A stretch of 47,571 nt of DNA from Clostridia bacterium. GTDB lineage: Bacteria; Bacillota; Clostridia; Saccharofermentanales; Saccharofermentanaceae. Below, one piece after another: positions 1-47,571 of the stretch. Position 1 is the first letter of the stretch; every line of letters begins with the position of its first letter. Position numbers and translations under genes: made by a program. The stretch covers positions 1 through 47,571 of the forward strand of contig JAKSRF010000006.1 of assembly GCA_024403755.1 (NCBI GenBank), in the 5' to 3' direction. The notes below the pieces were generated by a model. The model had not been told where the DNA came from. It did not search any database and saw only the letters and a list, made by a program, of their open reading frames with translations.

Positions 1-6
1 GCAATC

Positions 7-1083
7 TTATTTCATTCGTTCCTTACCAAGGCTTATTACCTCTTTTACGAACTCTTCAGCGGCATTCTCGGCAGGTATTTTACGAACAGTAACTCCGTTC
101 TTAAAAAGCAGGAACTCATCCTTTCCGCCTGCCAAACCGATATCAGCATCTTTTGCCTCACCCGGGCCGTTAACAACACAACCCATCACGGCAACCTTCA
201 AATTATAAGGAAGACCACTGATTTTGTCTTCTATCTCATTAGCCAATTCAATTAACGGAACCTGTGTTCTTCCGCATGTAGGACAGGATACAAAAGTTAT
301 TCCGCCGTTTCTCAAATTCAGTGATTTCAGTATACCGATACCGGCTCTCACTTCATCTATAGGATTTCCGGTCAAAGACACTCTTATCGTATCACCTATA
401 CCTTCGGCAAGAAGTGTTCCTATTCCTACGGATGACTTAATTATGCCTTCTCTTAGTGTACCGGCTTCTGTTACACCTACATGCAACGGATAATTGCATT
501 TTGAACTTAATTCTCTGTACGTCTGTATCGTAAGCAACGGACTTGATGATTTTATACTGATTACGATATCGTCAAAATCCTGCTTTTCCAATATAGCTAC
601 GGAATTCAAAGCACTCTCTGTCATTGCCTCGGCACAAATACCATCATATTTTTCTATTAATCTTTTCTCAAGAGAACCTGAATTCACACCGACACGGATA
701 GGTATGTTGCGTTCCTTACATGCTTTTACTACTGCTCTTACATTATCCTCACTGCCTATATTACCCGGATTAATTCTTATTTTAGAAGCTCCGTTCTCAG
801 CAGCTTTTATTGCAAGTCGATAATCAAAATGTATATCTGCCACAACCGGAATCGGTGATTTTTTACATATTTCCTTTAAAGAATCTGCCGCATTCTCATC
901 AGGAACGGCAACTCTTGTAATATCACATCCTGCTTCGTACAAATCATTGATTTGTCTCAAAGTTGTCTCAGCATCTTTTGTATCGGTATTATTCATAGAC
1001 TGAACCGGAATTGGATTTGAACCACCGATTTTCACACCGCCGACTGTAACAGTTTTTGTATTTTTTCTGTTAATCTTTTCCAT
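7..1083 (-). CDS. ispG: 4-hydroxy-3-methylbut-2-enyl diphosphate synthase (IspG/GcpE)
   Basis: This enzyme converts methylerythritol cyclodiphosphate to HMBPP, the penultimate step of the MEP isoprenoid pathway, using a 4Fe-4S cluster. The 358-residue protein has the N-terminal TIM-barrel half (motifs GGVKIGG, PVVADIHFD, RINPGNIG) and the C-terminal cluster half with the CPTC pair (Cys267, Cys270) and GCVVNGPGE (Cys302). The start at 1083 is chosen because a GGAGGT-type site lies 8 bases upstream; a longer reading to 1140 runs into the rseP 3' end. It follows rseP with a one-base gap and is the last visible gene of the pyrH-frr-uppS-cdsA-dxr-rseP-ispG group. Its pathway partners dxr and ispH are also in the window. 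Confidence 0.97.
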   Translation of the reverse strand: MEKINRKNTKTVTVGGVKIGGSNPIPVQSMNNTDTKDAETTLRQINDLYEAGCDITRVAVPDENAADSLKEICKKSPIPVVADIHFDYRLAIKAAENGASKIRINPGNIGSEDNVRAVVKACKERNIPIRVGVNSGSLEKRLIEKYDGICAEAMTESALNSVAILEKQDFDDIVISIKSSSPLLTIQTYRELSSKCNYPLHVGVTEAGTLREGIIKSSVGIGTLLAEGIGDTIRVSLTGNPIDEVRAGIGILKSLNLRNGGITFVSCPTCGRTQVPLIELANEIEDKISGLPYNLKVAVMGCVVNGPGEAKDADIGLAGGKDEFLLFKNGVTVRKIPAENAAEEFVKEVISLGKERMK

Positions 1084-1084
1084 A

Positions 1085-2425
1085 TCACATACCTCCGGCG
1101 AATATTCGAACAATATCCGATGTAAAAGCAAATATAACAAGAAGGACTATAAGTATGAAGCCCAAAACAGTGATGACATTTTCTGCCTTCTTTGATATCG
1201 GTCTTCCCAAAATCATCTCAACAAATAAAAGAATTATCTGTATTCCGTCCAACCCTGGAATAGGAAGGAGATTAGAGAAAGTAAGTGCAATTGAAATCAT
1301 GGCACTCAAATTTAATAAATTAACTAATTTAAACGAAGTTGTCTGGTCAACATCCTGAACAACATCGGACACGGCCGTAGTAACACCTACCGGACCGGAA
1401 ACCATATTATATACTTTCTCTCTGCCATCAAAAACACTGGCTATACTCTTGACACTTACATTAGCTACACTTATCGGCATCTTGGCTGCATAACCGAATG
1501 CTTCAAGAAAATCCGCAAATGAACCTACTTTTTTATATGTCGGATTAAGACCTCTGTCATTTGCATATGTCATTGTTGTAGTAACACAATCAGCAGTAAA
1601 CTCTTCACCGTTACGTATATACGTTAATGTCATGTTATCTCCGTCATGCATATCTGTAAACGAAGGATTGTCTAACGCCTCCTCAACGCTTACTCCGTTA
1701 ATCTCGGTCAAATAGTCGCCCTCCTTAAGCACCGGATGACCGCCGTTCTGTTCAGGCATAACCGATATTATCTCCCAACCGTTATATTTGTTATCAGTAT
1801 CTCGATAATATTTTATTCCCATCATCGGTCTTGTTTTCAATTCCGGAACAAGTGTAACATCATAAAGCTCACCTGTATCGGAAGCTTTAAATGTAACAAT
1901 CATATCGTCTTCTTGATATGATCCCTTCTCAATCTCGAAATACATATCAATATAATTCCATACTCTGTGACCGTTAATCTTATATATTCTGTCACCGGGA
2001 TTATACTCCGTAGCATAAAGCTGACTGTCCACAGGAGCTTCAAAAACATCCAAGGATGTAAAACTAATACATGAATACAAAATGGTAAACAAAACCACGC
2101 CTAAAATTGCATTCATAACAGGTCCTGCAATGGCAACCAAAAATCTCTTCCATCTCGGCTGATTTATAAGAAGTTGCGGATCATCCGACACAATAACGTC
2201 ACCGTTTTCATCAAAATCAGAAAATCTGACATACGCTCCCAAAGGAATAGCTCGTATCGAATAGTCTACACCTTTACGTTTCCATGAAGCCAAAATCGGT
2301 CCTACAAAAATAGAAACCTCATACGCCTTTATCTTCAAAAGTTTGGCAACCCAAAAATGTCCTAACTCATGAATCGTTACTATAATTCCGAGCATTACTA
2401 ATACTACAATAATACTGACTATCAT
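1085..2425 (-). CDS. rseP: RIP metalloprotease RseP (site-2 protease)
   Basis: A polytopic membrane zinc protease of family M50B that cleaves substrates inside the membrane, typically anti-sigma factors or remnant signal peptides. The 446-residue protein has the HELGH zinc motif at residues 19-23 in the first membrane segment, a PDZ-like region near the middle (LKEGDYLTEINGVSVEEAL), and the C-terminal NLLPIPGLDG segment that supplies the third zinc ligand, followed by two hydrophobic helices. It sits between dxr and ispG, the conserved position of this gene in Firmicutes. A second, shorter M50 protein lies at 19499-20191. The substrate cannot be read from this sequence. Confidence 0.95.
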   Translation of the reverse strand: MIVSIIVVLVMLGIIVTIHELGHFWVAKLLKIKAYEVSIFVGPILASWKRKGVDYSIRAIPLGAYVRFSDFDENGDVIVSDDPQLLINQPRWKRFLVAIAGPVMNAILGVVLFTILYSCISFTSLDVFEAPVDSQLYATEYNPGDRIYKINGHRVWNYIDMYFEIEKGSYQEDDMIVTFKASDTGELYDVTLVPELKTRPMMGIKYYRDTDNKYNGWEIISVMPEQNGGHPVLKEGDYLTEINGVSVEEALDNPSFTDMHDGDNMTLTYIRNGEEFTADCVTTTMTYANDRGLNPTYKKVGSFADFLEAFGYAAKMPISVANVSVKSIASVFDGREKVYNMVSGPVGVTTAVSDVVQDVDQTTSFKLVNLLNLSAMISIALTFSNLLPIPGLDGIQIILLFVEMILGRPISKKAENVITVLGFILIVLLVIFAFTSDIVRIFAGGM

Positions 2426-2435
2426 ATATACCTCA

Positions 2436-3632
2436 TTACTTATTCAATCTGCCCATATACTGACGAGTAATTATTCGTGCCTCTTTATCCGCTTCCATAA
2501 TACTGTCAAGTGAAACATTCTCATCACTTCTAACGTTATCGGATATATTATTGCATACATCATGCACCAATTTCTGTATATCATAAAAAGATATTTTCTT
2601 ATCCAGAAAAGCGAATACTGCCTCTTCATTTGCCGCATTCATAACTGCAGGCATTAAACCGCCGATTCTTCCCATGCTGTAAGCCAAATCCAAAAGAGTA
2701 AATACCGAAGTATCACATTTCTCGAAAGTAATATTTGAACACCTCGAATCAAAAGGATTAAACTCCTCCAAAAATCTGTTACCTCTTTCAGGATAATAAA
2801 GAGCTACCATAATCGGCATTATCATTGAAGGTTTACCCATCTGAGCCAATACCGAACCATCCTTAAGTCTTATCATCGAATGAATAATACTTTGAGGATG
2901 AACGACAACATCTATGTTATCGACAGGAATACTGAACAAATGACTTGCTTCAATTACTTCCAAGCCTTTATTCATCATAGTAGCGGAATCAATTGTAATC
3001 TTACCGCCCATATTCCATGTCGGGTGCTTTAAAGCCTTATCAAGCGTAACTTCCTTCAACTGTTCAACGGTATATCCTCTGAACGGGCCGCCCGAAGCAG
3101 TCAAAAGGATTCTGTCAAGATCACTATGCTTTTCTCCCCACAAGCATTGCCAAATAGCCGAATGCTCACTGTCTACGGGAAGAAGCTTCACATTCTTCTC
3201 CTTTACGAGCGGCATAACTATCTCACCGCCGGCAACTAATGTTTCCTTATTGGCCAAAGCTATATCCTTACCGGCGTTAATTGCACAAACAACAGGTTTG
3301 AGACCGGCAACCCCTACCATAGCTGCTACCACAATATCCGTATCGCCAGCAACAGCAATCTCAGAATTAGAATCTTCCCCGGTAAAAATCTTCGGAGAAA
3401 TAAAATCTTCTACCACGGTACCGCTGAGTTTATCAGCCAATTCTTTAGCTTTATTCTCGTTACTGACTGCTACAAATCTCGGTCTAAACTCCAAAATCTG
3501 CTTATACAGTAAATCTACATTCGATGAACAGCTCAGCCCCTCTACAGCAAAATCTGACGGATTGTTCCTGACAACTTCAAGAGTCTGTGTACCGATAGAA
3601 CCGGTTGAGCCTAATATTGTTAACCTTTTCAT
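2436..3632 (-). CDS. dxr: 1-deoxy-D-xylulose 5-phosphate reductoisomerase (Dxr)
   Basis: Catalyses the first committed step of the MEP pathway, converting DXP to MEP with NADPH and a divalent metal. The N-terminus carries the NADPH-binding motif GSTGSIGTQTLEV, the middle carries LLPVDSEHSAIWQ (metal-binding DSEH) and GGPFRG, and the C-terminal helical domain is present. I chose the ATG at 3632 (MKRLTILGSTG, 398 residues) because AAGGGA lies about 9 bases upstream and this is the usual family N-terminus; an ATG three codons earlier sits directly against that site. It lies between cdsA and rseP with short gaps, so it is almost certainly co-transcribed with them. Confidence 0.96.
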   Translation of the reverse strand: MKRLTILGSTGSIGTQTLEVVRNNPSDFAVEGLSCSSNVDLLYKQILEFRPRFVAVSNENKAKELADKLSGTVVEDFISPKIFTGEDSNSEIAVAGDTDIVVAAMVGVAGLKPVVCAINAGKDIALANKETLVAGGEIVMPLVKEKNVKLLPVDSEHSAIWQCLWGEKHSDLDRILLTASGGPFRGYTVEQLKEVTLDKALKHPTWNMGGKITIDSATMMNKGLEVIEASHLFSIPVDNIDVVVHPQSIIHSMIRLKDGSVLAQMGKPSMIMPIMVALYYPERGNRFLEEFNPFDSRCSNITFEKCDTSVFTLLDLAYSMGRIGGLMPAVMNAANEEAVFAFLDKKISFYDIQKLVHDVCNNISDNVRSDENVSLDSIMEADKEARIITRQYMGRLNK

Positions 3633-3654
3633 ATCCCTCATTCCCTTTTCGAAA

Positions 3655-4521
3655 TTATTTCAAGAAAAACAAAATCACACCTATGAGAAGTCCGACAGGC
3701 AATGTGTAAAACGTGCTGTCAAATCTGTCCAACATTCCGCCGTGACCCGGAAGAAATTTTCCGTAATCCTTTATTCCCACATGACGCTTAATTACCGAAG
3801 CAAACCAATCTCCGATTTGAGACATGACTGAAATTGCCAACCCAAAAAGGAACATAATAATTGAGAAAACAACGATATTCATTTTGAAATTTTCTATTCT
3901 GTATACAACAAAATCAAAGTAAAGCATTACTGCCAAAGCACAAAATATTGCTCCGCCGATACAACCTTCCCAAGTTTTCTTAGGACTGATGTGAGGAACA
4001 ATCTTATGTTTCCCGAAAAGAACACCCGTAAAATAAGCAAATACATCTGAAATCCACGGTGCAGTCAAGGCAACTACCATATAGAACCATCCGTTCTCGA
4101 AAATATAAGTGGTTGCAACCAAACAAAATAACGGGAACGTTATATACAATATACTGCCTGCGGTAGCAATACCATCATAAAACTGCGTATCACTCTTGTT
4201 TTTTATTGAAGGCCATATGGCAGCAACAAGGCATAATGATAATTCCAAAACCAAATACAATTCAAAAGCAAGCGCCGGATATTTGTCTGTCAAAACAGCC
4301 CCCGCCAAAACAGAACCCAAGGCAAATATTCCGCCAAAAAACATAAATACGGCAGACGGCTGATATTTTCCAGCTTTCAATGCTTTATATATTTCTACAG
4401 AAGCCACCGTTCCGACAATCAATGAAAAAATCAGTGAAAATATCGGATAAAAATACGCTAATCCTATAAAAATACTTACTACAATTGTAAATAAAGTACC
4501 GGTTATTACTCTTTGCTTCAT
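3655..4521 (-). CDS. cdsA: Phosphatidate cytidylyltransferase (CdsA)
   Basis: Makes CDP-diacylglycerol from phosphatidic acid and CTP in the cytoplasmic membrane, the branch point of phospholipid synthesis. The 288-residue protein is almost entirely hydrophobic segments and ends with the family signature (SPKKTWEGCIGG and later DRFDS within the last 50 residues). Length is normal for the family. It lies 5 bases downstream of uppS and 22 bases upstream of dxr in the standard lipid/isoprenoid operon. Confidence 0.95.
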   Translation of the reverse strand: MKQRVITGTLFTIVVSIFIGLAYFYPIFSLIFSLIVGTVASVEIYKALKAGKYQPSAVFMFFGGIFALGSVLAGAVLTDKYPALAFELYLVLELSLCLVAAIWPSIKNKSDTQFYDGIATAGSILYITFPLFCLVATTYIFENGWFYMVVALTAPWISDVFAYFTGVLFGKHKIVPHISPKKTWEGCIGGAIFCALAVMLYFDFVVYRIENFKMNIVVFSIIMFLFGLAISVMSQIGDWFASVIKRHVGIKDYGKFLPGHGGMLDRFDSTFYTLPVGLLIGVILFFLK

Positions 4522-4526
4522 TATCT

Positions 4527-5294
4527 TTACTTTCCTTTTTCGTTACTTTCTTTTGAAAGACCGCCATATCTTCTGTCACGCTTTGAATAATCACGAAAAG
4601 CATTTGTCAATTCTTCAAATCCAAAATCAGGCCACAGGCAATCGGATGTCCATAATTCAGAATATGCCGATTCCCAAAGAAGAAAATTAGAAAGTCTCTT
4701 CTCACCGCTCGGTCTTATAATTAAATCCGGGTCCGGTACATCAGGTAAATACATATTCTGAGATATCAAATTCTCATCAATATCATCAACACTTAATTCA
4801 CCGGATTTTACCTTCGCTGAAATATTTTTCACCGCATTTACAAGTTCTCGTCTTCCACCGTAATTAAATGCAACAATTAACTGCATTTTTTTACGATTGA
4901 CAGATCTGCGTTCACCTTCTTCGCAAACCTTGCGAATTTCATCCGGAAGAGAAGCTATATCACCGGAAAATCTGACTCTTATACCTTCCTGTTCCAATTC
5001 TGAATCATATCGATCAAAGAATTCAACAAAAAGCTTCATGAGCTGATCCACTTCATCTTTCGGTCTTGACCAATTCTCCGTAGAAAAAGCATATACGGTA
5101 AGATACTTAACTCCGTAGTTACCGCAATTACGACAAAGTTCCTTAAGATTCTCCGCTCCGGCACGATGTCCGGCAGATCTCGGAAGCATGCGTTTTTTTG
5201 CCCATCTTCCGTTGCCGTCCATAATCACGCCGAGTGAAACGGGAACCTTTATTTCACTGTCAATTTCATTATTTTTACTACCAAAAATCGCCAT
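4527..5294 (-). CDS. uppS: Isoprenyl transferase / undecaprenyl diphosphate synthase
   Basis: A cis-prenyltransferase that condenses isopentenyl diphosphate onto farnesyl diphosphate to give undecaprenyl diphosphate, the carrier for wall polymer synthesis. Visible motifs are MDGNGRWA with the catalytic Asp, GHRAGA, YAFSTENWSRP and the C-terminal RPSGEKRLSNFLLW. The start at 5294 (ATG, 255 residues) is favoured, but a TTG three codons upstream at 5303 is closer to a GGAG site and cannot be excluded. A hairpin at 5334-5357 separates it from frr, so part of its expression may depend on read-through. Confidence 0.95.
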   Translation of the reverse strand: MAIFGSKNNEIDSEIKVPVSLGVIMDGNGRWAKKRMLPRSAGHRAGAENLKELCRNCGNYGVKYLTVYAFSTENWSRPKDEVDQLMKLFVEFFDRYDSELEQEGIRVRFSGDIASLPDEIRKVCEEGERRSVNRKKMQLIVAFNYGGRRELVNAVKNISAKVKSGELSVDDIDENLISQNMYLPDVPDPDLIIRPSGEKRLSNFLLWESAYSELWTSDCLWPDFGFEELTNAFRDYSKRDRRYGGLSKESNEKGK

Positions 5295-5333
5295 ATTAAT
5301 CAATCACTCCGGACAAAAACTGATACATAAAAG

Positions 5334-5357
5334 GAAGCGAAGTTATTACCTCGCTTC
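5334..5357 (-). terminator. Possible intra-operon terminator between frr and uppS
   Basis: On the minus strand a 10-pair stem with one G-U pair (GAAGCGAGGT / ACTTCGCTTC) closes a 4-base loop and is followed by CTTTTATGT. It lies 9 bases downstream of the frr stop codon. The T tract is short, so it is probably a partial terminator or an mRNA processing or stability hairpin rather than a full stop. Confidence 0.5.
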
Positions 5358-5366
5358 TTACAAGAA

Positions 5367-5933
5367 TCAGATTTCCATCAATTCCTTTTCCTTCTTTTCA
5401 CAAGTCTTCTCAACTTCATCTATATACTTGTCTGTAATCTTCTGAACCTTATCCTCGTATTCTTTAAGGACATCATCTGTAAGTTCTTTCTTTTTGTTTG
5501 CTGCTCTCATCTTATCAATTGCATCTCTGCGGACATTACGAATAGCTACTTTACTTTCTTCACCGTAAGTCTTTACTGATTTTGCCAATTCCTTACGTCT
5601 TTCCTCTGTAAGTATCGGGAATACCAATCTGATAATCTTACCGTCATTACTTGGAGTAATACCTAAATCTGAAGCAAGAATTGCTCTCTCGATTTCTTTT
5701 AATGTAGAAGGATCCCAAGGAGTCAATGTAATCATTCTTGCCTCCGGAACCTGAATATTAGCAACAGCATTAAGAGGAGACGGTGCACCGTAATAATCTA
5801 CTGTTATTTTATCCAACACATGTGGATTAGCTCTTCCTGCACGAATAGCATTAAAATTCTCAACCAAATTTGCAATGGTTTTCTTCATTTTCTCTTCAAT
5901 AGAATCATAATCACTCTTTGTAATCTCAATCAT
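5367..5933 (-). CDS. frr: Ribosome recycling factor
   Basis: RRF splits post-termination ribosomes together with EF-G. The 188-residue protein matches the family length (about 185) and shows the typical EEKMKKTIANLVENFNAIRAGRANP start, PWDPSTLKEIERAI in the small domain, and the charged C-terminal helix with VRRDAIDKM. It follows pyrH by 12 bases, the invariant order pyrH-frr in most bacteria. A hairpin follows the gene. Confidence 0.97.
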   Translation of the reverse strand: MIEITKSDYDSIEEKMKKTIANLVENFNAIRAGRANPHVLDKITVDYYGAPSPLNAVANIQVPEARMITLTPWDPSTLKEIERAILASDLGITPSNDGKIIRLVFPILTEERRKELAKSVKTYGEESKVAIRNVRRDAIDKMRAANKKKELTDDVLKEYEDKVQKITDKYIDEVEKTCEKKEKELMEI

Positions 5934-5945
5934 AGTAACCTCCCA

Positions 5946-6653
5946 TTACTCAACAATAGTACCTAATTCTTCACCTGAAGCGATTCTGACAATATTCTCA
6001 GGATCCTCCATGGAAAATACCAATATTTTTGTCTTATTATCTCTGCATAAAGCAGCAGCAGTAGCATCCAAAACTTTAAGATTCATTCTTAACACATCAT
6101 CATGACTGATAACATCATACTTAACTGCATCCGGATAAATCTTAGGATCTTTATCATAAACACCGTCAACCATTGTTGCCTTCATAAATACATCAGCGCC
6201 GATCTCATTAGCTCTCAGTGCTGCGCCTGTATCTGTTGAGAAGAACGGATTTCCGGTACCGCAGGCAAATATTACTATTCTGCCCTTCTCCAGGTGTCTT
6301 ACTGCTCTCTTCTTGATATAAGGTTCTGCCATCTGTCTGCACTCTACAGCTGACATAACACGAGTAGTAGCACCATGCTGTTCAAGAGCATCTGACAGAG
6401 CAAGTGCATTCATAAGTGTAGCAAGCATCCCCATATGATCGGCTGTTACTCTGTCCATAGCCTCAGAGGATCTTCCGCGCCAAAAGTTACCGCCGCCTAC
6501 AACAAGTGCTACCTGAACACCCAAGTCAGTAACTTTCTTTATTTGCTCAGTAATCTTAATTACAACATCATCATTAATTCCAATCTTCTTATCACCGGCT
6601 AAAGCCTCTCCGCTGATTTTAAGAAGAATACGCTTATATTTTGGTTCACTCAT
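5946..6653 (-). CDS. pyrH: Uridylate kinase (UMP kinase)
   Basis: Hexameric bacterial UMP kinase of the amino acid kinase family, phosphorylating UMP to UDP. Motifs seen: KISGEALAG near the N-terminus, [27 protein letters not shown] and the VYDKDPK segment. The start at 6653 gives 235 residues and is preceded by a strong ACGGAGGT site 7 bases upstream. It heads the pyrH-frr-uppS-cdsA-dxr-rseP-ispG group. Unusually, tsf is not immediately upstream: a hydrolase gene and a divergent serpin gene intervene, so pyrH must be read either from its own AT-rich upstream region (6654-6751) or through the hydrolase gene. Confidence 0.97.
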
Positions 6654-6751
6654 AAAATTAACCTCCGTTACAATCTTTACTATTTTATATTTATTTATTA
6701 AATAATAAAAGACTTGACACGGTAATATTAATATTTTTCTCAATAAACAAC

Positions 6752-7651
6752 TTAACTGCTTACTTTTTCTATAAAATCTGTTATCCGTTCAGCCCTGTAT
6801 TTACTTACACGGTCTGCCCATTCACGATTGCTTTTGCCTTTATCACTAAGATAAATTCCGTCTGAATATTCCCAATGTGTTACTTTTTTGATTTTCTCTA
6901 TTTCTACCGACGTACAACCTGCAACAGATAATTTGCGATAAGCCATAACATTGAATCTGCTGCATAAAATAAGTATAGGCTTATCTTTATAAATAAAATC
7001 AAGTTCCGTTAACAATGAACCGTCCAAATTAACAGCATACTTATATGTATCATCCTTTAACACGGCTGCAATACCGCAACACCCTCCAAAAGATACACCC
7101 AGTATACCTACCGAATTCATATTCAGCTTCCCGCTCCATCCTGAATCAGAGCTATTCATTTCCCTAAGTTTCTTTGTCGCTGCAAGTATATCCTCATACC
7201 ATAAAGCTTCCAAAGCATTCAAATTTTTCTTTAAGTTCTCGAAAGGAGTATCGTCAATAAATGTACTCCCGTCTGTATAAGTTACAGCGGAAGAACCATA
7301 CGGATGTCCGACAGATGCCACAATATATCCTTTTGATGCAATATCGGCGCAAAGAACCGTGCTTTCCATCTCAAATCCCGTCAATCCGTGACTGTAAATA
7401 ACAACCGGCAAAGACCTTTCTGTATTAATAAACTCCGCATCTATACCACAATAAGTGCGAACACCGTTATCGACAAAATGAGGTGCCGATTTCTGGTAAG
7501 CTCCGTCTTTATACGGACATTCCTTCTCCCAAGCCTTTGACGGATAAAAAATAGTAATCGGTACTCGACGTCTATGATCAATATCACCTGTCTCATCCGT
7601 ATCAACATTTTTTATACTTACATAATAATTTCCAATAGGTTCGCGAAACAT
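6752..7651 (-). CDS. Alpha/beta hydrolase, PAF-acetylhydrolase/dienelactone-hydrolase-like
   Basis: A 299-residue predicted esterase of the alpha/beta hydrolase fold. The nucleophile elbow is GVSFGG (Gly-x-Ser-x-Gly), the oxyanion strand is [10 protein letters not shown], the acid is probably in AVNLDGSL, and the histidine in THWEYSD fits the H-x-x-(F/Y)-S-D pattern of PAF-acetylhydrolase II-type proteins. I see no signal peptide when the start at 7651 is used; that start has AAGGA 9 bases upstream, whereas upstream in-frame ATGs have no such site and would add an odd hydrophobic stretch. It lies between pyrH and a divergent serpin gene. The substrate is unknown. Confidence 0.8.
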
Positions 7652-7757
7652 TACTGACAGTCCTTCCTTAATAAAAAAAAACACGATGCCGCAATTTATC
7701 ACCAAATATAACTCAATTATATGAAACTTAAAAATCATATTTTCGAGAATATAAGCA

Positions 7758-7773
7758 TGAAGCAACTGCTTCA
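7758..7773. repeat. 16-bp palindrome between the hydrolase and serpin genes
   Basis: TGAAGCA-AC-TGCTTCA is a perfect 7-base inverted repeat with a 2-base centre. It lies 31 bases before the serpin start on the plus strand. It also overlaps the spacer of a possible minus-strand promoter for the hydrolase (TTGAAG, 17 bases, TATTCT). It could be a regulator-binding site serving both genes; no protein is identified. Confidence 0.4.
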
Positions 7774-7803
7774 ATAATATCATAGAAAAACGGAGAAAAA
7801 GTT

Positions 7804-9066
7804 ATGAAAAGAAAACTACGTAATTCTGTTATTACTGTTACAATCGCCTCATTGCTTCTCGGAATGTCGTCATGCACATCGACATCTCGTGCATCAACTG
7901 ACAAACCAACACCTGAAGCAACAACTGTCAACGGTGAAGGCGTACCGGAACTTACTGATGAACAAATCGCACACTTTACTTGTGAGATTATGCAGTCCCT
8001 ATACTCAAAGGAATCAAATATGAGTATATCCCCTGCTAATTTGTACATTATTCTCGGAATGCTGACTGAAATCACAGATGGTGACTCATATAATCAAATA
8101 TGTGAGTTACTGCAAACAGAAGATATAAATACTATAAGAGATGAAGTAAATAAATTAATGAACACTTCAAATCAGAACACTTCATTTGCAAATTCTCTTT
8201 GGAAAAGCATTAATTACTCTTATAAGGAAGAAGCAGAATCAAATCTTGCCGAATACTATCTGAATGAGTCATATTCTGTCAATATGGGAACAGAAGAAGC
8301 AAACGACCAAATACATAATTGGATTAATGAGAGAACAAATAATATGCTTAAAGAAGCTGCAGAGAAATTCAACACAAACCCGGATACAATTCTGGCTTTA
8401 GTCTCGGCAATATACTTTAACAGCAATTGGGAAACTGCTTTTCCTTCAAGAGAAGAACCATATATTGCCGCCTTCAAAACATCGGACGGAAATGAGATAG
8501 ATATTGAATATATGTCGGACAAAGGAACTCAATATCCTTACTTTGTCAGTGATTCATTCGAGGCAACCTATAAAGAACTGGATGACGGTAACCTTATGTG
8601 GTTTATCTTGCCTAATGAAGAGTATTCTCCTGAAGAAATCCTTAATTCCGAAGATTTTGAAGAATTTCTCTCAAATGAAAACAAAAAGCAGATATTACCA
8701 TCTGACTCGTCATTATATCTAACGATTCCTAAATTTGATATATCGTCATTTTACGAGCTTGAAAATCAACTTTCGAATCTTGGAATTACAAACATTTTCA
8801 ATCCGAATAAATCTGATTTCTCAAAAATTACAGACGACAGTAATTTGTATGTAAATGAATTCGTACATGCATCTAGAATTATGATAGACGAAGAAGGCGT
8901 AACGGCAGCAGCTTTCTCATCTGTCGGAATCAGAGCATATGACACAGAAAACAATGATAAATACCTTACTTTCAACAGACCATTCATCTATATGGTAACA
9001 AGCAGTGACAATACATCGTTACCACTGTTTGCAGGTGTCGTAAATAACCCAACTTCTCAAAACTGA
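7804..9066 (+). CDS. Serpin-family protease inhibitor, predicted lipoprotein
   Basis: Serpins trap serine or cysteine proteases by a one-shot conformational change. The 420-residue protein begins with a lipoprotein signal peptide (positively charged MKRKLR, hydrophobic core, MSSC with Cys24), so it should be anchored on the outer face of the membrane. Family landmarks are FANSLW, SAIYFNSNWETAF and the C-terminal NRPFIYMV. The reactive-centre hinge EEGVTAAAF (from about residue 363) keeps small residues at P12-P10, which is typical of inhibitory serpins. The loop before FNRPF is about three residues longer than in antitrypsin, so P1 is uncertain (Tyr or Glu region). GGAG lies 9 bases before the ATG. 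It is on the opposite strand to its neighbours and interrupts the usual tsf-pyrH order. Confidence 0.93.
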   Translation: MKRKLRNSVITVTIASLLLGMSSCTSTSRASTDKPTPEATTVNGEGVPELTDEQIAHFTCEIMQSLYSKESNMSISPANLYIILGMLTEITDGDSYNQICELLQTEDINTIRDEVNKLMNTSNQNTSFANSLWKSINYSYKEEAESNLAEYYLNESYSVNMGTEEANDQIHNWINERTNNMLKEAAEKFNTNPDTILALVSAIYFNSNWETAFPSREEPYIAAFKTSDGNEIDIEYMSDKGTQYPYFVSDSFEATYKELDDGNLMWFILPNEEYSPEEILNSEDFEEFLSNENKKQILPSDSSLYLTIPKFDISSFYELENQLSNLGITNIFNPNKSDFSKITDDSNLYVNEFVHASRIMIDEEGVTAAAFSSVGIRAYDTENNDKYLTFNRPFIYMVTSSDNTSLPLFAGVVNNPTSQN

Positions 9067-9101
9067 TATTTTAACAATCAGTAAGTAACTCCGAATATAA
9101 A

Positions 9102-9136
9102 AGGACCGACTCAAAAAACAACTCTGAGTCGGTCCT
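9102..9136 (-). terminator. Rho-independent terminator of rpsB-tsf, shared with the convergent serpin gene
   Basis: A perfect 12-pair stem (AGGACCGACTCA / TGAGTCGGTCCT) with an 11-base loop lies between the convergent serpin and tsf genes. On the minus strand it is followed by TTTATATT, so it is best placed to end the rpsB-tsf transcript. On the plus strand the following tract (GATTCTATTT) is weaker but may also stop serpin transcription. Confidence 0.85.
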
Positions 9137-9162
9137 GATTCTATTTAATTATGTTTATCTGA

Positions 9163-10101
9163 TTAAAGACCAGCCTGAGCCATAACCTCAGCAGCAAAGT
9201 CATCAGCCTTCTTCTCGATACCTTCACCAAGACCGAATCTTGCAAATCTAACAACAGAAATTGCACAACCCAACTCCTTAGCTACAGAATCAATATACTG
9301 AGCAACTGTCATTGAATCATCCTTAACATACTCCTGATTCAAAAGGCAGTTAATCTTGTAGAAGTTCTTAATCTGACCAGGAACAATTCTGTCAGCAATA
9401 ATCTTCTCAGGCTTACCCTCAGCAAGAGCCTTATTAGTAATGATTTCTGTCTCCTTCTCAATCTCAGAAGCAGGAACATCACTCTCTGCTACCCATGAAG
9501 GATTAGAAGCTGCAATCTGCATACCGAGATCCTTAGCCATCTGCTTATATACAGGGTTAGAAATTACATCATCGTTATCTACTGCAATCTCTACAAGAAC
9601 GCCAACACGTCCGCCTGCATGAATATAAGAAGCAACAGAACCCATTCCGTTTACCTCATACAAAGCAAAACGACGAATTGAAGTATTCTCTCCGATATCA
9701 GCAATAGCTTCCTTCTGATAATCCAAAACTGTCTTTGAAGCATCGATATTAAGATTCTGAGCAAACAATGCATCAACATCAGCAGGCTTCTTATCCATAA
9801 TATGATTTGAAACATTGCTTACAAAAGTCTTAAACTTAGGTGTATTAGCAGCAAAGTCTGTCTCGATGTTAATCTCAACAATCAAACCTGACTTAGCATC
9901 ATCTGTAATCAAATCTGCAACTGTACCCTCAGCAGCGATTCTGCTTGCCTTCTTCTCAGCCTTAGCCATACCCTTCTCACGAAGCCATGCCTTAGCCTTC
10001 TCAATATCACCGTCTGACTCTGTAAGAGCTCTCTTACAATCCATAATACCGCAATCTGTAAGCTCGCGGAGTTCCTTAACCTGTTGAGCTGTGATAGCCA
10101 T
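9163..10101 (-). CDS. tsf: Translation elongation factor Ts
   Basis: EF-Ts is the nucleotide exchange factor for EF-Tu. The N-terminal UBA-like module reads VKELRELTDCGIMDCKRAL, followed by the TDFVARN-equivalent ETDFAANTPKF and the core and dimerisation regions. At 312 residues it is of usual length (B. subtilis 293, E. coli 283), slightly long. It follows rpsB by 28 bases with an AGGAGG-type site and is closed by the terminator at 9102-9136. Confidence 0.97.
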   Translation of the reverse strand: MAITAQQVKELRELTDCGIMDCKRALTESDGDIEKAKAWLREKGMAKAEKKASRIAAEGTVADLITDDAKSGLIVEINIETDFAANTPKFKTFVSNVSNHIMDKKPADVDALFAQNLNIDASKTVLDYQKEAIADIGENTSIRRFALYEVNGMGSVASYIHAGGRVGVLVEIAVDNDDVISNPVYKQMAKDLGMQIAASNPSWVAESDVPASEIEKETEIITNKALAEGKPEKIIADRIVPGQIKNFYKINCLLNQEYVKDDSMTVAQYIDSVAKELGCAISVVRFARFGLGEGIEKKADDFAAEVMAQAGL

Positions 10102-10129
10102 AATTTCGTCCTCCTAAAGATAAATCTAA

Positions 10130-10921
10130 TTAAGCCTCTGTCTCAGCAACTACTTCTTCAGCAGCAACCTCTTCAACTGTCTCTGCCTCAGCCTCTGCTA
10201 CTGTCTCCTCAGCATCGTCAGCAGCAACATCTGAGAGCTGCTCACCCTGTCTTGCCTCGATAACAGCATCAGCCATCTTGCTTGCGAAAAGCTTAACTGC
10301 ACGAATAGCATCATCGTTACCAGGAATTACATAATCTACTTCATCCGGATCACAGTTTGTATCAACAACTGCGATTATAGGAATATTAAGTCTTCTTGCC
10401 TCAGCTACTGCCAAGTGCTCCTTCTTTGTATCTACAACAAACATAACAGCAGGAAGCTTCTTCATTCCAACGAGACCGCCGAGATTAAGCTCAAGCTTCT
10501 CCATCTCCTTCTTGAGATTAGCTACTTCCTTCTTAGGACGAATGTCAAATGAACCATCCTTCTCCATCTCACGAAGATCAAGTAATCTCTGAACTCTCTT
10601 CTCAATTGTTCTGAAGTTAGTAAGTGTACCGCCGAGCCAACGATTATTTACATAATACATACCGCAACGCTCTGCCTCTTCCTTAATGGAATCCTGAGCC
10701 TGCTTCTTTGTACCTACGAAAAGGATATCTCCCTGAGCTGCGAGCTCCTTCATAGCCTCGTAAGCCTCGTCTACCTTCTTAACTGTCTTCTGAAGGTCGA
10801 TGATGTGGATTGTGTTACGCTCTGTGAAGATGTACTCCTTCATCTTAGGGTTCCAACGACGTGTCTGGTGACCAAAATGTACACCTGCTTCCAAGAGCTG
10901 CTTCATCTGAATAACTGGCAT
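10130..10921 (-). CDS. rpsB: 30S ribosomal protein S2, with acidic C-terminal tail
   Basis: S2 binds the back of the 30S head-body junction and is needed for S1 binding. The 263-residue protein has the standard core ([17 protein letters not shown], the [14 protein letters not shown] region, [18 protein letters not shown]) followed by about 35 residues rich in Ala, Glu and Val ending in [18 protein letters not shown]-type sequence. The same EEVAAEEV string occurs in the tail of the S1 protein at 13890-15935. AAGGAGG lies 8-9 bases before the ATG. The gene starts an rpsB-tsf unit with a candidate promoter at 11023-11051. Confidence 0.97.
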
Positions 10922-10957
10922 AAAAAAATCCTCCTTGTTAATCTTCCGTATCGCTCA

Positions 10958-10987
10958 CTCAAAATCGAAAATTTTAATAATTTTGAG
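10958..10987 (-). repeat. Inverted repeat in the rpsB leader
   Basis: CTCAAAAT and ATTTTGAG form an 8-base inverted repeat around a 14-base centre that itself holds AAAATTTT. It lies in the predicted 5' untranslated leader of rpsB, about 35 bases before the start codon. It could fold in the mRNA or act as a DNA site. A link to S2 autoregulation is possible but not shown. Confidence 0.35.
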
Positions 10988-11022
10988 CACAAAAAGCCGC
11001 AATACGTGTTTTATGCTGAATA

Positions 11023-11051
11023 ATAATATCAAAAAGAATGCTTCTAAGCAA
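11023..11051 (-). promoter_or_regulatory. Predicted promoter of rpsB-tsf
   Basis: On the minus strand TTGCTT (11046-11051) is followed after 17 bases by TATTAT (11023-11028). This would start transcription near 11016 and give a leader of about 95 bases. It lies close to the oppositely directed pepV -10 box. Confidence 0.5.
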
Positions 11052-11063
11052 GTGTTTTTTGTA

Positions 11064-11069
11064 TATAAT
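11064..11069 (+). promoter_or_regulatory. Possible -10 box of the pepV gene
   Basis: A perfect TATAAT hexamer lies 30 bases before the pepV ATG. No good -35 hexamer is seen at 16-18 bases, so this is tentative. Confidence 0.3.
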
Positions 11070-11099
11070 TAGTACAAATATAATTAAGGAGACATATGT

Positions 11100-12413
11100 A
11101 TGACTGATTCACAATTAAAATTTCTTTCTGACGTAATATCTTTTCAAAGCGTAGGCACCGTCCCTGCCCTTAATGCTCCATACGGAAAGAATTCTCGTGA
11201 AGTATTGGATTTCTTTTTGGATTACGCAAACAAATTAGGCTTCAAAACATCAGTAATAGAGAACAAAGTCGGAACAATCGATATAGGCACAGGCGATAAA
11301 ATCATAGCCGTTTTATGTCACCTTGATGTCGTTCCTGCCGGTGACGGTTGGAATACCGCTCCGTTTGAATTAACCATTGACAATAACATTATGTACGGCC
11401 GAGGAATAGTAGATGACAAAGGTCCTGCCTGTGCATCCCTTTTCGCTATGGAAAGAATTAACCTTTCCCAAATTCCTGAAGACATAACCGTAAGATTAAT
11501 TCTCGGCACTGATGAGGAACGCGGCTGCGACTGTATAAAAACATACGCTGAGTGCGGAAAAACACCGATTATGGCTATTACTCCGGATGCGGAATACCCT
11601 GTTATTTTCGCCGAAAAGGGCATACTCCATCTCAAAATAGAATCCGATACTTTGTCAGACAACATAAAAATTAACGGCGGTACTGCTCCTAACGCCGTAC
11701 CGGCCAAGGCCACTGCTTCTTATTTAACTTCTGACGGTAAAGCTGTCGAGTTTTGTGCAGAAGGCAAAGCTGCACATGCCAGCAGACCTGAACTTGGAAT
11801 AAATGCAATATATGAAGCAGTTAAATTACTCAAGTCTTCAGGAGTCGACATCTCAAGCTCAAATCTAATCAGTTATATTAACGATAACCTTATGAATGAA
11901 GCAACTCCTGTCTCTTTTTCAGGCTGCGCCATCTCTGATGATTCAGGCGAATTAACTTACAACCTCGGAATAATTCATATGGATGACAAAGAAAACTCAC
12001 TGATGATAGATATCAGATACCCTGTAACTTCAAACTCCAAAGCTATAATCGAATACATCTCAAATATTGCTGCTAAGTATAATTTGAAATGTCTGACTGA
12101 TGACGATATGAAACCGATAATGCAGAACATCAACAGTCCGCTGATTACTTCACTTAACGAGATTTGGATTAATAATATGAGTCGATTCTCAGGCTTCAAA
12201 AATGAATACACTGAAATCTATAATAAGCCTATTGCCATAGGCGGCGGTACCTATGCCAGACATTTGGCCAATACCGTGGCCTTCGGAATTCAAGCTCCAT
12301 GGCAGATAGATCAATGTCACCAAGCTAATGAAAGTCTGGCAGTAAGTGATTTTGAAGCAATAACCGATATCATTTATCAGGCAATAATCAAAATGATTGA
12401 AATGAATTCATAA
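11100..12413 (+). CDS. pepV: PepV-type M20 dipeptidase
   Basis: A cytoplasmic di-zinc peptidase of the M20 family (PepV/Sapep group) that cleaves dipeptides and some tripeptides. The metal and catalytic signatures are in order: CHLDVVPAGDGW (His74, Asp76), GRGIVDDKGP (Asp105/106), GTDEERGCDC (Glu139/Glu140), HASRPELG in the lid/dimerisation domain, and a C-terminal GGGTYARH. The 437-residue length is close to PepV (about 470). AAGGAG lies 8 bases before the chosen ATG; a nearby ATG four bases upstream is out of frame. It is transcribed alone, divergent from rpsB, and its end nearly abuts the convergent NlpC/P60 gene. Confidence 0.9.
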   Translation: MTDSQLKFLSDVISFQSVGTVPALNAPYGKNSREVLDFFLDYANKLGFKTSVIENKVGTIDIGTGDKIIAVLCHLDVVPAGDGWNTAPFELTIDNNIMYGRGIVDDKGPACASLFAMERINLSQIPEDITVRLILGTDEERGCDCIKTYAECGKTPIMAITPDAEYPVIFAEKGILHLKIESDTLSDNIKINGGTAPNAVPAKATASYLTSDGKAVEFCAEGKAAHASRPELGINAIYEAVKLLKSSGVDISSSNLISYINDNLMNEATPVSFSGCAISDDSGELTYNLGIIHMDDKENSLMIDIRYPVTSNSKAIIEYISNIAAKYNLKCLTDDDMKPIMQNINSPLITSLNEIWINNMSRFSGFKNEYTEIYNKPIAIGGGTYARHLANTVAFGIQAPWQIDQCHQANESLAVSDFEAITDIIYQAIIKMIEMNS

Positions 12414-12422
12414 CACTTATTA

Positions 12423-13808
12423 TTAAATGAATCGTCTTATGGTTACAACTGAACCCATCGGATAATCGGCAATTATTACACCGCTTTGAGAATTGGAGGC
12501 ATGTACACACAGACCGTCTCCTATATACATACTGACGTGCTCTATATAACCGTCAGCATCATAGTCGTGACACAAAACATCACCCGGCTGAATGTCATCT
12601 CCGCTGACAGCTGTTCCCATCTCAGCAATATCTGCTGCACAATGTGGAAGCGTTATTCCATAATAATTGGCCATTACATAAGATACAAAACCGGAACAAT
12701 CAAACCCTGAAGGACTCGCTCCTCCGTAAACATAGGCAGTACCGACAAAGCTCAGGCAATAATTACCGAAGTCATTGCTGACGGTAATTCCCGACTCATT
12801 TGTTGTTTCCTCTTCAACTGCTATCTCACTGACTGTAAGACTTGCTTTTACATAACCACCGTCATCGAGATGATACCAACCGTTTTCAGTCAAAGCCACA
12901 GCATGAATCGGTGTACCGAAATGCAACACACTAACCAGAGTGTAAGATATATCAGGACCGCTTCTGACATTTAATTCACATGAAGCATATAAATAAAGGT
13001 CGCAAGCTTCTTCAGACACTGTAGGCACAGTCTCAACCGTTGTAGTTTCAACCGTTTCAGCAATATCTGAAGCTTCACTGTCAGCAGAATCCTCTGTCTG
13101 TGTCGATTCTGCTGCGGTATCTTCAGGTATCTCTGAAGAAGCAGTCTCATCAACAGGAATTACAGTCGGAACAGGCGTTGAAGTAGGAACCGGAGTAGCT
13201 GTCGGAGCAGGTGTTGAAGTAGGTTCAGGTGTAGGTGTAGGTTCAGGCTTCTCATCAACTAACAAAGAAGAAAGAACAAAACCGTACTCCCCTTCTTCCG
13301 TCATAATATAAGACCAATTGGAACCGAAAGAGACACGCAGAACTTCTGAACCGATTTCCAAATCTTCAATTCTCTCGGAATCCTGTGAAGGAAGAAGCTG
13401 TAATGAAGAATCATCTGACATCCAGTAATTTGAACCGTCAGGAATAAAATCAACTATCTCAACATCTTCGTTATAATCATTTGTCTGTTCTTCAGTCAAC
13501 ATAAAGACAAGATTGTCATATGTATCATTAACATGTTTACTTTTCATATCTGTTGCACTTTTGAAGAACAGATTTATAGGACTTACACTTTGATTTTCTT
13601 TCTCAGCCTGTTGCTCAACAGCGTGAAGATCAACAACCGTAAAAGATTTGGAAGGGGCCTGAAGTCTGATTATCTCATCATTACCGACTTCATAAACAGT
13701 AATACCGAAAACAGAAATTGCAATAAAAGCCAAGGCAGTAAATATACACAACACAGCCTTAATCAGGACATAAACATATTCATTATTTTTCTTATCATTT
13801 GTATTCAT
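12423..13808 (-). CDS. Membrane-anchored cell-wall hydrolase, two SH3-like domains plus NlpC/P60
   Basis: A predicted peptidoglycan endopeptidase outside the membrane. The 461-residue protein has a short cytoplasmic start, one membrane segment (about 14-36), a first SH3-like region (about 145-205), a Pro-Thr linker (PTPTPEPTSTPAPT type) and an acidic Ser-Glu stretch, a second bacterial SH3 domain (LNVRSGPDISYTL), and a C-terminal NlpC/P60 domain with Cys371 in FDCSGF, His424 in EHVSMYIG and His436 in VHASNS. The start at 13808 lies only 6 bases after a TATAAT box, so the mRNA may be leaderless; no ribosome binding site is seen. A longer reading to 13859 would begin inside the upstream terminator and is unlikely. 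Confidence 0.88.
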   Translation of the reverse strand: MNTNDKKNNEYVYVLIKAVLCIFTALAFIAISVFGITVYEVGNDEIIRLQAPSKSFTVVDLHAVEQQAEKENQSVSPINLFFKSATDMKSKHVNDTYDNLVFMLTEEQTNDYNEDVEIVDFIPDGSNYWMSDDSSLQLLPSQDSERIEDLEIGSEVLRVSFGSNWSYIMTEEGEYGFVLSSLLVDEKPEPTPTPEPTSTPAPTATPVPTSTPVPTVIPVDETASSEIPEDTAAESTQTEDSADSEASDIAETVETTTVETVPTVSEEACDLYLYASCELNVRSGPDISYTLVSVLHFGTPIHAVALTENGWYHLDDGGYVKASLTVSEIAVEEETTNESGITVSNDFGNYCLSFVGTAYVYGGASPSGFDCSGFVSYVMANYYGITLPHCAADIAEMGTAVSGDDIQPGDVLCHDYDADGYIEHVSMYIGDGLCVHASNSQSGVIIADYPMGSVVTIRRFI

Positions 13809-13814
13809 AAGATA

Positions 13815-13844
13815 ATTATACAGAAAAAAATGGTCATATTTCAA
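13815..13844 (-). promoter_or_regulatory. Promoter of the NlpC/P60 gene, overlapping the preceding terminator
   Basis: On the minus strand TTGAAA (13839-13844) is followed after 18 bases by a perfect TATAAT (13815-13820). The -35 box lies in the loop side of the ispH-rpsA terminator hairpin. The expected start site is the A of the ATG at 13808. Confidence 0.65.
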
Positions 13845-13862
13845 AACAAATACGACCATTTT
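13827..13862 (-). terminator. Rho-independent terminator of the ileS-to-rpsA operon
   Basis: The stem AAAATGGTC / GACCATTTT (9 pairs, with an inner ATTT/AAAT pairing) is followed on the minus strand by a run of T's and then CTG. It lies 27 bases after the ispH-rpsA stop codon and ends the long upstream operon. Confidence 0.85.
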
Positions 13863-13889
13863 AATTAATTAATCTTAATAAATTATTAA

Positions 13890-15935
13890 TTATGCGTTCT
13901 CTTCAGCAGAAACTTCCTCTGCAACTTCCTCAGCTGCAACCTCTTCACTGCTCTCAGGAACATAGAACTCATCATTCTCAGGATCAATCGGCTCAACAGC
14001 CTTTATAGAAACAAGAATCTTCTTCTGATCATTCTTGCCGTCCTTAATCTCAAGAACCTTAGCCTTAACATCCATACCAACCTTAAGAACGTCAGCAGGA
14101 GTAGCAATTCTTACATTTGAAATAGCAGAAACATGACACTGAGCATCTACACCCGGCTCAAGCTCGATAAATGCAGCCCAATCAATAATTCTGACAACCT
14201 TACCCATAACGATTGAACCAACAGGGATTCTCTCTTCAATGTTGTAATATGGGTTATCCTCATCCTTTCTGTAAGAAAGAGTAATCTTAGGACGCGAAGC
14301 CTCGATATCTGCAATATCTATTACAGTAACCTGAACCTCATCACCTTCCTGCATAATATCTGAAGCCTTTGCATTTCTCTCCCAACTTGCATACTTATTA
14401 GGAAGAAGAGCCTCAAAACCACCGATATCAATAAAAGCACCGAAGCTTGCGAAGTTCTTAACTTTACCTGTAATTGTCTTACCAACTTCAAGAACACTCA
14501 AAGTTGCTGCCTTCTTAGCCTTCAACTCATCTGAAAGAAGTGTACGACGTGAACCTGATACCTTAAGGCGACGATCCTGCTCCTCAAAACGTGTAAGAAG
14601 AACAGTAAGTTCCTGTCCGATATAAGAATCGATAGCATCCTCAGAAACAGGACGCAAATCAATCTGTGTCTTATGGATATAAACTTCAATACCTGAATAA
14701 ATAGCAATCAAGCCGTCTTTCTTCTTTGTTGTACGAACAACCTTAACATTAACCGGCTTCTTGTCGTTAAATGCCTGCTCTACAATAGCCTTGTTCTTGC
14801 TCATCTCAAGAGCCTGCTTAGAAAGAATAATCTCTTTGCCGAACTCAGTGTTCTTAATGCTCTTAACCTGAACTTCAATCTCTCTCTTCTCTGCAATAGC
14901 AGCATCTAAATCAAAATCAACATCGTTTGCAAATTCTTCTTTTGGGATTCTGCCTTCTGACTTATCACGTACGTCAACGTATACATAATCGTCATCTGCC
15001 GAAGTTATAGCTCCTTTCACTACAGCATTTCTTCTTAATTGTGGAATACTATCAACGTAGTCTCCAAAATTGATCTCATTCTCGCTCATCTTGCGAACAA
15101 CCTCCAAAAGAATAATTTCCGGTGTAGACGCACCTGCTGTAATACCTATCCTTGCCTCAGAACCGACCTTCCCGGAAGAAAGTAACTCATCCAACATATC
15201 AATGCTTTCCAACAAATAAGTCTCACTTAATCGACTTGCACAAATATCATAGAGCTTCTTGGTATTAGAACTGTGGCTCGATCCGAGTACCAACATAACG
15301 TCAGAAACCTCAGAAAGTTCCGCAGCTTCTCTCTGCCTATTTGCTGTCGTATTACATATTGTATCAAAAAAAGTAATCTTTGCAAATTTATTTTTAATAT
15401 TTTTCACAATTTTATCGAAAGTTTCTTTCGAAAATGTGGTTTGAGAGACAATACAACAGTTATCAATCGGGAATTTTACACTGTTCAGTTCTTCTGTTGA
15501 GCTTATTACCGCAACCTCAGAATTAACGGCTTCTCCACATATTCCCACTACCTCAGGATGTCCTTTGGTGCCGATTACTATAATGTTCTTTCCGCTTAAT
15601 GACTGTTCACGAACAATATTATGTATTTTTTTTACAAAAGGACACGTACAATCAAAGATTTTGCATTTTTTCTGTTCCAGTATTCTCATTTCATTCGGAG
15701 TGATTCCGTGTGCTCTGACAATAACCAAAGAATTATCCGGCACCTCTGAAGCATTATCGGCTATCTCAAAACCGCCCTCCAACAAATCATTAACCACCTT
15801 TGAATTATGGGTAAGCTCTCCCAACATGATTAATCGTTCTCCGCGATAATCATGAATCATTTTCTCTGCTGTTTCCACAGCATTCTTAACACCGAAACAA
15901 AAACCTGCATTCTTTGCAATCTTTATCTCTCGCAT
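13890..15935 (-). CDS. ispH: Fused IspH (HMBPP reductase) and ribosomal protein S1
   Basis: A natural two-part protein of 681 residues. Residues about 1-285 are IspH, the last MEP-pathway enzyme, with the three cluster cysteines in NAGFCFGV (Cys13), CTCPFV (Cys98) and DTICNTT (Cys194), and THNSKVV and AHG motifs. Residues about 300-660 hold four S1 RNA-binding repeats, for example GKVKNFASFGAFIDIGG. An acidic Glu/Ala/Val tail ends the protein. The IspH-S1 fusion is established in many Clostridia. The ATG at 15935 begins the usual MREIKIAKNAG; a GTG three codons earlier overlaps cmk. It lies one base after the cmk stop codon, is the last gene of its operon and is followed by the terminator at 13827-13862. 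Confidence 0.96.
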   Translation of the reverse strand: MREIKIAKNAGFCFGVKNAVETAEKMIHDYRGERLIMLGELTHNSKVVNDLLEGGFEIADNASEVPDNSLVIVRAHGITPNEMRILEQKKCKIFDCTCPFVKKIHNIVREQSLSGKNIIVIGTKGHPEVVGICGEAVNSEVAVISSTEELNSVKFPIDNCCIVSQTTFSKETFDKIVKNIKNKFAKITFFDTICNTTANRQREAAELSEVSDVMLVLGSSHSSNTKKLYDICASRLSETYLLESIDMLDELLSSGKVGSEARIGITAGASTPEIILLEVVRKMSENEINFGDYVDSIPQLRRNAVVKGAITSADDDYVYVDVRDKSEGRIPKEEFANDVDFDLDAAIAEKREIEVQVKSIKNTEFGKEIILSKQALEMSKNKAIVEQAFNDKKPVNVKVVRTTKKKDGLIAIYSGIEVYIHKTQIDLRPVSEDAIDSYIGQELTVLLTRFEEQDRRLKVSGSRRTLLSDELKAKKAATLSVLEVGKTITGKVKNFASFGAFIDIGGFEALLPNKYASWERNAKASDIMQEGDEVQVTVIDIADIEASRPKITLSYRKDEDNPYYNIEERIPVGSIVMGKVVRIIDWAAFIELEPGVDAQCHVSAISNVRIATPADVLKVGMDVKAKVLEIKDGKNDQKKILVSIKAVEPIDPENDEFYVPESSEEVAAEEVAEEVSAEENA

Positions 15936-15936
15936 C

Positions 15937-16620
15937 TTAAGCACCGATATCAGACTTATCTATATAACTGAGAAGCGTATTTAATGTTTCCTCAATATTT
16001 ATATTATCAGTACAAATCTCAACAGCTTCATCAACTTTAATCAACGGTGCATTGGCTCTTGAAGAATCCTGCTTATCTCTGTACTCGATATCTCGAAGTA
16101 CCTCTTCATAGGTTTGTGAGAAGTCTCCCTTCGAATTCAGTTCTGCCAGTCTTCTCTCTGCCCTTTTCGAAGAAGATGCCGTTAAAAAGAATTTATACTT
16201 TGCATTAGGCAAAACCTTTGAAGCAATATCTCTTCCGTCAAGAACAAAAGTCTGTGCCTTACTTATTTCTCTTTGCATATCAACCATTTTGGTTCTTACA
16301 ACTGCCAATGAACTTATATCCGAAGCAGCAATCGATACTTCAGGTGTTCTGATACTGTCGGTAACATCTATACCGTCCAAAATCATAAGCTGTTTTCCGT
16401 CAACAAACTTAATCTCCAATTTCATTGAATTCATCAATTCAGCAACCTTCTGTTCGTCCTTAAAAGGAATACCTTTTTTGATTGCGGCAAGTCCGCATGT
16501 TCTGTACATCGCTCCCGTATCAAGATACATAATATTTAAGGCTTTGGCCACACCTTTTGCCAAAGTACTCTTACCCGAACCTGAAGGACCGTCTATTGCT
16601 ATCTGATAAATCTCACTCAT
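15937..16620 (-). CDS. cmk: Cytidylate kinase
   Basis: Phosphorylates CMP and dCMP to the diphosphates. The 227-residue protein starts with the P-loop GPSGSGKST, then the NMP-binding region (YLDTGAMYRTCGL), and later DGRDIASKVLPNAKYKFFLTAS and RRLAEL typical of Cmk. It is followed directly by ispH-rpsA, matching the common cmk-ispH-rpsA order. GGAGA lies upstream of the ATG. Confidence 0.96.
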   Translation of the reverse strand: MSEIYQIAIDGPSGSGKSTLAKGVAKALNIMYLDTGAMYRTCGLAAIKKGIPFKDEQKVAELMNSMKLEIKFVDGKQLMILDGIDVTDSIRTPEVSIAASDISSLAVVRTKMVDMQREISKAQTFVLDGRDIASKVLPNAKYKFFLTASSSKRAERRLAELNSKGDFSQTYEEVLRDIEYRDKQDSSRANAPLIKVDEAVEICTDNINIEETLNTLLSYIDKSDIGA

Positions 16621-16639
16621 AATAATATCTCCTTATTTT

Positions 16640-17050
16640 TTATACTGCTCTGTGACCGAGTCCGATTGCTATCTCATTTAAATTCAACATGCCGATACCG
16701 AAATACAAGGCAACACTTATATGATCTTCATATCTTGCCACACCGATTTTTCCGCCTACATTAAGTCCGATTGCCTTCTGGGATATCTGACTTACCGCTT
16801 CTCTTGCAGCTCCTGCTACGGCACCTTCTTCAGGATGTGAATCACCGATTATTCCTTCTCTCTGCGCAGCTACAATAGTTCTCTCTATTATCTTTGATAC
16901 AGATGTTACAAAATCACCGCCGAAATCAACCGCAGTAGCTTTTATTGCGTTTTGTGCCAATTCCTTCTTCAATTTGTTCTCTTCCTCTCTTGTATCAGTC
17001 AGCACCATGCGTATCACCGCCGTAGAAGTCAGTTTACTCTCAGGAATCAT
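16640..17050 (-). CDS. HutP-family protein
   Basis: A 136-residue protein matching the clostridial HutP family (VDFGGDFVTSVSKIIERTIVAAQREG, EEGAVAGAAREA, GLNVGGKIGVARYEDHISVALYFGIGMLNLNE, GLGHRAV). In Bacillus, HutP is an L-histidine- and metal-dependent RNA-binding antiterminator of the histidine utilisation operon. No hut genes are in this window, and the clostridial proteins differ in sequence, so the RNA target and ligand here are unknown. It overlaps the RpiR-type gene by 4 bases (ATGA) and precedes cmk, so translational coupling is likely. Confidence 0.8.
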   Translation of the reverse strand: MIPESKLTSTAVIRMVLTDTREEENKLKKELAQNAIKATAVDFGGDFVTSVSKIIERTIVAAQREGIIGDSHPEEGAVAGAAREAVSQISQKAIGLNVGGKIGVARYEDHISVALYFGIGMLNLNEIAIGLGHRAV

Positions 17051-17937
17051 TGAATCTCCTCCTCCTTCTCATCATGACCGTTATCCTCATTCTCATAAAC
17101 ACGATACAGAGACCATAATTCTTCCAACGCTTCAAAGTTATCCTTAATATGATCCTTGCGATGCATTCCAAGCGTTACAAGAAATGCATTAATCAGCGAA
17201 AGCGGGGCTGTAAGCGAATCAACAAACGAAGCCATTGAATACTTGGCAAACAGCTTAATGTCCGCATTAGCCGTGAGTTGAGTATTATCCTTGTCCGTAA
17301 TAACGATTACTTTAGCTCCTTTTTTCTTGGCATATTCTATAGAATTAATCGTTCTCTGGGAGTATCTCGGAAAAGATATTCCTATCATTACATCATTTGA
17401 GGTAATCGGCAAAATTTGCTCAAATACTTCAATTGTAGAATTACTTGATATATTTACAACTTCATCAAATAAGCGACTCATATAAAAATGCATAAATGAC
17501 GAAAGAGGTGCCGAAGAACGAAGTCCCATTAAATAAATTTTACGTGCACTCAAAACCGCATCTATAGCATGAGCGAATTCCGCTTCATCCAAATTGTTTA
17601 CAGTATCCTTCAGATTATCTATATCGGTACCGATAATATTATGGATTGCCTGAGCGTCATCACGATAACGCTCTGTAGAGTTAAGTCTTTGCAAAGAAGT
17701 AAGTTTTGTCTTTAATTCTTCTTCAAGAGTATTTTTGAAATCATGATATCCTTCAAAACCCAGTTCGGAAATAAATCTTAATATTGTAGCTTCTGATACG
17801 CCGGCACTTTGAGATAATTCCTGAAGTTTCATATAAGCAACAGCTTCATAATGCTTCTCTATGAAAGAAGCAAGATTCTTTTGCTGTTTACTCATATCAG
17901 CAGTTTTGGATTTAATTAATTCCAAAGTATTACTCAT
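17047..17937 (-). CDS. MurR/RpiR-family transcriptional regulator
   Basis: A 296-residue sugar-phosphate-sensing regulator. It has an N-terminal helix-turn-helix of RpiR type (LQELSQSAGVSEATILRFISELGFEGYHDFKNTL) and a C-terminal SIS domain (KIYLMGLRSSAPLSSF, GISFPRYSQRTINSIEYAKKKGAKVIVITD). The start at 17937 (MSNTLELIKS) is the family-like N-terminus; longer readings would extend into scpB. It overlaps the scpB end by 8 bases and is followed by the HutP-family gene with a 4-base overlap. The effector cannot be inferred; no sugar genes are adjacent. Confidence 0.88.
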   Translation of the reverse strand: MSNTLELIKSKTADMSKQQKNLASFIEKHYEAVAYMKLQELSQSAGVSEATILRFISELGFEGYHDFKNTLEEELKTKLTSLQRLNSTERYRDDAQAIHNIIGTDIDNLKDTVNNLDEAEFAHAIDAVLSARKIYLMGLRSSAPLSSFMHFYMSRLFDEVVNISSNSTIEVFEQILPITSNDVMIGISFPRYSQRTINSIEYAKKKGAKVIVITDKDNTQLTANADIKLFAKYSMASFVDSLTAPLSLINAFLVTLGMHRKDHIKDNFEALEELWSLYRVYENEDNGHDEKEEEIQ

Positions 17938-18697
17938 CTTCATTCTCATCATTCTCGTTATTTGCATTCTCAATTAAGCTGTCAATTGTCAGCTGACCGT
18001 CAGAATTACCGGATGCTTTCTCAAGATTAACCTCCAAATCACGAATGGTCTGATAACTCATAAGTTCCATAGAAGGTAAATCTTTAACCGAGTTTATTCC
18101 GAATTCAAGCAAAAACTGCTCGGTTGTCTCAAAAAGAGTCGGTCTTCCGGGAGCATCAAGCGTACCGGCTTCACATATCCATCCTCTGTCCAACAGTCTG
18201 GAAATTATGCTGTCGGAAGAGACTCCTCTTACTGCCTCTACCTGAGCACGCGTAACAGGTTGATTATAAGCTATAATCGCTAATGTCTCATAGGATGCCT
18301 GTGAAAGCGGCGGTCTCATTCTCGGACTGAAAAACCTCTGCATTACATTCTTCATCGAAGGCTTGGTACACATAACATATGAATCCTCGACCTTACGAAT
18401 CAAAAGACCTCCCCAAGGGTTATTCTCGTATTGAGATATAAGTTTATTCATCGAATCGGTAACGGTATCGGAATCTATACCGAGTAAATCAACAAGCTTA
18501 GACAAAGACACTGGTTCACCTGACACAAATAAAATTGCTTCCAGAGCCGGAGTAAGCTCATGAGTCGGAATGACAAAATCATCAGTATATTTGGCTACGG
18601 TTTTTTGCTCCGTCTCCTTTACTTCTTCCATTGTCTCCTGAACCATAAAATCAGGCAGTTCAATGTTATCTGTTTTTCTAATATCTTCATTAGCCAT
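17930..18697 (-). CDS. scpB: Segregation and condensation protein B
   Basis: ScpB is the winged-helix dimer that joins ScpA and SMC in the bacterial condensin. The core (LTPALEAILFVSGEPVSLSKL to LLEFGINSVKDLPSM) is clear. An N-terminal extension of about 45 polar residues precedes it, longer than usual, and the C-terminal tail is acidic (NANNENDENEDE). It follows scpA with a 2-base gap and overlaps the RpiR-type gene by 8 bases. Confidence 0.93.
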   Translation of the reverse strand: MANEDIRKTDNIELPDFMVQETMEEVKETEQKTVAKYTDDFVIPTHELTPALEAILFVSGEPVSLSKLVDLLGIDSDTVTDSMNKLISQYENNPWGGLLIRKVEDSYVMCTKPSMKNVMQRFFSPRMRPPLSQASYETLAIIAYNQPVTRAQVEAVRGVSSDSIISRLLDRGWICEAGTLDAPGRPTLFETTEQFLLEFGINSVKDLPSMELMSYQTIRDLEVNLEKASGNSDGQLTIDSLIENANNENDENEDE

Positions 18698-18699
18698 AA

Positions 18700-19461
18700 T
18701 CAGTTCTTCTCTCTTTTCTCTTCCAACAGTATAACATCAAACGGTTTCTTTTGTTCGGCAATTATCTTGTTTCCTCTGAGCAATTCAAGAACGGCCAAAA
18801 AACCTACTATTCTGTCAATCTTCTCAACCTTACCGTCCTTAGGAAACAATTCGTGAAAAAAGATTTTTCCTCTGCTCGTAATCTTCTTCCACAAAACCTG
18901 CATTCTCTCTTTTACGGAAATCTTATCACGCTTAAGGATATGAGATATCTTCGGCGACAAATCAGCAAATCGCTGTTCATTTCTTGTCGCTACGGCATTA
19001 AGAGCTTCTTCAAACTGTTCTGCATCAAATTCCTGCGGCGGCTCAGGTATCTCAATATTTAAATCCTTAGCCGTAGAGGCAGTACGATAACGACAGTACA
19101 TATACTCCTCATGAGATGACTTTAATTCCTTAGCAAGCATTTTACATCTTTTATATCTCAAAAGACTTATAACAAGCTCCTCACGCGGATCATCACCATC
19201 ACTTTCATTATCACTCTTAAGTCCCGGAAGCATCATCCTTGACTTAATGTGAATCAAAGTAGCAGTCATAACAAGAAAGTCAGAGGCAATCTCCATATCC
19301 ATCTCTTTCATCTTCTCTATATAATCGATGTATTGCCTTGTTATCTCATATATAGGAATATCATAGATATCAATGTCATTCTTTTCGATCAAATGAAAAA
19401 GCAGATCCAACGGACCTTCAAAATGCCTGATTTTCAATTCAGGTTGTACATGAACGGTCAT
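18700..19461 (-). CDS. scpA: Segregation and condensation protein A
   Basis: ScpA is the kleisin subunit of the SMC-ScpAB complex that compacts and segregates the chromosome. The 253-residue protein starts with the kleisin N-terminal domain (FEGPLDLLFHLIEKNDIDIYDIPI), has an acidic middle (LKSDNESDGDDPREELV) and ends with the winged-helix domain (VERKK-like tail). The ATG at 19461 has GGGAGGAG 8 bases upstream; a TTG six codons earlier lacks such spacing. It lies between the small M50 protease and scpB, a frequent clostridial arrangement. Confidence 0.94.
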   Translation of the reverse strand: MTVHVQPELKIRHFEGPLDLLFHLIEKNDIDIYDIPIYEITRQYIDYIEKMKEMDMEIASDFLVMTATLIHIKSRMMLPGLKSDNESDGDDPREELVISLLRYKRCKMLAKELKSSHEEYMYCRYRTASTAKDLNIEIPEPPQEFDAEQFEEALNAVATRNEQRFADLSPKISHILKRDKISVKERMQVLWKKITSRGKIFFHELFPKDGKVEKIDRIVGFLAVLELLRGNKIIAEQKKPFDVILLEEKREKN

Positions 19462-19498
19462 TAAATCTACTCCTCCCAAAATATACTTACTATATTGC

Positions 19499-20191
19499 TT
19501 ATAAAGGTAAAGATATCAGATAGCAAATCAAATTAATTAACTTCTCGAAAGGAAAAGCAATTAAACCCATAAGTCTTCCTAAAACAGATATACCGGTAAA
19601 ATTCTCTATTAAAATAAGTAAAAAGAAATATCTCGGTGCATTGGCGACAAATGCCCTGAAACCGTTTGAATAAGTGAGGCTCAGCGGTAATAATTCACGA
19701 AGTATATTAAAACCGTCAAGCGGTGGAATCGGTAACAAATTAAATGCCAAAAGAGAAATCGATATCGTACTCAGCAAATCCAAAAACAGATAAATAACCG
19801 GATTAGTGACAGAAGCAGCACTCAGCAACACAATTATTATATTCGCCAGTAAAGCAGTAATGAAATTTGCAGTAACACCGGCTGCACTTACAAAAATAAT
19901 ACCGAGTCGTCGATTCTTGAGTTTAGAGATATTAGAAGGGTTAAAGACAACAGGCTTACCCCAACCGAATCCTAACAAAAGTAAGAGAACCATTCCTACC
20001 TTATCAATATGAGCTAAAGGATTAAGCGTAACCCTTCCCATATAATAAGGAGTATTATCACCGAGTTTGTAGGCAACAACCGCATGTGCAAATTCGTGCA
20101 CAGAAAATGCTATTGTCAATGCAAGAATATATATAAGCAATATCAGCATTTTCTGCGCGAATGTACCTTCTCCCAGAAGAAAACGTAACAT
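19499..20191 (-). CDS. Small site-2 protease (M50, Rip2/YwhC-like)
   Basis: A 230-residue intramembrane metalloprotease without a PDZ domain. It has HEFAH at residues 32-36 in a hydrophobic helix (zinc ligands and catalytic Glu), NPLAHID, and the C-terminal NLLPIPPLDGFNIL with the third ligand. At least four further membrane segments are visible. The ATG at 20191 is used; a TTG two codons earlier is also possible. It lies between ileS and scpA. Its substrate is unknown. Confidence 0.9.
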   Translation of the reverse strand: MLRFLLGEGTFAQKMLILLIYILALTIAFSVHEFAHAVVAYKLGDNTPYYMGRVTLNPLAHIDKVGMVLLLLLGFGWGKPVVFNPSNISKLKNRRLGIIFVSAAGVTANFITALLANIIIVLLSAASVTNPVIYLFLDLLSTISISLLAFNLLPIPPLDGFNILRELLPLSLTYSNGFRAFVANAPRYFFLLILIENFTGISVLGRLMGLIAFPFEKLINLICYLISLPL

Positions 20192-20197
20192 AAACAA

Positions 20198-23100
20198 TTA
20201 AGCCTTTCTTACCGAAATAGAAATTGTCTCACCGTTTACTGTCCATTCCTTTGCAGAATCATCCGTTCCGGCATTTATTTCAAGAGCAAGAACTTCAGAA
20301 GCAATATACTCTTTCTTCTTCTCAATAATTGCTGCGAGCTTCTCATTACCCGAATAGCCGAGAATAATTCTGTCCGTTACCTCAAGTCCGGTCTCCTTAC
20401 GCTGAGTCTGAATCTTAGAGATGAGCTCACGCACATGACCATCCTCAATCAATTCTTCTGTAAGAACAGTGTTGATAGAAACAGTAATTCCCTTATCCGA
20501 CTGTGTTGACAAACCTTCAACCTGCACAGTCTCAACAATGAAATCATCCTTAGTCATCTCAAAGGATTCACCATCAACCTCAATAGTAATAGAACCGTTA
20601 TTGATAGCTTCCATGGTTTCCTTACCCGGAAGATTAGCTATTACCTCCTTGGCACTGTTGAGCTTAGCACCAAACTTTCTTCCGCAGGTCTTAAGCTGTG
20701 GCTTAAACTTATAATCAAGAAGCTTAGATGCATCCTTAAGAACCTCAATAGAACGAACATTCAACTCATCAAGCACAATTGACTTATACTCGTCATCAAG
20801 CTCAGTATCTGCTACGACATAGATATCGGATATCGGCTGTCTGTTCTTTATTGAAGCCTGATTACGACAAGCTCTTCCGAGAACAACGATGTTCTGTATT
20901 AAATCCATCTCCTCCTCAAGTTTAGCATCGATAAGTGACTCATCAGCTACAGGATAATCACAGAAATGAACAGACTCAGGTGCGTTCTCATTTACCGCAC
21001 GAACAAGATTCTGGTAAACAGACTCTGTAATAAAAGGAATAAACGGCGCACACAATCTTGTAAATTGCTCAAGAACGGTATACAAGGTCATAAATGCATC
21101 AACCTTATCCTTCGTCATGTCACCTGCCCAATATCTCTCACGGCCACGACGTACATACCAGTTAGAAAGTTCGTCAGCAAAATCCTGAACAAGTCTTGCA
21201 GAACCTGTAATATCATAAGCATCAAGCTTGCTGTCAACATTCTTGATAAGAGTATTGAGTTTGGAAAGAATCCATCTGTCCATAGCACCCAGGTTCTTTA
21301 CATCAAGAGTGTAATCATTAGGATTAAACTTATCGATATCAGCATACATGATATAGAAAGCATAAGTATTCCAATAAGTACCGATAAACTTTCTCTGTCC
21401 TTCCTTAACCGCATCACCATGGAATCTGTTAGGAAGCCACGGAGCGGAATTCACATAGAAATACCATCTTATTGCGTCAGCACCATATGTCTTAAGAGCA
21501 TCAAACGGATCAACCGCATTACCCTTGGACTTACTCATCTTCTGTCCGTTCTCATCCTGAACGTGACCAAGTACGATTACGTTCTCATAACAAGGCTTGT
21601 TAAAGAGAAGTGTTGATTCTGCAAGAAGCGAATAGAACCAACCTCTTGTCTGGTCAACGGCCTCAGAAATAAACTTAGCCGGGAACTGCTGCTCGAAGAT
21701 TTCCTTATTCTCGAAAGGATAGTGATGCTGAGCGAAAGGCATAGCACCTGAATCAAACCAACAGTCAATAACCTCAGGTACTCTCTTCATTGTCTTTCCG
21801 CACTTAGGACACGGGAAAGTTACCGCATCAATATACGGTCTGTGAAGCTCAACCTTAGCATTCTCAGGATTACCGGACATCTCTGCCAACTCTGCACGAG
21901 AACCGATTGAATGCTGATAACCGCATTCGCATTCCCAAATATTAAGCGGTGTACCCCAGTAACGATTACGGCTTATAGCCCAATCCTGAAGATTCTCCAA
22001 CCAGTCACCGAATCGTCCCTTACCGATTGATTCAGGAATCCAGTTAATCTTATTATTATTATCAATCATCTGCTGCTGTACAGCCGTCATCTTGATATAC
22101 CAAGACTCTCTTGCATAGTAGATAAGCGGAGTATCACATCTCCAACAGTGAGGATAGCTATGCTCAAACTTAGGAGCATCAAAAAGAAGTCCTGCTTCCT
22201 CAAGAGCTTTAAGAACCGGCATATCAGCCTTCTTAACAAATAAACCGTCCCAAGGGGTTCCACCAATCATCTCACCCTTACCGTCTACAAGCTGTACAAA
22301 CGGAAGATCATACTTACGACCTACATTGGCATCATCTTCACCGAAAGCAGGTGCGATATGAACTACACCGGTACCGTCAGTAAGTGTTACATACTCATCA
22401 CATGTAACAAAGAAAGCCTTCTTGTTCTGCTTCTCTGCCAAAGGAGTAGCATATGGGAACAGCGGAACATATTCCTTATATTCAAGATCCTTACCCTTGT
22501 AAGATTCAAGAATCTCAACATCGTCACCAAGAACGGCAGCAACAAGTGCCTGAGCCATATAGTATACGAGACCGTCCTTGTTATTCTTAACCTTAACATA
22601 TTCATATTCAGGATGCATACAAAGAGCAACGTTACTCGGAAGTGTCCAAGGAGTTGTAGTCCATGCCAATATATAAGCATCCTCATCAACACACTTGAAA
22701 CGAACTACAGCAGAACGTTCCTTGACATCCTTATATCCCTGTGCAACCTCTTGGCTTGAAAGCGGAGTACCGCAACGAGGACAATAAGGAACAATCTTAA
22801 AGCCCTTGTATAACAAATTCTTATTCCATATTTCCTTTAAAGCCCACCACTCTGACTCAATAAAATTGTCATCATAAGTTACATAAGGATTATCCATATC
22901 AGCCCAGAAACCAACGGTATTTGAGAAATCCTCCCACATACCCTTATATTTCCATACTGATTCTTTACACTTGTCAATAAAAGGTTCGAGACCGTACTCT
23001 TCTATCTGCTCTTTACCGTCAAGACCGAGTAATTTCTCAACCTCAATCTCAACCGGGAGACCGTGTGTATCCCAGCCGGCTTTTCTCGGAACCATATATC

Positions 23101-23326
23101 CTTTCATTGTACGGTATCTTGGAATCATGTCCTTGATTACACGAGTAAGAACATGGCCGATATGCGGCTTACCGTTTGCCGTCGGAGGACCGTCATAAAA
23201 TGTATAAGTCTCTCCCTGCTTTCTTTGCTCCATACTCTTTCTAAAGATGTCATTTTCTTTCCAAAAGGCAAGAACTTCATTCTCTCTGTCAATAAAATTC
23301 ATGTCAGTAGATACTTTTTTGTACAT
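20198..23326 (-). CDS. ileS: Isoleucyl-tRNA synthetase, type 2 (IleS2-like)
   Basis: Charges tRNA-Ile with isoleucine and edits valine. The 1042-residue protein shows the HIGH motif in GKPHIGHVLTR, the KMSKS loop in GQKMSKSKGN, the editing domain between them, zinc cysteines in CPRCG and CPKCG, and a C-terminal anticodon and extension region with EVTDRIILGYSG. The catalytic domain wording (FYDGPPTANGKPHIGHVLTRV, AGWDTHGLPVEIEVEK) is of the eukaryote-like type 2 class rather than the classical bacterial type 1. It is the first gene of an eight-gene operon with a strong promoter at 23390-23419. The 57-base leader is too short for a T-box. Confidence 0.97.
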   Translation of the reverse strand: MYKKVSTDMNFIDRENEVLAFWKENDIFRKSMEQRKQGETYTFYDGPPTANGKPHIGHVLTRVIKDMIPRYRTMKGYMVPRKAGWDTHGLPVEIEVEKLLGLDGKEQIEEYGLEPFIDKCKESVWKYKGMWEDFSNTVGFWADMDNPYVTYDDNFIESEWWALKEIWNKNLLYKGFKIVPYCPRCGTPLSSQEVAQGYKDVKERSAVVRFKCVDEDAYILAWTTTPWTLPSNVALCMHPEYEYVKVKNNKDGLVYYMAQALVAAVLGDDVEILESYKGKDLEYKEYVPLFPYATPLAEKQNKKAFFVTCDEYVTLTDGTGVVHIAPAFGEDDANVGRKYDLPFVQLVDGKGEMIGGTPWDGLFVKKADMPVLKALEEAGLLFDAPKFEHSYPHCWRCDTPLIYYARESWYIKMTAVQQQMIDNNNKINWIPESIGKGRFGDWLENLQDWAISRNRYWGTPLNIWECECGYQHSIGSRAELAEMSGNPENAKVELHRPYIDAVTFPCPKCGKTMKRVPEVIDCWFDSGAMPFAQHHYPFENKEIFEQQFPAKFISEAVDQTRGWFYSLLAESTLLFNKPCYENVIVLGHVQDENGQKMSKSKGNAVDPFDALKTYGADAIRWYFYVNSAPWLPNRFHGDAVKEGQRKFIGTYWNTYAFYIMYADIDKFNPNDYTLDVKNLGAMDRWILSKLNTLIKNVDSKLDAYDITGSARLVQDFADELSNWYVRRGRERYWAGDMTKDKVDAFMTLYTVLEQFTRLCAPFIPFITESVYQNLVRAVNENAPESVHFCDYPVADESLIDAKLEEEMDLIQNIVVLGRACRNQASIKNRQPISDIYVVADTELDDEYKSIVLDELNVRSIEVLKDASKLLDYKFKPQLKTCGRKFGAKLNSAKEVIANLPGKETMEAINNGSITIEVDGESFEMTKDDFIVETVQVEGLSTQSDKGITVSINTVLTEELIEDGHVRELISKIQTQRKETGLEVTDRIILGYSGNEKLAAIIEKKKEYIASEVLALEINAGTDDSAKEWTVNGETISISVRKA

Positions 23327-23389
23327 AATTCACCTGCTTATATAAAAAATAAATTAAAAATCGCCATTGTTGTCAAACATCGACTTAAT

Positions 23390-23419
23390 ATTATACGAAT
23401 TTACCTTATGTAAAGTCAA
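23390..23419 (-). promoter_or_regulatory. Promoter of the ileS operon
   Basis: On the minus strand TTGACT (23414-23419) and a perfect TATAAT (23390-23395) are separated by 18 bases. Transcription would start near 23383, giving a leader of about 56 bases before ileS. It lies within a few bases of the HD gene stop codon. Confidence 0.7.
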
Positions 23420-23424
23420 GAACT

Positions 23425-24012
23425 TCAGTCACGTGCTTCTACTATAAATGCACTTTCGATATCTGAAGTATGCAAAGCTACAAGTGAAGGAAACTTAGCA
23501 GCACATTTTGAGAACGGATCATTACTTCCGTCACTCTCACGACCCATATGATATCTTATCATGGCGTATTCTTCCGATTTTAAAGGAATAAAACACTGAA
23601 CAAGGTAACAGGATTTATCGCCGTGTCCCAAAGGCAACTTATCGTCAACTCCCCATTCCTCTACTTCCTTCCAAGCACCGTCTATTTTTCTGTTGCGCTT
23701 CTGAACCGAATAGAAATTAGCTTTGCATATATCATGCAAAAGTGCGGTAATAATTACAGTATCTGAAGGAATATCTATTAATCCGGACTCAACCTTCTGC
23801 TTCAAGAGATTGTATACATTCAAAGAATGCTGTGCCAAGCCTCCGTTACAGGCCAAATGATACTTTGTAGAAGCCGGAGCCGTAAAAAAGTCAGTATCAC
23901 CGAGCCATTTAACAAGTCTTTCCATACCCGGTCTGTTGGTAGAAAGCAAAAGATTAATTATCGTATTTTTATTATTTTCCAATTCTTCTTCTGATATTAA
24001 TGTAGTACTCAT
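23425..24012 (-). CDS. HD-domain phosphohydrolase-like protein
   Basis: A 195-residue soluble protein with the HD-fold metal signature: His in GGLAQHSLNVYNLL, the HD pair in ALLHDICKANFY, and a late Asp in ALHTSDIESAF. Additional GHGDKSCYLVQ and YAMIRYHMG segments are typical of small HD hydrolases in Firmicutes. Substrates of this group are mostly unassigned nucleotides. The ATG overlaps the RluA-type gene stop codon (ATGA), so translation is likely coupled. The ileS promoter begins just after it. Confidence 0.8.
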   Translation of the reverse strand: MSTTLISEEELENNKNTIINLLLSTNRPGMERLVKWLGDTDFFTAPASTKYHLACNGGLAQHSLNVYNLLKQKVESGLIDIPSDTVIITALLHDICKANFYSVQKRNRKIDGAWKEVEEWGVDDKLPLGHGDKSCYLVQCFIPLKSEEYAMIRYHMGRESDGSNDPFSKCAAKFPSLVALHTSDIESAFIVEARD

Positions 24013-24767
24013 TTTGTCTCCTTATCTGTAAATAATATCCATGGTTTACTATTCTTCTTTGCCAGTTCAAAAATCATTCTCTCCTTGGATACCGGATGAT
24101 TAAATCCCAAAAGATATGACTCAAGACATATATCCTTGGCAAAACCTGCCGACACTGTATTATTATACTTCACATCACCGATCAGCGGATGCTTAATCTC
24201 GGCAAATTGAACTCTTATTTGATGAGAACGTCCGGTAAGAAGTCTGACATTTACCAGTGACAAAAATCTGCCGTTATATTCCTTGACTGAATCTACCGAA
24301 TATATAAGCCTGCACTCCTTGGTCTCATCAGAATCGGCTGAACCGGTTTTGGAAATATTGTTTTTTCTGTCCTTAACCAGATATGATACCAATTCATCCG
24401 AATCACCTATATTCCCGACTCTTCCGTCTGCTATCAGTCTGTAGCGTTTATCTAATTCATGTTTCCGTATTTGTTCAGACAATCTTGAAGCCGCCTTACT
24501 TGTTTTTGCAAAAACCATTACACCGCTTACCGGTCTGTCCAATCGATGTACCAAACCCAGAAAAACCTGTCCGGGTTTGTTGTACTTTTCCTTAAGATAT
24601 CCCTTTATTACAGTCAGCATATCAGGTGCACCGCTGCCGTCGCTCTGTGATAAAACACCTGCCGGTTTATATGCTGTTAATATCTGATTATCTTCAAACA
24701 GAATCACTACCTCACCGTACTTGCCTACTCTTATTCTTTCCGAAGACTTATTAATATCATATATCAT
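24009..24767 (-). CDS. RluA-family pseudouridine synthase
   Basis: Isomerises uridine to pseudouridine in rRNA or tRNA. The 252-residue protein has the catalytic motif HRLDRPVSGVMVFAKT with the essential Asp, the N-terminal strand LTAYKPAGVLSQSDG, and the C-terminal RLLTGRSHQIRVQFA and HPLIGDVKY motifs. No S4 domain is seen, so it is an RluA/RluC-like short form. The target base cannot be assigned. It lies one base after a SAM methyltransferase gene that is also probably RNA-directed. Confidence 0.92.
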   Translation of the reverse strand: MIYDINKSSERIRVGKYGEVVILFEDNQILTAYKPAGVLSQSDGSGAPDMLTVIKGYLKEKYNKPGQVFLGLVHRLDRPVSGVMVFAKTSKAASRLSEQIRKHELDKRYRLIADGRVGNIGDSDELVSYLVKDRKNNISKTGSADSDETKECRLIYSVDSVKEYNGRFLSLVNVRLLTGRSHQIRVQFAEIKHPLIGDVKYNNTVSAGFAKDICLESYLLGFNHPVSKERMIFELAKKNSKPWILFTDKETK

Positions 24768-24768
24768 A

Positions 24769-25677
24769 TCATGGTACCCATCTTGCTGTAGCTCCGCAAG
24801 GCAAAATCACCTTGCAGGATTTCATATCACTTACAGGTAAGCCGAGTTCTTCCGCCTCAACTGTTCCGCCGAGCTTATGTGCTACGGTAAGTGACATCAC
24901 ATCACCTGACGATTTTGCAGTGATTGCAGATGCATATGAACTGCAAATCATAAACAGCGGATTATCCGACAGCAATTCAGTACATTTATCCATAAAATCA
25001 TACAAGGAATCTTCAAGCTTCCACAATTCACCGGAAGGTCCTCTTCCATACGCAGGAGGGTCCATAATGATTCCGTCATACTTTCTGCCGCGTCTTATCT
25101 CACGTTCAATAAAGCGGCCACAGTCTTCTGCAATAAATCTGACATAATTATTCTCCAACCCGCTCAGCTTTAAGTTCTCTTTAGCTTTGAGAATCATTCC
25201 CTTTGACGCATCAACATGAACAACCTCGTCTGCACCGTGTGCACTTACGGCAACGGTAGCTGCACCGGTATACGCAAACAGATTAAGGATTTTTATATCC
25301 TTGCGTCCGTTTTCTTTGGCTTTCTCTATAAGACGACCGCAAAAATCCCAGTTATCAGCCTGTTCAGGAAATAACCCGGTATGCTTGAACGAAGTCGGTT
25401 CAATACCGAAAACCAGTTCCTTACCGAGAGAATTATAGTTTATTGTCCATCGCTGCGGCATAGGTTTTAAGCGTGACCATGCACCTCCGCCGGTCGAACT
25501 TCTCTTATATATCGCATGAACATTGCTGTCCCAACCGTTTTTCTTAAATTCTTCAGGAATAGGCCAAAATGCCTGAGGATCGGGTCTTCTCAAAAAAACA
25601 TTGCCCCATCTCTCATATTTCTCACCGTTACCGGCTGCTATTACTTCATAATCCTTCCATTTATCAGCAACAAACAA
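24769..25677 (-). CDS. Class I SAM-dependent methyltransferase, RlmI/RlmK-like catalytic domain
   Basis: A 302-residue Rossmann-fold methyltransferase. Motif I is ILNLFAYTGAATVAVSAHGA, an acidic VHVDASKGMI strand follows, and the catalytic motif is MDPPAYGRG (DPPxxG), as in 23S rRNA cytosine methyltransferases of the RlmI group. The N-terminal region lacks an obvious PUA domain. The start appears to be TTG at 25677, with GAGG 8 bases upstream and no ATG before residue 70. It is followed after one base by the RluA-type gene, which suggests a shared RNA modification role. The exact target is not known. Confidence 0.82.
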   Translation of the reverse strand: MFVADKWKDYEVIAAGNGEKYERWGNVFLRRPDPQAFWPIPEEFKKNGWDSNVHAIYKRSSTGGGAWSRLKPMPQRWTINYNSLGKELVFGIEPTSFKHTGLFPEQADNWDFCGRLIEKAKENGRKDIKILNLFAYTGAATVAVSAHGADEVVHVDASKGMILKAKENLKLSGLENNYVRFIAEDCGRFIEREIRRGRKYDGIIMDPPAYGRGPSGELWKLEDSLYDFMDKCTELLSDNPLFMICSSYASAITAKSSGDVMSLTVAHKLGGTVEAEELGLPVSDMKSCKVILPCGATARWVP

Positions 25678-25698
25678 TTTTCTTTCCTCACTTACAAT

Positions 25699-26613
25699 TT
25701 ATCTTACAGAACAAATATTACTCTTAATTTCAATACTGTCATTAACTCTGATTATAATATAGTAATTACCGCTGTCAAAAGACTTATTTCCATTGTCAAA
25801 AGAAGAAAAATCAGCAAGAACAGTACTTTGCTTTTTTAATTCCGAAACATATGATAAATACAATTCATCATCTTTATACAATTCGACACTGATATCCGCA
25901 TTTATCAGCTGACTGAAATAAAACTCTGCACGAAGCGTATCGGACGACTCAACAGTACATGAACCTTCTCCGCCACCTTCCATCGAAGAACAAAGCTCTG
26001 AAACAGGATTTGACCGAAAGTCATCAAGCCAACAGCTTCCTACATAAATACTTGTCAGATAATTGGAATCAAAATACAGAGGCATACCGTTCTCATCCGT
26101 AAGAAGAGCTTCCTCATATCCTCTGAACAAAACTTCGGCGATATCACTCAAATCCTTAAAATATAAGCCGTCCCTGTCAAATTCTATCAACAATCTGACA
26201 GTCCTGTGCCTGAAATCAGAATTATCTATCTCGGCCTTATATTCTTCAGCTTCTGCAGAAGGCAGAGTATCTACAATTGAAGCAAAATCAACATAACTTA
26301 CAATTGCTTTACATGCCGCCTGTTTACGTCCGTCATGAATATTAAGTGATTCAACAGATATTTCGGCTTTATCCATAGCATAGTCAAATAATTCCTGTTG
26401 CTCGTCATGTAATTCCGGAATTTCTATTTCAGCTTTACTGTAATTAATTAACCCTTGTACTATATCGGTATTCATATCTTCAATTGCATAATCAGTAAAG
26501 TCTGTAAGTTTATTCATGGCATAGTAATCCATAAATTCAGAACAGCCGCTGATGTTAAGTAACAATATTGCTGATAATATAAAACTAAAAAATTTGCTTT
26601 TCTGATATAACAA
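25699..26613 (-). CDS. Predicted lipoprotein of unknown function (paralogue of the next gene)
   Basis: I do not recognise this family. The 304-residue protein starts at a TTG (26613) with GGAG 10 bases upstream and has a lipoprotein signal peptide ending at ISGC (Cys24). A helical N-terminal part contains YVDF and an FKDLSDIAEVLFRG segment; a C-terminal beta-rich domain (FYFSQLINADISVELYKDDEL to NYYIIIRVND) follows. The same order, with YVDF and DFSDVEKLLKA, is found in the protein at 26745-28163, so the two look like tandem paralogues. A longer reading upstream would start inside the terminator hairpin. Its promoter probably lies at 26647-26675. Confidence 0.75.
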   Translation of the reverse strand: MLYQKSKFFSFILSAILLLNISGCSEFMDYYAMNKLTDFTDYAIEDMNTDIVQGLINYSKAEIEIPELHDEQQELFDYAMDKAEISVESLNIHDGRKQAACKAIVSYVDFASIVDTLPSAEAEEYKAEIDNSDFRHRTVRLLIEFDRDGLYFKDLSDIAEVLFRGYEEALLTDENGMPLYFDSNYLTSIYVGSCWLDDFRSNPVSELCSSMEGGGEGSCTVESSDTLRAEFYFSQLINADISVELYKDDELYLSYVSELKKQSTVLADFSSFDNGNKSFDSGNYYIIIRVNDSIEIKSNICSVR

Positions 26614-26646
26614 AATAAAAAAACTCCGTAAAAAAATATCAAGGAT

Positions 26647-26675
26647 ATAATAAAGCAAAAGAAAAGCTGTTGCAA
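26647..26675 (-). promoter_or_regulatory. Possible promoter of the 25699-26613 lipoprotein gene
   Basis: On the minus strand TTGCAA (26670-26675) and TATTAT (26647-26652) are 17 bases apart. The -35 box overlaps the second arm of the terminator hairpin that ends the preceding lipoprotein gene. Confidence 0.45.
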
Positions 26676-26692
26676 CATTCAGCAACAGCTTT
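26663..26692 (-). terminator. Rho-independent terminator after the 26745-28163 lipoprotein gene
   Basis: A perfect 11-pair stem (AAAGCTGTTGC / GCAACAGCTTT) with an 8-base loop is followed on the minus strand by TCTTTTGCTTT. It lies about 50 bases beyond the stop codon and separates the two lipoprotein genes. Confidence 0.75.
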
Positions 26693-26744
26693 ATTATTAA
26701 TAACTTTCTTATAAAAGACTATATTCACTCTGTTATGCCTCAAA

Positions 26745-28163
26745 TTATTCGGTTACTTCAACCGTTGAAGTAAACAACACATTCTTATGTGAGCTGTTCA
26801 TTACTATCAGCATATAAGAACCCGGAGCAAGTTCCTCTTCAACCTCATAGTCAATATCATAATAGGTTCCGTCTTCATAGGTTGTAGGAGATACGGTTCT
26901 TGCAAATAATAATTCCCCCGTAACAACATTATAATACTCATAATAAACTGACATAAATGAAGACTCGTCTACCAACAGCGAATATGCCATACAATCGGTC
27001 TCCTTACAGTAATTACTGCAAGCCGTTGAAAAAGAATAATCCCACCAACAATAATCTATAATATACTCATAGAAATCAGAATCATAGAATACTGAACAAC
27101 CGTCATCACCTTCTATTTCTACATGCTCAAATTCTTCGTCCTCTGAATCTTCATAATATTTCTCAAGCAAATCCATTCCGACCGGCGTACCGCTGAACGG
27201 AGCGGAAGGTGTATCTTCGTCTTCCGGTTTTTCCGGAGAAGTAGACGTAACAAAACAAGTATCGGAAGCAAAAGCAACATCATTCGAATCATAGAAGGTA
27301 AATGTATATTGACCGGGTGCAATATAATTTCCTGAGTTATCAATAGGACAACCGTCATAACTGCTGAACAAAAACGCATCAATATAGTCTGTCTCAAAAA
27401 AAGTCCTGAATGAGCTCTTATATATCAATTCATTTTTGTATTCAACAGTATAATAGTATTGCCAATAAAACTCTTTACCGATATCATTCAATTTTGCACA
27501 CAACGTAATAATATCCGTATCACAATAAAGATGAGATCCCTCATAAGTCGGGTACCACCACTCAAGATAATCAATTCCGCTCTTATAATTCTTCTTGAAA
27601 TGCAAATTAAACTCAATAGCCTTAAGTAGTTTCTCAACATCAGAAAAATCAGTCACAATCCATTTGTCGTCTACCAAAACCATTTTTAATGATAACTTCT
27701 GTTGCACAGTACTCTTGCTTTCAGATACTGCAGTTAAGAAAGCATCGATAGAAGCGGTATTCCATTTTCTCTCAATAAGTTTTTTGAAGTCCACATATTC
27801 CGCAACTACATCAACTGTACCTTCACCTGTCTGTTCATAAGCTTCTGCAGAATCTTCATCAACTTCAAAGCTCAAAGTATCAAATATTGCACATTCTGCC
27901 GTGTGTATTTCCTCATCATCCAGATTATCAATATCACTGTCATCAAACCACTCAGTTATGAAATCAATATGCTCTTCATAATTATCAGAATCCTTATCTA
28001 TTAACTTCAAATATGCATTTACATCACCTTCGCTCAAGGCGTCCGTGAAATTCTGCGCAACTTCAACTACTGCTTTACGCGCGTCAGCGTTACAAGCAGA
28101 CAAACTGAATACATACATCAAAGCAACTATAAAAGAAAAAATTCTTTTTAAGTAATTGTTCAT
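26745..28163 (-). CDS. Predicted lipoprotein of unknown function with a repeated C-terminal domain
   Basis: I do not recognise this family. The 472-residue protein has a lipoprotein signal peptide (MNNYLKR, hydrophobic core, LSAC with Cys24). The N-terminal helical domain (ALSEGDVNAYLKLIDKDSDN, AEYVDFKKLIE, VTDFSDVEKLLKAIEF) resembles that of the 25699-26613 protein. It is followed by two similar beta-rich modules (about 240-350 and 385-472), each with paired aromatic-rich strands and a PGxYxxxxxDS or PGSYMLIVMNSS hairpin, joined by an acidic Pro-rich linker. GGAG lies 6 bases before the ATG. It follows rsfS by 37 bases and ends at the terminator at 26663-26692. Confidence 0.75.
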   Translation of the reverse strand: MNNYLKRIFSFIVALMYVFSLSACNADARKAVVEVAQNFTDALSEGDVNAYLKLIDKDSDNYEEHIDFITEWFDDSDIDNLDDEEIHTAECAIFDTLSFEVDEDSAEAYEQTGEGTVDVVAEYVDFKKLIERKWNTASIDAFLTAVSESKSTVQQKLSLKMVLVDDKWIVTDFSDVEKLLKAIEFNLHFKKNYKSGIDYLEWWYPTYEGSHLYCDTDIITLCAKLNDIGKEFYWQYYYTVEYKNELIYKSSFRTFFETDYIDAFLFSSYDGCPIDNSGNYIAPGQYTFTFYDSNDVAFASDTCFVTSTSPEKPEDEDTPSAPFSGTPVGMDLLEKYYEDSEDEEFEHVEIEGDDGCSVFYDSDFYEYIIDYCWWDYSFSTACSNYCKETDCMAYSLLVDESSFMSVYYEYYNVVTGELLFARTVSPTTYEDGTYYDIDYEVEEELAPGSYMLIVMNSSHKNVLFTSTVEVTE

Positions 28164-28200
28164 CCCCATCTCCGTTTGACAAGACAATACACAGCACTTA

Positions 28201-28542
28201 TTATCCGTCAATATGTCTTTTACTTTCCCATAACTGTTCCAAATTATACTCATTTCTCTCTTCAGGATGGAATACGTGAACAACTACATCCTTGTAATCA
28301 ACAAGAACCCAACGATTATTATCCCGTCCCTCTACATGATCCGGAATAATATCGCACTCATTCTTCAAAACAACCTCAACCTCATCAGCCAAAGCCTTTA
28401 CCTGCGTAGTTGAATTACCTGTACATATTACAAAATAATCAGCTAAAGTAGTTTTCTCAGCAATATTTATAACTTCAATATCGATACCTTTTTTTGAATC
28501 GAGAATTTCAACAATTTTATCTGCTAACTCTTTACTGTCCAT
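28201..28542 (-). CDS. rsfS: Ribosomal silencing factor RsfS
   Basis: RsfS binds ribosomal protein L14 and blocks subunit joining under starvation. The 113-residue protein matches the family (IEVINIAEKTTLADYFVICTGNSTTQVKALAD, EGRDNNRWVLVDYKDVVVHVFHPEERNEYNLEQLW). It follows the nadD-yqeK fusion, the usual neighbourhood, but a consensus-like promoter lies between them at 28576-28604. Confidence 0.95.
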   Translation of the reverse strand: MDSKELADKIVEILDSKKGIDIEVINIAEKTTLADYFVICTGNSTTQVKALADEVEVVLKNECDIIPDHVEGRDNNRWVLVDYKDVVVHVFHPEERNEYNLEQLWESKRHIDG

Positions 28543-28575
28543 AATTCTTCCTTTCGAAAATTAAATTTTAAAACG

Positions 28576-28604
28576 ATTATAACACTAAGCTTAACCTAGG
28601 TAAA
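28576..28604 (-). promoter_or_regulatory. Predicted promoter of rsfS
   Basis: On the minus strand TTTACC (28599-28604) and a perfect TATAAT (28576-28581) are 17 bases apart. The -35 box overlaps the end of the nadD-yqeK gene. Confidence 0.5.
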
Positions 28605-29828
28605 TTCCCGCATCATATCCAACGTAAGCGGATGAACATCACGATTCTGTGAAATAAACTTATCCCTGACTTCCTCAGACACCATTTTCATGGCCTTCTT
28701 TATATCGGAAGTTGCCGCTTTACGCATTTCAGTAAGGTCAGAATATGTTCGTGAAGGTTCAAGCTTATCTGCCAAATAGACAATTGACTCAAGCAATGTC
28801 ATACCGCCGTGTCCGGTTGTATGATATTTTATAGCATCAAGAATCTCCGAATCATTTATGTGATACTTATTCAAAGCCAAATAAGCACCGGCCGGTGAAT
28901 GATAAAGTTTCTCATTATTAAAGACATCACCTGCATACATATTTGCATACTGAGCCTGCATCTTTACAGGCAAATCCTTGGCACAATCATGGAGAATTCC
29001 CGCAATCAAGGCTTTATCAGCATCACAACCGTGAATTAATGCCAACTGCGCAGCATATATTCCGACATTTAATGTATGAAGCATACGTTTCTCTGTTAAT
29101 ACAAAAAACAAATCTATTGCATATTCATAAAAGGCGGCAGCCGTCTCTTCCTTTACTTCATCAAGAACGTTATGCTCGTTGTAAAGATTATGTGTATATA
29201 TAAACTCAGATACCTTGGCAGGCAAATTATCGAATTTACGATTCTTCTTTATTGAAGAAGAAGCAATTTCAATTCCGTCTATCTCAAATGAATAAACAGT
29301 AGTATTGTACTTTTCTTCCAATTTTCTGCGTTTATCTTCAGTATCAGCTTCATATCCCGGACGAATCGCTGTCATCAACGATACCTTCGATAAAAGTTCT
29401 GCCGGTTTATACCAGTTATCAAAGCTTTCAAGTATGTCGGAACCGCAAAGCCAATAATAGGAGTTCGTCGCTTCACTGAATTTCTTTGCTGTTTTTTTAC
29501 CTGCAAAATTCTCAATAATTTCTTTAAGATAATTGCCGTCAAGCAATTCACAAACTGTATTATATGTATAGCTTATCCCCGAAAGTCTGAATTCTATGTC
29601 ACTCAACACTGTCTTTTTGAGATATTTCTCAGGAAGAGATTTTAGTCCTTTTAAAGACATATAGTATCTGTACGGTGCAGCTGATATAGCATGACCGCGC
29701 TTAAAAACCGCCCGTGCACTCGGAATTACAATAACTAAATCGAGGCCCGCATCAACGGCACCTCGAATAATTGATAAATGACCTTCATGAATCGGATCAA
29801 ACGCTCCGCCAAAAAATCCTATTTTCAT
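28596..29828 (-). CDS. nadD: Fused NadD (nicotinate-nucleotide adenylyltransferase) and YqeK HD hydrolase
   Basis: A 410-residue two-domain protein. Residues 1 to about 205 are NadD, which adenylates nicotinate mononucleotide in NAD synthesis: GGAFDPIHEGHL carries the HxGH motif, and the ISSSxI-like motif is IASSSIKKN. Residues about 225-410 are a YqeK-type HD domain with H in MLHTLNVG, HDCAKDL, YHSPAGA, IKYHTTGH and LADKLEPSR; YqeK proteins hydrolyse diadenosine tetraphosphate. In many Firmicutes these are adjacent genes; here they are one open frame. It lies between purD (3-base gap) and rsfS. Confidence 0.94.
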   Translation of the reverse strand: MKIGFFGGAFDPIHEGHLSIIRGAVDAGLDLVIVIPSARAVFKRGHAISAAPYRYYMSLKGLKSLPEKYLKKTVLSDIEFRLSGISYTYNTVCELLDGNYLKEIIENFAGKKTAKKFSEATNSYYWLCGSDILESFDNWYKPAELLSKVSLMTAIRPGYEADTEDKRRKLEEKYNTTVYSFEIDGIEIASSSIKKNRKFDNLPAKVSEFIYTHNLYNEHNVLDEVKEETAAAFYEYAIDLFFVLTEKRMLHTLNVGIYAAQLALIHGCDADKALIAGILHDCAKDLPVKMQAQYANMYAGDVFNNEKLYHSPAGAYLALNKYHINDSEILDAIKYHTTGHGGMTLLESIVYLADKLEPSRTYSDLTEMRKAATSDIKKAMKMVSEEVRDKFISQNRDVHPLTLDMMREFT

Positions 29829-29831
29829 ATA

Positions 29832-31085
29832 TCAGCCTAATGTTCTACCGATATCGGTTCTGAAATGCATATCCTTAAATGAGATTTTCTTCACACCTTC
29901 ATATGCACCGTCGATAGCCTCATCCAAAGTGTCACCTTCATCGTAAACACAAAGAACTCGACCGCCGTTAGTAACTTTCTTTCCGTCCTTTACGGCAGTA
30001 CCGGCCTCAAAAACAAGCTTACCGCAGGTATCGATTCCGCTGATTTCGTAGCCTTTATTATAGCTCTGAGGATAACCGCCGGAAGCCATAACTACTACGC
30101 AAGAGCACTTATTCTTCCACTTGATATCAATATCATCAAGATGTCCGTCTATACATGCATCAATAATATCAACAAAGTCAGTCTCGAGAAGAGGCAGGAT
30201 AGCCTGTGTCTCAGGATCACCGAATCTTGCATTATATTCAACAACCTTAGGACCGTTCTTGGTAAGCATTAATCCGAAATAAATAACCCCCTTAAACGGT
30301 CTGTTCTCGGTCTTAAGCGCCTCAATGGTAGGAAGAATAATTGTCTTTCTGATTTGTTCCTTAAGTTCATCAGTCATATCGGCACCCGGAGTTACTGCAC
30401 CCATTCCGCCGGTATTGAGTCCTTCATCATGGTCGTAGGCACGTTTATGATCTCGTGAAGAAATCATCGGAACTGCTGTCTTACCGTCTGCAAATGCAAG
30501 TACAGTAAGTTCCGGTCCAACCATACACTCCTCAATTACTATTGTATTTCCGGCAGAACCGAAAGCCTTATCTTCCATCATGGAAATAACTGCACTCTTT
30601 GCTTCTTCCAAAGTCTGAGCAATAATAACGCCCTTGCCCAATGCAAGACCGTCGGCCTTGATTACTATAGGCATCTCCTGAGTCTCAAGATAAGCAAGTG
30701 CCTTTGACATATCATCAAAAATCTCGTATGAAGCAGTCGGTATCCCATACTTCTTCATAAGTTTCTTAGAGAAAGCCTTAGAAGCCTCGATAATTGCAGC
30801 ATTGGCATGAGGACCGAAAGCTCTTACTCCCTTCTCTTCAAGTTTATCAACCAAACCTAAAGCCAGAGGATCATCCGGAGCTACAAAAACCAAATCAAAA
30901 TTATTATCCTTGGCATAATCAGCCATAGCATCTATATCTGTAGCCTTAATCGGTACACATGTGGCAATATCGGCAATACCGCCGTTACCCGGAGCACAAT
31001 AAAGCTCAGTAACCTTATTGCTCTTCTTCAATGTCCAGCAAATAGCATGTTCTCTTCCGCCTGAACCGACAACTAAAACCTTCAT
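29832..31085 (-). CDS. purD: Phosphoribosylamine-glycine ligase (GARS)
   Basis: Second enzyme of purine synthesis, an ATP-grasp ligase joining glycine to phosphoribosylamine. The 417-residue protein has VLVVGSGGREHAI at the start, the ATP-grasp loop PIVIKADGLALGKGV, IIEECMVGPELTVLAF-like sequence, and VVEYNARFGDPETQ. The ATG at 31085 has GGAGG 9 bases upstream. It is separated from the sirtuin gene by 49 bases and from nadD-yqeK by 3. Confidence 0.96.
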   Translation of the reverse strand: MKVLVVGSGGREHAICWTLKKSNKVTELYCAPGNGGIADIATCVPIKATDIDAMADYAKDNNFDLVFVAPDDPLALGLVDKLEEKGVRAFGPHANAAIIEASKAFSKKLMKKYGIPTASYEIFDDMSKALAYLETQEMPIVIKADGLALGKGVIIAQTLEEAKSAVISMMEDKAFGSAGNTIVIEECMVGPELTVLAFADGKTAVPMISSRDHKRAYDHDEGLNTGGMGAVTPGADMTDELKEQIRKTIILPTIEALKTENRPFKGVIYFGLMLTKNGPKVVEYNARFGDPETQAILPLLETDFVDIIDACIDGHLDDIDIKWKNKCSCVVVMASGGYPQSYNKGYEISGIDTCGKLVFEAGTAVKDGKKVTNGGRVLCVYDEGDTLDEAIDGAYEGVKKISFKDMHFRTDIGRTLG

Positions 31086-31134
31086 CAAAAAAATCCTCCA
31101 TAAGAAAAACTGTTATTGATTTTAACACAAAAAA

Positions 31135-31881
31135 TCATAATCTTCCAAAAACTTCGCTGAGACTTTCATGGAAAACAAGTGAACACATTCTGTCAAATGT
31201 CGTCTCCTGCTTGTTTATTATTACCATATCATTGCCTTTATACCATTTAACCAACGTATTTGCGGGATAAACCACACCTGAGGTTCCTCCGATAATCAGC
31301 AAATCAGCATGACTCAACGCATGAATCGAGGCTTCCCAAGCAATATTCGGCAGGCTCTCTCCGTAAAGAGTAACGTCCGGTCTTATCATTCCTTTACAAT
31401 TCGGTTCGGTACAGTGAGGCACAGCTTCATCCGAACTGAAGATATAATTTGAAGGATAAGACTTATGACAACGATCACAGTAATTTCTGAGTGTCGTTCC
31501 GTGAACCTCATAAACCTTTTTTGAACCGGCCTTTTGATGAAGTCCGTCTATATTCTGTGTTATTACTGCAGATAATTTCCCCGATTTCTCAAGTTCAGCT
31601 AATTTCTTATGTGTAATGTTAGGCTCTATTCCGTCCACATTCATCTTCTGTCTGTAAAATTCAAAGAAAACATTTGAATGACTGTAAAGACAGTCATTAC
31701 TCAAAAGATACTCAGGTGAAAATCGGTCAAATTTTACATCATGCTGATTATAAAGACCGTCCTTACTTCTGAAATCCGGAATACCGCTATCTGTCGACAC
31801 GCCCGCGCCACCGAAGAAAACAACGCTTTTACTTCTATCCAAAAGTTTTTTTAACTCAGATATTCTTTCCTCGAATTCCAT
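31135..31881 (-). CDS. cobB: Sirtuin, NAD-dependent protein deacylase
   Basis: Removes acyl groups from lysine using NAD. The 248-residue protein has all core motifs: GGAGVSTDSGIPDFRS, TQNIDGLHQKAG, YEVHGT with the catalytic His, zinc ligands CDRC and CTEPNC, RPDVTLYGE and GGTSGVVYPA. It lies between the AICAR formyltransferase gene and purD, within the purine block, but downstream of a terminator-like hairpin (31914-31935), so it may be made at lower level. The protein target is unknown. Confidence 0.93.
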   Translation of the reverse strand: MEFEERISELKKLLDRSKSVVFFGGAGVSTDSGIPDFRSKDGLYNQHDVKFDRFSPEYLLSNDCLYSHSNVFFEFYRQKMNVDGIEPNITHKKLAELEKSGKLSAVITQNIDGLHQKAGSKKVYEVHGTTLRNYCDRCHKSYPSNYIFSSDEAVPHCTEPNCKGMIRPDVTLYGESLPNIAWEASIHALSHADLLIIGGTSGVVYPANTLVKWYKGNDMVIINKQETTFDRMCSLVFHESLSEVFGRL

Positions 31882-31913
31882 AACTACGTCTCCTTAATTC
31901 CCGAAAAGCAAAA

Positions 31914-31935
31914 CGCACCGGCAAAAGCCGATGCG
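31914..31935 (-). terminator. Terminator-like hairpin between the AICAR formyltransferase and sirtuin genes
   Basis: On the minus strand CGCATCGGC / GCCGGTGCG pair as a 9-pair stem with one U-G pair and a TTTT loop, followed by TTTTGCTTTTC. It lies about 20 bases after the purine gene stop codon and just before the sirtuin ribosome binding site. Confidence 0.7.
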
Positions 31936-31957
31936 CCGATTGATGTTTCTTTACGTA

Positions 31958-33139
31958 TTAATGATGGAAAAGTCTGATTCCGGTAAATGCCATTGCCAAA
32001 CCTAAATCATCACAAGCTTTGATAACAAGATCGTCTCTTACAGATCCGCCCGGCTGAGCAATATATCTTGCTCCGCTTCTGTAACCACGCTCGATATTAT
32101 CTGAGAATGGGAAGAAAGCATCAGAACCGAGAGCTACATCTGTAAGCTTATCAAGCCAAGCTCTCTTCTTCTCTGCGGTAAACACCTCAGGCTTAGTTGT
32201 AAATATGTTCTGCCACTTGCCCTCAGCAAGAACATCCATATAGTCTTCACCGATATAAAGATCAATTGAATTATCTCTGTCAGCTCTCTTAATATCATCA
32301 CGGAAAGGAAGATTAAGAACTTCCGGAGACTGACGAAGCCACCAATTATCAGCCTTACTTCCTGCAAGACGTGTACAATGAATTCTTGACTGCTGTCCTG
32401 CACCGATACCGATTGCCTGACCGTCCTTAACATAACATACTGAGTTAGACTGTGTATACTTAAGTGTAATAAGAGAAATAATAAGATCCATCTTGGCCTG
32501 TGCCGGAATATTCTTATTAGCAGTAGGAATATTCTCAAAAAGCTTATCATCAATAACAAGCTCATTTCTTCCCTGCTCAAATGTTATACCGAATACTTCC
32601 TTATGCTCAATAGGAGCCGGAACATAATTCGGATCAATCTTAATAATTGCGTAATTACCCTTCTTCTTAGACTTCAAAATCTCAAGTGCTTCAGGCTCGT
32701 AATCAGGAGCAATAATACCGTCTGATACTTCTCTCTGAATCATCTTTGCCGTACAAACGTCACACTTATCGGAAAGAGAAATAAAATCACCGAAAGAAGA
32801 CATTCTGTCTGCGCCTCTTGCTCTTGCATAAGCACAAGCAAGCGGAGTCAAATCACCGAGATCATCTACCCAATAAATCTTCTTAAGAACATCGGTAAGC
32901 GGAATTCCTACTGCAGCACCTGCAGGAGATACATGCTTAAAAGAAGTAGCTGCCGGAAGACCTGTAGCTGCCTTTAATTCCTTAACAAGCTGCCAACCGT
33001 TAAAAGCATCAAGAAGATTAATATAACCCGGTTTACCGTTTAATACTTCAATAGGAAGTTCTGCACCGTCATTCATATATACACGTGAAGGTTTCTGATT
33101 TGGATTACAACCATACTTCAACAACATTTCGTTAGCCAT
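31958..33139 (-). CDS. purH: Stand-alone AICAR formyltransferase (the C-terminal half of PurH)
   Basis: Transfers a formyl group from 10-formyl-THF to AICAR in the ninth step of purine synthesis. The 393-residue protein has only the transformylase part: LLKYGCNPNQKPSRVY at the N-terminus, SFKHVSPAGAAVG with the catalytic Lys-His pair, and GRGADRMSSFGDF-like and SDAFFPFSDNIERG motifs. The N-terminal IMP cyclohydrolase domain found in the usual bifunctional PurH (about 510 residues) is absent; that step is supplied by the PurO-type gene just upstream (33195-33908). The terminator-like hairpin at 31914-31935 follows. Confidence 0.92.
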   Translation of the reverse strand: MANEMLLKYGCNPNQKPSRVYMNDGAELPIEVLNGKPGYINLLDAFNGWQLVKELKAATGLPAATSFKHVSPAGAAVGIPLTDVLKKIYWVDDLGDLTPLACAYARARGADRMSSFGDFISLSDKCDVCTAKMIQREVSDGIIAPDYEPEALEILKSKKKGNYAIIKIDPNYVPAPIEHKEVFGITFEQGRNELVIDDKLFENIPTANKNIPAQAKMDLIISLITLKYTQSNSVCYVKDGQAIGIGAGQQSRIHCTRLAGSKADNWWLRQSPEVLNLPFRDDIKRADRDNSIDLYIGEDYMDVLAEGKWQNIFTTKPEVFTAEKKRAWLDKLTDVALGSDAFFPFSDNIERGYRSGARYIAQPGGSVRDDLVIKACDDLGLAMAFTGIRLFHH

Positions 33140-33194
33140 TTTTTGTCTCCTTAATTAAATAATTCTTACGTTAACCTTTTCGAAAAGAAAAAGA

Positions 33195-33908
33195 TTACTT
33201 ATTCTTATTCAAAATTCTGTCTTCATACTTAGAAGTAGCAATATCTATATATCTTACAAAAAGAGATACCTTATTGTCTTCATTAAGATTATTCCACAAA
33301 AGGTTTGTATACTCATCAATATCATCAAGAATCTGAACCTTCTCCGGCTCACCCTCAAATGAAGGAAGCGGACTGCCGTCACCCATATATGTGTGGATGA
33401 ATCTTCCGTCACCGCTCAAAGGATTGGTATAGGTAAATGTATATCTCTGACATGAAGAACCGTCACCGTCAGCTGACTTAAGAATTGACATAGCATAATT
33501 GTACTCGCCGTTCTCTACGTGCATAATACCGGATATACGAGGAGTAAAATTAGGAGCATCATCTTCAAACTCTCTTGTTCTCAAAGCCTGCTCAAATGTC
33601 TGCTGCTTATCCATAAGCTCATAAATCGTATCAGTCTGATCACCGTTTGTAACAATTGTCTTGTTGCCGAGAACTCTAACCGGTGAATAAATGATAAGAT
33701 GCGGATCAGATAATTTTGCCGGATCAAAAGCCTCAGTCTTTATTCCGTCTTCGGTAGCAGTAAATACTCTGTTACGTGAATTAACGCTTCTGCCCATAAT
33801 AAAGTAAGCAGTAACAGCTTTCTTTCCGTCAGGTGACTTACCGATGATAATACCTCTTCCCGGATAAGGATTAGAACTCAAAAGTTTTGCGATGTCATAC
33901 TTTTCCAT
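33195..33908 (-). CDS. purO: IMP cyclohydrolase, PurO type
   Basis: Closes the purine ring of FAICAR to give IMP. The 237-residue protein matches the single-domain IMP cyclohydrolase family first known from archaea (PurO): NPYPGRGIIIGKSPDGK, GRSVNSRNRVF, DPHLIIYSPVR, FTPRISGIMH and an N-terminal nucleophile-like fold without a separate transformylase. It is unrelated in sequence to the N-terminal half of bacterial PurH. It lies between purN and the stand-alone AICAR formyltransferase, so the two genes together replace purH. Confidence 0.9.
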   Translation of the reverse strand: MEKYDIAKLLSSNPYPGRGIIIGKSPDGKKAVTAYFIMGRSVNSRNRVFTATEDGIKTEAFDPAKLSDPHLIIYSPVRVLGNKTIVTNGDQTDTIYELMDKQQTFEQALRTREFEDDAPNFTPRISGIMHVENGEYNYAMSILKSADGDGSSCQRYTFTYTNPLSGDGRFIHTYMGDGSPLPSFEGEPEKVQILDDIDEYTNLLWNNLNEDNKVSLFVRYIDIATSKYEDRILNKNK

Positions 33909-33925
33909 AGAAACCTCCGATATAT

Positions 33926-34549
33926 TTATTTTTCTATTACAGCAATATTATTTTCTATTCTCACCTTACCGTCAGCAATCAACCTGATTGTCTTAGGGAG
34001 AATAACCTGCTCACATTCCTTCATTATACGTTTCTGCAGTACCTCTGGTGTATCACCCGGTAAAACATCTACAGTCTTCTGCATAATTATAGGACCTTCA
34101 TCATAATTCTCATTTACATAATGGACAGTAGCACCCGATACCTTGACACCACGCTTCAATACAGCTTCATGCGGATGAATTCCGTACATACCTGCACCGC
34201 AAAAACTCGGGATTAAAGCCGGATGAATATTAATTATTCTGTTTGAGTACTCATGAATTACCTTCGGACCGAGAAGTGACAAATATCCTGCAAGAACAAT
34301 AAGTTCAGCACCGGACTCGAGCACCTTCTTAAGTACAAGCTCATCCCACTCGTTTGAATCAGTAAAATCTTTCTTAGCAAGAACAACTGACGGAATATTA
34401 TTCTCACTTGCTCTTGTAAGTGCATACGCCCTATCATTTGAAGCAACAACAAGACTTATAGTAACATCAGACAAATAACCGCTCTTAATATTATCGATAA
34501 TTGCCTGCAGATTTGTTCCTCCGCCTGATACAAAAACCGCTATTTTCAT
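33926..34549 (-). CDS. purN: Phosphoribosylglycinamide formyltransferase
   Basis: Third step of purine synthesis, formylating GAR with 10-formyl-THF. The 207-residue protein shows VFVSGGGTNLQAIIDN, ELIVLAGYLSLLG, NIHPALIPSFCGAGMYG with the active-site Asn-His, and VSGATVHYVNENYDEGPII. All catalytic residues are present (Asn, His, Asp). It lies 24 bases after purF. Confidence 0.96.
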   Translation of the reverse strand: MKIAVFVSGGGTNLQAIIDNIKSGYLSDVTISLVVASNDRAYALTRASENNIPSVVLAKKDFTDSNEWDELVLKKVLESGAELIVLAGYLSLLGPKVIHEYSNRIINIHPALIPSFCGAGMYGIHPHEAVLKRGVKVSGATVHYVNENYDEGPIIMQKTVDVLPGDTPEVLQKRIMKECEQVILPKTIRLIADGKVRIENNIAVIEK

Positions 34550-34573
34550 TAGTACTCTCCCATAAAACAGTCG

Positions 34574-35974
34574 TTATTTATTCGGACAATTTCCGTCACA
34601 GCATCCTGCAACAAAGTTACCGTCGAAACAAGCTGAACATACGCCGCAATGAATTCCCTTAAGTGAAGCCTTAAGAGCATCAAGACTTACATAACCCAAA
34701 GAATCGGCGCCTATCATCTTACATATTTCCTCATCAGTCATGGTTCTTGCAGGAAGTTCACTTCCCTTAGAAGCATTAACACCGTAACAACAAGGAAACT
34801 TAACCTCAGGAGAAGCAAGTCTCAAATGTACTTCCTTAGCACCGGATTCTCTCAGGAAATTAATAATATATTTAGTAGTTGTTCCTCTGACAAGAGAATC
34901 ATCAACAATACAAATACGTTTGCCTGCCACAGCTGACTTAAGTACGGAAAACTTCATTCTTACTGCCAGCTCTCTCTCGCCCTGTGTACCCTGAATAAAG
35001 GTTCTTCCCACATATCTGTTCTTCAAAAGTCCCATTCCGTAAGGAATTCCTATTGCATTAGCATATCCTAAAGCTGCTGCATTACCTGAATCAGGAGCAC
35101 TTATTACCAAATCACAATCACAAGGATGCTCCTTAGCAAGAGCTGCACCTGTCATAACTCGTGATTCATAAATACTTGAACCGTCAATAACAGAATCAGG
35201 ACGAGCTACATAAACATACTCAAAAATACAAACCTGACCGTTCTTTACTCTTTCTTCAGAAGAAACTGAACTGTCAAAATAAGTAGATACGATATTGTCC
35301 TTGGAAATTGAGATAATCTCGCCAGGTTCAATATCTCTTACAAATTCGGCATCAAGAGCATCCAAAGCACAGCTTTCGGAACTGAGCATCCACATATTAT
35401 CCTTATGACCGAGAACAAGCGGTCTCATTCCGTATGGATCTCTTACACCGATAAGCTTATCCTCTGTCATAAAAATCAAAGAATAAACGCCCTTTATCTC
35501 CTTAATAGTTTCCATTATTGCTTCTTCGACTGTATCAGTCTTGACAGCATTACGTGAAAGCAAAGACAAAATAAGCTCTGAATCAGTATTTGACTGAAAA
35601 AGAGCACCCATATCGGTAAGTTTATCTCTCATCTCTTTCTCATTTAAAATAACTGAACAAGAGCTTAATGCAACATTTCCGGCACGTGACTTAATAAGCG
35701 TCGGCTGTAAAGCATCACTGCCGGTCTCACTTGACTTAGCTGTCTTAGCCGTAGCAACTGCACAATTTCCCTGAAGTGTTGATAAAACTACGTCATCAAA
35801 TGTATCTGCTACATGCCCCGGTTGCTTATGAACCATAAAAGTACCATGGTTATTTACAGCAATACCTGCCGACTCCTGACCGCGGTGCTGTAATGAAAAC
35901 ACACCGTAATAAGCTGTTTTAGCAACATCAGTTGCCTTATCGGAACAATCAATACAACCAAATAATCCGCTCAT
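34574..35974 (-). CDS. purF: Amidophosphoribosyltransferase (PurF) with a degenerate glutaminase domain
   Basis: First step of purine synthesis: PRPP plus an amino donor gives phosphoribosylamine. The 466-residue protein keeps the phosphoribosyltransferase half, with ICIVDDSLVRGTTT (PRPP loop), KNRYVGRTFIQ, and cysteines in FPCCYGV and HCGVCSACF suited to an iron-sulfur cluster. The N-terminal Ntn domain keeps its framework (SLQHRGQESAGI), but the catalytic Cys of CGxFG is Ser2 here (MSGLFG), the usual HxRYxT stretch reads ATAKTAK (74-80), and the usual HNGN reads SSCSV (104-108). A different start cannot restore the cysteine because purE ends 4 bases upstream. It may therefore use free ammonia or a partner glutaminase. 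Confidence 0.9.
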   Translation of the reverse strand: MSGLFGCIDCSDKATDVAKTAYYGVFSLQHRGQESAGIAVNNHGTFMVHKQPGHVADTFDDVVLSTLQGNCAVATAKTAKSSETGSDALQPTLIKSRAGNVALSSCSVILNEKEMRDKLTDMGALFQSNTDSELILSLLSRNAVKTDTVEEAIMETIKEIKGVYSLIFMTEDKLIGVRDPYGMRPLVLGHKDNMWMLSSESCALDALDAEFVRDIEPGEIISISKDNIVSTYFDSSVSSEERVKNGQVCIFEYVYVARPDSVIDGSSIYESRVMTGAALAKEHPCDCDLVISAPDSGNAAALGYANAIGIPYGMGLLKNRYVGRTFIQGTQGERELAVRMKFSVLKSAVAGKRICIVDDSLVRGTTTKYIINFLRESGAKEVHLRLASPEVKFPCCYGVNASKGSELPARTMTDEEICKMIGADSLGYVSLDALKASLKGIHCGVCSACFDGNFVAGCCDGNCPNK

Positions 35975-35977
35975 AAC

Positions 35978-36484
35978 TTAATCCTCCATACCAAGAATTT
36001 TCTCTTTAAGAGCTTTGTCTTTTTTATCTACAGAAGAAGCAAGATTAGCCTTATAATCAGCAAACTGTTCAGCCAAACGCTCATCAGATAAAGCAAGAAT
36101 CTGAATTGCAAGTATAGCCGCATTTGTTCCTCCGTCTATAGCAACAGTAGCAACAGGAATACCTGTAGGCATTTGTACAGTAGCATAAAGAGCATCTACT
36201 CCGTTTAAAGCACCACCCTTAACAGGAACCCCGATTACCGGCAATGTTGTATTGGCAGCGAGTACGCCTCCCAAGTGAGCAGCTAAACCTGCTGCAGCTA
36301 TAATCACTTTAAAGCCGTTGTCCTTAGCTTCTTTAGCAAGTTTTGTAGCACGTTCAGGTGTTCTGTGTGCTGAAGCAACATTTGCCTCGAATTCAACACC
36401 GAATTGCTTTAAGAGCTTAAAACAGCCTTCCATTATCGGAAAATCCGAATCAGATCCCATTACTATCATTACCTTGTTAGCCAT
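35978..36484 (-). CDS. purE: N5-carboxyaminoimidazole ribonucleotide mutase (PurE class I)
   Basis: Converts N5-CAIR to CAIR in purine synthesis. The 168-residue protein has VMGSDSDFPIMEGC, SAHRTPERA and AAAGLAAHLGGVLAA, the class I PurE active site. The ATG at 36484 has AAGGAA about 10 bases upstream; a GTG three codons earlier lies too close to that site. It is the first gene of the purine block and ends 3 bases before purF. No guanine riboswitch-like structure is seen upstream. No purK is in the window. Confidence 0.95.
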   Translation of the reverse strand: MANKVMIVMGSDSDFPIMEGCFKLLKQFGVEFEANVASAHRTPERATKLAKEAKDNGFKVIIAAAGLAAHLGGVLAANTTLPVIGVPVKGGALNGVDALYATVQMPTGIPVATVAIDGGTNAAILAIQILALSDERLAEQFADYKANLASSVDKKDKALKEKILGMED

Positions 36485-36523
36485 CTTGTTCACATTCCTT
36501 TCAGTATCAAAAAAAATACGATA

Positions 36524-36552
36524 AGCATATTTTACAATTATTTATATAACAA
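36524..36552 (-). promoter_or_regulatory. Possible promoter of the purine operon
   Basis: On the minus strand TTGTTA (36547-36552) and TATGCT (36524-36529) are 17 bases apart in the AT-rich gap between the CapA-like gene and purE. Both boxes are imperfect and other pairings exist. Confidence 0.35.
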
Positions 36553-36585
36553 TAGTCATATAAATGTTTCCGTTCATTTGCACAA

Positions 36586-37743
36586 TTATTCATCCTCATC
36601 CGACCAATTTAATTTACTCAAAACGCGGTAATAATCTTCACTGCCCCAAGGAAGCTCATAAGGACAGTAATTATTGCCGGGTCTTTGGGTGGTCTGAAGA
36701 TAAGGATAAACATTCAGCTTATATTCAACGCAATAAGTATTTGTCTCATCCATAACAAACTCTACCTGAACAATAGCAGAATCAGGATCGGACAGAGAAT
36801 AATTCCCTCCGAAAACAAAATTGGACAAACTGTACACTATATATTTACCGTTATATTTCTCTATAGGCTGCAATCGATGCGGATGATGTCCTATAACTAT
36901 GTCGGCACCGCGGTCTATAAGTGCATGACCGAAAGCTACCTGATCTGCACGTGGTTCATAATCACGTTCTACACCCCAATGCATTGAAGCAATTATTATA
37001 TTGCAACCCAGAGATTTCAGTTCATCTATCGCTGCATACATTGTATCAAGCCCATAACCGTTTGACACAGTATCATAGCCACACATTCCGATTTTAATAC
37101 CGCGTACTTCATATACAGCCGTATTATTCCCGTAACACCACAAAATACCTGCCTCATCCAATGTTCTCTGCGTATCCTCCAACCCTTGCTGCCAATAATC
37201 CAAAGAATGATTATTAGCCAGATTAACACCTTCAACACCGGCATTGGTGAGCATATTTACATAATCATACGGCGCACCGAAAACAAATTCTTTTGTCATA
37301 TGAGACGAACTGTCAGTCAGTGTCCCTTCAAAATTGACAATTGTCATATCGTCGTTTTGAAAATATTTCTTCGCATTCTGAAAACAGTAGTCATAATCGT
37401 CACCTACAACATTAACAAATCCTTCAGCTGAACCCTTCCATGCCAATGCTTCAGCAAGAGTACAATCACCGGCAAAGCTCATAAGTATGTGTTCCGGTGT
37501 CGGTGTAGGAGTCGGTGTAGGCATCGGAGTAGATATAGACGTAGGAGTCGGCTGTTGAATTGAAGCGGAGACTTCGGTCTCGGTTACATTAATAACCGAA
37601 GTCTCTGACGAAGCTTCGGTTATACTGTTATTTGTTCCATTATTTTGCGACAAGAAATCGGTTGTACAGGAAGTAATAGGCAACGCCATTACGCAACCCA
37701 GTAAAACGTAAGAAAGAAGTTTCTTAATTTTTACGTGTAACAA
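36586..37743 (-). CDS. CapA-family lipoprotein (metallophosphatase fold)
   Basis: A 385-residue exported protein of the CapA/PgsA family, which in Bacillus is required for poly-gamma-glutamate production but is of unknown enzymatic role in most bacteria. Landmarks are LMSFAGDCTLAEAL, VNFEGTLTD, NLANNHSLDY, ASMHWGVERD and IGHHPHRLQPIEKY, a calcineurin-like metal set. It begins with a lipoprotein signal peptide (ITSC, Cys26) and a Thr/Ser/Pro linker with PTPTPTPTPE. The start appears to be TTG at 37743 with GAGGTG 7 bases upstream. No capB/capC genes are nearby. It follows the GH5 gene but has its own promoter. Confidence 0.85.
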   Translation of the reverse strand: MLHVKIKKLLSYVLLGCVMALPITSCTTDFLSQNNGTNNSITEASSETSVINVTETEVSASIQQPTPTSISTPMPTPTPTPTPEHILMSFAGDCTLAEALAWKGSAEGFVNVVGDDYDYCFQNAKKYFQNDDMTIVNFEGTLTDSSSHMTKEFVFGAPYDYVNMLTNAGVEGVNLANNHSLDYWQQGLEDTQRTLDEAGILWCYGNNTAVYEVRGIKIGMCGYDTVSNGYGLDTMYAAIDELKSLGCNIIIASMHWGVERDYEPRADQVAFGHALIDRGADIVIGHHPHRLQPIEKYNGKYIVYSLSNFVFGGNYSLSDPDSAIVQVEFVMDETNTYCVEYKLNVYPYLQTTQRPGNNYCPYELPWGSEDYYRVLSKLNWSDEDE

Positions 37744-37776
37744 AAAACAACACCTCAGAAATATGATTACCAATCC

Positions 37777-37804
37777 ATTATATCAAAACAAATGATTCTG
37801 AAAA
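37777..37804 (-). promoter_or_regulatory. Predicted extended -10 promoter of the CapA-like gene
   Basis: On the minus strand TGATATAAT (an extended -10 with perfect TATAAT at 37777-37782) lies 16 bases after TTTTCA (37799-37804). It sits between the GH5 gene and the CapA-like gene. Confidence 0.55.
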
Positions 37805-37833
37805 GCTTTAGTACAAAATGCTATTAAGAATAT

Positions 37834-39039
37834 TTATTCCTCAGGGATATATTCTTCTCCCAAAAGCATACACCTTACAAACAGACCTGAACGTGTAATA
37901 AACTGATCAGGCCAATGTCCCTGTGCCTTCTGCTCCGGAGTCAGTATATTGGAAGCATACTTCAACGCATTGGAACTTTCGGTAACTGAGCCACCTATTG
38001 ACCAATTGCACCAACTAATATCATTCTCATCCATAAAATCAAGCCAAAGCATTGACTCTTCCGTATCCACAATTCCGTTTCCTGAATCATATGTAGTTCC
38101 CCACTCTGTACAAAATACAGGCAAACCGTTATCAAGTGCAGTCTGTACCTTATCTCGGTGATCCTGACCGTGTGAACCGGCATAAAAATGGAAAGTATAC
38201 ATCAGATTATCGCCTTCCAAAGGATTAAGTGAAGCTTCGTCTACATCCTGACTCCATGTAGCTGTACCGATAATGATAATATTATCAGGGTCGTTAGCTC
38301 GTATTACATCAACAACATCTTCGGCATACGGACGAATGGAATTTTCCCAATTAACGGTCTCATCAGGATTACCGAAGCATTCACCGTTTGGTTCATTGCA
38401 AATCTCATATATAACATTAGGATACTCACCGTACAACTCTGATATTCTGTTAAAGAAATCCAAGGCTTCTTCTTTATGTTCGTTCGGATCCCCGTCAAAC
38501 AGAATATGCCAATCTATTATCACGTATACTCCCTGATCGATGCACAGCTGAACATAATCAACCATTTGCTGATAATAAACTTCGGGATTTGGAATATAAC
38601 CATCAGAATTACCCATTGTATACATTGCAAGACGTATAACCGAACATCCCCAATCTTCAGCCAATGTCTGGACAGTATCTTTATTTACAAACATATACAT
38701 GCCATTCATTCCATAAGTGCTCATGCCCTTAAGTTGAACAACTTCACCACTCTCATTCACAATTTTTGTTCCTTCTACATGAAGCTGACCATTCTTATCG
38801 ACAACTCTTTCCGTAACTGCCGGAGTACTGAAAACAAGTTCCGGTTCTGTCTCTTCTGTTGTTTCCTCTGTCGTCTCCGCTGTTGTCTCAGACACGCTTT
38901 CTTCTGTAATATCAACTGAAGTTTCAGCAGTAGTAGGAACAGTAACAGGGACAGTCTCCGGCGGAAGACGTCTTGAACAGTTTGAAAATAAACAAGCCAT
39001 ACACAAAATGGCAGACAGAATTCTTATTTTTTGTTTCAT
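37834..39039 (-). CDS. Glycoside hydrolase family 5 (endoglucanase-like), predicted lipoprotein
   Basis: A 401-residue exported glycanase. After a signal peptide (MKQKIRIL, core, CLFSNC with a likely lipid-bearing Cys21, though Asn at -1 is atypical) comes a Thr/Glu-rich linker to about residue 75, then a GH5 TIM barrel: LKGMSTYGM, VIRLAMY, VIIDWH (His178), YEICNEPNGE with the acid/base Glu216, TFHFYAGSH, and VFCTEWGT with the nucleophile Glu312. These match bacterial cellulases of GH5, but mannanase or other beta-glucanase activity is possible. No binding module is seen. GGAGGT lies about 8 bases before the ATG. An operator-like repeat lies upstream at 39100-39131. Confidence 0.9.
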   Translation of the reverse strand: MKQKIRILSAILCMACLFSNCSRRLPPETVPVTVPTTAETSVDITEESVSETTAETTEETTEETEPELVFSTPAVTERVVDKNGQLHVEGTKIVNESGEVVQLKGMSTYGMNGMYMFVNKDTVQTLAEDWGCSVIRLAMYTMGNSDGYIPNPEVYYQQMVDYVQLCIDQGVYVIIDWHILFDGDPNEHKEEALDFFNRISELYGEYPNVIYEICNEPNGECFGNPDETVNWENSIRPYAEDVVDVIRANDPDNIIIIGTATWSQDVDEASLNPLEGDNLMYTFHFYAGSHGQDHRDKVQTALDNGLPVFCTEWGTTYDSGNGIVDTEESMLWLDFMDENDISWCNWSIGGSVTESSNALKYASNILTPEQKAQGHWPDQFITRSGLFVRCMLLGEEYIPEE

Positions 39040-39099
39040 AAATGCACCTCCTACGCTGACAATCCAGCTATAAAACAACACAAATATTAATCTGTATTT

Positions 39100-39131
39100 T
39101 TTGTAAATATTTACCAAAACTTATTTACAAA
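39100..39131. repeat. Operator-like cluster of half-sites upstream of the GH5 gene
   Basis: TTTGTAAATA and TATTTACAAA form a perfect 10-base inverted repeat with a 12-base spacer. The spacer itself completes GTAAATATTTAC, a perfect 12-base palindrome (39103-39114). Three copies of the half-site TTTACnAAA are therefore present. It lies 61-92 bases before the GH5 start codon. No regulator is identified. Confidence 0.5.
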
Positions 39132-39291
39132 TTCAGCAGAAAAGTGTAAAAATTAAATATAAGAGAATATGGTTTTGGGTTTCTCTACCACTATATTTTA
39201 TTGAATTTACAACCTATTGCAAGTGACGTTTTTAAATCGGTTGTATTTTATCAGATATTTATAGTGAGTTTAGAATAAAGAGGTGTGTTTT

Positions 39292-39633
39292 ATGGCAAAA
39301 ATTGACAAGGTTCGTGACAAAATAATGAAATTGGCAGCCAAGCAGAAAATTGATGCCGTTCTTAAATTTGCTGACGATTCTGAGGATGATGTCAGAGTGG
39401 CAGTTGCCGAAGCATTGGCATATATTCCTACTTATGAAAGCGGAATGGCTCTGATTCCTTTTTTGAGAGATGTATCTCCGTCTGTAAGAGCTGCTGCTGC
39501 TACATCGGCGGCAACAATTAATGCAAAACATTGTGAGGAATATGTTAAGAAGTTAGCATTTGCTGATGCTGATCCTTATGTAAGAGAAGTTGCAAAGCGT
39601 GCTTTTGATGTTCTTAAGACTTCAGTAATGTAA
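39292..39633 (+). CDS. Small HEAT-repeat protein
   Basis: A 113-residue alpha-helical protein made of about three HEAT-type repeats (DDVRVAVAEALAYIPTYESGMALIPFLRD, SPSVRAAAATSAATI, DPYVREVAKRAFDVL). Such repeats form a curved scaffold for protein binding; no catalytic residues are seen. There is no signal peptide, so it is probably cytoplasmic. GAGGTG lies 6 bases before the ATG. It is a single gene on the plus strand between two minus-strand groups, so its partner cannot be read from context. Confidence 0.75.
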   Translation: MAKIDKVRDKIMKLAAKQKIDAVLKFADDSEDDVRVAVAEALAYIPTYESGMALIPFLRDVSPSVRAAAATSAATINAKHCEEYVKKLAFADADPYVREVAKRAFDVLKTSVM

Positions 39634-39656
39634 TAGCTGAGATAATGAATATTTTT

Positions 39657-39700
39657 AGGGACTGTCTCAAAAGTGATTGAGTCACACAGAGGCAGTCCCT
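39657..39700 (+). terminator. Terminator-like hairpin after the HEAT-repeat gene
   Basis: AGGGACTGTCTC and GAGGCAGTCCCT pair as a 12-position stem with one U-G pair and a 20-base loop, 23 bases after the stop codon. The following tract (TCATCATTGTTC) has few T's, so efficiency is uncertain. It lies between the convergent HEAT and PP2C-module genes. Confidence 0.55.
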
Positions 39701-39822
39701 TCATCATTGTTCAAAAAATGATATAAACCGTCTCCTAAATCGGAAAAAGACTGTGTTTAAGTACCTTTTTTGCAAATAATTTGATTTTGAGTATGCTAAC
39801 GCTGATTCACTTCAAACTGCCA

Positions 39823-40389
39823 TTATTCCCTGTACCTGACAGTACAGCATGACAAATTACTACACTCGAGATAAGTTTTATCTGAAATTCTGTTAATAAG
39901 ATATTTAGCCCACACCTTACACGTATCACTTAACAAAGCATCAACCAGTACACCTTCTTCATTTACAAGAGAGAAAAAATAATTAGTACCCAATATTATC
40001 GAATCAGTCTCTTTAATGTGATAGATACCATTCGGTAAAGAATTTATTTTTCCCTCAGTAATAAGCTTAATCTGCGTACTTCCCATCACATGAGCCTCGA
40101 GACAATTCTCATCTATATGCATAATAATATATCCGTCTTCGGGAAGAGCCAGTTTATCAACTACTTCACAAAGAGTGGCAAACGGGTACTCAACATACTC
40201 GCTTGTAAAGAGTCTTCTCACTTTAGCTTTAAATTCGGATACATGAGATTTATATTCTTCAGTAAGATTATCCATATTGCTCTTTCCGTCAACAAGAGTA
40301 ATAAACATACCTCTGCTTGTATATATCATAATCTCATCCAGATATTCATTTAACTGTCCTTTATGTTTAATCGTGTATGTCTCAACCAT
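39823..40389 (-). CDS. Degenerate PP2C-like protein (candidate pseudophosphatase)
   Basis: A 188-residue protein not recognised as a named family. Compared by eye with the PP2C encoded just upstream, the fold signature is kept but metal aspartates are lost. LVDGKS (Asp34) matches the DGMGG site; VMGSTQIKLI (Ser104) matches YSVGDSAVIL; IILGTNYFFSLV (Asn136) matches LIASDGVLDAL; CSNLSCCTVRY (Ser177) matches the terminal QDNYTCIILKL. This suggests a catalytically dead partner or regulator of the phosphatase. The ATG at 40389 has GAGG 9 bases upstream. It is the last gene of the topA operon. Confidence 0.7.
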   Translation of the reverse strand: MVETYTIKHKGQLNEYLDEIMIYTSRGMFITLVDGKSNMDNLTEEYKSHVSEFKAKVRRLFTSEYVEYPFATLCEVVDKLALPEDGYIIMHIDENCLEAHVMGSTQIKLITEGKINSLPNGIYHIKETDSIILGTNYFFSLVNEEGVLVDALLSDTCKVWAKYLINRISDKTYLECSNLSCCTVRYRE

Positions 40390-40400
40390 ATACTTTTTCC

Positions 40401-41300
40401 TCAAAACATTTTATGTCGAAGCTTCAAAATGATACAGGTATAGTTATCCTGGGAATGGACCTTTTTTCCTTTAATCTCACTTTTTATTCTGGCAGCAGAC
40501 TTTCCTGCATCACCTGCAACATACTCAGGAAGCATATCGGCAGATAAAGCATCAAGTACACCGTCAGAAGCTATAAGAATTACATCATTATCCTGTAATT
40601 TCAAAGATTGTCTGGTATAAATCACATTAGGATTGTTATTTCCGATAAAATCGATTAATTGTCGTGATTCAGGCAAGAGATATGCCTCTTTTGTTACTTT
40701 TCCGGTTTTTGCCAGATTACTGACAAGGATTGAACCGTAATTCTGTTTATGATTCAATACAATACTTCTGCCGTTACGTATAAGAATTACAGCACTGTCA
40801 CCTACACTGTATAAATCAAGCATATTATTATCTACTCGAACAAGAACAAGAGTTGCGCCGGCTTCACGATTATACTTTTGAAAAATTCGGTTAGATACAT
40901 CTTTAATCTTCTTTACGATATACTCACGATGATCGTAATCATCCAAAGAAATCTTTGAGAATTCGCTCACAACAAATCTTGATACAAAATCACCGTGCGT
41001 CATTCCGCCCATACCGTCTGTAACCAATGCTATCAACCCATGTTTGTTATAGTTCTCCAAAGGTGATACAAAAAGTGCATCTTCCTGCCTTGTTCTTTGG
41101 CCTATCTCGTGAAAATATGCAGCATCCACATAGAAATTATTGTCAGGTTCTTCAGTACGAATCAGTAGTTCACGAATCAATACTCTCAGAAGAACAAATA
41201 CGGCAATTATTACAAGAATCGCAAGAGCAAATGCAGACGACAGAACTATTGTCGTCCATTTCGGCATATCGCTAAGAAAATCAGCCAATCGCTCTCCCAT
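40401..41300 (-). CDS. Membrane-anchored PP2C-family serine/threonine phosphatase
   Basis: A 299-residue phosphatase with a single N-terminal membrane segment (about 17-42) and a cytoplasmic PP2C (PPM) domain. Metal-site motifs are intact: TRQEDA (Asp74), VTDGMGG (Asp95), VGDSAV (Asp168), IASDGVLDA (Asp246) and SQDNYTC (Asp285). Such enzymes usually oppose a Hanks-type kinase; no kinase gene is in the window. It lies between a YesL-like membrane protein gene (2-base gap) and the degenerate PP2C-like gene. The anchored topology is less common than the soluble PrpC type. Confidence 0.9.
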   Translation of the reverse strand: MGERLADFLSDMPKWTTIVLSSAFALAILVIIAVFVLLRVLIRELLIRTEEPDNNFYVDAAYFHEIGQRTRQEDALFVSPLENYNKHGLIALVTDGMGGMTHGDFVSRFVVSEFSKISLDDYDHREYIVKKIKDVSNRIFQKYNREAGATLVLVRVDNNMLDLYSVGDSAVILIRNGRSIVLNHKQNYGSILVSNLAKTGKVTKEAYLLPESRQLIDFIGNNNPNVIYTRQSLKLQDNDVILIASDGVLDALSADMLPEYVAGDAGKSAARIKSEIKGKKVHSQDNYTCIILKLRHKMF

Positions 41301-41302
41301 AT

Positions 41303-42250
41303 TTAATCTCCCGAATCAACATTTGAAGAATCGTTAACTTCTGACTCCTCCTTTTCGACAGGTAAAGACGGCTTAAATACGTAGGTTTTAATTAATTCCT
41401 CTGTATAATAAGCAAACATAAACTGTATGAAGGATACAAGTATTGTAATATATGCAACTATTACTACAGCATAAGCTATGAATTTTGTTGTAAGAAGCAG
41501 GAAATACGGCAGTATCAGCAAGAGCAAGATAGTAATTCCCAAAAGCAAAAGGCATGGTCCAAAACGCATAAACAAAAAAAGTACCGCATTCTTATAAATC
41601 TTTTTAAGCGGTAAATCAACCGCTACTATCATCTGATAAACCATATTCTGTATGATAATAAAAAATAAAAAAACAGCTACAAAGAATGCCGCCACACCGG
41701 TGCCGAAGCTTCCGAAATTATTAACATAGAACGCTATAGCAAACAGCAACACACCTGTAAAGGCATATGATATAAGCATTGCCTTAAAAGCCTGCTTTGC
41801 ATTTTTGGTTATACCATCCTTAATATCAGATATCAGAAAAATAACATTTTTTCTGTATATATTACGATACAAATACTGAACTCCTGTCTCAAACGGGCCG
41901 ATACTCATGAGACCGCTTCCGACAAGGAACATTGAAATAATCAATACTATCAAATAGTAAACCTGAAAAACCGCATCACCGCCGACGTCATTCATCACCT
42001 TATTTCCGACAATTCCAAGGCTGTTCATATACTCAACAAAGTTCTCAGGAGTAAATGCCGAACTGAACTGCGGAAGCAAAAAGAGTGCAAACAGAAAACA
42101 AATTATCATCGCAGGAATATTGAGTATTATATATATAATATTTGCCGACATAAAATTAAGGAAATACGTTCCGAATGAAGAAAAAAAGGTATAAAGCGGT
42201 CCGTGTTCCTCTTCTACATAATCAATATTAACGTTCTTATCCTTAAACAA
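41303..42250 (-). CDS. YesL-like (DUF624) membrane protein
   Basis: A 315-residue polytopic membrane protein with about six hydrophobic segments. The region GPFETGVQYLYRNIYRKNVIFLISDIKDGITKNAKQA matches the conserved cytoplasmic loop of the YesL/DUF624 group, found often near carbohydrate genes. Its function is not known. The C-terminal tail is acidic and polar (EKEESEVNDSSN). It is set tightly between trmFO and the PP2C gene with 2-base gaps on both sides, which suggests a membrane partner for the phosphatase. Confidence 0.65.
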   Translation of the reverse strand: MFKDKNVNIDYVEEEHGPLYTFFSSFGTYFLNFMSANIIYIILNIPAMIICFLFALFLLPQFSSAFTPENFVEYMNSLGIVGNKVMNDVGGDAVFQVYYLIVLIISMFLVGSGLMSIGPFETGVQYLYRNIYRKNVIFLISDIKDGITKNAKQAFKAMLISYAFTGVLLFAIAFYVNNFGSFGTGVAAFFVAVFLFFIIIQNMVYQMIVAVDLPLKKIYKNAVLFLFMRFGPCLLLLGITILLLLILPYFLLLTTKFIAYAVVIVAYITILVSFIQFMFAYYTEELIKTYVFKPSLPVEKEESEVNDSSNVDSGD

Positions 42251-42252
42251 TA

Positions 42253-43599
42253 TTATTCCTCACTTACAGAAATTAATTTCTCCAATGACTTCTTCCACTC
42301 TTCTATTATCGTAAGACTTCTGTCGGCCAGTGCCGCTGCCTTATCCTTTTTTGCAGTCTTACCTTTAAATTTTACACCAAGTGCTCCCAAAATACCAAAA
42401 TTCGCATTCATCGGTTGAAATTTGACTATATTTTCGTCGGATATATAAGAAGCAAGTGCACCTATTACTGTTTTGTTATCAGGGACTATCTCAGGAGTCT
42501 TACCCAGAAAACGGTTGGCAGCAAAATAAGCAGCCATAAGTCCTGCACTGGTTGAAGGAATATATCCCTCGACGCCGGTAATCTGTCCTGCAAAAAACAC
42601 ATTAGGGTTCTCTCTTAAAGAATAATCCGAGTTTAAATGTCGAGGAGAATTTATATATGTATTTCTGTGCATAACGCCCATGCGATAATACTCTGCATTC
42701 TCCAAACCCGGAATAAGACCGAAAACACGTTTTTGCTCAGTAAATTTAAGTCTCGTTTGAAAGCCGACAAGATTATACATTGAAGTTGCTCTGTCATCCT
42801 GTCGTAATTGCAGGCAGGCATAAGGCTCTTTACCGGTTCTCGGGTCCGTTAATCCTACAGGTTTAAGCGGACCGAAGCGCATTGTATCTTCTCCTCTTGA
42901 AGCCATAACCTCAATAGGCATACAACCCTCAAACACTACTTCCTTATCAAAACCCTTAACGTCAGCTCGCTCGGCATTTATAAGTTCCGTATAAAATCTC
43001 AGATACTCTTCCCTGTTCATAGGACAATTAATGTAATCGTCACTGCCCTTACCGTATCTTGATGCCTTGAAGGCCTTGCTCATGTCAATAGATTCATAAG
43101 TTACTATCGGAGCTGCCGCATCAAAAAAGTGTAAATCCGTATCACCGAGAAGCTTAAAGATATTATCATACAATTCTCCGTCGGTAAGCGGCCCGGTTGC
43201 AATAATAGTAATCTCATCTGTCGGGATATCGGTAACCTCACCCGGAATAATCGTAATTAATGAATTACTTTTTATTTTCTCAGTAATAAAATGTGAGAAT
43301 TCATTACGATCCACAGCCAAAGCACCGCCGGCCGGTATTTTTGAAGCATCAGCAGCCATCATGATAAGCGAACCGAGTCTGCACATTTCTTCTTTCAGCA
43401 ATCCGGTTGCATTTTCCAATGCCTCTGCCTTTAAAGAATTACTGCAAACAAGTTCTCCGAAATCATCCGAGTGATGTGCTTCGCTTCGTTTCACAGGCTT
43501 CATCTCATAAAGATTAACCTTTATACCGAATCGTGCCAATTGGTAAGCTGCTTCAGAACCTGCCAATCCTGCACCGATAACATTAACATGATCAGCCAT
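42253..43599 (-). CDS. trmFO: Folate- and FAD-dependent tRNA (uracil-5-)-methyltransferase TrmFO
   Basis: Methylates U54 of tRNA to make ribothymidine using methylene-THF and FAD. The 448-residue protein has the FAD-binding GAGLAGSEAAYQLARFG at the N-terminus, HHSDDFGELVCSNSLKAEALENATGLLKEEM, and the C-terminal FAGQITGVEGYIPSTSAGLMAA. It follows topA by 8 bases, the order also found in Bacillus. Confidence 0.96.
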   Translation of the reverse strand: MADHVNVIGAGLAGSEAAYQLARFGIKVNLYEMKPVKRSEAHHSDDFGELVCSNSLKAEALENATGLLKEEMCRLGSLIMMAADASKIPAGGALAVDRNEFSHFITEKIKSNSLITIIPGEVTDIPTDEITIIATGPLTDGELYDNIFKLLGDTDLHFFDAAAPIVTYESIDMSKAFKASRYGKGSDDYINCPMNREEYLRFYTELINAERADVKGFDKEVVFEGCMPIEVMASRGEDTMRFGPLKPVGLTDPRTGKEPYACLQLRQDDRATSMYNLVGFQTRLKFTEQKRVFGLIPGLENAEYYRMGVMHRNTYINSPRHLNSDYSLRENPNVFFAGQITGVEGYIPSTSAGLMAAYFAANRFLGKTPEIVPDNKTVIGALASYISDENIVKFQPMNANFGILGALGVKFKGKTAKKDKAAALADRSLTIIEEWKKSLEKLISVSEE

Positions 43600-43607
43600 G
43601 AAAAAAT

Positions 43608-45770
43608 TTACTTCTCCCCATTCTCATTATCATTTTCTTTGTCAGAAGACTTTTTACGTGTCTTGTTGGTTGGACACTCCTTATTTGAACACTTTGGATA
43701 AGACTTACCTCTGAATCTTCTCCAAACCATATATGAACCACAGGTATCGCACTTACGGTCGTCAATAGGCAAATCCCAGGAAATAAATCCACAATCAGGA
43801 TTAGCGCCCTTCTTATCGCAGGTATAGAAGGTTTTTCCGCTGTATTTTCGAGATTTATGAGAAAGAAGTCCCGAACCGCATTCAGGGCACTTACCCTTAG
43901 CAATATTCTCAATATTACGGGTGTATCCGCACTTAGGGAAATTGGAGCAAGCTATAAACTTTCCGTAACGACCGGACTTTATCAAAAGTTCACCGTCGGC
44001 ACATTCAGGACAAGCTTCACCGAGCTTCTCTTCCTGCATCTTAACTCTTTCAACTTTCTTCTCGGCTTCTTCCACCTGACTGTGAAAATTCGGATAAAAA
44101 TCTCCCAAAAGCTTAATCCAATCAGTTTTGCCTTCTTCAACATTATCAAGATTGCTTTCCATATCGGCAGTAAACTGAATATCAACTATATCCTTAAAAT
44201 TATTATCAAGAAGTTCAGTTACAAGAACTCCGAGTTCTGTAATAATAATAGACTTGCCGCTCTTATCAACATACTTACGCTCAAGAATGGTAGATATGGT
44301 AGGAGCATATGTTGAAGGTCTTCCTATTCCGTTCTCTTCAAGAGCTTTAATTAAAGTAGCCTCAGTATAGTGCGGCGGAGGAGTGGTGAACTTCTGCTCA
44401 CCGTTTACGCCAAGATTTATAAGTGTCATATTTTCCTTAAGCTCAGGAAGTTTAACCTTTGTCTCATCCGTACTCGGACCTTCTTCGTTAACATCTGCAT
44501 ATAATGCAAGGAAACCCGGAAAAACAACAGTCTCACCGGCAACCTTAAATACATGATTCTTACATGAAGCCTCTACCGCAACTGTGTCTATCTTTGCAGA
44601 AGTCATCTGAGTAGCCATAAATCTGTCCCAAATCAGCTTATAAAGCTTATACTGATCAACCGAAAGAGAATTACGAATCTTATCAGGAATCATATCAAAA
44701 TGAGTAGGACGAATCGCCTCATGTGCATCCTGTGCCGAATTTCTGTTCTTGAAGGTTCTGACAAACGGCGCAATATAATTCTCACCGTAAACCTCTTTAA
44801 TATACTCACGTGATGAAGCTACTGCCTCATCGGATATTCTTACGGAATCTGTTCGAATATACGATACAAGCGCTGTAGGGCCGTCGCTTCCGAGTTCAAT
44901 TCCTTCGTAAAGCTGCTGTGCTACAGACATAGTTTTCTTTGAAGTAAATCCTAACCTTCTTGAAGCTTCCTGTTGCAAAGTAGATGTTGTAAAAGGCGGG
45001 AACGGATTTCTCTCCTTCTTTCCCTTTTTTACTGAATCTACCGTAAAATTATTACCCTTAACATCATTGATTATCTCATTTGCTTCTTCGGAATTGGAAA
45101 TCTTACGTTTCTCTGCCTTATCTCCGTTCTTATCACCGAAATACTTAACTACAAAAGCCAAATCAGAATTCTCGGCCTTAACATTACTGTCTATATTCCA
45201 ATATTCAGTCGGAACAAAGGCATTAATCTCATTATCTCTCAACATTACCAGCTTGGTTGCTACAGACTGAACTCTGCCGGCAGACAAGCCTTTGCGAATT
45301 TTACTCCAAAGCAAAGGACTTAATTCATAACCGACAAGTCTGTCAAGAATTCTTCTTGCCTGCTGAGCATTAACAAGATCCATATCTATGGTTCTCGGCT
45401 GACTTATAGCTTCCTGTACGGCTTTTTTTGTAATCTCGTTAAAAGTAATTCTGCACGAAGATAACGGATCAACATTCAAAGCCTTGGCAATATGCCACGC
45501 AATAGCTTCCCCCTCACGATCAGGGTCGGTTGCGATATAAACAAAATCACTGGCTTTATTTGCTTCCTTAAGTTCTTTAATTACTTTCTCTTTACCGCGC
45601 ATATTAATATATATCGGCTTAAAGTTGTTATTTACATCTACACCCAAAGATGAAGAAGGCAAATCCCTTATATGACCTACCGAAGCCATTATTTTATATT
45701 CATTTCCCAAATATCTGCCAATTGTCTTAGCCTTAGCAGGAGACTCAACAATAACTAGTTTCTTACCCAT
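43608..45770 (-). CDS. topA: DNA topoisomerase I
   Basis: Relaxes negatively supercoiled DNA by a type IA mechanism. The 720-residue protein has the Toprim start LVIVESPAKAKTIGRYLG, ATDPDREGEAIAWHI, the gate region with the catalytic Tyr in SYIRTDSVRI (about residue 300), and three C-terminal zinc ribbons (CPECADG, CPECGSG, CDTCGSY groups). It begins a five-gene minus operon and has a consensus promoter at 45812-45842. Confidence 0.97.
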   Translation of the reverse strand: MGKKLVIVESPAKAKTIGRYLGNEYKIMASVGHIRDLPSSSLGVDVNNNFKPIYINMRGKEKVIKELKEANKASDFVYIATDPDREGEAIAWHIAKALNVDPLSSCRITFNEITKKAVQEAISQPRTIDMDLVNAQQARRILDRLVGYELSPLLWSKIRKGLSAGRVQSVATKLVMLRDNEINAFVPTEYWNIDSNVKAENSDLAFVVKYFGDKNGDKAEKRKISNSEEANEIINDVKGNNFTVDSVKKGKKERNPFPPFTTSTLQQEASRRLGFTSKKTMSVAQQLYEGIELGSDGPTALVSYIRTDSVRISDEAVASSREYIKEVYGENYIAPFVRTFKNRNSAQDAHEAIRPTHFDMIPDKIRNSLSVDQYKLYKLIWDRFMATQMTSAKIDTVAVEASCKNHVFKVAGETVVFPGFLALYADVNEEGPSTDETKVKLPELKENMTLINLGVNGEQKFTTPPPHYTEATLIKALEENGIGRPSTYAPTISTILERKYVDKSGKSIIITELGVLVTELLDNNFKDIVDIQFTADMESNLDNVEEGKTDWIKLLGDFYPNFHSQVEEAEKKVERVKMQEEKLGEACPECADGELLIKSGRYGKFIACSNFPKCGYTRNIENIAKGKCPECGSGLLSHKSRKYSGKTFYTCDKKGANPDCGFISWDLPIDDRKCDTCGSYMVWRRFRGKSYPKCSNKECPTNKTRKKSSDKENDNENGEK

Positions 45771-45811
45771 TAATACTTTTACCTATTCTTCTGAGATATT
45801 TTCATACAGAT

Positions 45812-45842
45812 ATTATATAAATCAACTTTGCTGCTTTGTCAA
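45812..45842 (-). promoter_or_regulatory. Promoter of the topA operon, with a palindrome over the -35 box
   Basis: On the minus strand a perfect TTGACA (45837-45842) is followed by TATATA after 17 bases or a perfect TATAAT (45812-45817) after 19 bases. The 13-base inverted repeat GCTTTGTCAAAGC (45833-45845) covers the -35 box and might bind a regulator or affect supercoiling response. Confidence 0.65.
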
Positions 45843-45952
45843 AGCTTTATTTTTTTTTACAACTTTAATTTTCCAAGATTTTAATTTCTTCTTTCCCTAT
45901 TCCCGAAAAGAGAGTATCATAATAATACGGTTACAGTGACATAGGAGTAATT

Positions 45953-47512
45953 ATGTCACGAAAGCAAAATGTTATAAGGCTTTACTCCGGTTTTGCTGAC
46001 GGAGCTATAGCTGTTAAGTCTGAAATCGAGATATCGCAAACCAGCGGTATTCCGAATTTTGATATCATAGGATTATGCGACTCTTCTATACGTGAATCAA
46101 GAGGAAGAATACGAGCCGCAATAAATGCCTCAGGGTTTGTTATGCCCAAAGGTCAAATCACCGTAAACATCTCACCTGCATATATGCACAAATCAGGTTC
46201 AGCCTTTGATTTGGCCATAGCAATAGGTCTTCTCATCGTATCTAACCAGCTTTCCTTACCGACAGGCACCGATATTTATGCCGAAGGAGAGTTATCTCTT
46301 GACGGAAAAGTTAAATCCACACCCGGAAGTGCAATAAGATTCAGGTTACTTAATAATACAAACAATCTTCGCATTGTGTTCCCCTTGACCGAGACTGATT
46401 CTGCACGCATTAATTCAATCGAAGGATATCCTGTCTCAACGCTTAAGGAAGCGGTCGAGACCTTATCTTTACCCGTATTTCCGAGCAGAAAATTCATTTT
46501 AAATAACACGGAAAACATATTCACCCCATGCGAAGAAGATACAGACATTTCCATACTTAAAGGTCAGGAGAAAACCGTCAGGGCTCTGCTTATAGCAGCC
46601 GCAGGCTGGCATAATCTTTTATTGGTCGGAAGTCCGGGAGCAGGTAAAACACTTGCAGGAAGAATTCTTCACTCTCTCCTTCCGCCTCTTTATCCTGAAG
46701 AGATAGAGGAAGTATATTCAGTTCGCAATATGTATTCAGATTCTAATCTTCTGCTCTCATCACAAAGACCTTATCGATACATACATCAGCTTATTGCCCC
46801 CAACAAACTGATTTGCAATGGTTTGAACATGAGTCCCGGTGAGCTTCTTCTGGCAAACAGAGGAATTCTGTTTGCCGATGAACTATGTGAATTCAGCGGA
46901 AGAATTATCGATCTACTGAGAGAACCGATGGAAGACAACAGGATAAATATCCTTAAGGACGGTCAAACATACACTTTTAACAGCAATTTTATTTTCATCG
47001 GCGCAACAAATCCGTGTAAATGCGGAATGTATATGGAACCCAGTCATAAATGCAGTTGTACACCGGGAGCACGACACAGATATCTCAGTAAACTGTCAGG
47101 ACCATTTCTGGACAGAATAGACTTATTCTCGGAACTTCATATGATTGACGAGAAAGCATTAAAAAATTCCGTTAAAAACAACTCCGAGAACAAAAGTCCT
47201 GAATATCGCAAAAAAGTATCAGAGGTTTGGGAAATATGCAAAGAAAGATATAAAGCATATCCTGACAAAAACAACGGAACTGTAATCGAGGACAATCTCA
47301 CCGAATTATTCAGGGTGAATTCAAATGCTCTGGAAAGTGCCGTAAAACTGAGTACGATAAACGGTTATTCAGCCAGAGGCATAAACAGATTACTCCGAGT
47401 AAGTCGAACTATAGCTGATTTGAATAACGACAAAGATGTTGAGAACAAACACGTAATGGAAGCACAACTTTATAAGAACAGAATTTTCAATCAATGGAGT
47501 AAAAACAAATGA
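45953..47512 (+). CDS. comM: YifB/ComM-family AAA+ ATPase (Mg chelatase-like)
   Basis: A 519-residue ATPase of the YifB family; in Haemophilus and Vibrio, ComM is a helicase that promotes branch migration during natural transformation. The N-terminal lon-protease-like substrate fold (GIPNFDIIGL, KGQITVNISPA) is followed by the AAA+ core with Walker A GSPGAGKT (226-233), Walker B LFADEL, and a CKCGMYMEPSHKCSCTP insertion. A C-terminal sensor 2 segment (YSARGINRLLRVSRTIADL) is present. It is divergent from topA and overlaps the next gene by 4 bases. Confidence 0.93.
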   Translation: MSRKQNVIRLYSGFADGAIAVKSEIEISQTSGIPNFDIIGLCDSSIRESRGRIRAAINASGFVMPKGQITVNISPAYMHKSGSAFDLAIAIGLLIVSNQLSLPTGTDIYAEGELSLDGKVKSTPGSAIRFRLLNNTNNLRIVFPLTETDSARINSIEGYPVSTLKEAVETLSLPVFPSRKFILNNTENIFTPCEEDTDISILKGQEKTVRALLIAAAGWHNLLLVGSPGAGKTLAGRILHSLLPPLYPEEIEEVYSVRNMYSDSNLLLSSQRPYRYIHQLIAPNKLICNGLNMSPGELLLANRGILFADELCEFSGRIIDLLREPMEDNRINILKDGQTYTFNSNFIFIGATNPCKCGMYMEPSHKCSCTPGARHRYLSKLSGPFLDRIDLFSELHMIDEKALKNSVKNNSENKSPEYRKKVSEVWEICKERYKAYPDKNNGTVIEDNLTELFRVNSNALESAVKLSTINGYSARGINRLLRVSRTIADLNNDKDVENKHVMEAQLYKNRIFNQWSKNK

Positions 47513-47571
47513 ACGATAAAGACTACTTAAATTTTACTTATTCCTCGATTTGTACGGTTACACATTTCAAT
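47509..47571 (+). CDS. Start of a gene cut by the window edge, possibly dprA
   Basis: An ATG overlaps the comM TGA (ATGA), and 21 codons are visible (MNDKDYLNFTYSS and onward) before the window ends. The sequence is too short to identify. By gene order (comM, dprA, topA, trmFO are often together in Firmicutes) it may be dprA, the DNA-processing protein; this is context only. Confidence 0.4.
   Translation, partial: MNDKDYLNFTYSSICTVTHFN

Follow-up and report, generated by a model that had tools for sequence, protein, structure and literature searches.

Gut Clostridia of one genus strictly preserve a pair of neighbouring genes that encode an apparently active PP2C-type phosphatase and a relative that has lost the catalytic residues. 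In the window, as we refer to the 47,571-nucleotide stretch of DNA analysed here (contig JAKSRF010000006.1 of the Clostridia bacterium assembly GCA_024403755.1), the pair consists of a membrane-anchored PP2C-type Ser/Thr phosphatase (referred to as PP2C_A) and a protein of 188 residues that is almost certainly a PP2C-derived pseudophosphatase. As judged from sequence comparison, the latter very probably descends from a second PP2C (referred to as PP2C_B), which a sister genus still carries at the same chromosomal place, and is not a copy of the neighbouring PP2C_A. The observation of the original prediction, a complete PP2C followed by a PP2C-like gene with altered metal sites, is confirmed, while its interpretation as duplication and decay into a dead regulatory partner is partly supported.

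All genes of the module lie on the minus strand, downstream of topA (43608-45770, minus strand) and trmFO (42253-43599, minus strand), both named from a reading of their proteins. The first gene of the module, with a TTG start, encodes a six-TM membrane protein of 315 residues (P0003; 41303-42250), followed by PP2C_A (P0002, 299 residues; 40401-41300) and the pseudophosphatase gene (P0001; 39823-40389, with its stop codon at 39823-39825). The stop of PP2C_A and the ATG at 40389 are 11 nt apart in the window, and this ATG, which gives the 188-residue product, is best taken as the start, with a Shine-Dalgarno-like GAGG, read from the sequence, lying 9 nt 5' of it (40399-40402, minus strand) and overlapping the stop region of PP2C_A. 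The genes downstream of the pseudophosphatase differ from those usual in the genus, and tgt sits on a separate contig (C99) in this genome. Its usual position is occupied in the window species and its closest relative (L034/L005) by a gene for a cellulase-like lipoprotein (37834-39822), and the pseudophosphatases of the same two belong to the most divergent members of the family (tree branch 1.5). Adjoining the module on the opposite strand is a small HEAT-repeat-like protein (39283-39633, plus strand, 116 residues; judged by eye). Elsewhere in the window are a secreted serpin-like protein with a lipoprotein-like start (7804-9066, plus strand, 420 residues), judged from its sequence only, and an IspH (LytB) protein fused to S1 RNA-binding domains (13890-15944, minus strand, 684 residues), judged by eye. 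Serpins are uncommon in bacteria, and the IspH-S1 fusion is known from other Clostridia.

PP2C_A is apparently an active membrane phosphatase. It matches PP2C_2 (PF13672) above the Pfam cut-off (E 7e-8; 32.6 bits against a cut-off of 24) and Stp1_PP2C_phos with E 4e-22, which is below the curated cut-off of that model. Its motifs are QED at residues 72-74, DG at 95-96, GDS at 168, SDG at 246 and DN at 285-286, and the five metal aspartates are intact in all 93 aligned PP2C_A sequences; a single TM helix is predicted near residues 24-42. Both the full set of metal aspartates and the membrane anchor had been read correctly from the window. The YesL-like character proposed for the membrane protein at 41303-42250 was recovered by way of its orthologues, two of which (L083 and L124) match PF04854 above the cut-off and a third (L131) falls just under it; the window copy itself gave no direct Pfam match, and its provisional assignment to DUF624 is made through the orthologues and its TM windows.

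In multiple alignments the small protein is collinear with the PP2C motifs, and the three replacements described previously are all seen: GDS to GST (residues 103-105; codon of S104 at 40078-40080), SDG to TNY (135-137; codon of N136 at 39982-39984), and DN to SN (177-178; codon of S177 at 39859-39861). Beyond these, the DG Asp (D34, aligned with DGxGG; codon at 40288-40290) is still present in the window copy but is kept in only 8 of the 77 distinct family members on which our residue counts are based. The QED site, which had been called not visible, is traceable after all, as D18 (codon at 40336-40338) takes the place of the QED Asp in the alignment and is conserved in 75 of 77 members. The other classical aspartates are retained in 14 (GDS), 12 (SDG), and 6 (DN) of the 77; no member has those of DG, SDG and DN together, and 55 have none of these. 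The DG, GDS and SDG columns are among the more variable of the alignment (70th to 84th percentile of entropy) and the DN column is mostly Gly (63/77), while the fold positions beside the lost aspartates are nearly fixed, with G103 and N178 invariant and F138 found in 76 of 77. In addition, about 45 residues between the GDS and SDG strands, which in PP2C_B form the flap and the helices next to it, are absent, and a conserved LPNG turn (residues 118-121; 40027-40038), with an invariant NG, stands in their place. Since catalysis by the known PPM phosphatases requires two or three metals (PMC12002173), the classical PPM reaction is not expected of this protein. The predicted product of 39826-40389 appears to combine what characterizes a pseudophosphatase, namely a phosphatase domain, lost catalytic residues, and a conserved gene.

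Direct searches did not assign the small protein to a family. The window copy has no direct match in Pfam or NCBIfam, the families matched by 30 members of its family in Pfam at E<=1 include no PP2C model, the family profile gave chance matches only when run against PDB sequences with hmmsearch, and no relatives were found in viral contigs. The kinship to PPM proteins that had been proposed was thus not visible in Pfam and became apparent through the profile of PP2C_B, as described below. A fold model was also built. AlphaFold2 gave a pLDDT of 36 with P0001 and one relative, and a pLDDT of 82 and a pTM of 0.80 with a six-row alignment to which four PP2C relatives had been added and in which the register was held at D18, D34-G35 and G103. 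The PDB matches listed by Foldseek for this model were PP2Cs (E 4e-8), and VIA-align over residues 1-188 gave Z scores of 18.1 for SpoIIE, 16.1 for PstP, and 15.5 for RsbX (PDB 3W40). The model thus has the PP2C fold and not an unrelated one; because the PP2C rows in the alignment may have steered it, we take it as consistent with a PP2C fold and not as independent proof.

The origin of the small protein was placed in PP2C_B on account of the profile match, a shared tryptophan motif, the trees, and the gene order. PP2C_B of the sister genus (g20) is a PP2C of 235 residues by Pfam with its metal aspartates intact. The pseudophosphatase profile matches it in hhalign with a probability of 96.8, E 2.8e-10 and a score of 69, whereas none of 100 column shuffles exceeded 24. 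The HMMs of the small protein and of PP2C_A both recognise PP2C_B, at about 1e-12 and about 1e-17, respectively, and single small proteins match the PP2C_B HMM, the best with 8e-11 (e.g., L084). The penultimate helix of the small proteins carries an E/D-W motif (W160, present in 76 of 77) that is shared with the PP2C_B types and absent from PP2C_A. In the trees the small proteins join PP2C_B with supports of 97/85 in a large set and 95/85 in a set trimmed of the longest branches; in the trimmed set the small proteins and all PP2C_B form a group with 100/99.7. The PP2C_A proteins of the two genera are sisters (98/95).

In the sister genus, PP2C_B is part of a larger cluster at the same chromosomal place, in the order FHA, PP2C_A (with a TM helix), a trypsin-like-TM-FHA protein, PP2C_B, and a Ser/Thr kinase, with comM-dprA-topA-trmFO-DUF624 before it and tgt after it. 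Further PP2C_B-type PP2Cs that match the small-protein profile come from three other families of the class, and each of them lies in the order FHA, PP2C_A, trypsin-like protein, PP2C_B, and kinase, except that the kinase of L141 lies on the FHA side. The order ZnR-FHA, PP2C_A, trypsin-like(-FHA) protease, PP2C_B and Ser/Thr kinase thus occurs repeatedly, in at least four clostridial families (L064-L081, L131, L140, L141, L142). We found no description of this recurring cluster in the open literature, and our results also point to a conserved and apparently undescribed gene cluster of Clostridia. One genome of the window's genus (G127; L101) has a second cluster elsewhere, consisting of FHA, PP2C_A', trypsin-FHA, PP2C_B' and vWA-FHA genes, in which PP2C_B' keeps its aspartates. 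A different FHA/PP2C/PP2C/FHA/kinase cluster (L122; G122:C11) lies beside three short proteins that, judged by eye, are WXG100-like (type VII secretion). PADLOC gave no match for the window module, and the kinase and protease of the sister genus match defence-kinase and protease models as generic domains only.

The simplest history would start from an ancestor of the window's genus (g1) and the sister genus in which the whole cluster stood between DUF624 and tgt. The g1 lineage would then have lost the FHA, protease and kinase genes from the locus, and its PP2C_B would have lost the flap and catalytic aspartates and kept its fold, becoming the pseudophosphatase, with the pair remaining behind DUF624. 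An outgroup genus (g17) has DUF624 between trmFO and the dapA/queA/tgt region and no PP2C in the interval from DUF624 to tgt; the cluster would thus either have arrived in the common ancestor of g1 and g20 or have been lost in g17. The cluster kinase is truly absent from several near-complete genomes of the genus (e.g., G005, G017, G001), because these contain one Ser/Thr kinase only at E 1e-10, which in G005 adjoins a PrpC-type PP2C. Two kinases and one FHA protein are encoded in the window's genome, all on other contigs.

Within the genus the pairing is fixed. Among 59 relatives searched, a single same-genus genome was without the small protein, and a profile search over the order found the family in 82 of the 85 genomes of the genus. 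As tgt, its usual neighbour, is missing too from the three genomes without it (G111, G016, G145), the locus is probably just unassembled in them. Of 80 genomes, 70 have tgt on the same contig at a distance of up to 4 kb from the locus, and in 41 the distance is no more than 200 bp. The tight module that had been proposed from the window alone is borne out, with the pseudophosphatase gene directly downstream of PP2C_A on the same strand in 76 of 76 distinct loci that have both genes, 61 of them with an exact 4-bp overlap. Among close pairs, dN/dS is 0.009-0.075 for the pseudophosphatase gene and 0.015-0.074 for PP2C_A where dS is unsaturated. The pseudophosphatase gene is under strong purifying selection, and only its catalytic positions drift. 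Given the low dN/dS and the conservation throughout the genus, the gene is not decaying, contrary to what had been suggested.

We consider the best explanation, which we hold to be somewhat probable, to be that the module is a stripped-down phospho-signalling operon, made of the DUF624 protein, the active PP2C_A, and a PP2C_B-derived pseudophosphatase that regulates PP2C_A. The translational coupling in most loci, the fixed pairing, the equal constraint on both genes, and the lost catalysis led us to consider the small protein a structural or regulatory subunit, and the dead regulatory partner of the original prediction is plausible. The computations show the homology, the lost catalytic residues, the conservation, the linkage and the gene order, while physical binding, regulation and its direction are inferred. 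In the most likely mechanism, the pseudophosphatase would attach to PP2C_A at the membrane, as a PPM:PPM partner that does no catalysis itself, and would set the activity of PP2C_A or its choice of substrate. The contact might involve the alpha1/alpha2 switch helices or the rim of the old active site, where the choice of the switch surface is a guess, and the DUF624 protein may anchor the pair or feed a signal to it. SpoIIE (PMC5468089) and RsbU (PMC12143880) provide precedents for this mode of action, alpha1/alpha2 dimer contacts being a common switch of PPM domains. That the small protein acts mainly by binding and regulating PP2C_A seems to us slightly favoured; the linkage would also fit two proteins that act on one substrate without contact.

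The main rival to regulation of PP2C_A is an RssB-like adaptor, in which the PP2C scaffold would bind a third protein, such as a phosphoprotein, a sigma-factor system, or a protease client, and bring it to PP2C_A or shield it from PP2C_A without regulating the enzyme. RssB is a precedent, being a bacterial protein whose PPM pseudophosphatase domain serves as an adaptor (PMC12143880, PMC5468089), and the replacement of the flap, usually a substrate-binding part, by the invariant NG turn, together with the fixed D18, N178 and G103 near the old active site, would fit such a role. The operon contains no candidate client gene, however, PP2C_A and DUF624 being the only genes linked to the small protein, and we regard the adaptor as rather unlikely, if the most serious of the alternatives. 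Far less probable is that the small protein is still an enzyme, a divergent phosphatase with other metal ligands. Such an enzyme could account for the strong conservation of D18, H9 (74/77) and E3 (74/77), and for the one or two classical aspartates kept in some members; yet 7-11 different residues occur at the positions of the SDG and DN aspartates (the M1 site) and of the GDS Asp, and no consistent replacement ligand takes over in a family of enzymes that depends on metals.

Equally improbable in our view is a decaying tandem duplicate of the neighbouring PP2C_A, the origin first proposed. The pseudophosphatase profile does have a weak, collinear similarity to PP2C_A of its own genus (hhalign E 4e-4, score 33, with 0 of 100 shuffles as high), and an AU test in which the small proteins were forced to group with this PP2C_A did not reject the grouping in the large set (p 0.087). 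However, an earlier hhalign control of the same comparison with another choice of columns gave a shuffle maximum of 30.3 against a real score of 28.2; since the shuffle outscored the real match, the comparison with the neighbour alone is too weak, and it was the bridge through PP2C_B that settled the PP2C ancestry. The match to PP2C_B is much stronger, the sister-genus PP2C_A scores at noise level, the trees support PP2C_B, and the AU test rejected the grouping in the cleaner, trimmed set (p 0.033). Moreover, both PP2Cs occur in the sister genus, in the same order and place, and the low dN/dS speaks against decay.

If the reading as a PP2C_A regulator is true, a pair of enzymes has been turned into an enzyme and its regulatory subunit. 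PPM pseudophosphatases are rare, and the family described here offers a stand-alone example that occurs in dozens of species and whose close, active relative is found in a sister genus. With the active partner always encoded by the adjacent gene and with purifying selection strong, the route from enzyme to regulatory subunit becomes directly testable when the PP2C_A/PP2C_B pair of the sister genus is compared with the PP2C_A/pseudophosphatase pair of this one. Whether the pair is the first bacterial obligate phosphatase-pseudophosphatase pair, in which a PPM enzyme would be under the control of an inactive PPM subunit of its own, derived from PP2C_B of a kinase/FHA cluster once the kinase had disappeared from the locus, we consider evenly balanced. 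The open literature describes TAB1 and PHLPP in eukaryotes and the RssB domain in bacteria as PPM pseudophosphatases, and we found there neither a bacterial pseudophosphatase that shares an operon with an active PP2C nor DUF624 together with a PP2C. PPM pseudophosphatases are thus already known (TAB1, PHLPP2, RssB), and it is the stand-alone pairing with an active PP2C that appears to be new here.

Among these known systems, human TAB1 and PHLPP1/2 are likewise PPM pseudophosphatases with lost metal sites (PMC12002173), but they are eukaryotic and have no operon partner phosphatase; TAB1 partners a kinase, and PHLPP2 is said to bind zinc. The C-terminal domain of Escherichia coli RssB is, like our protein, a bacterial PPM that has lost catalysis and part of its fold and is kept for protein-protein interaction (PMC12143880, PMC5468089). 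RssB differs in being fused to a receiver domain, in lacking a C-terminal strand rather than the flap, and in delivering sigma-S to ClpXP, and no paired active PP2C has been described for it; the 188-residue protein consists of the PPM part only, without an N-terminal receiver domain of the RssB type. SpoIIE, RsbU and RsbP, in which PPM activity is set by PPM:PPM dimerisation via the switch helices, provide a possible working model for the pair, but they are homodimers of active subunits, whereas the window pair would be a heteromer of an active and an inactive one. RsbX is a small PP2C like the pseudophosphatase, with 199 residues in its PDB entry. It differs in being an active phosphatase, of the stressosome pathway, and its structure was solved with magnesium. 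The PP2C_B types (L064-L081, L131, L140-L142) are the direct relatives of the pseudophosphatase by profile, tree, E/D-W motif and gene position, and differ from it in having kept the metal aspartates, GDS, the flap and the kinase/FHA context, and in their length of 235-240 residues compared with 180-190.
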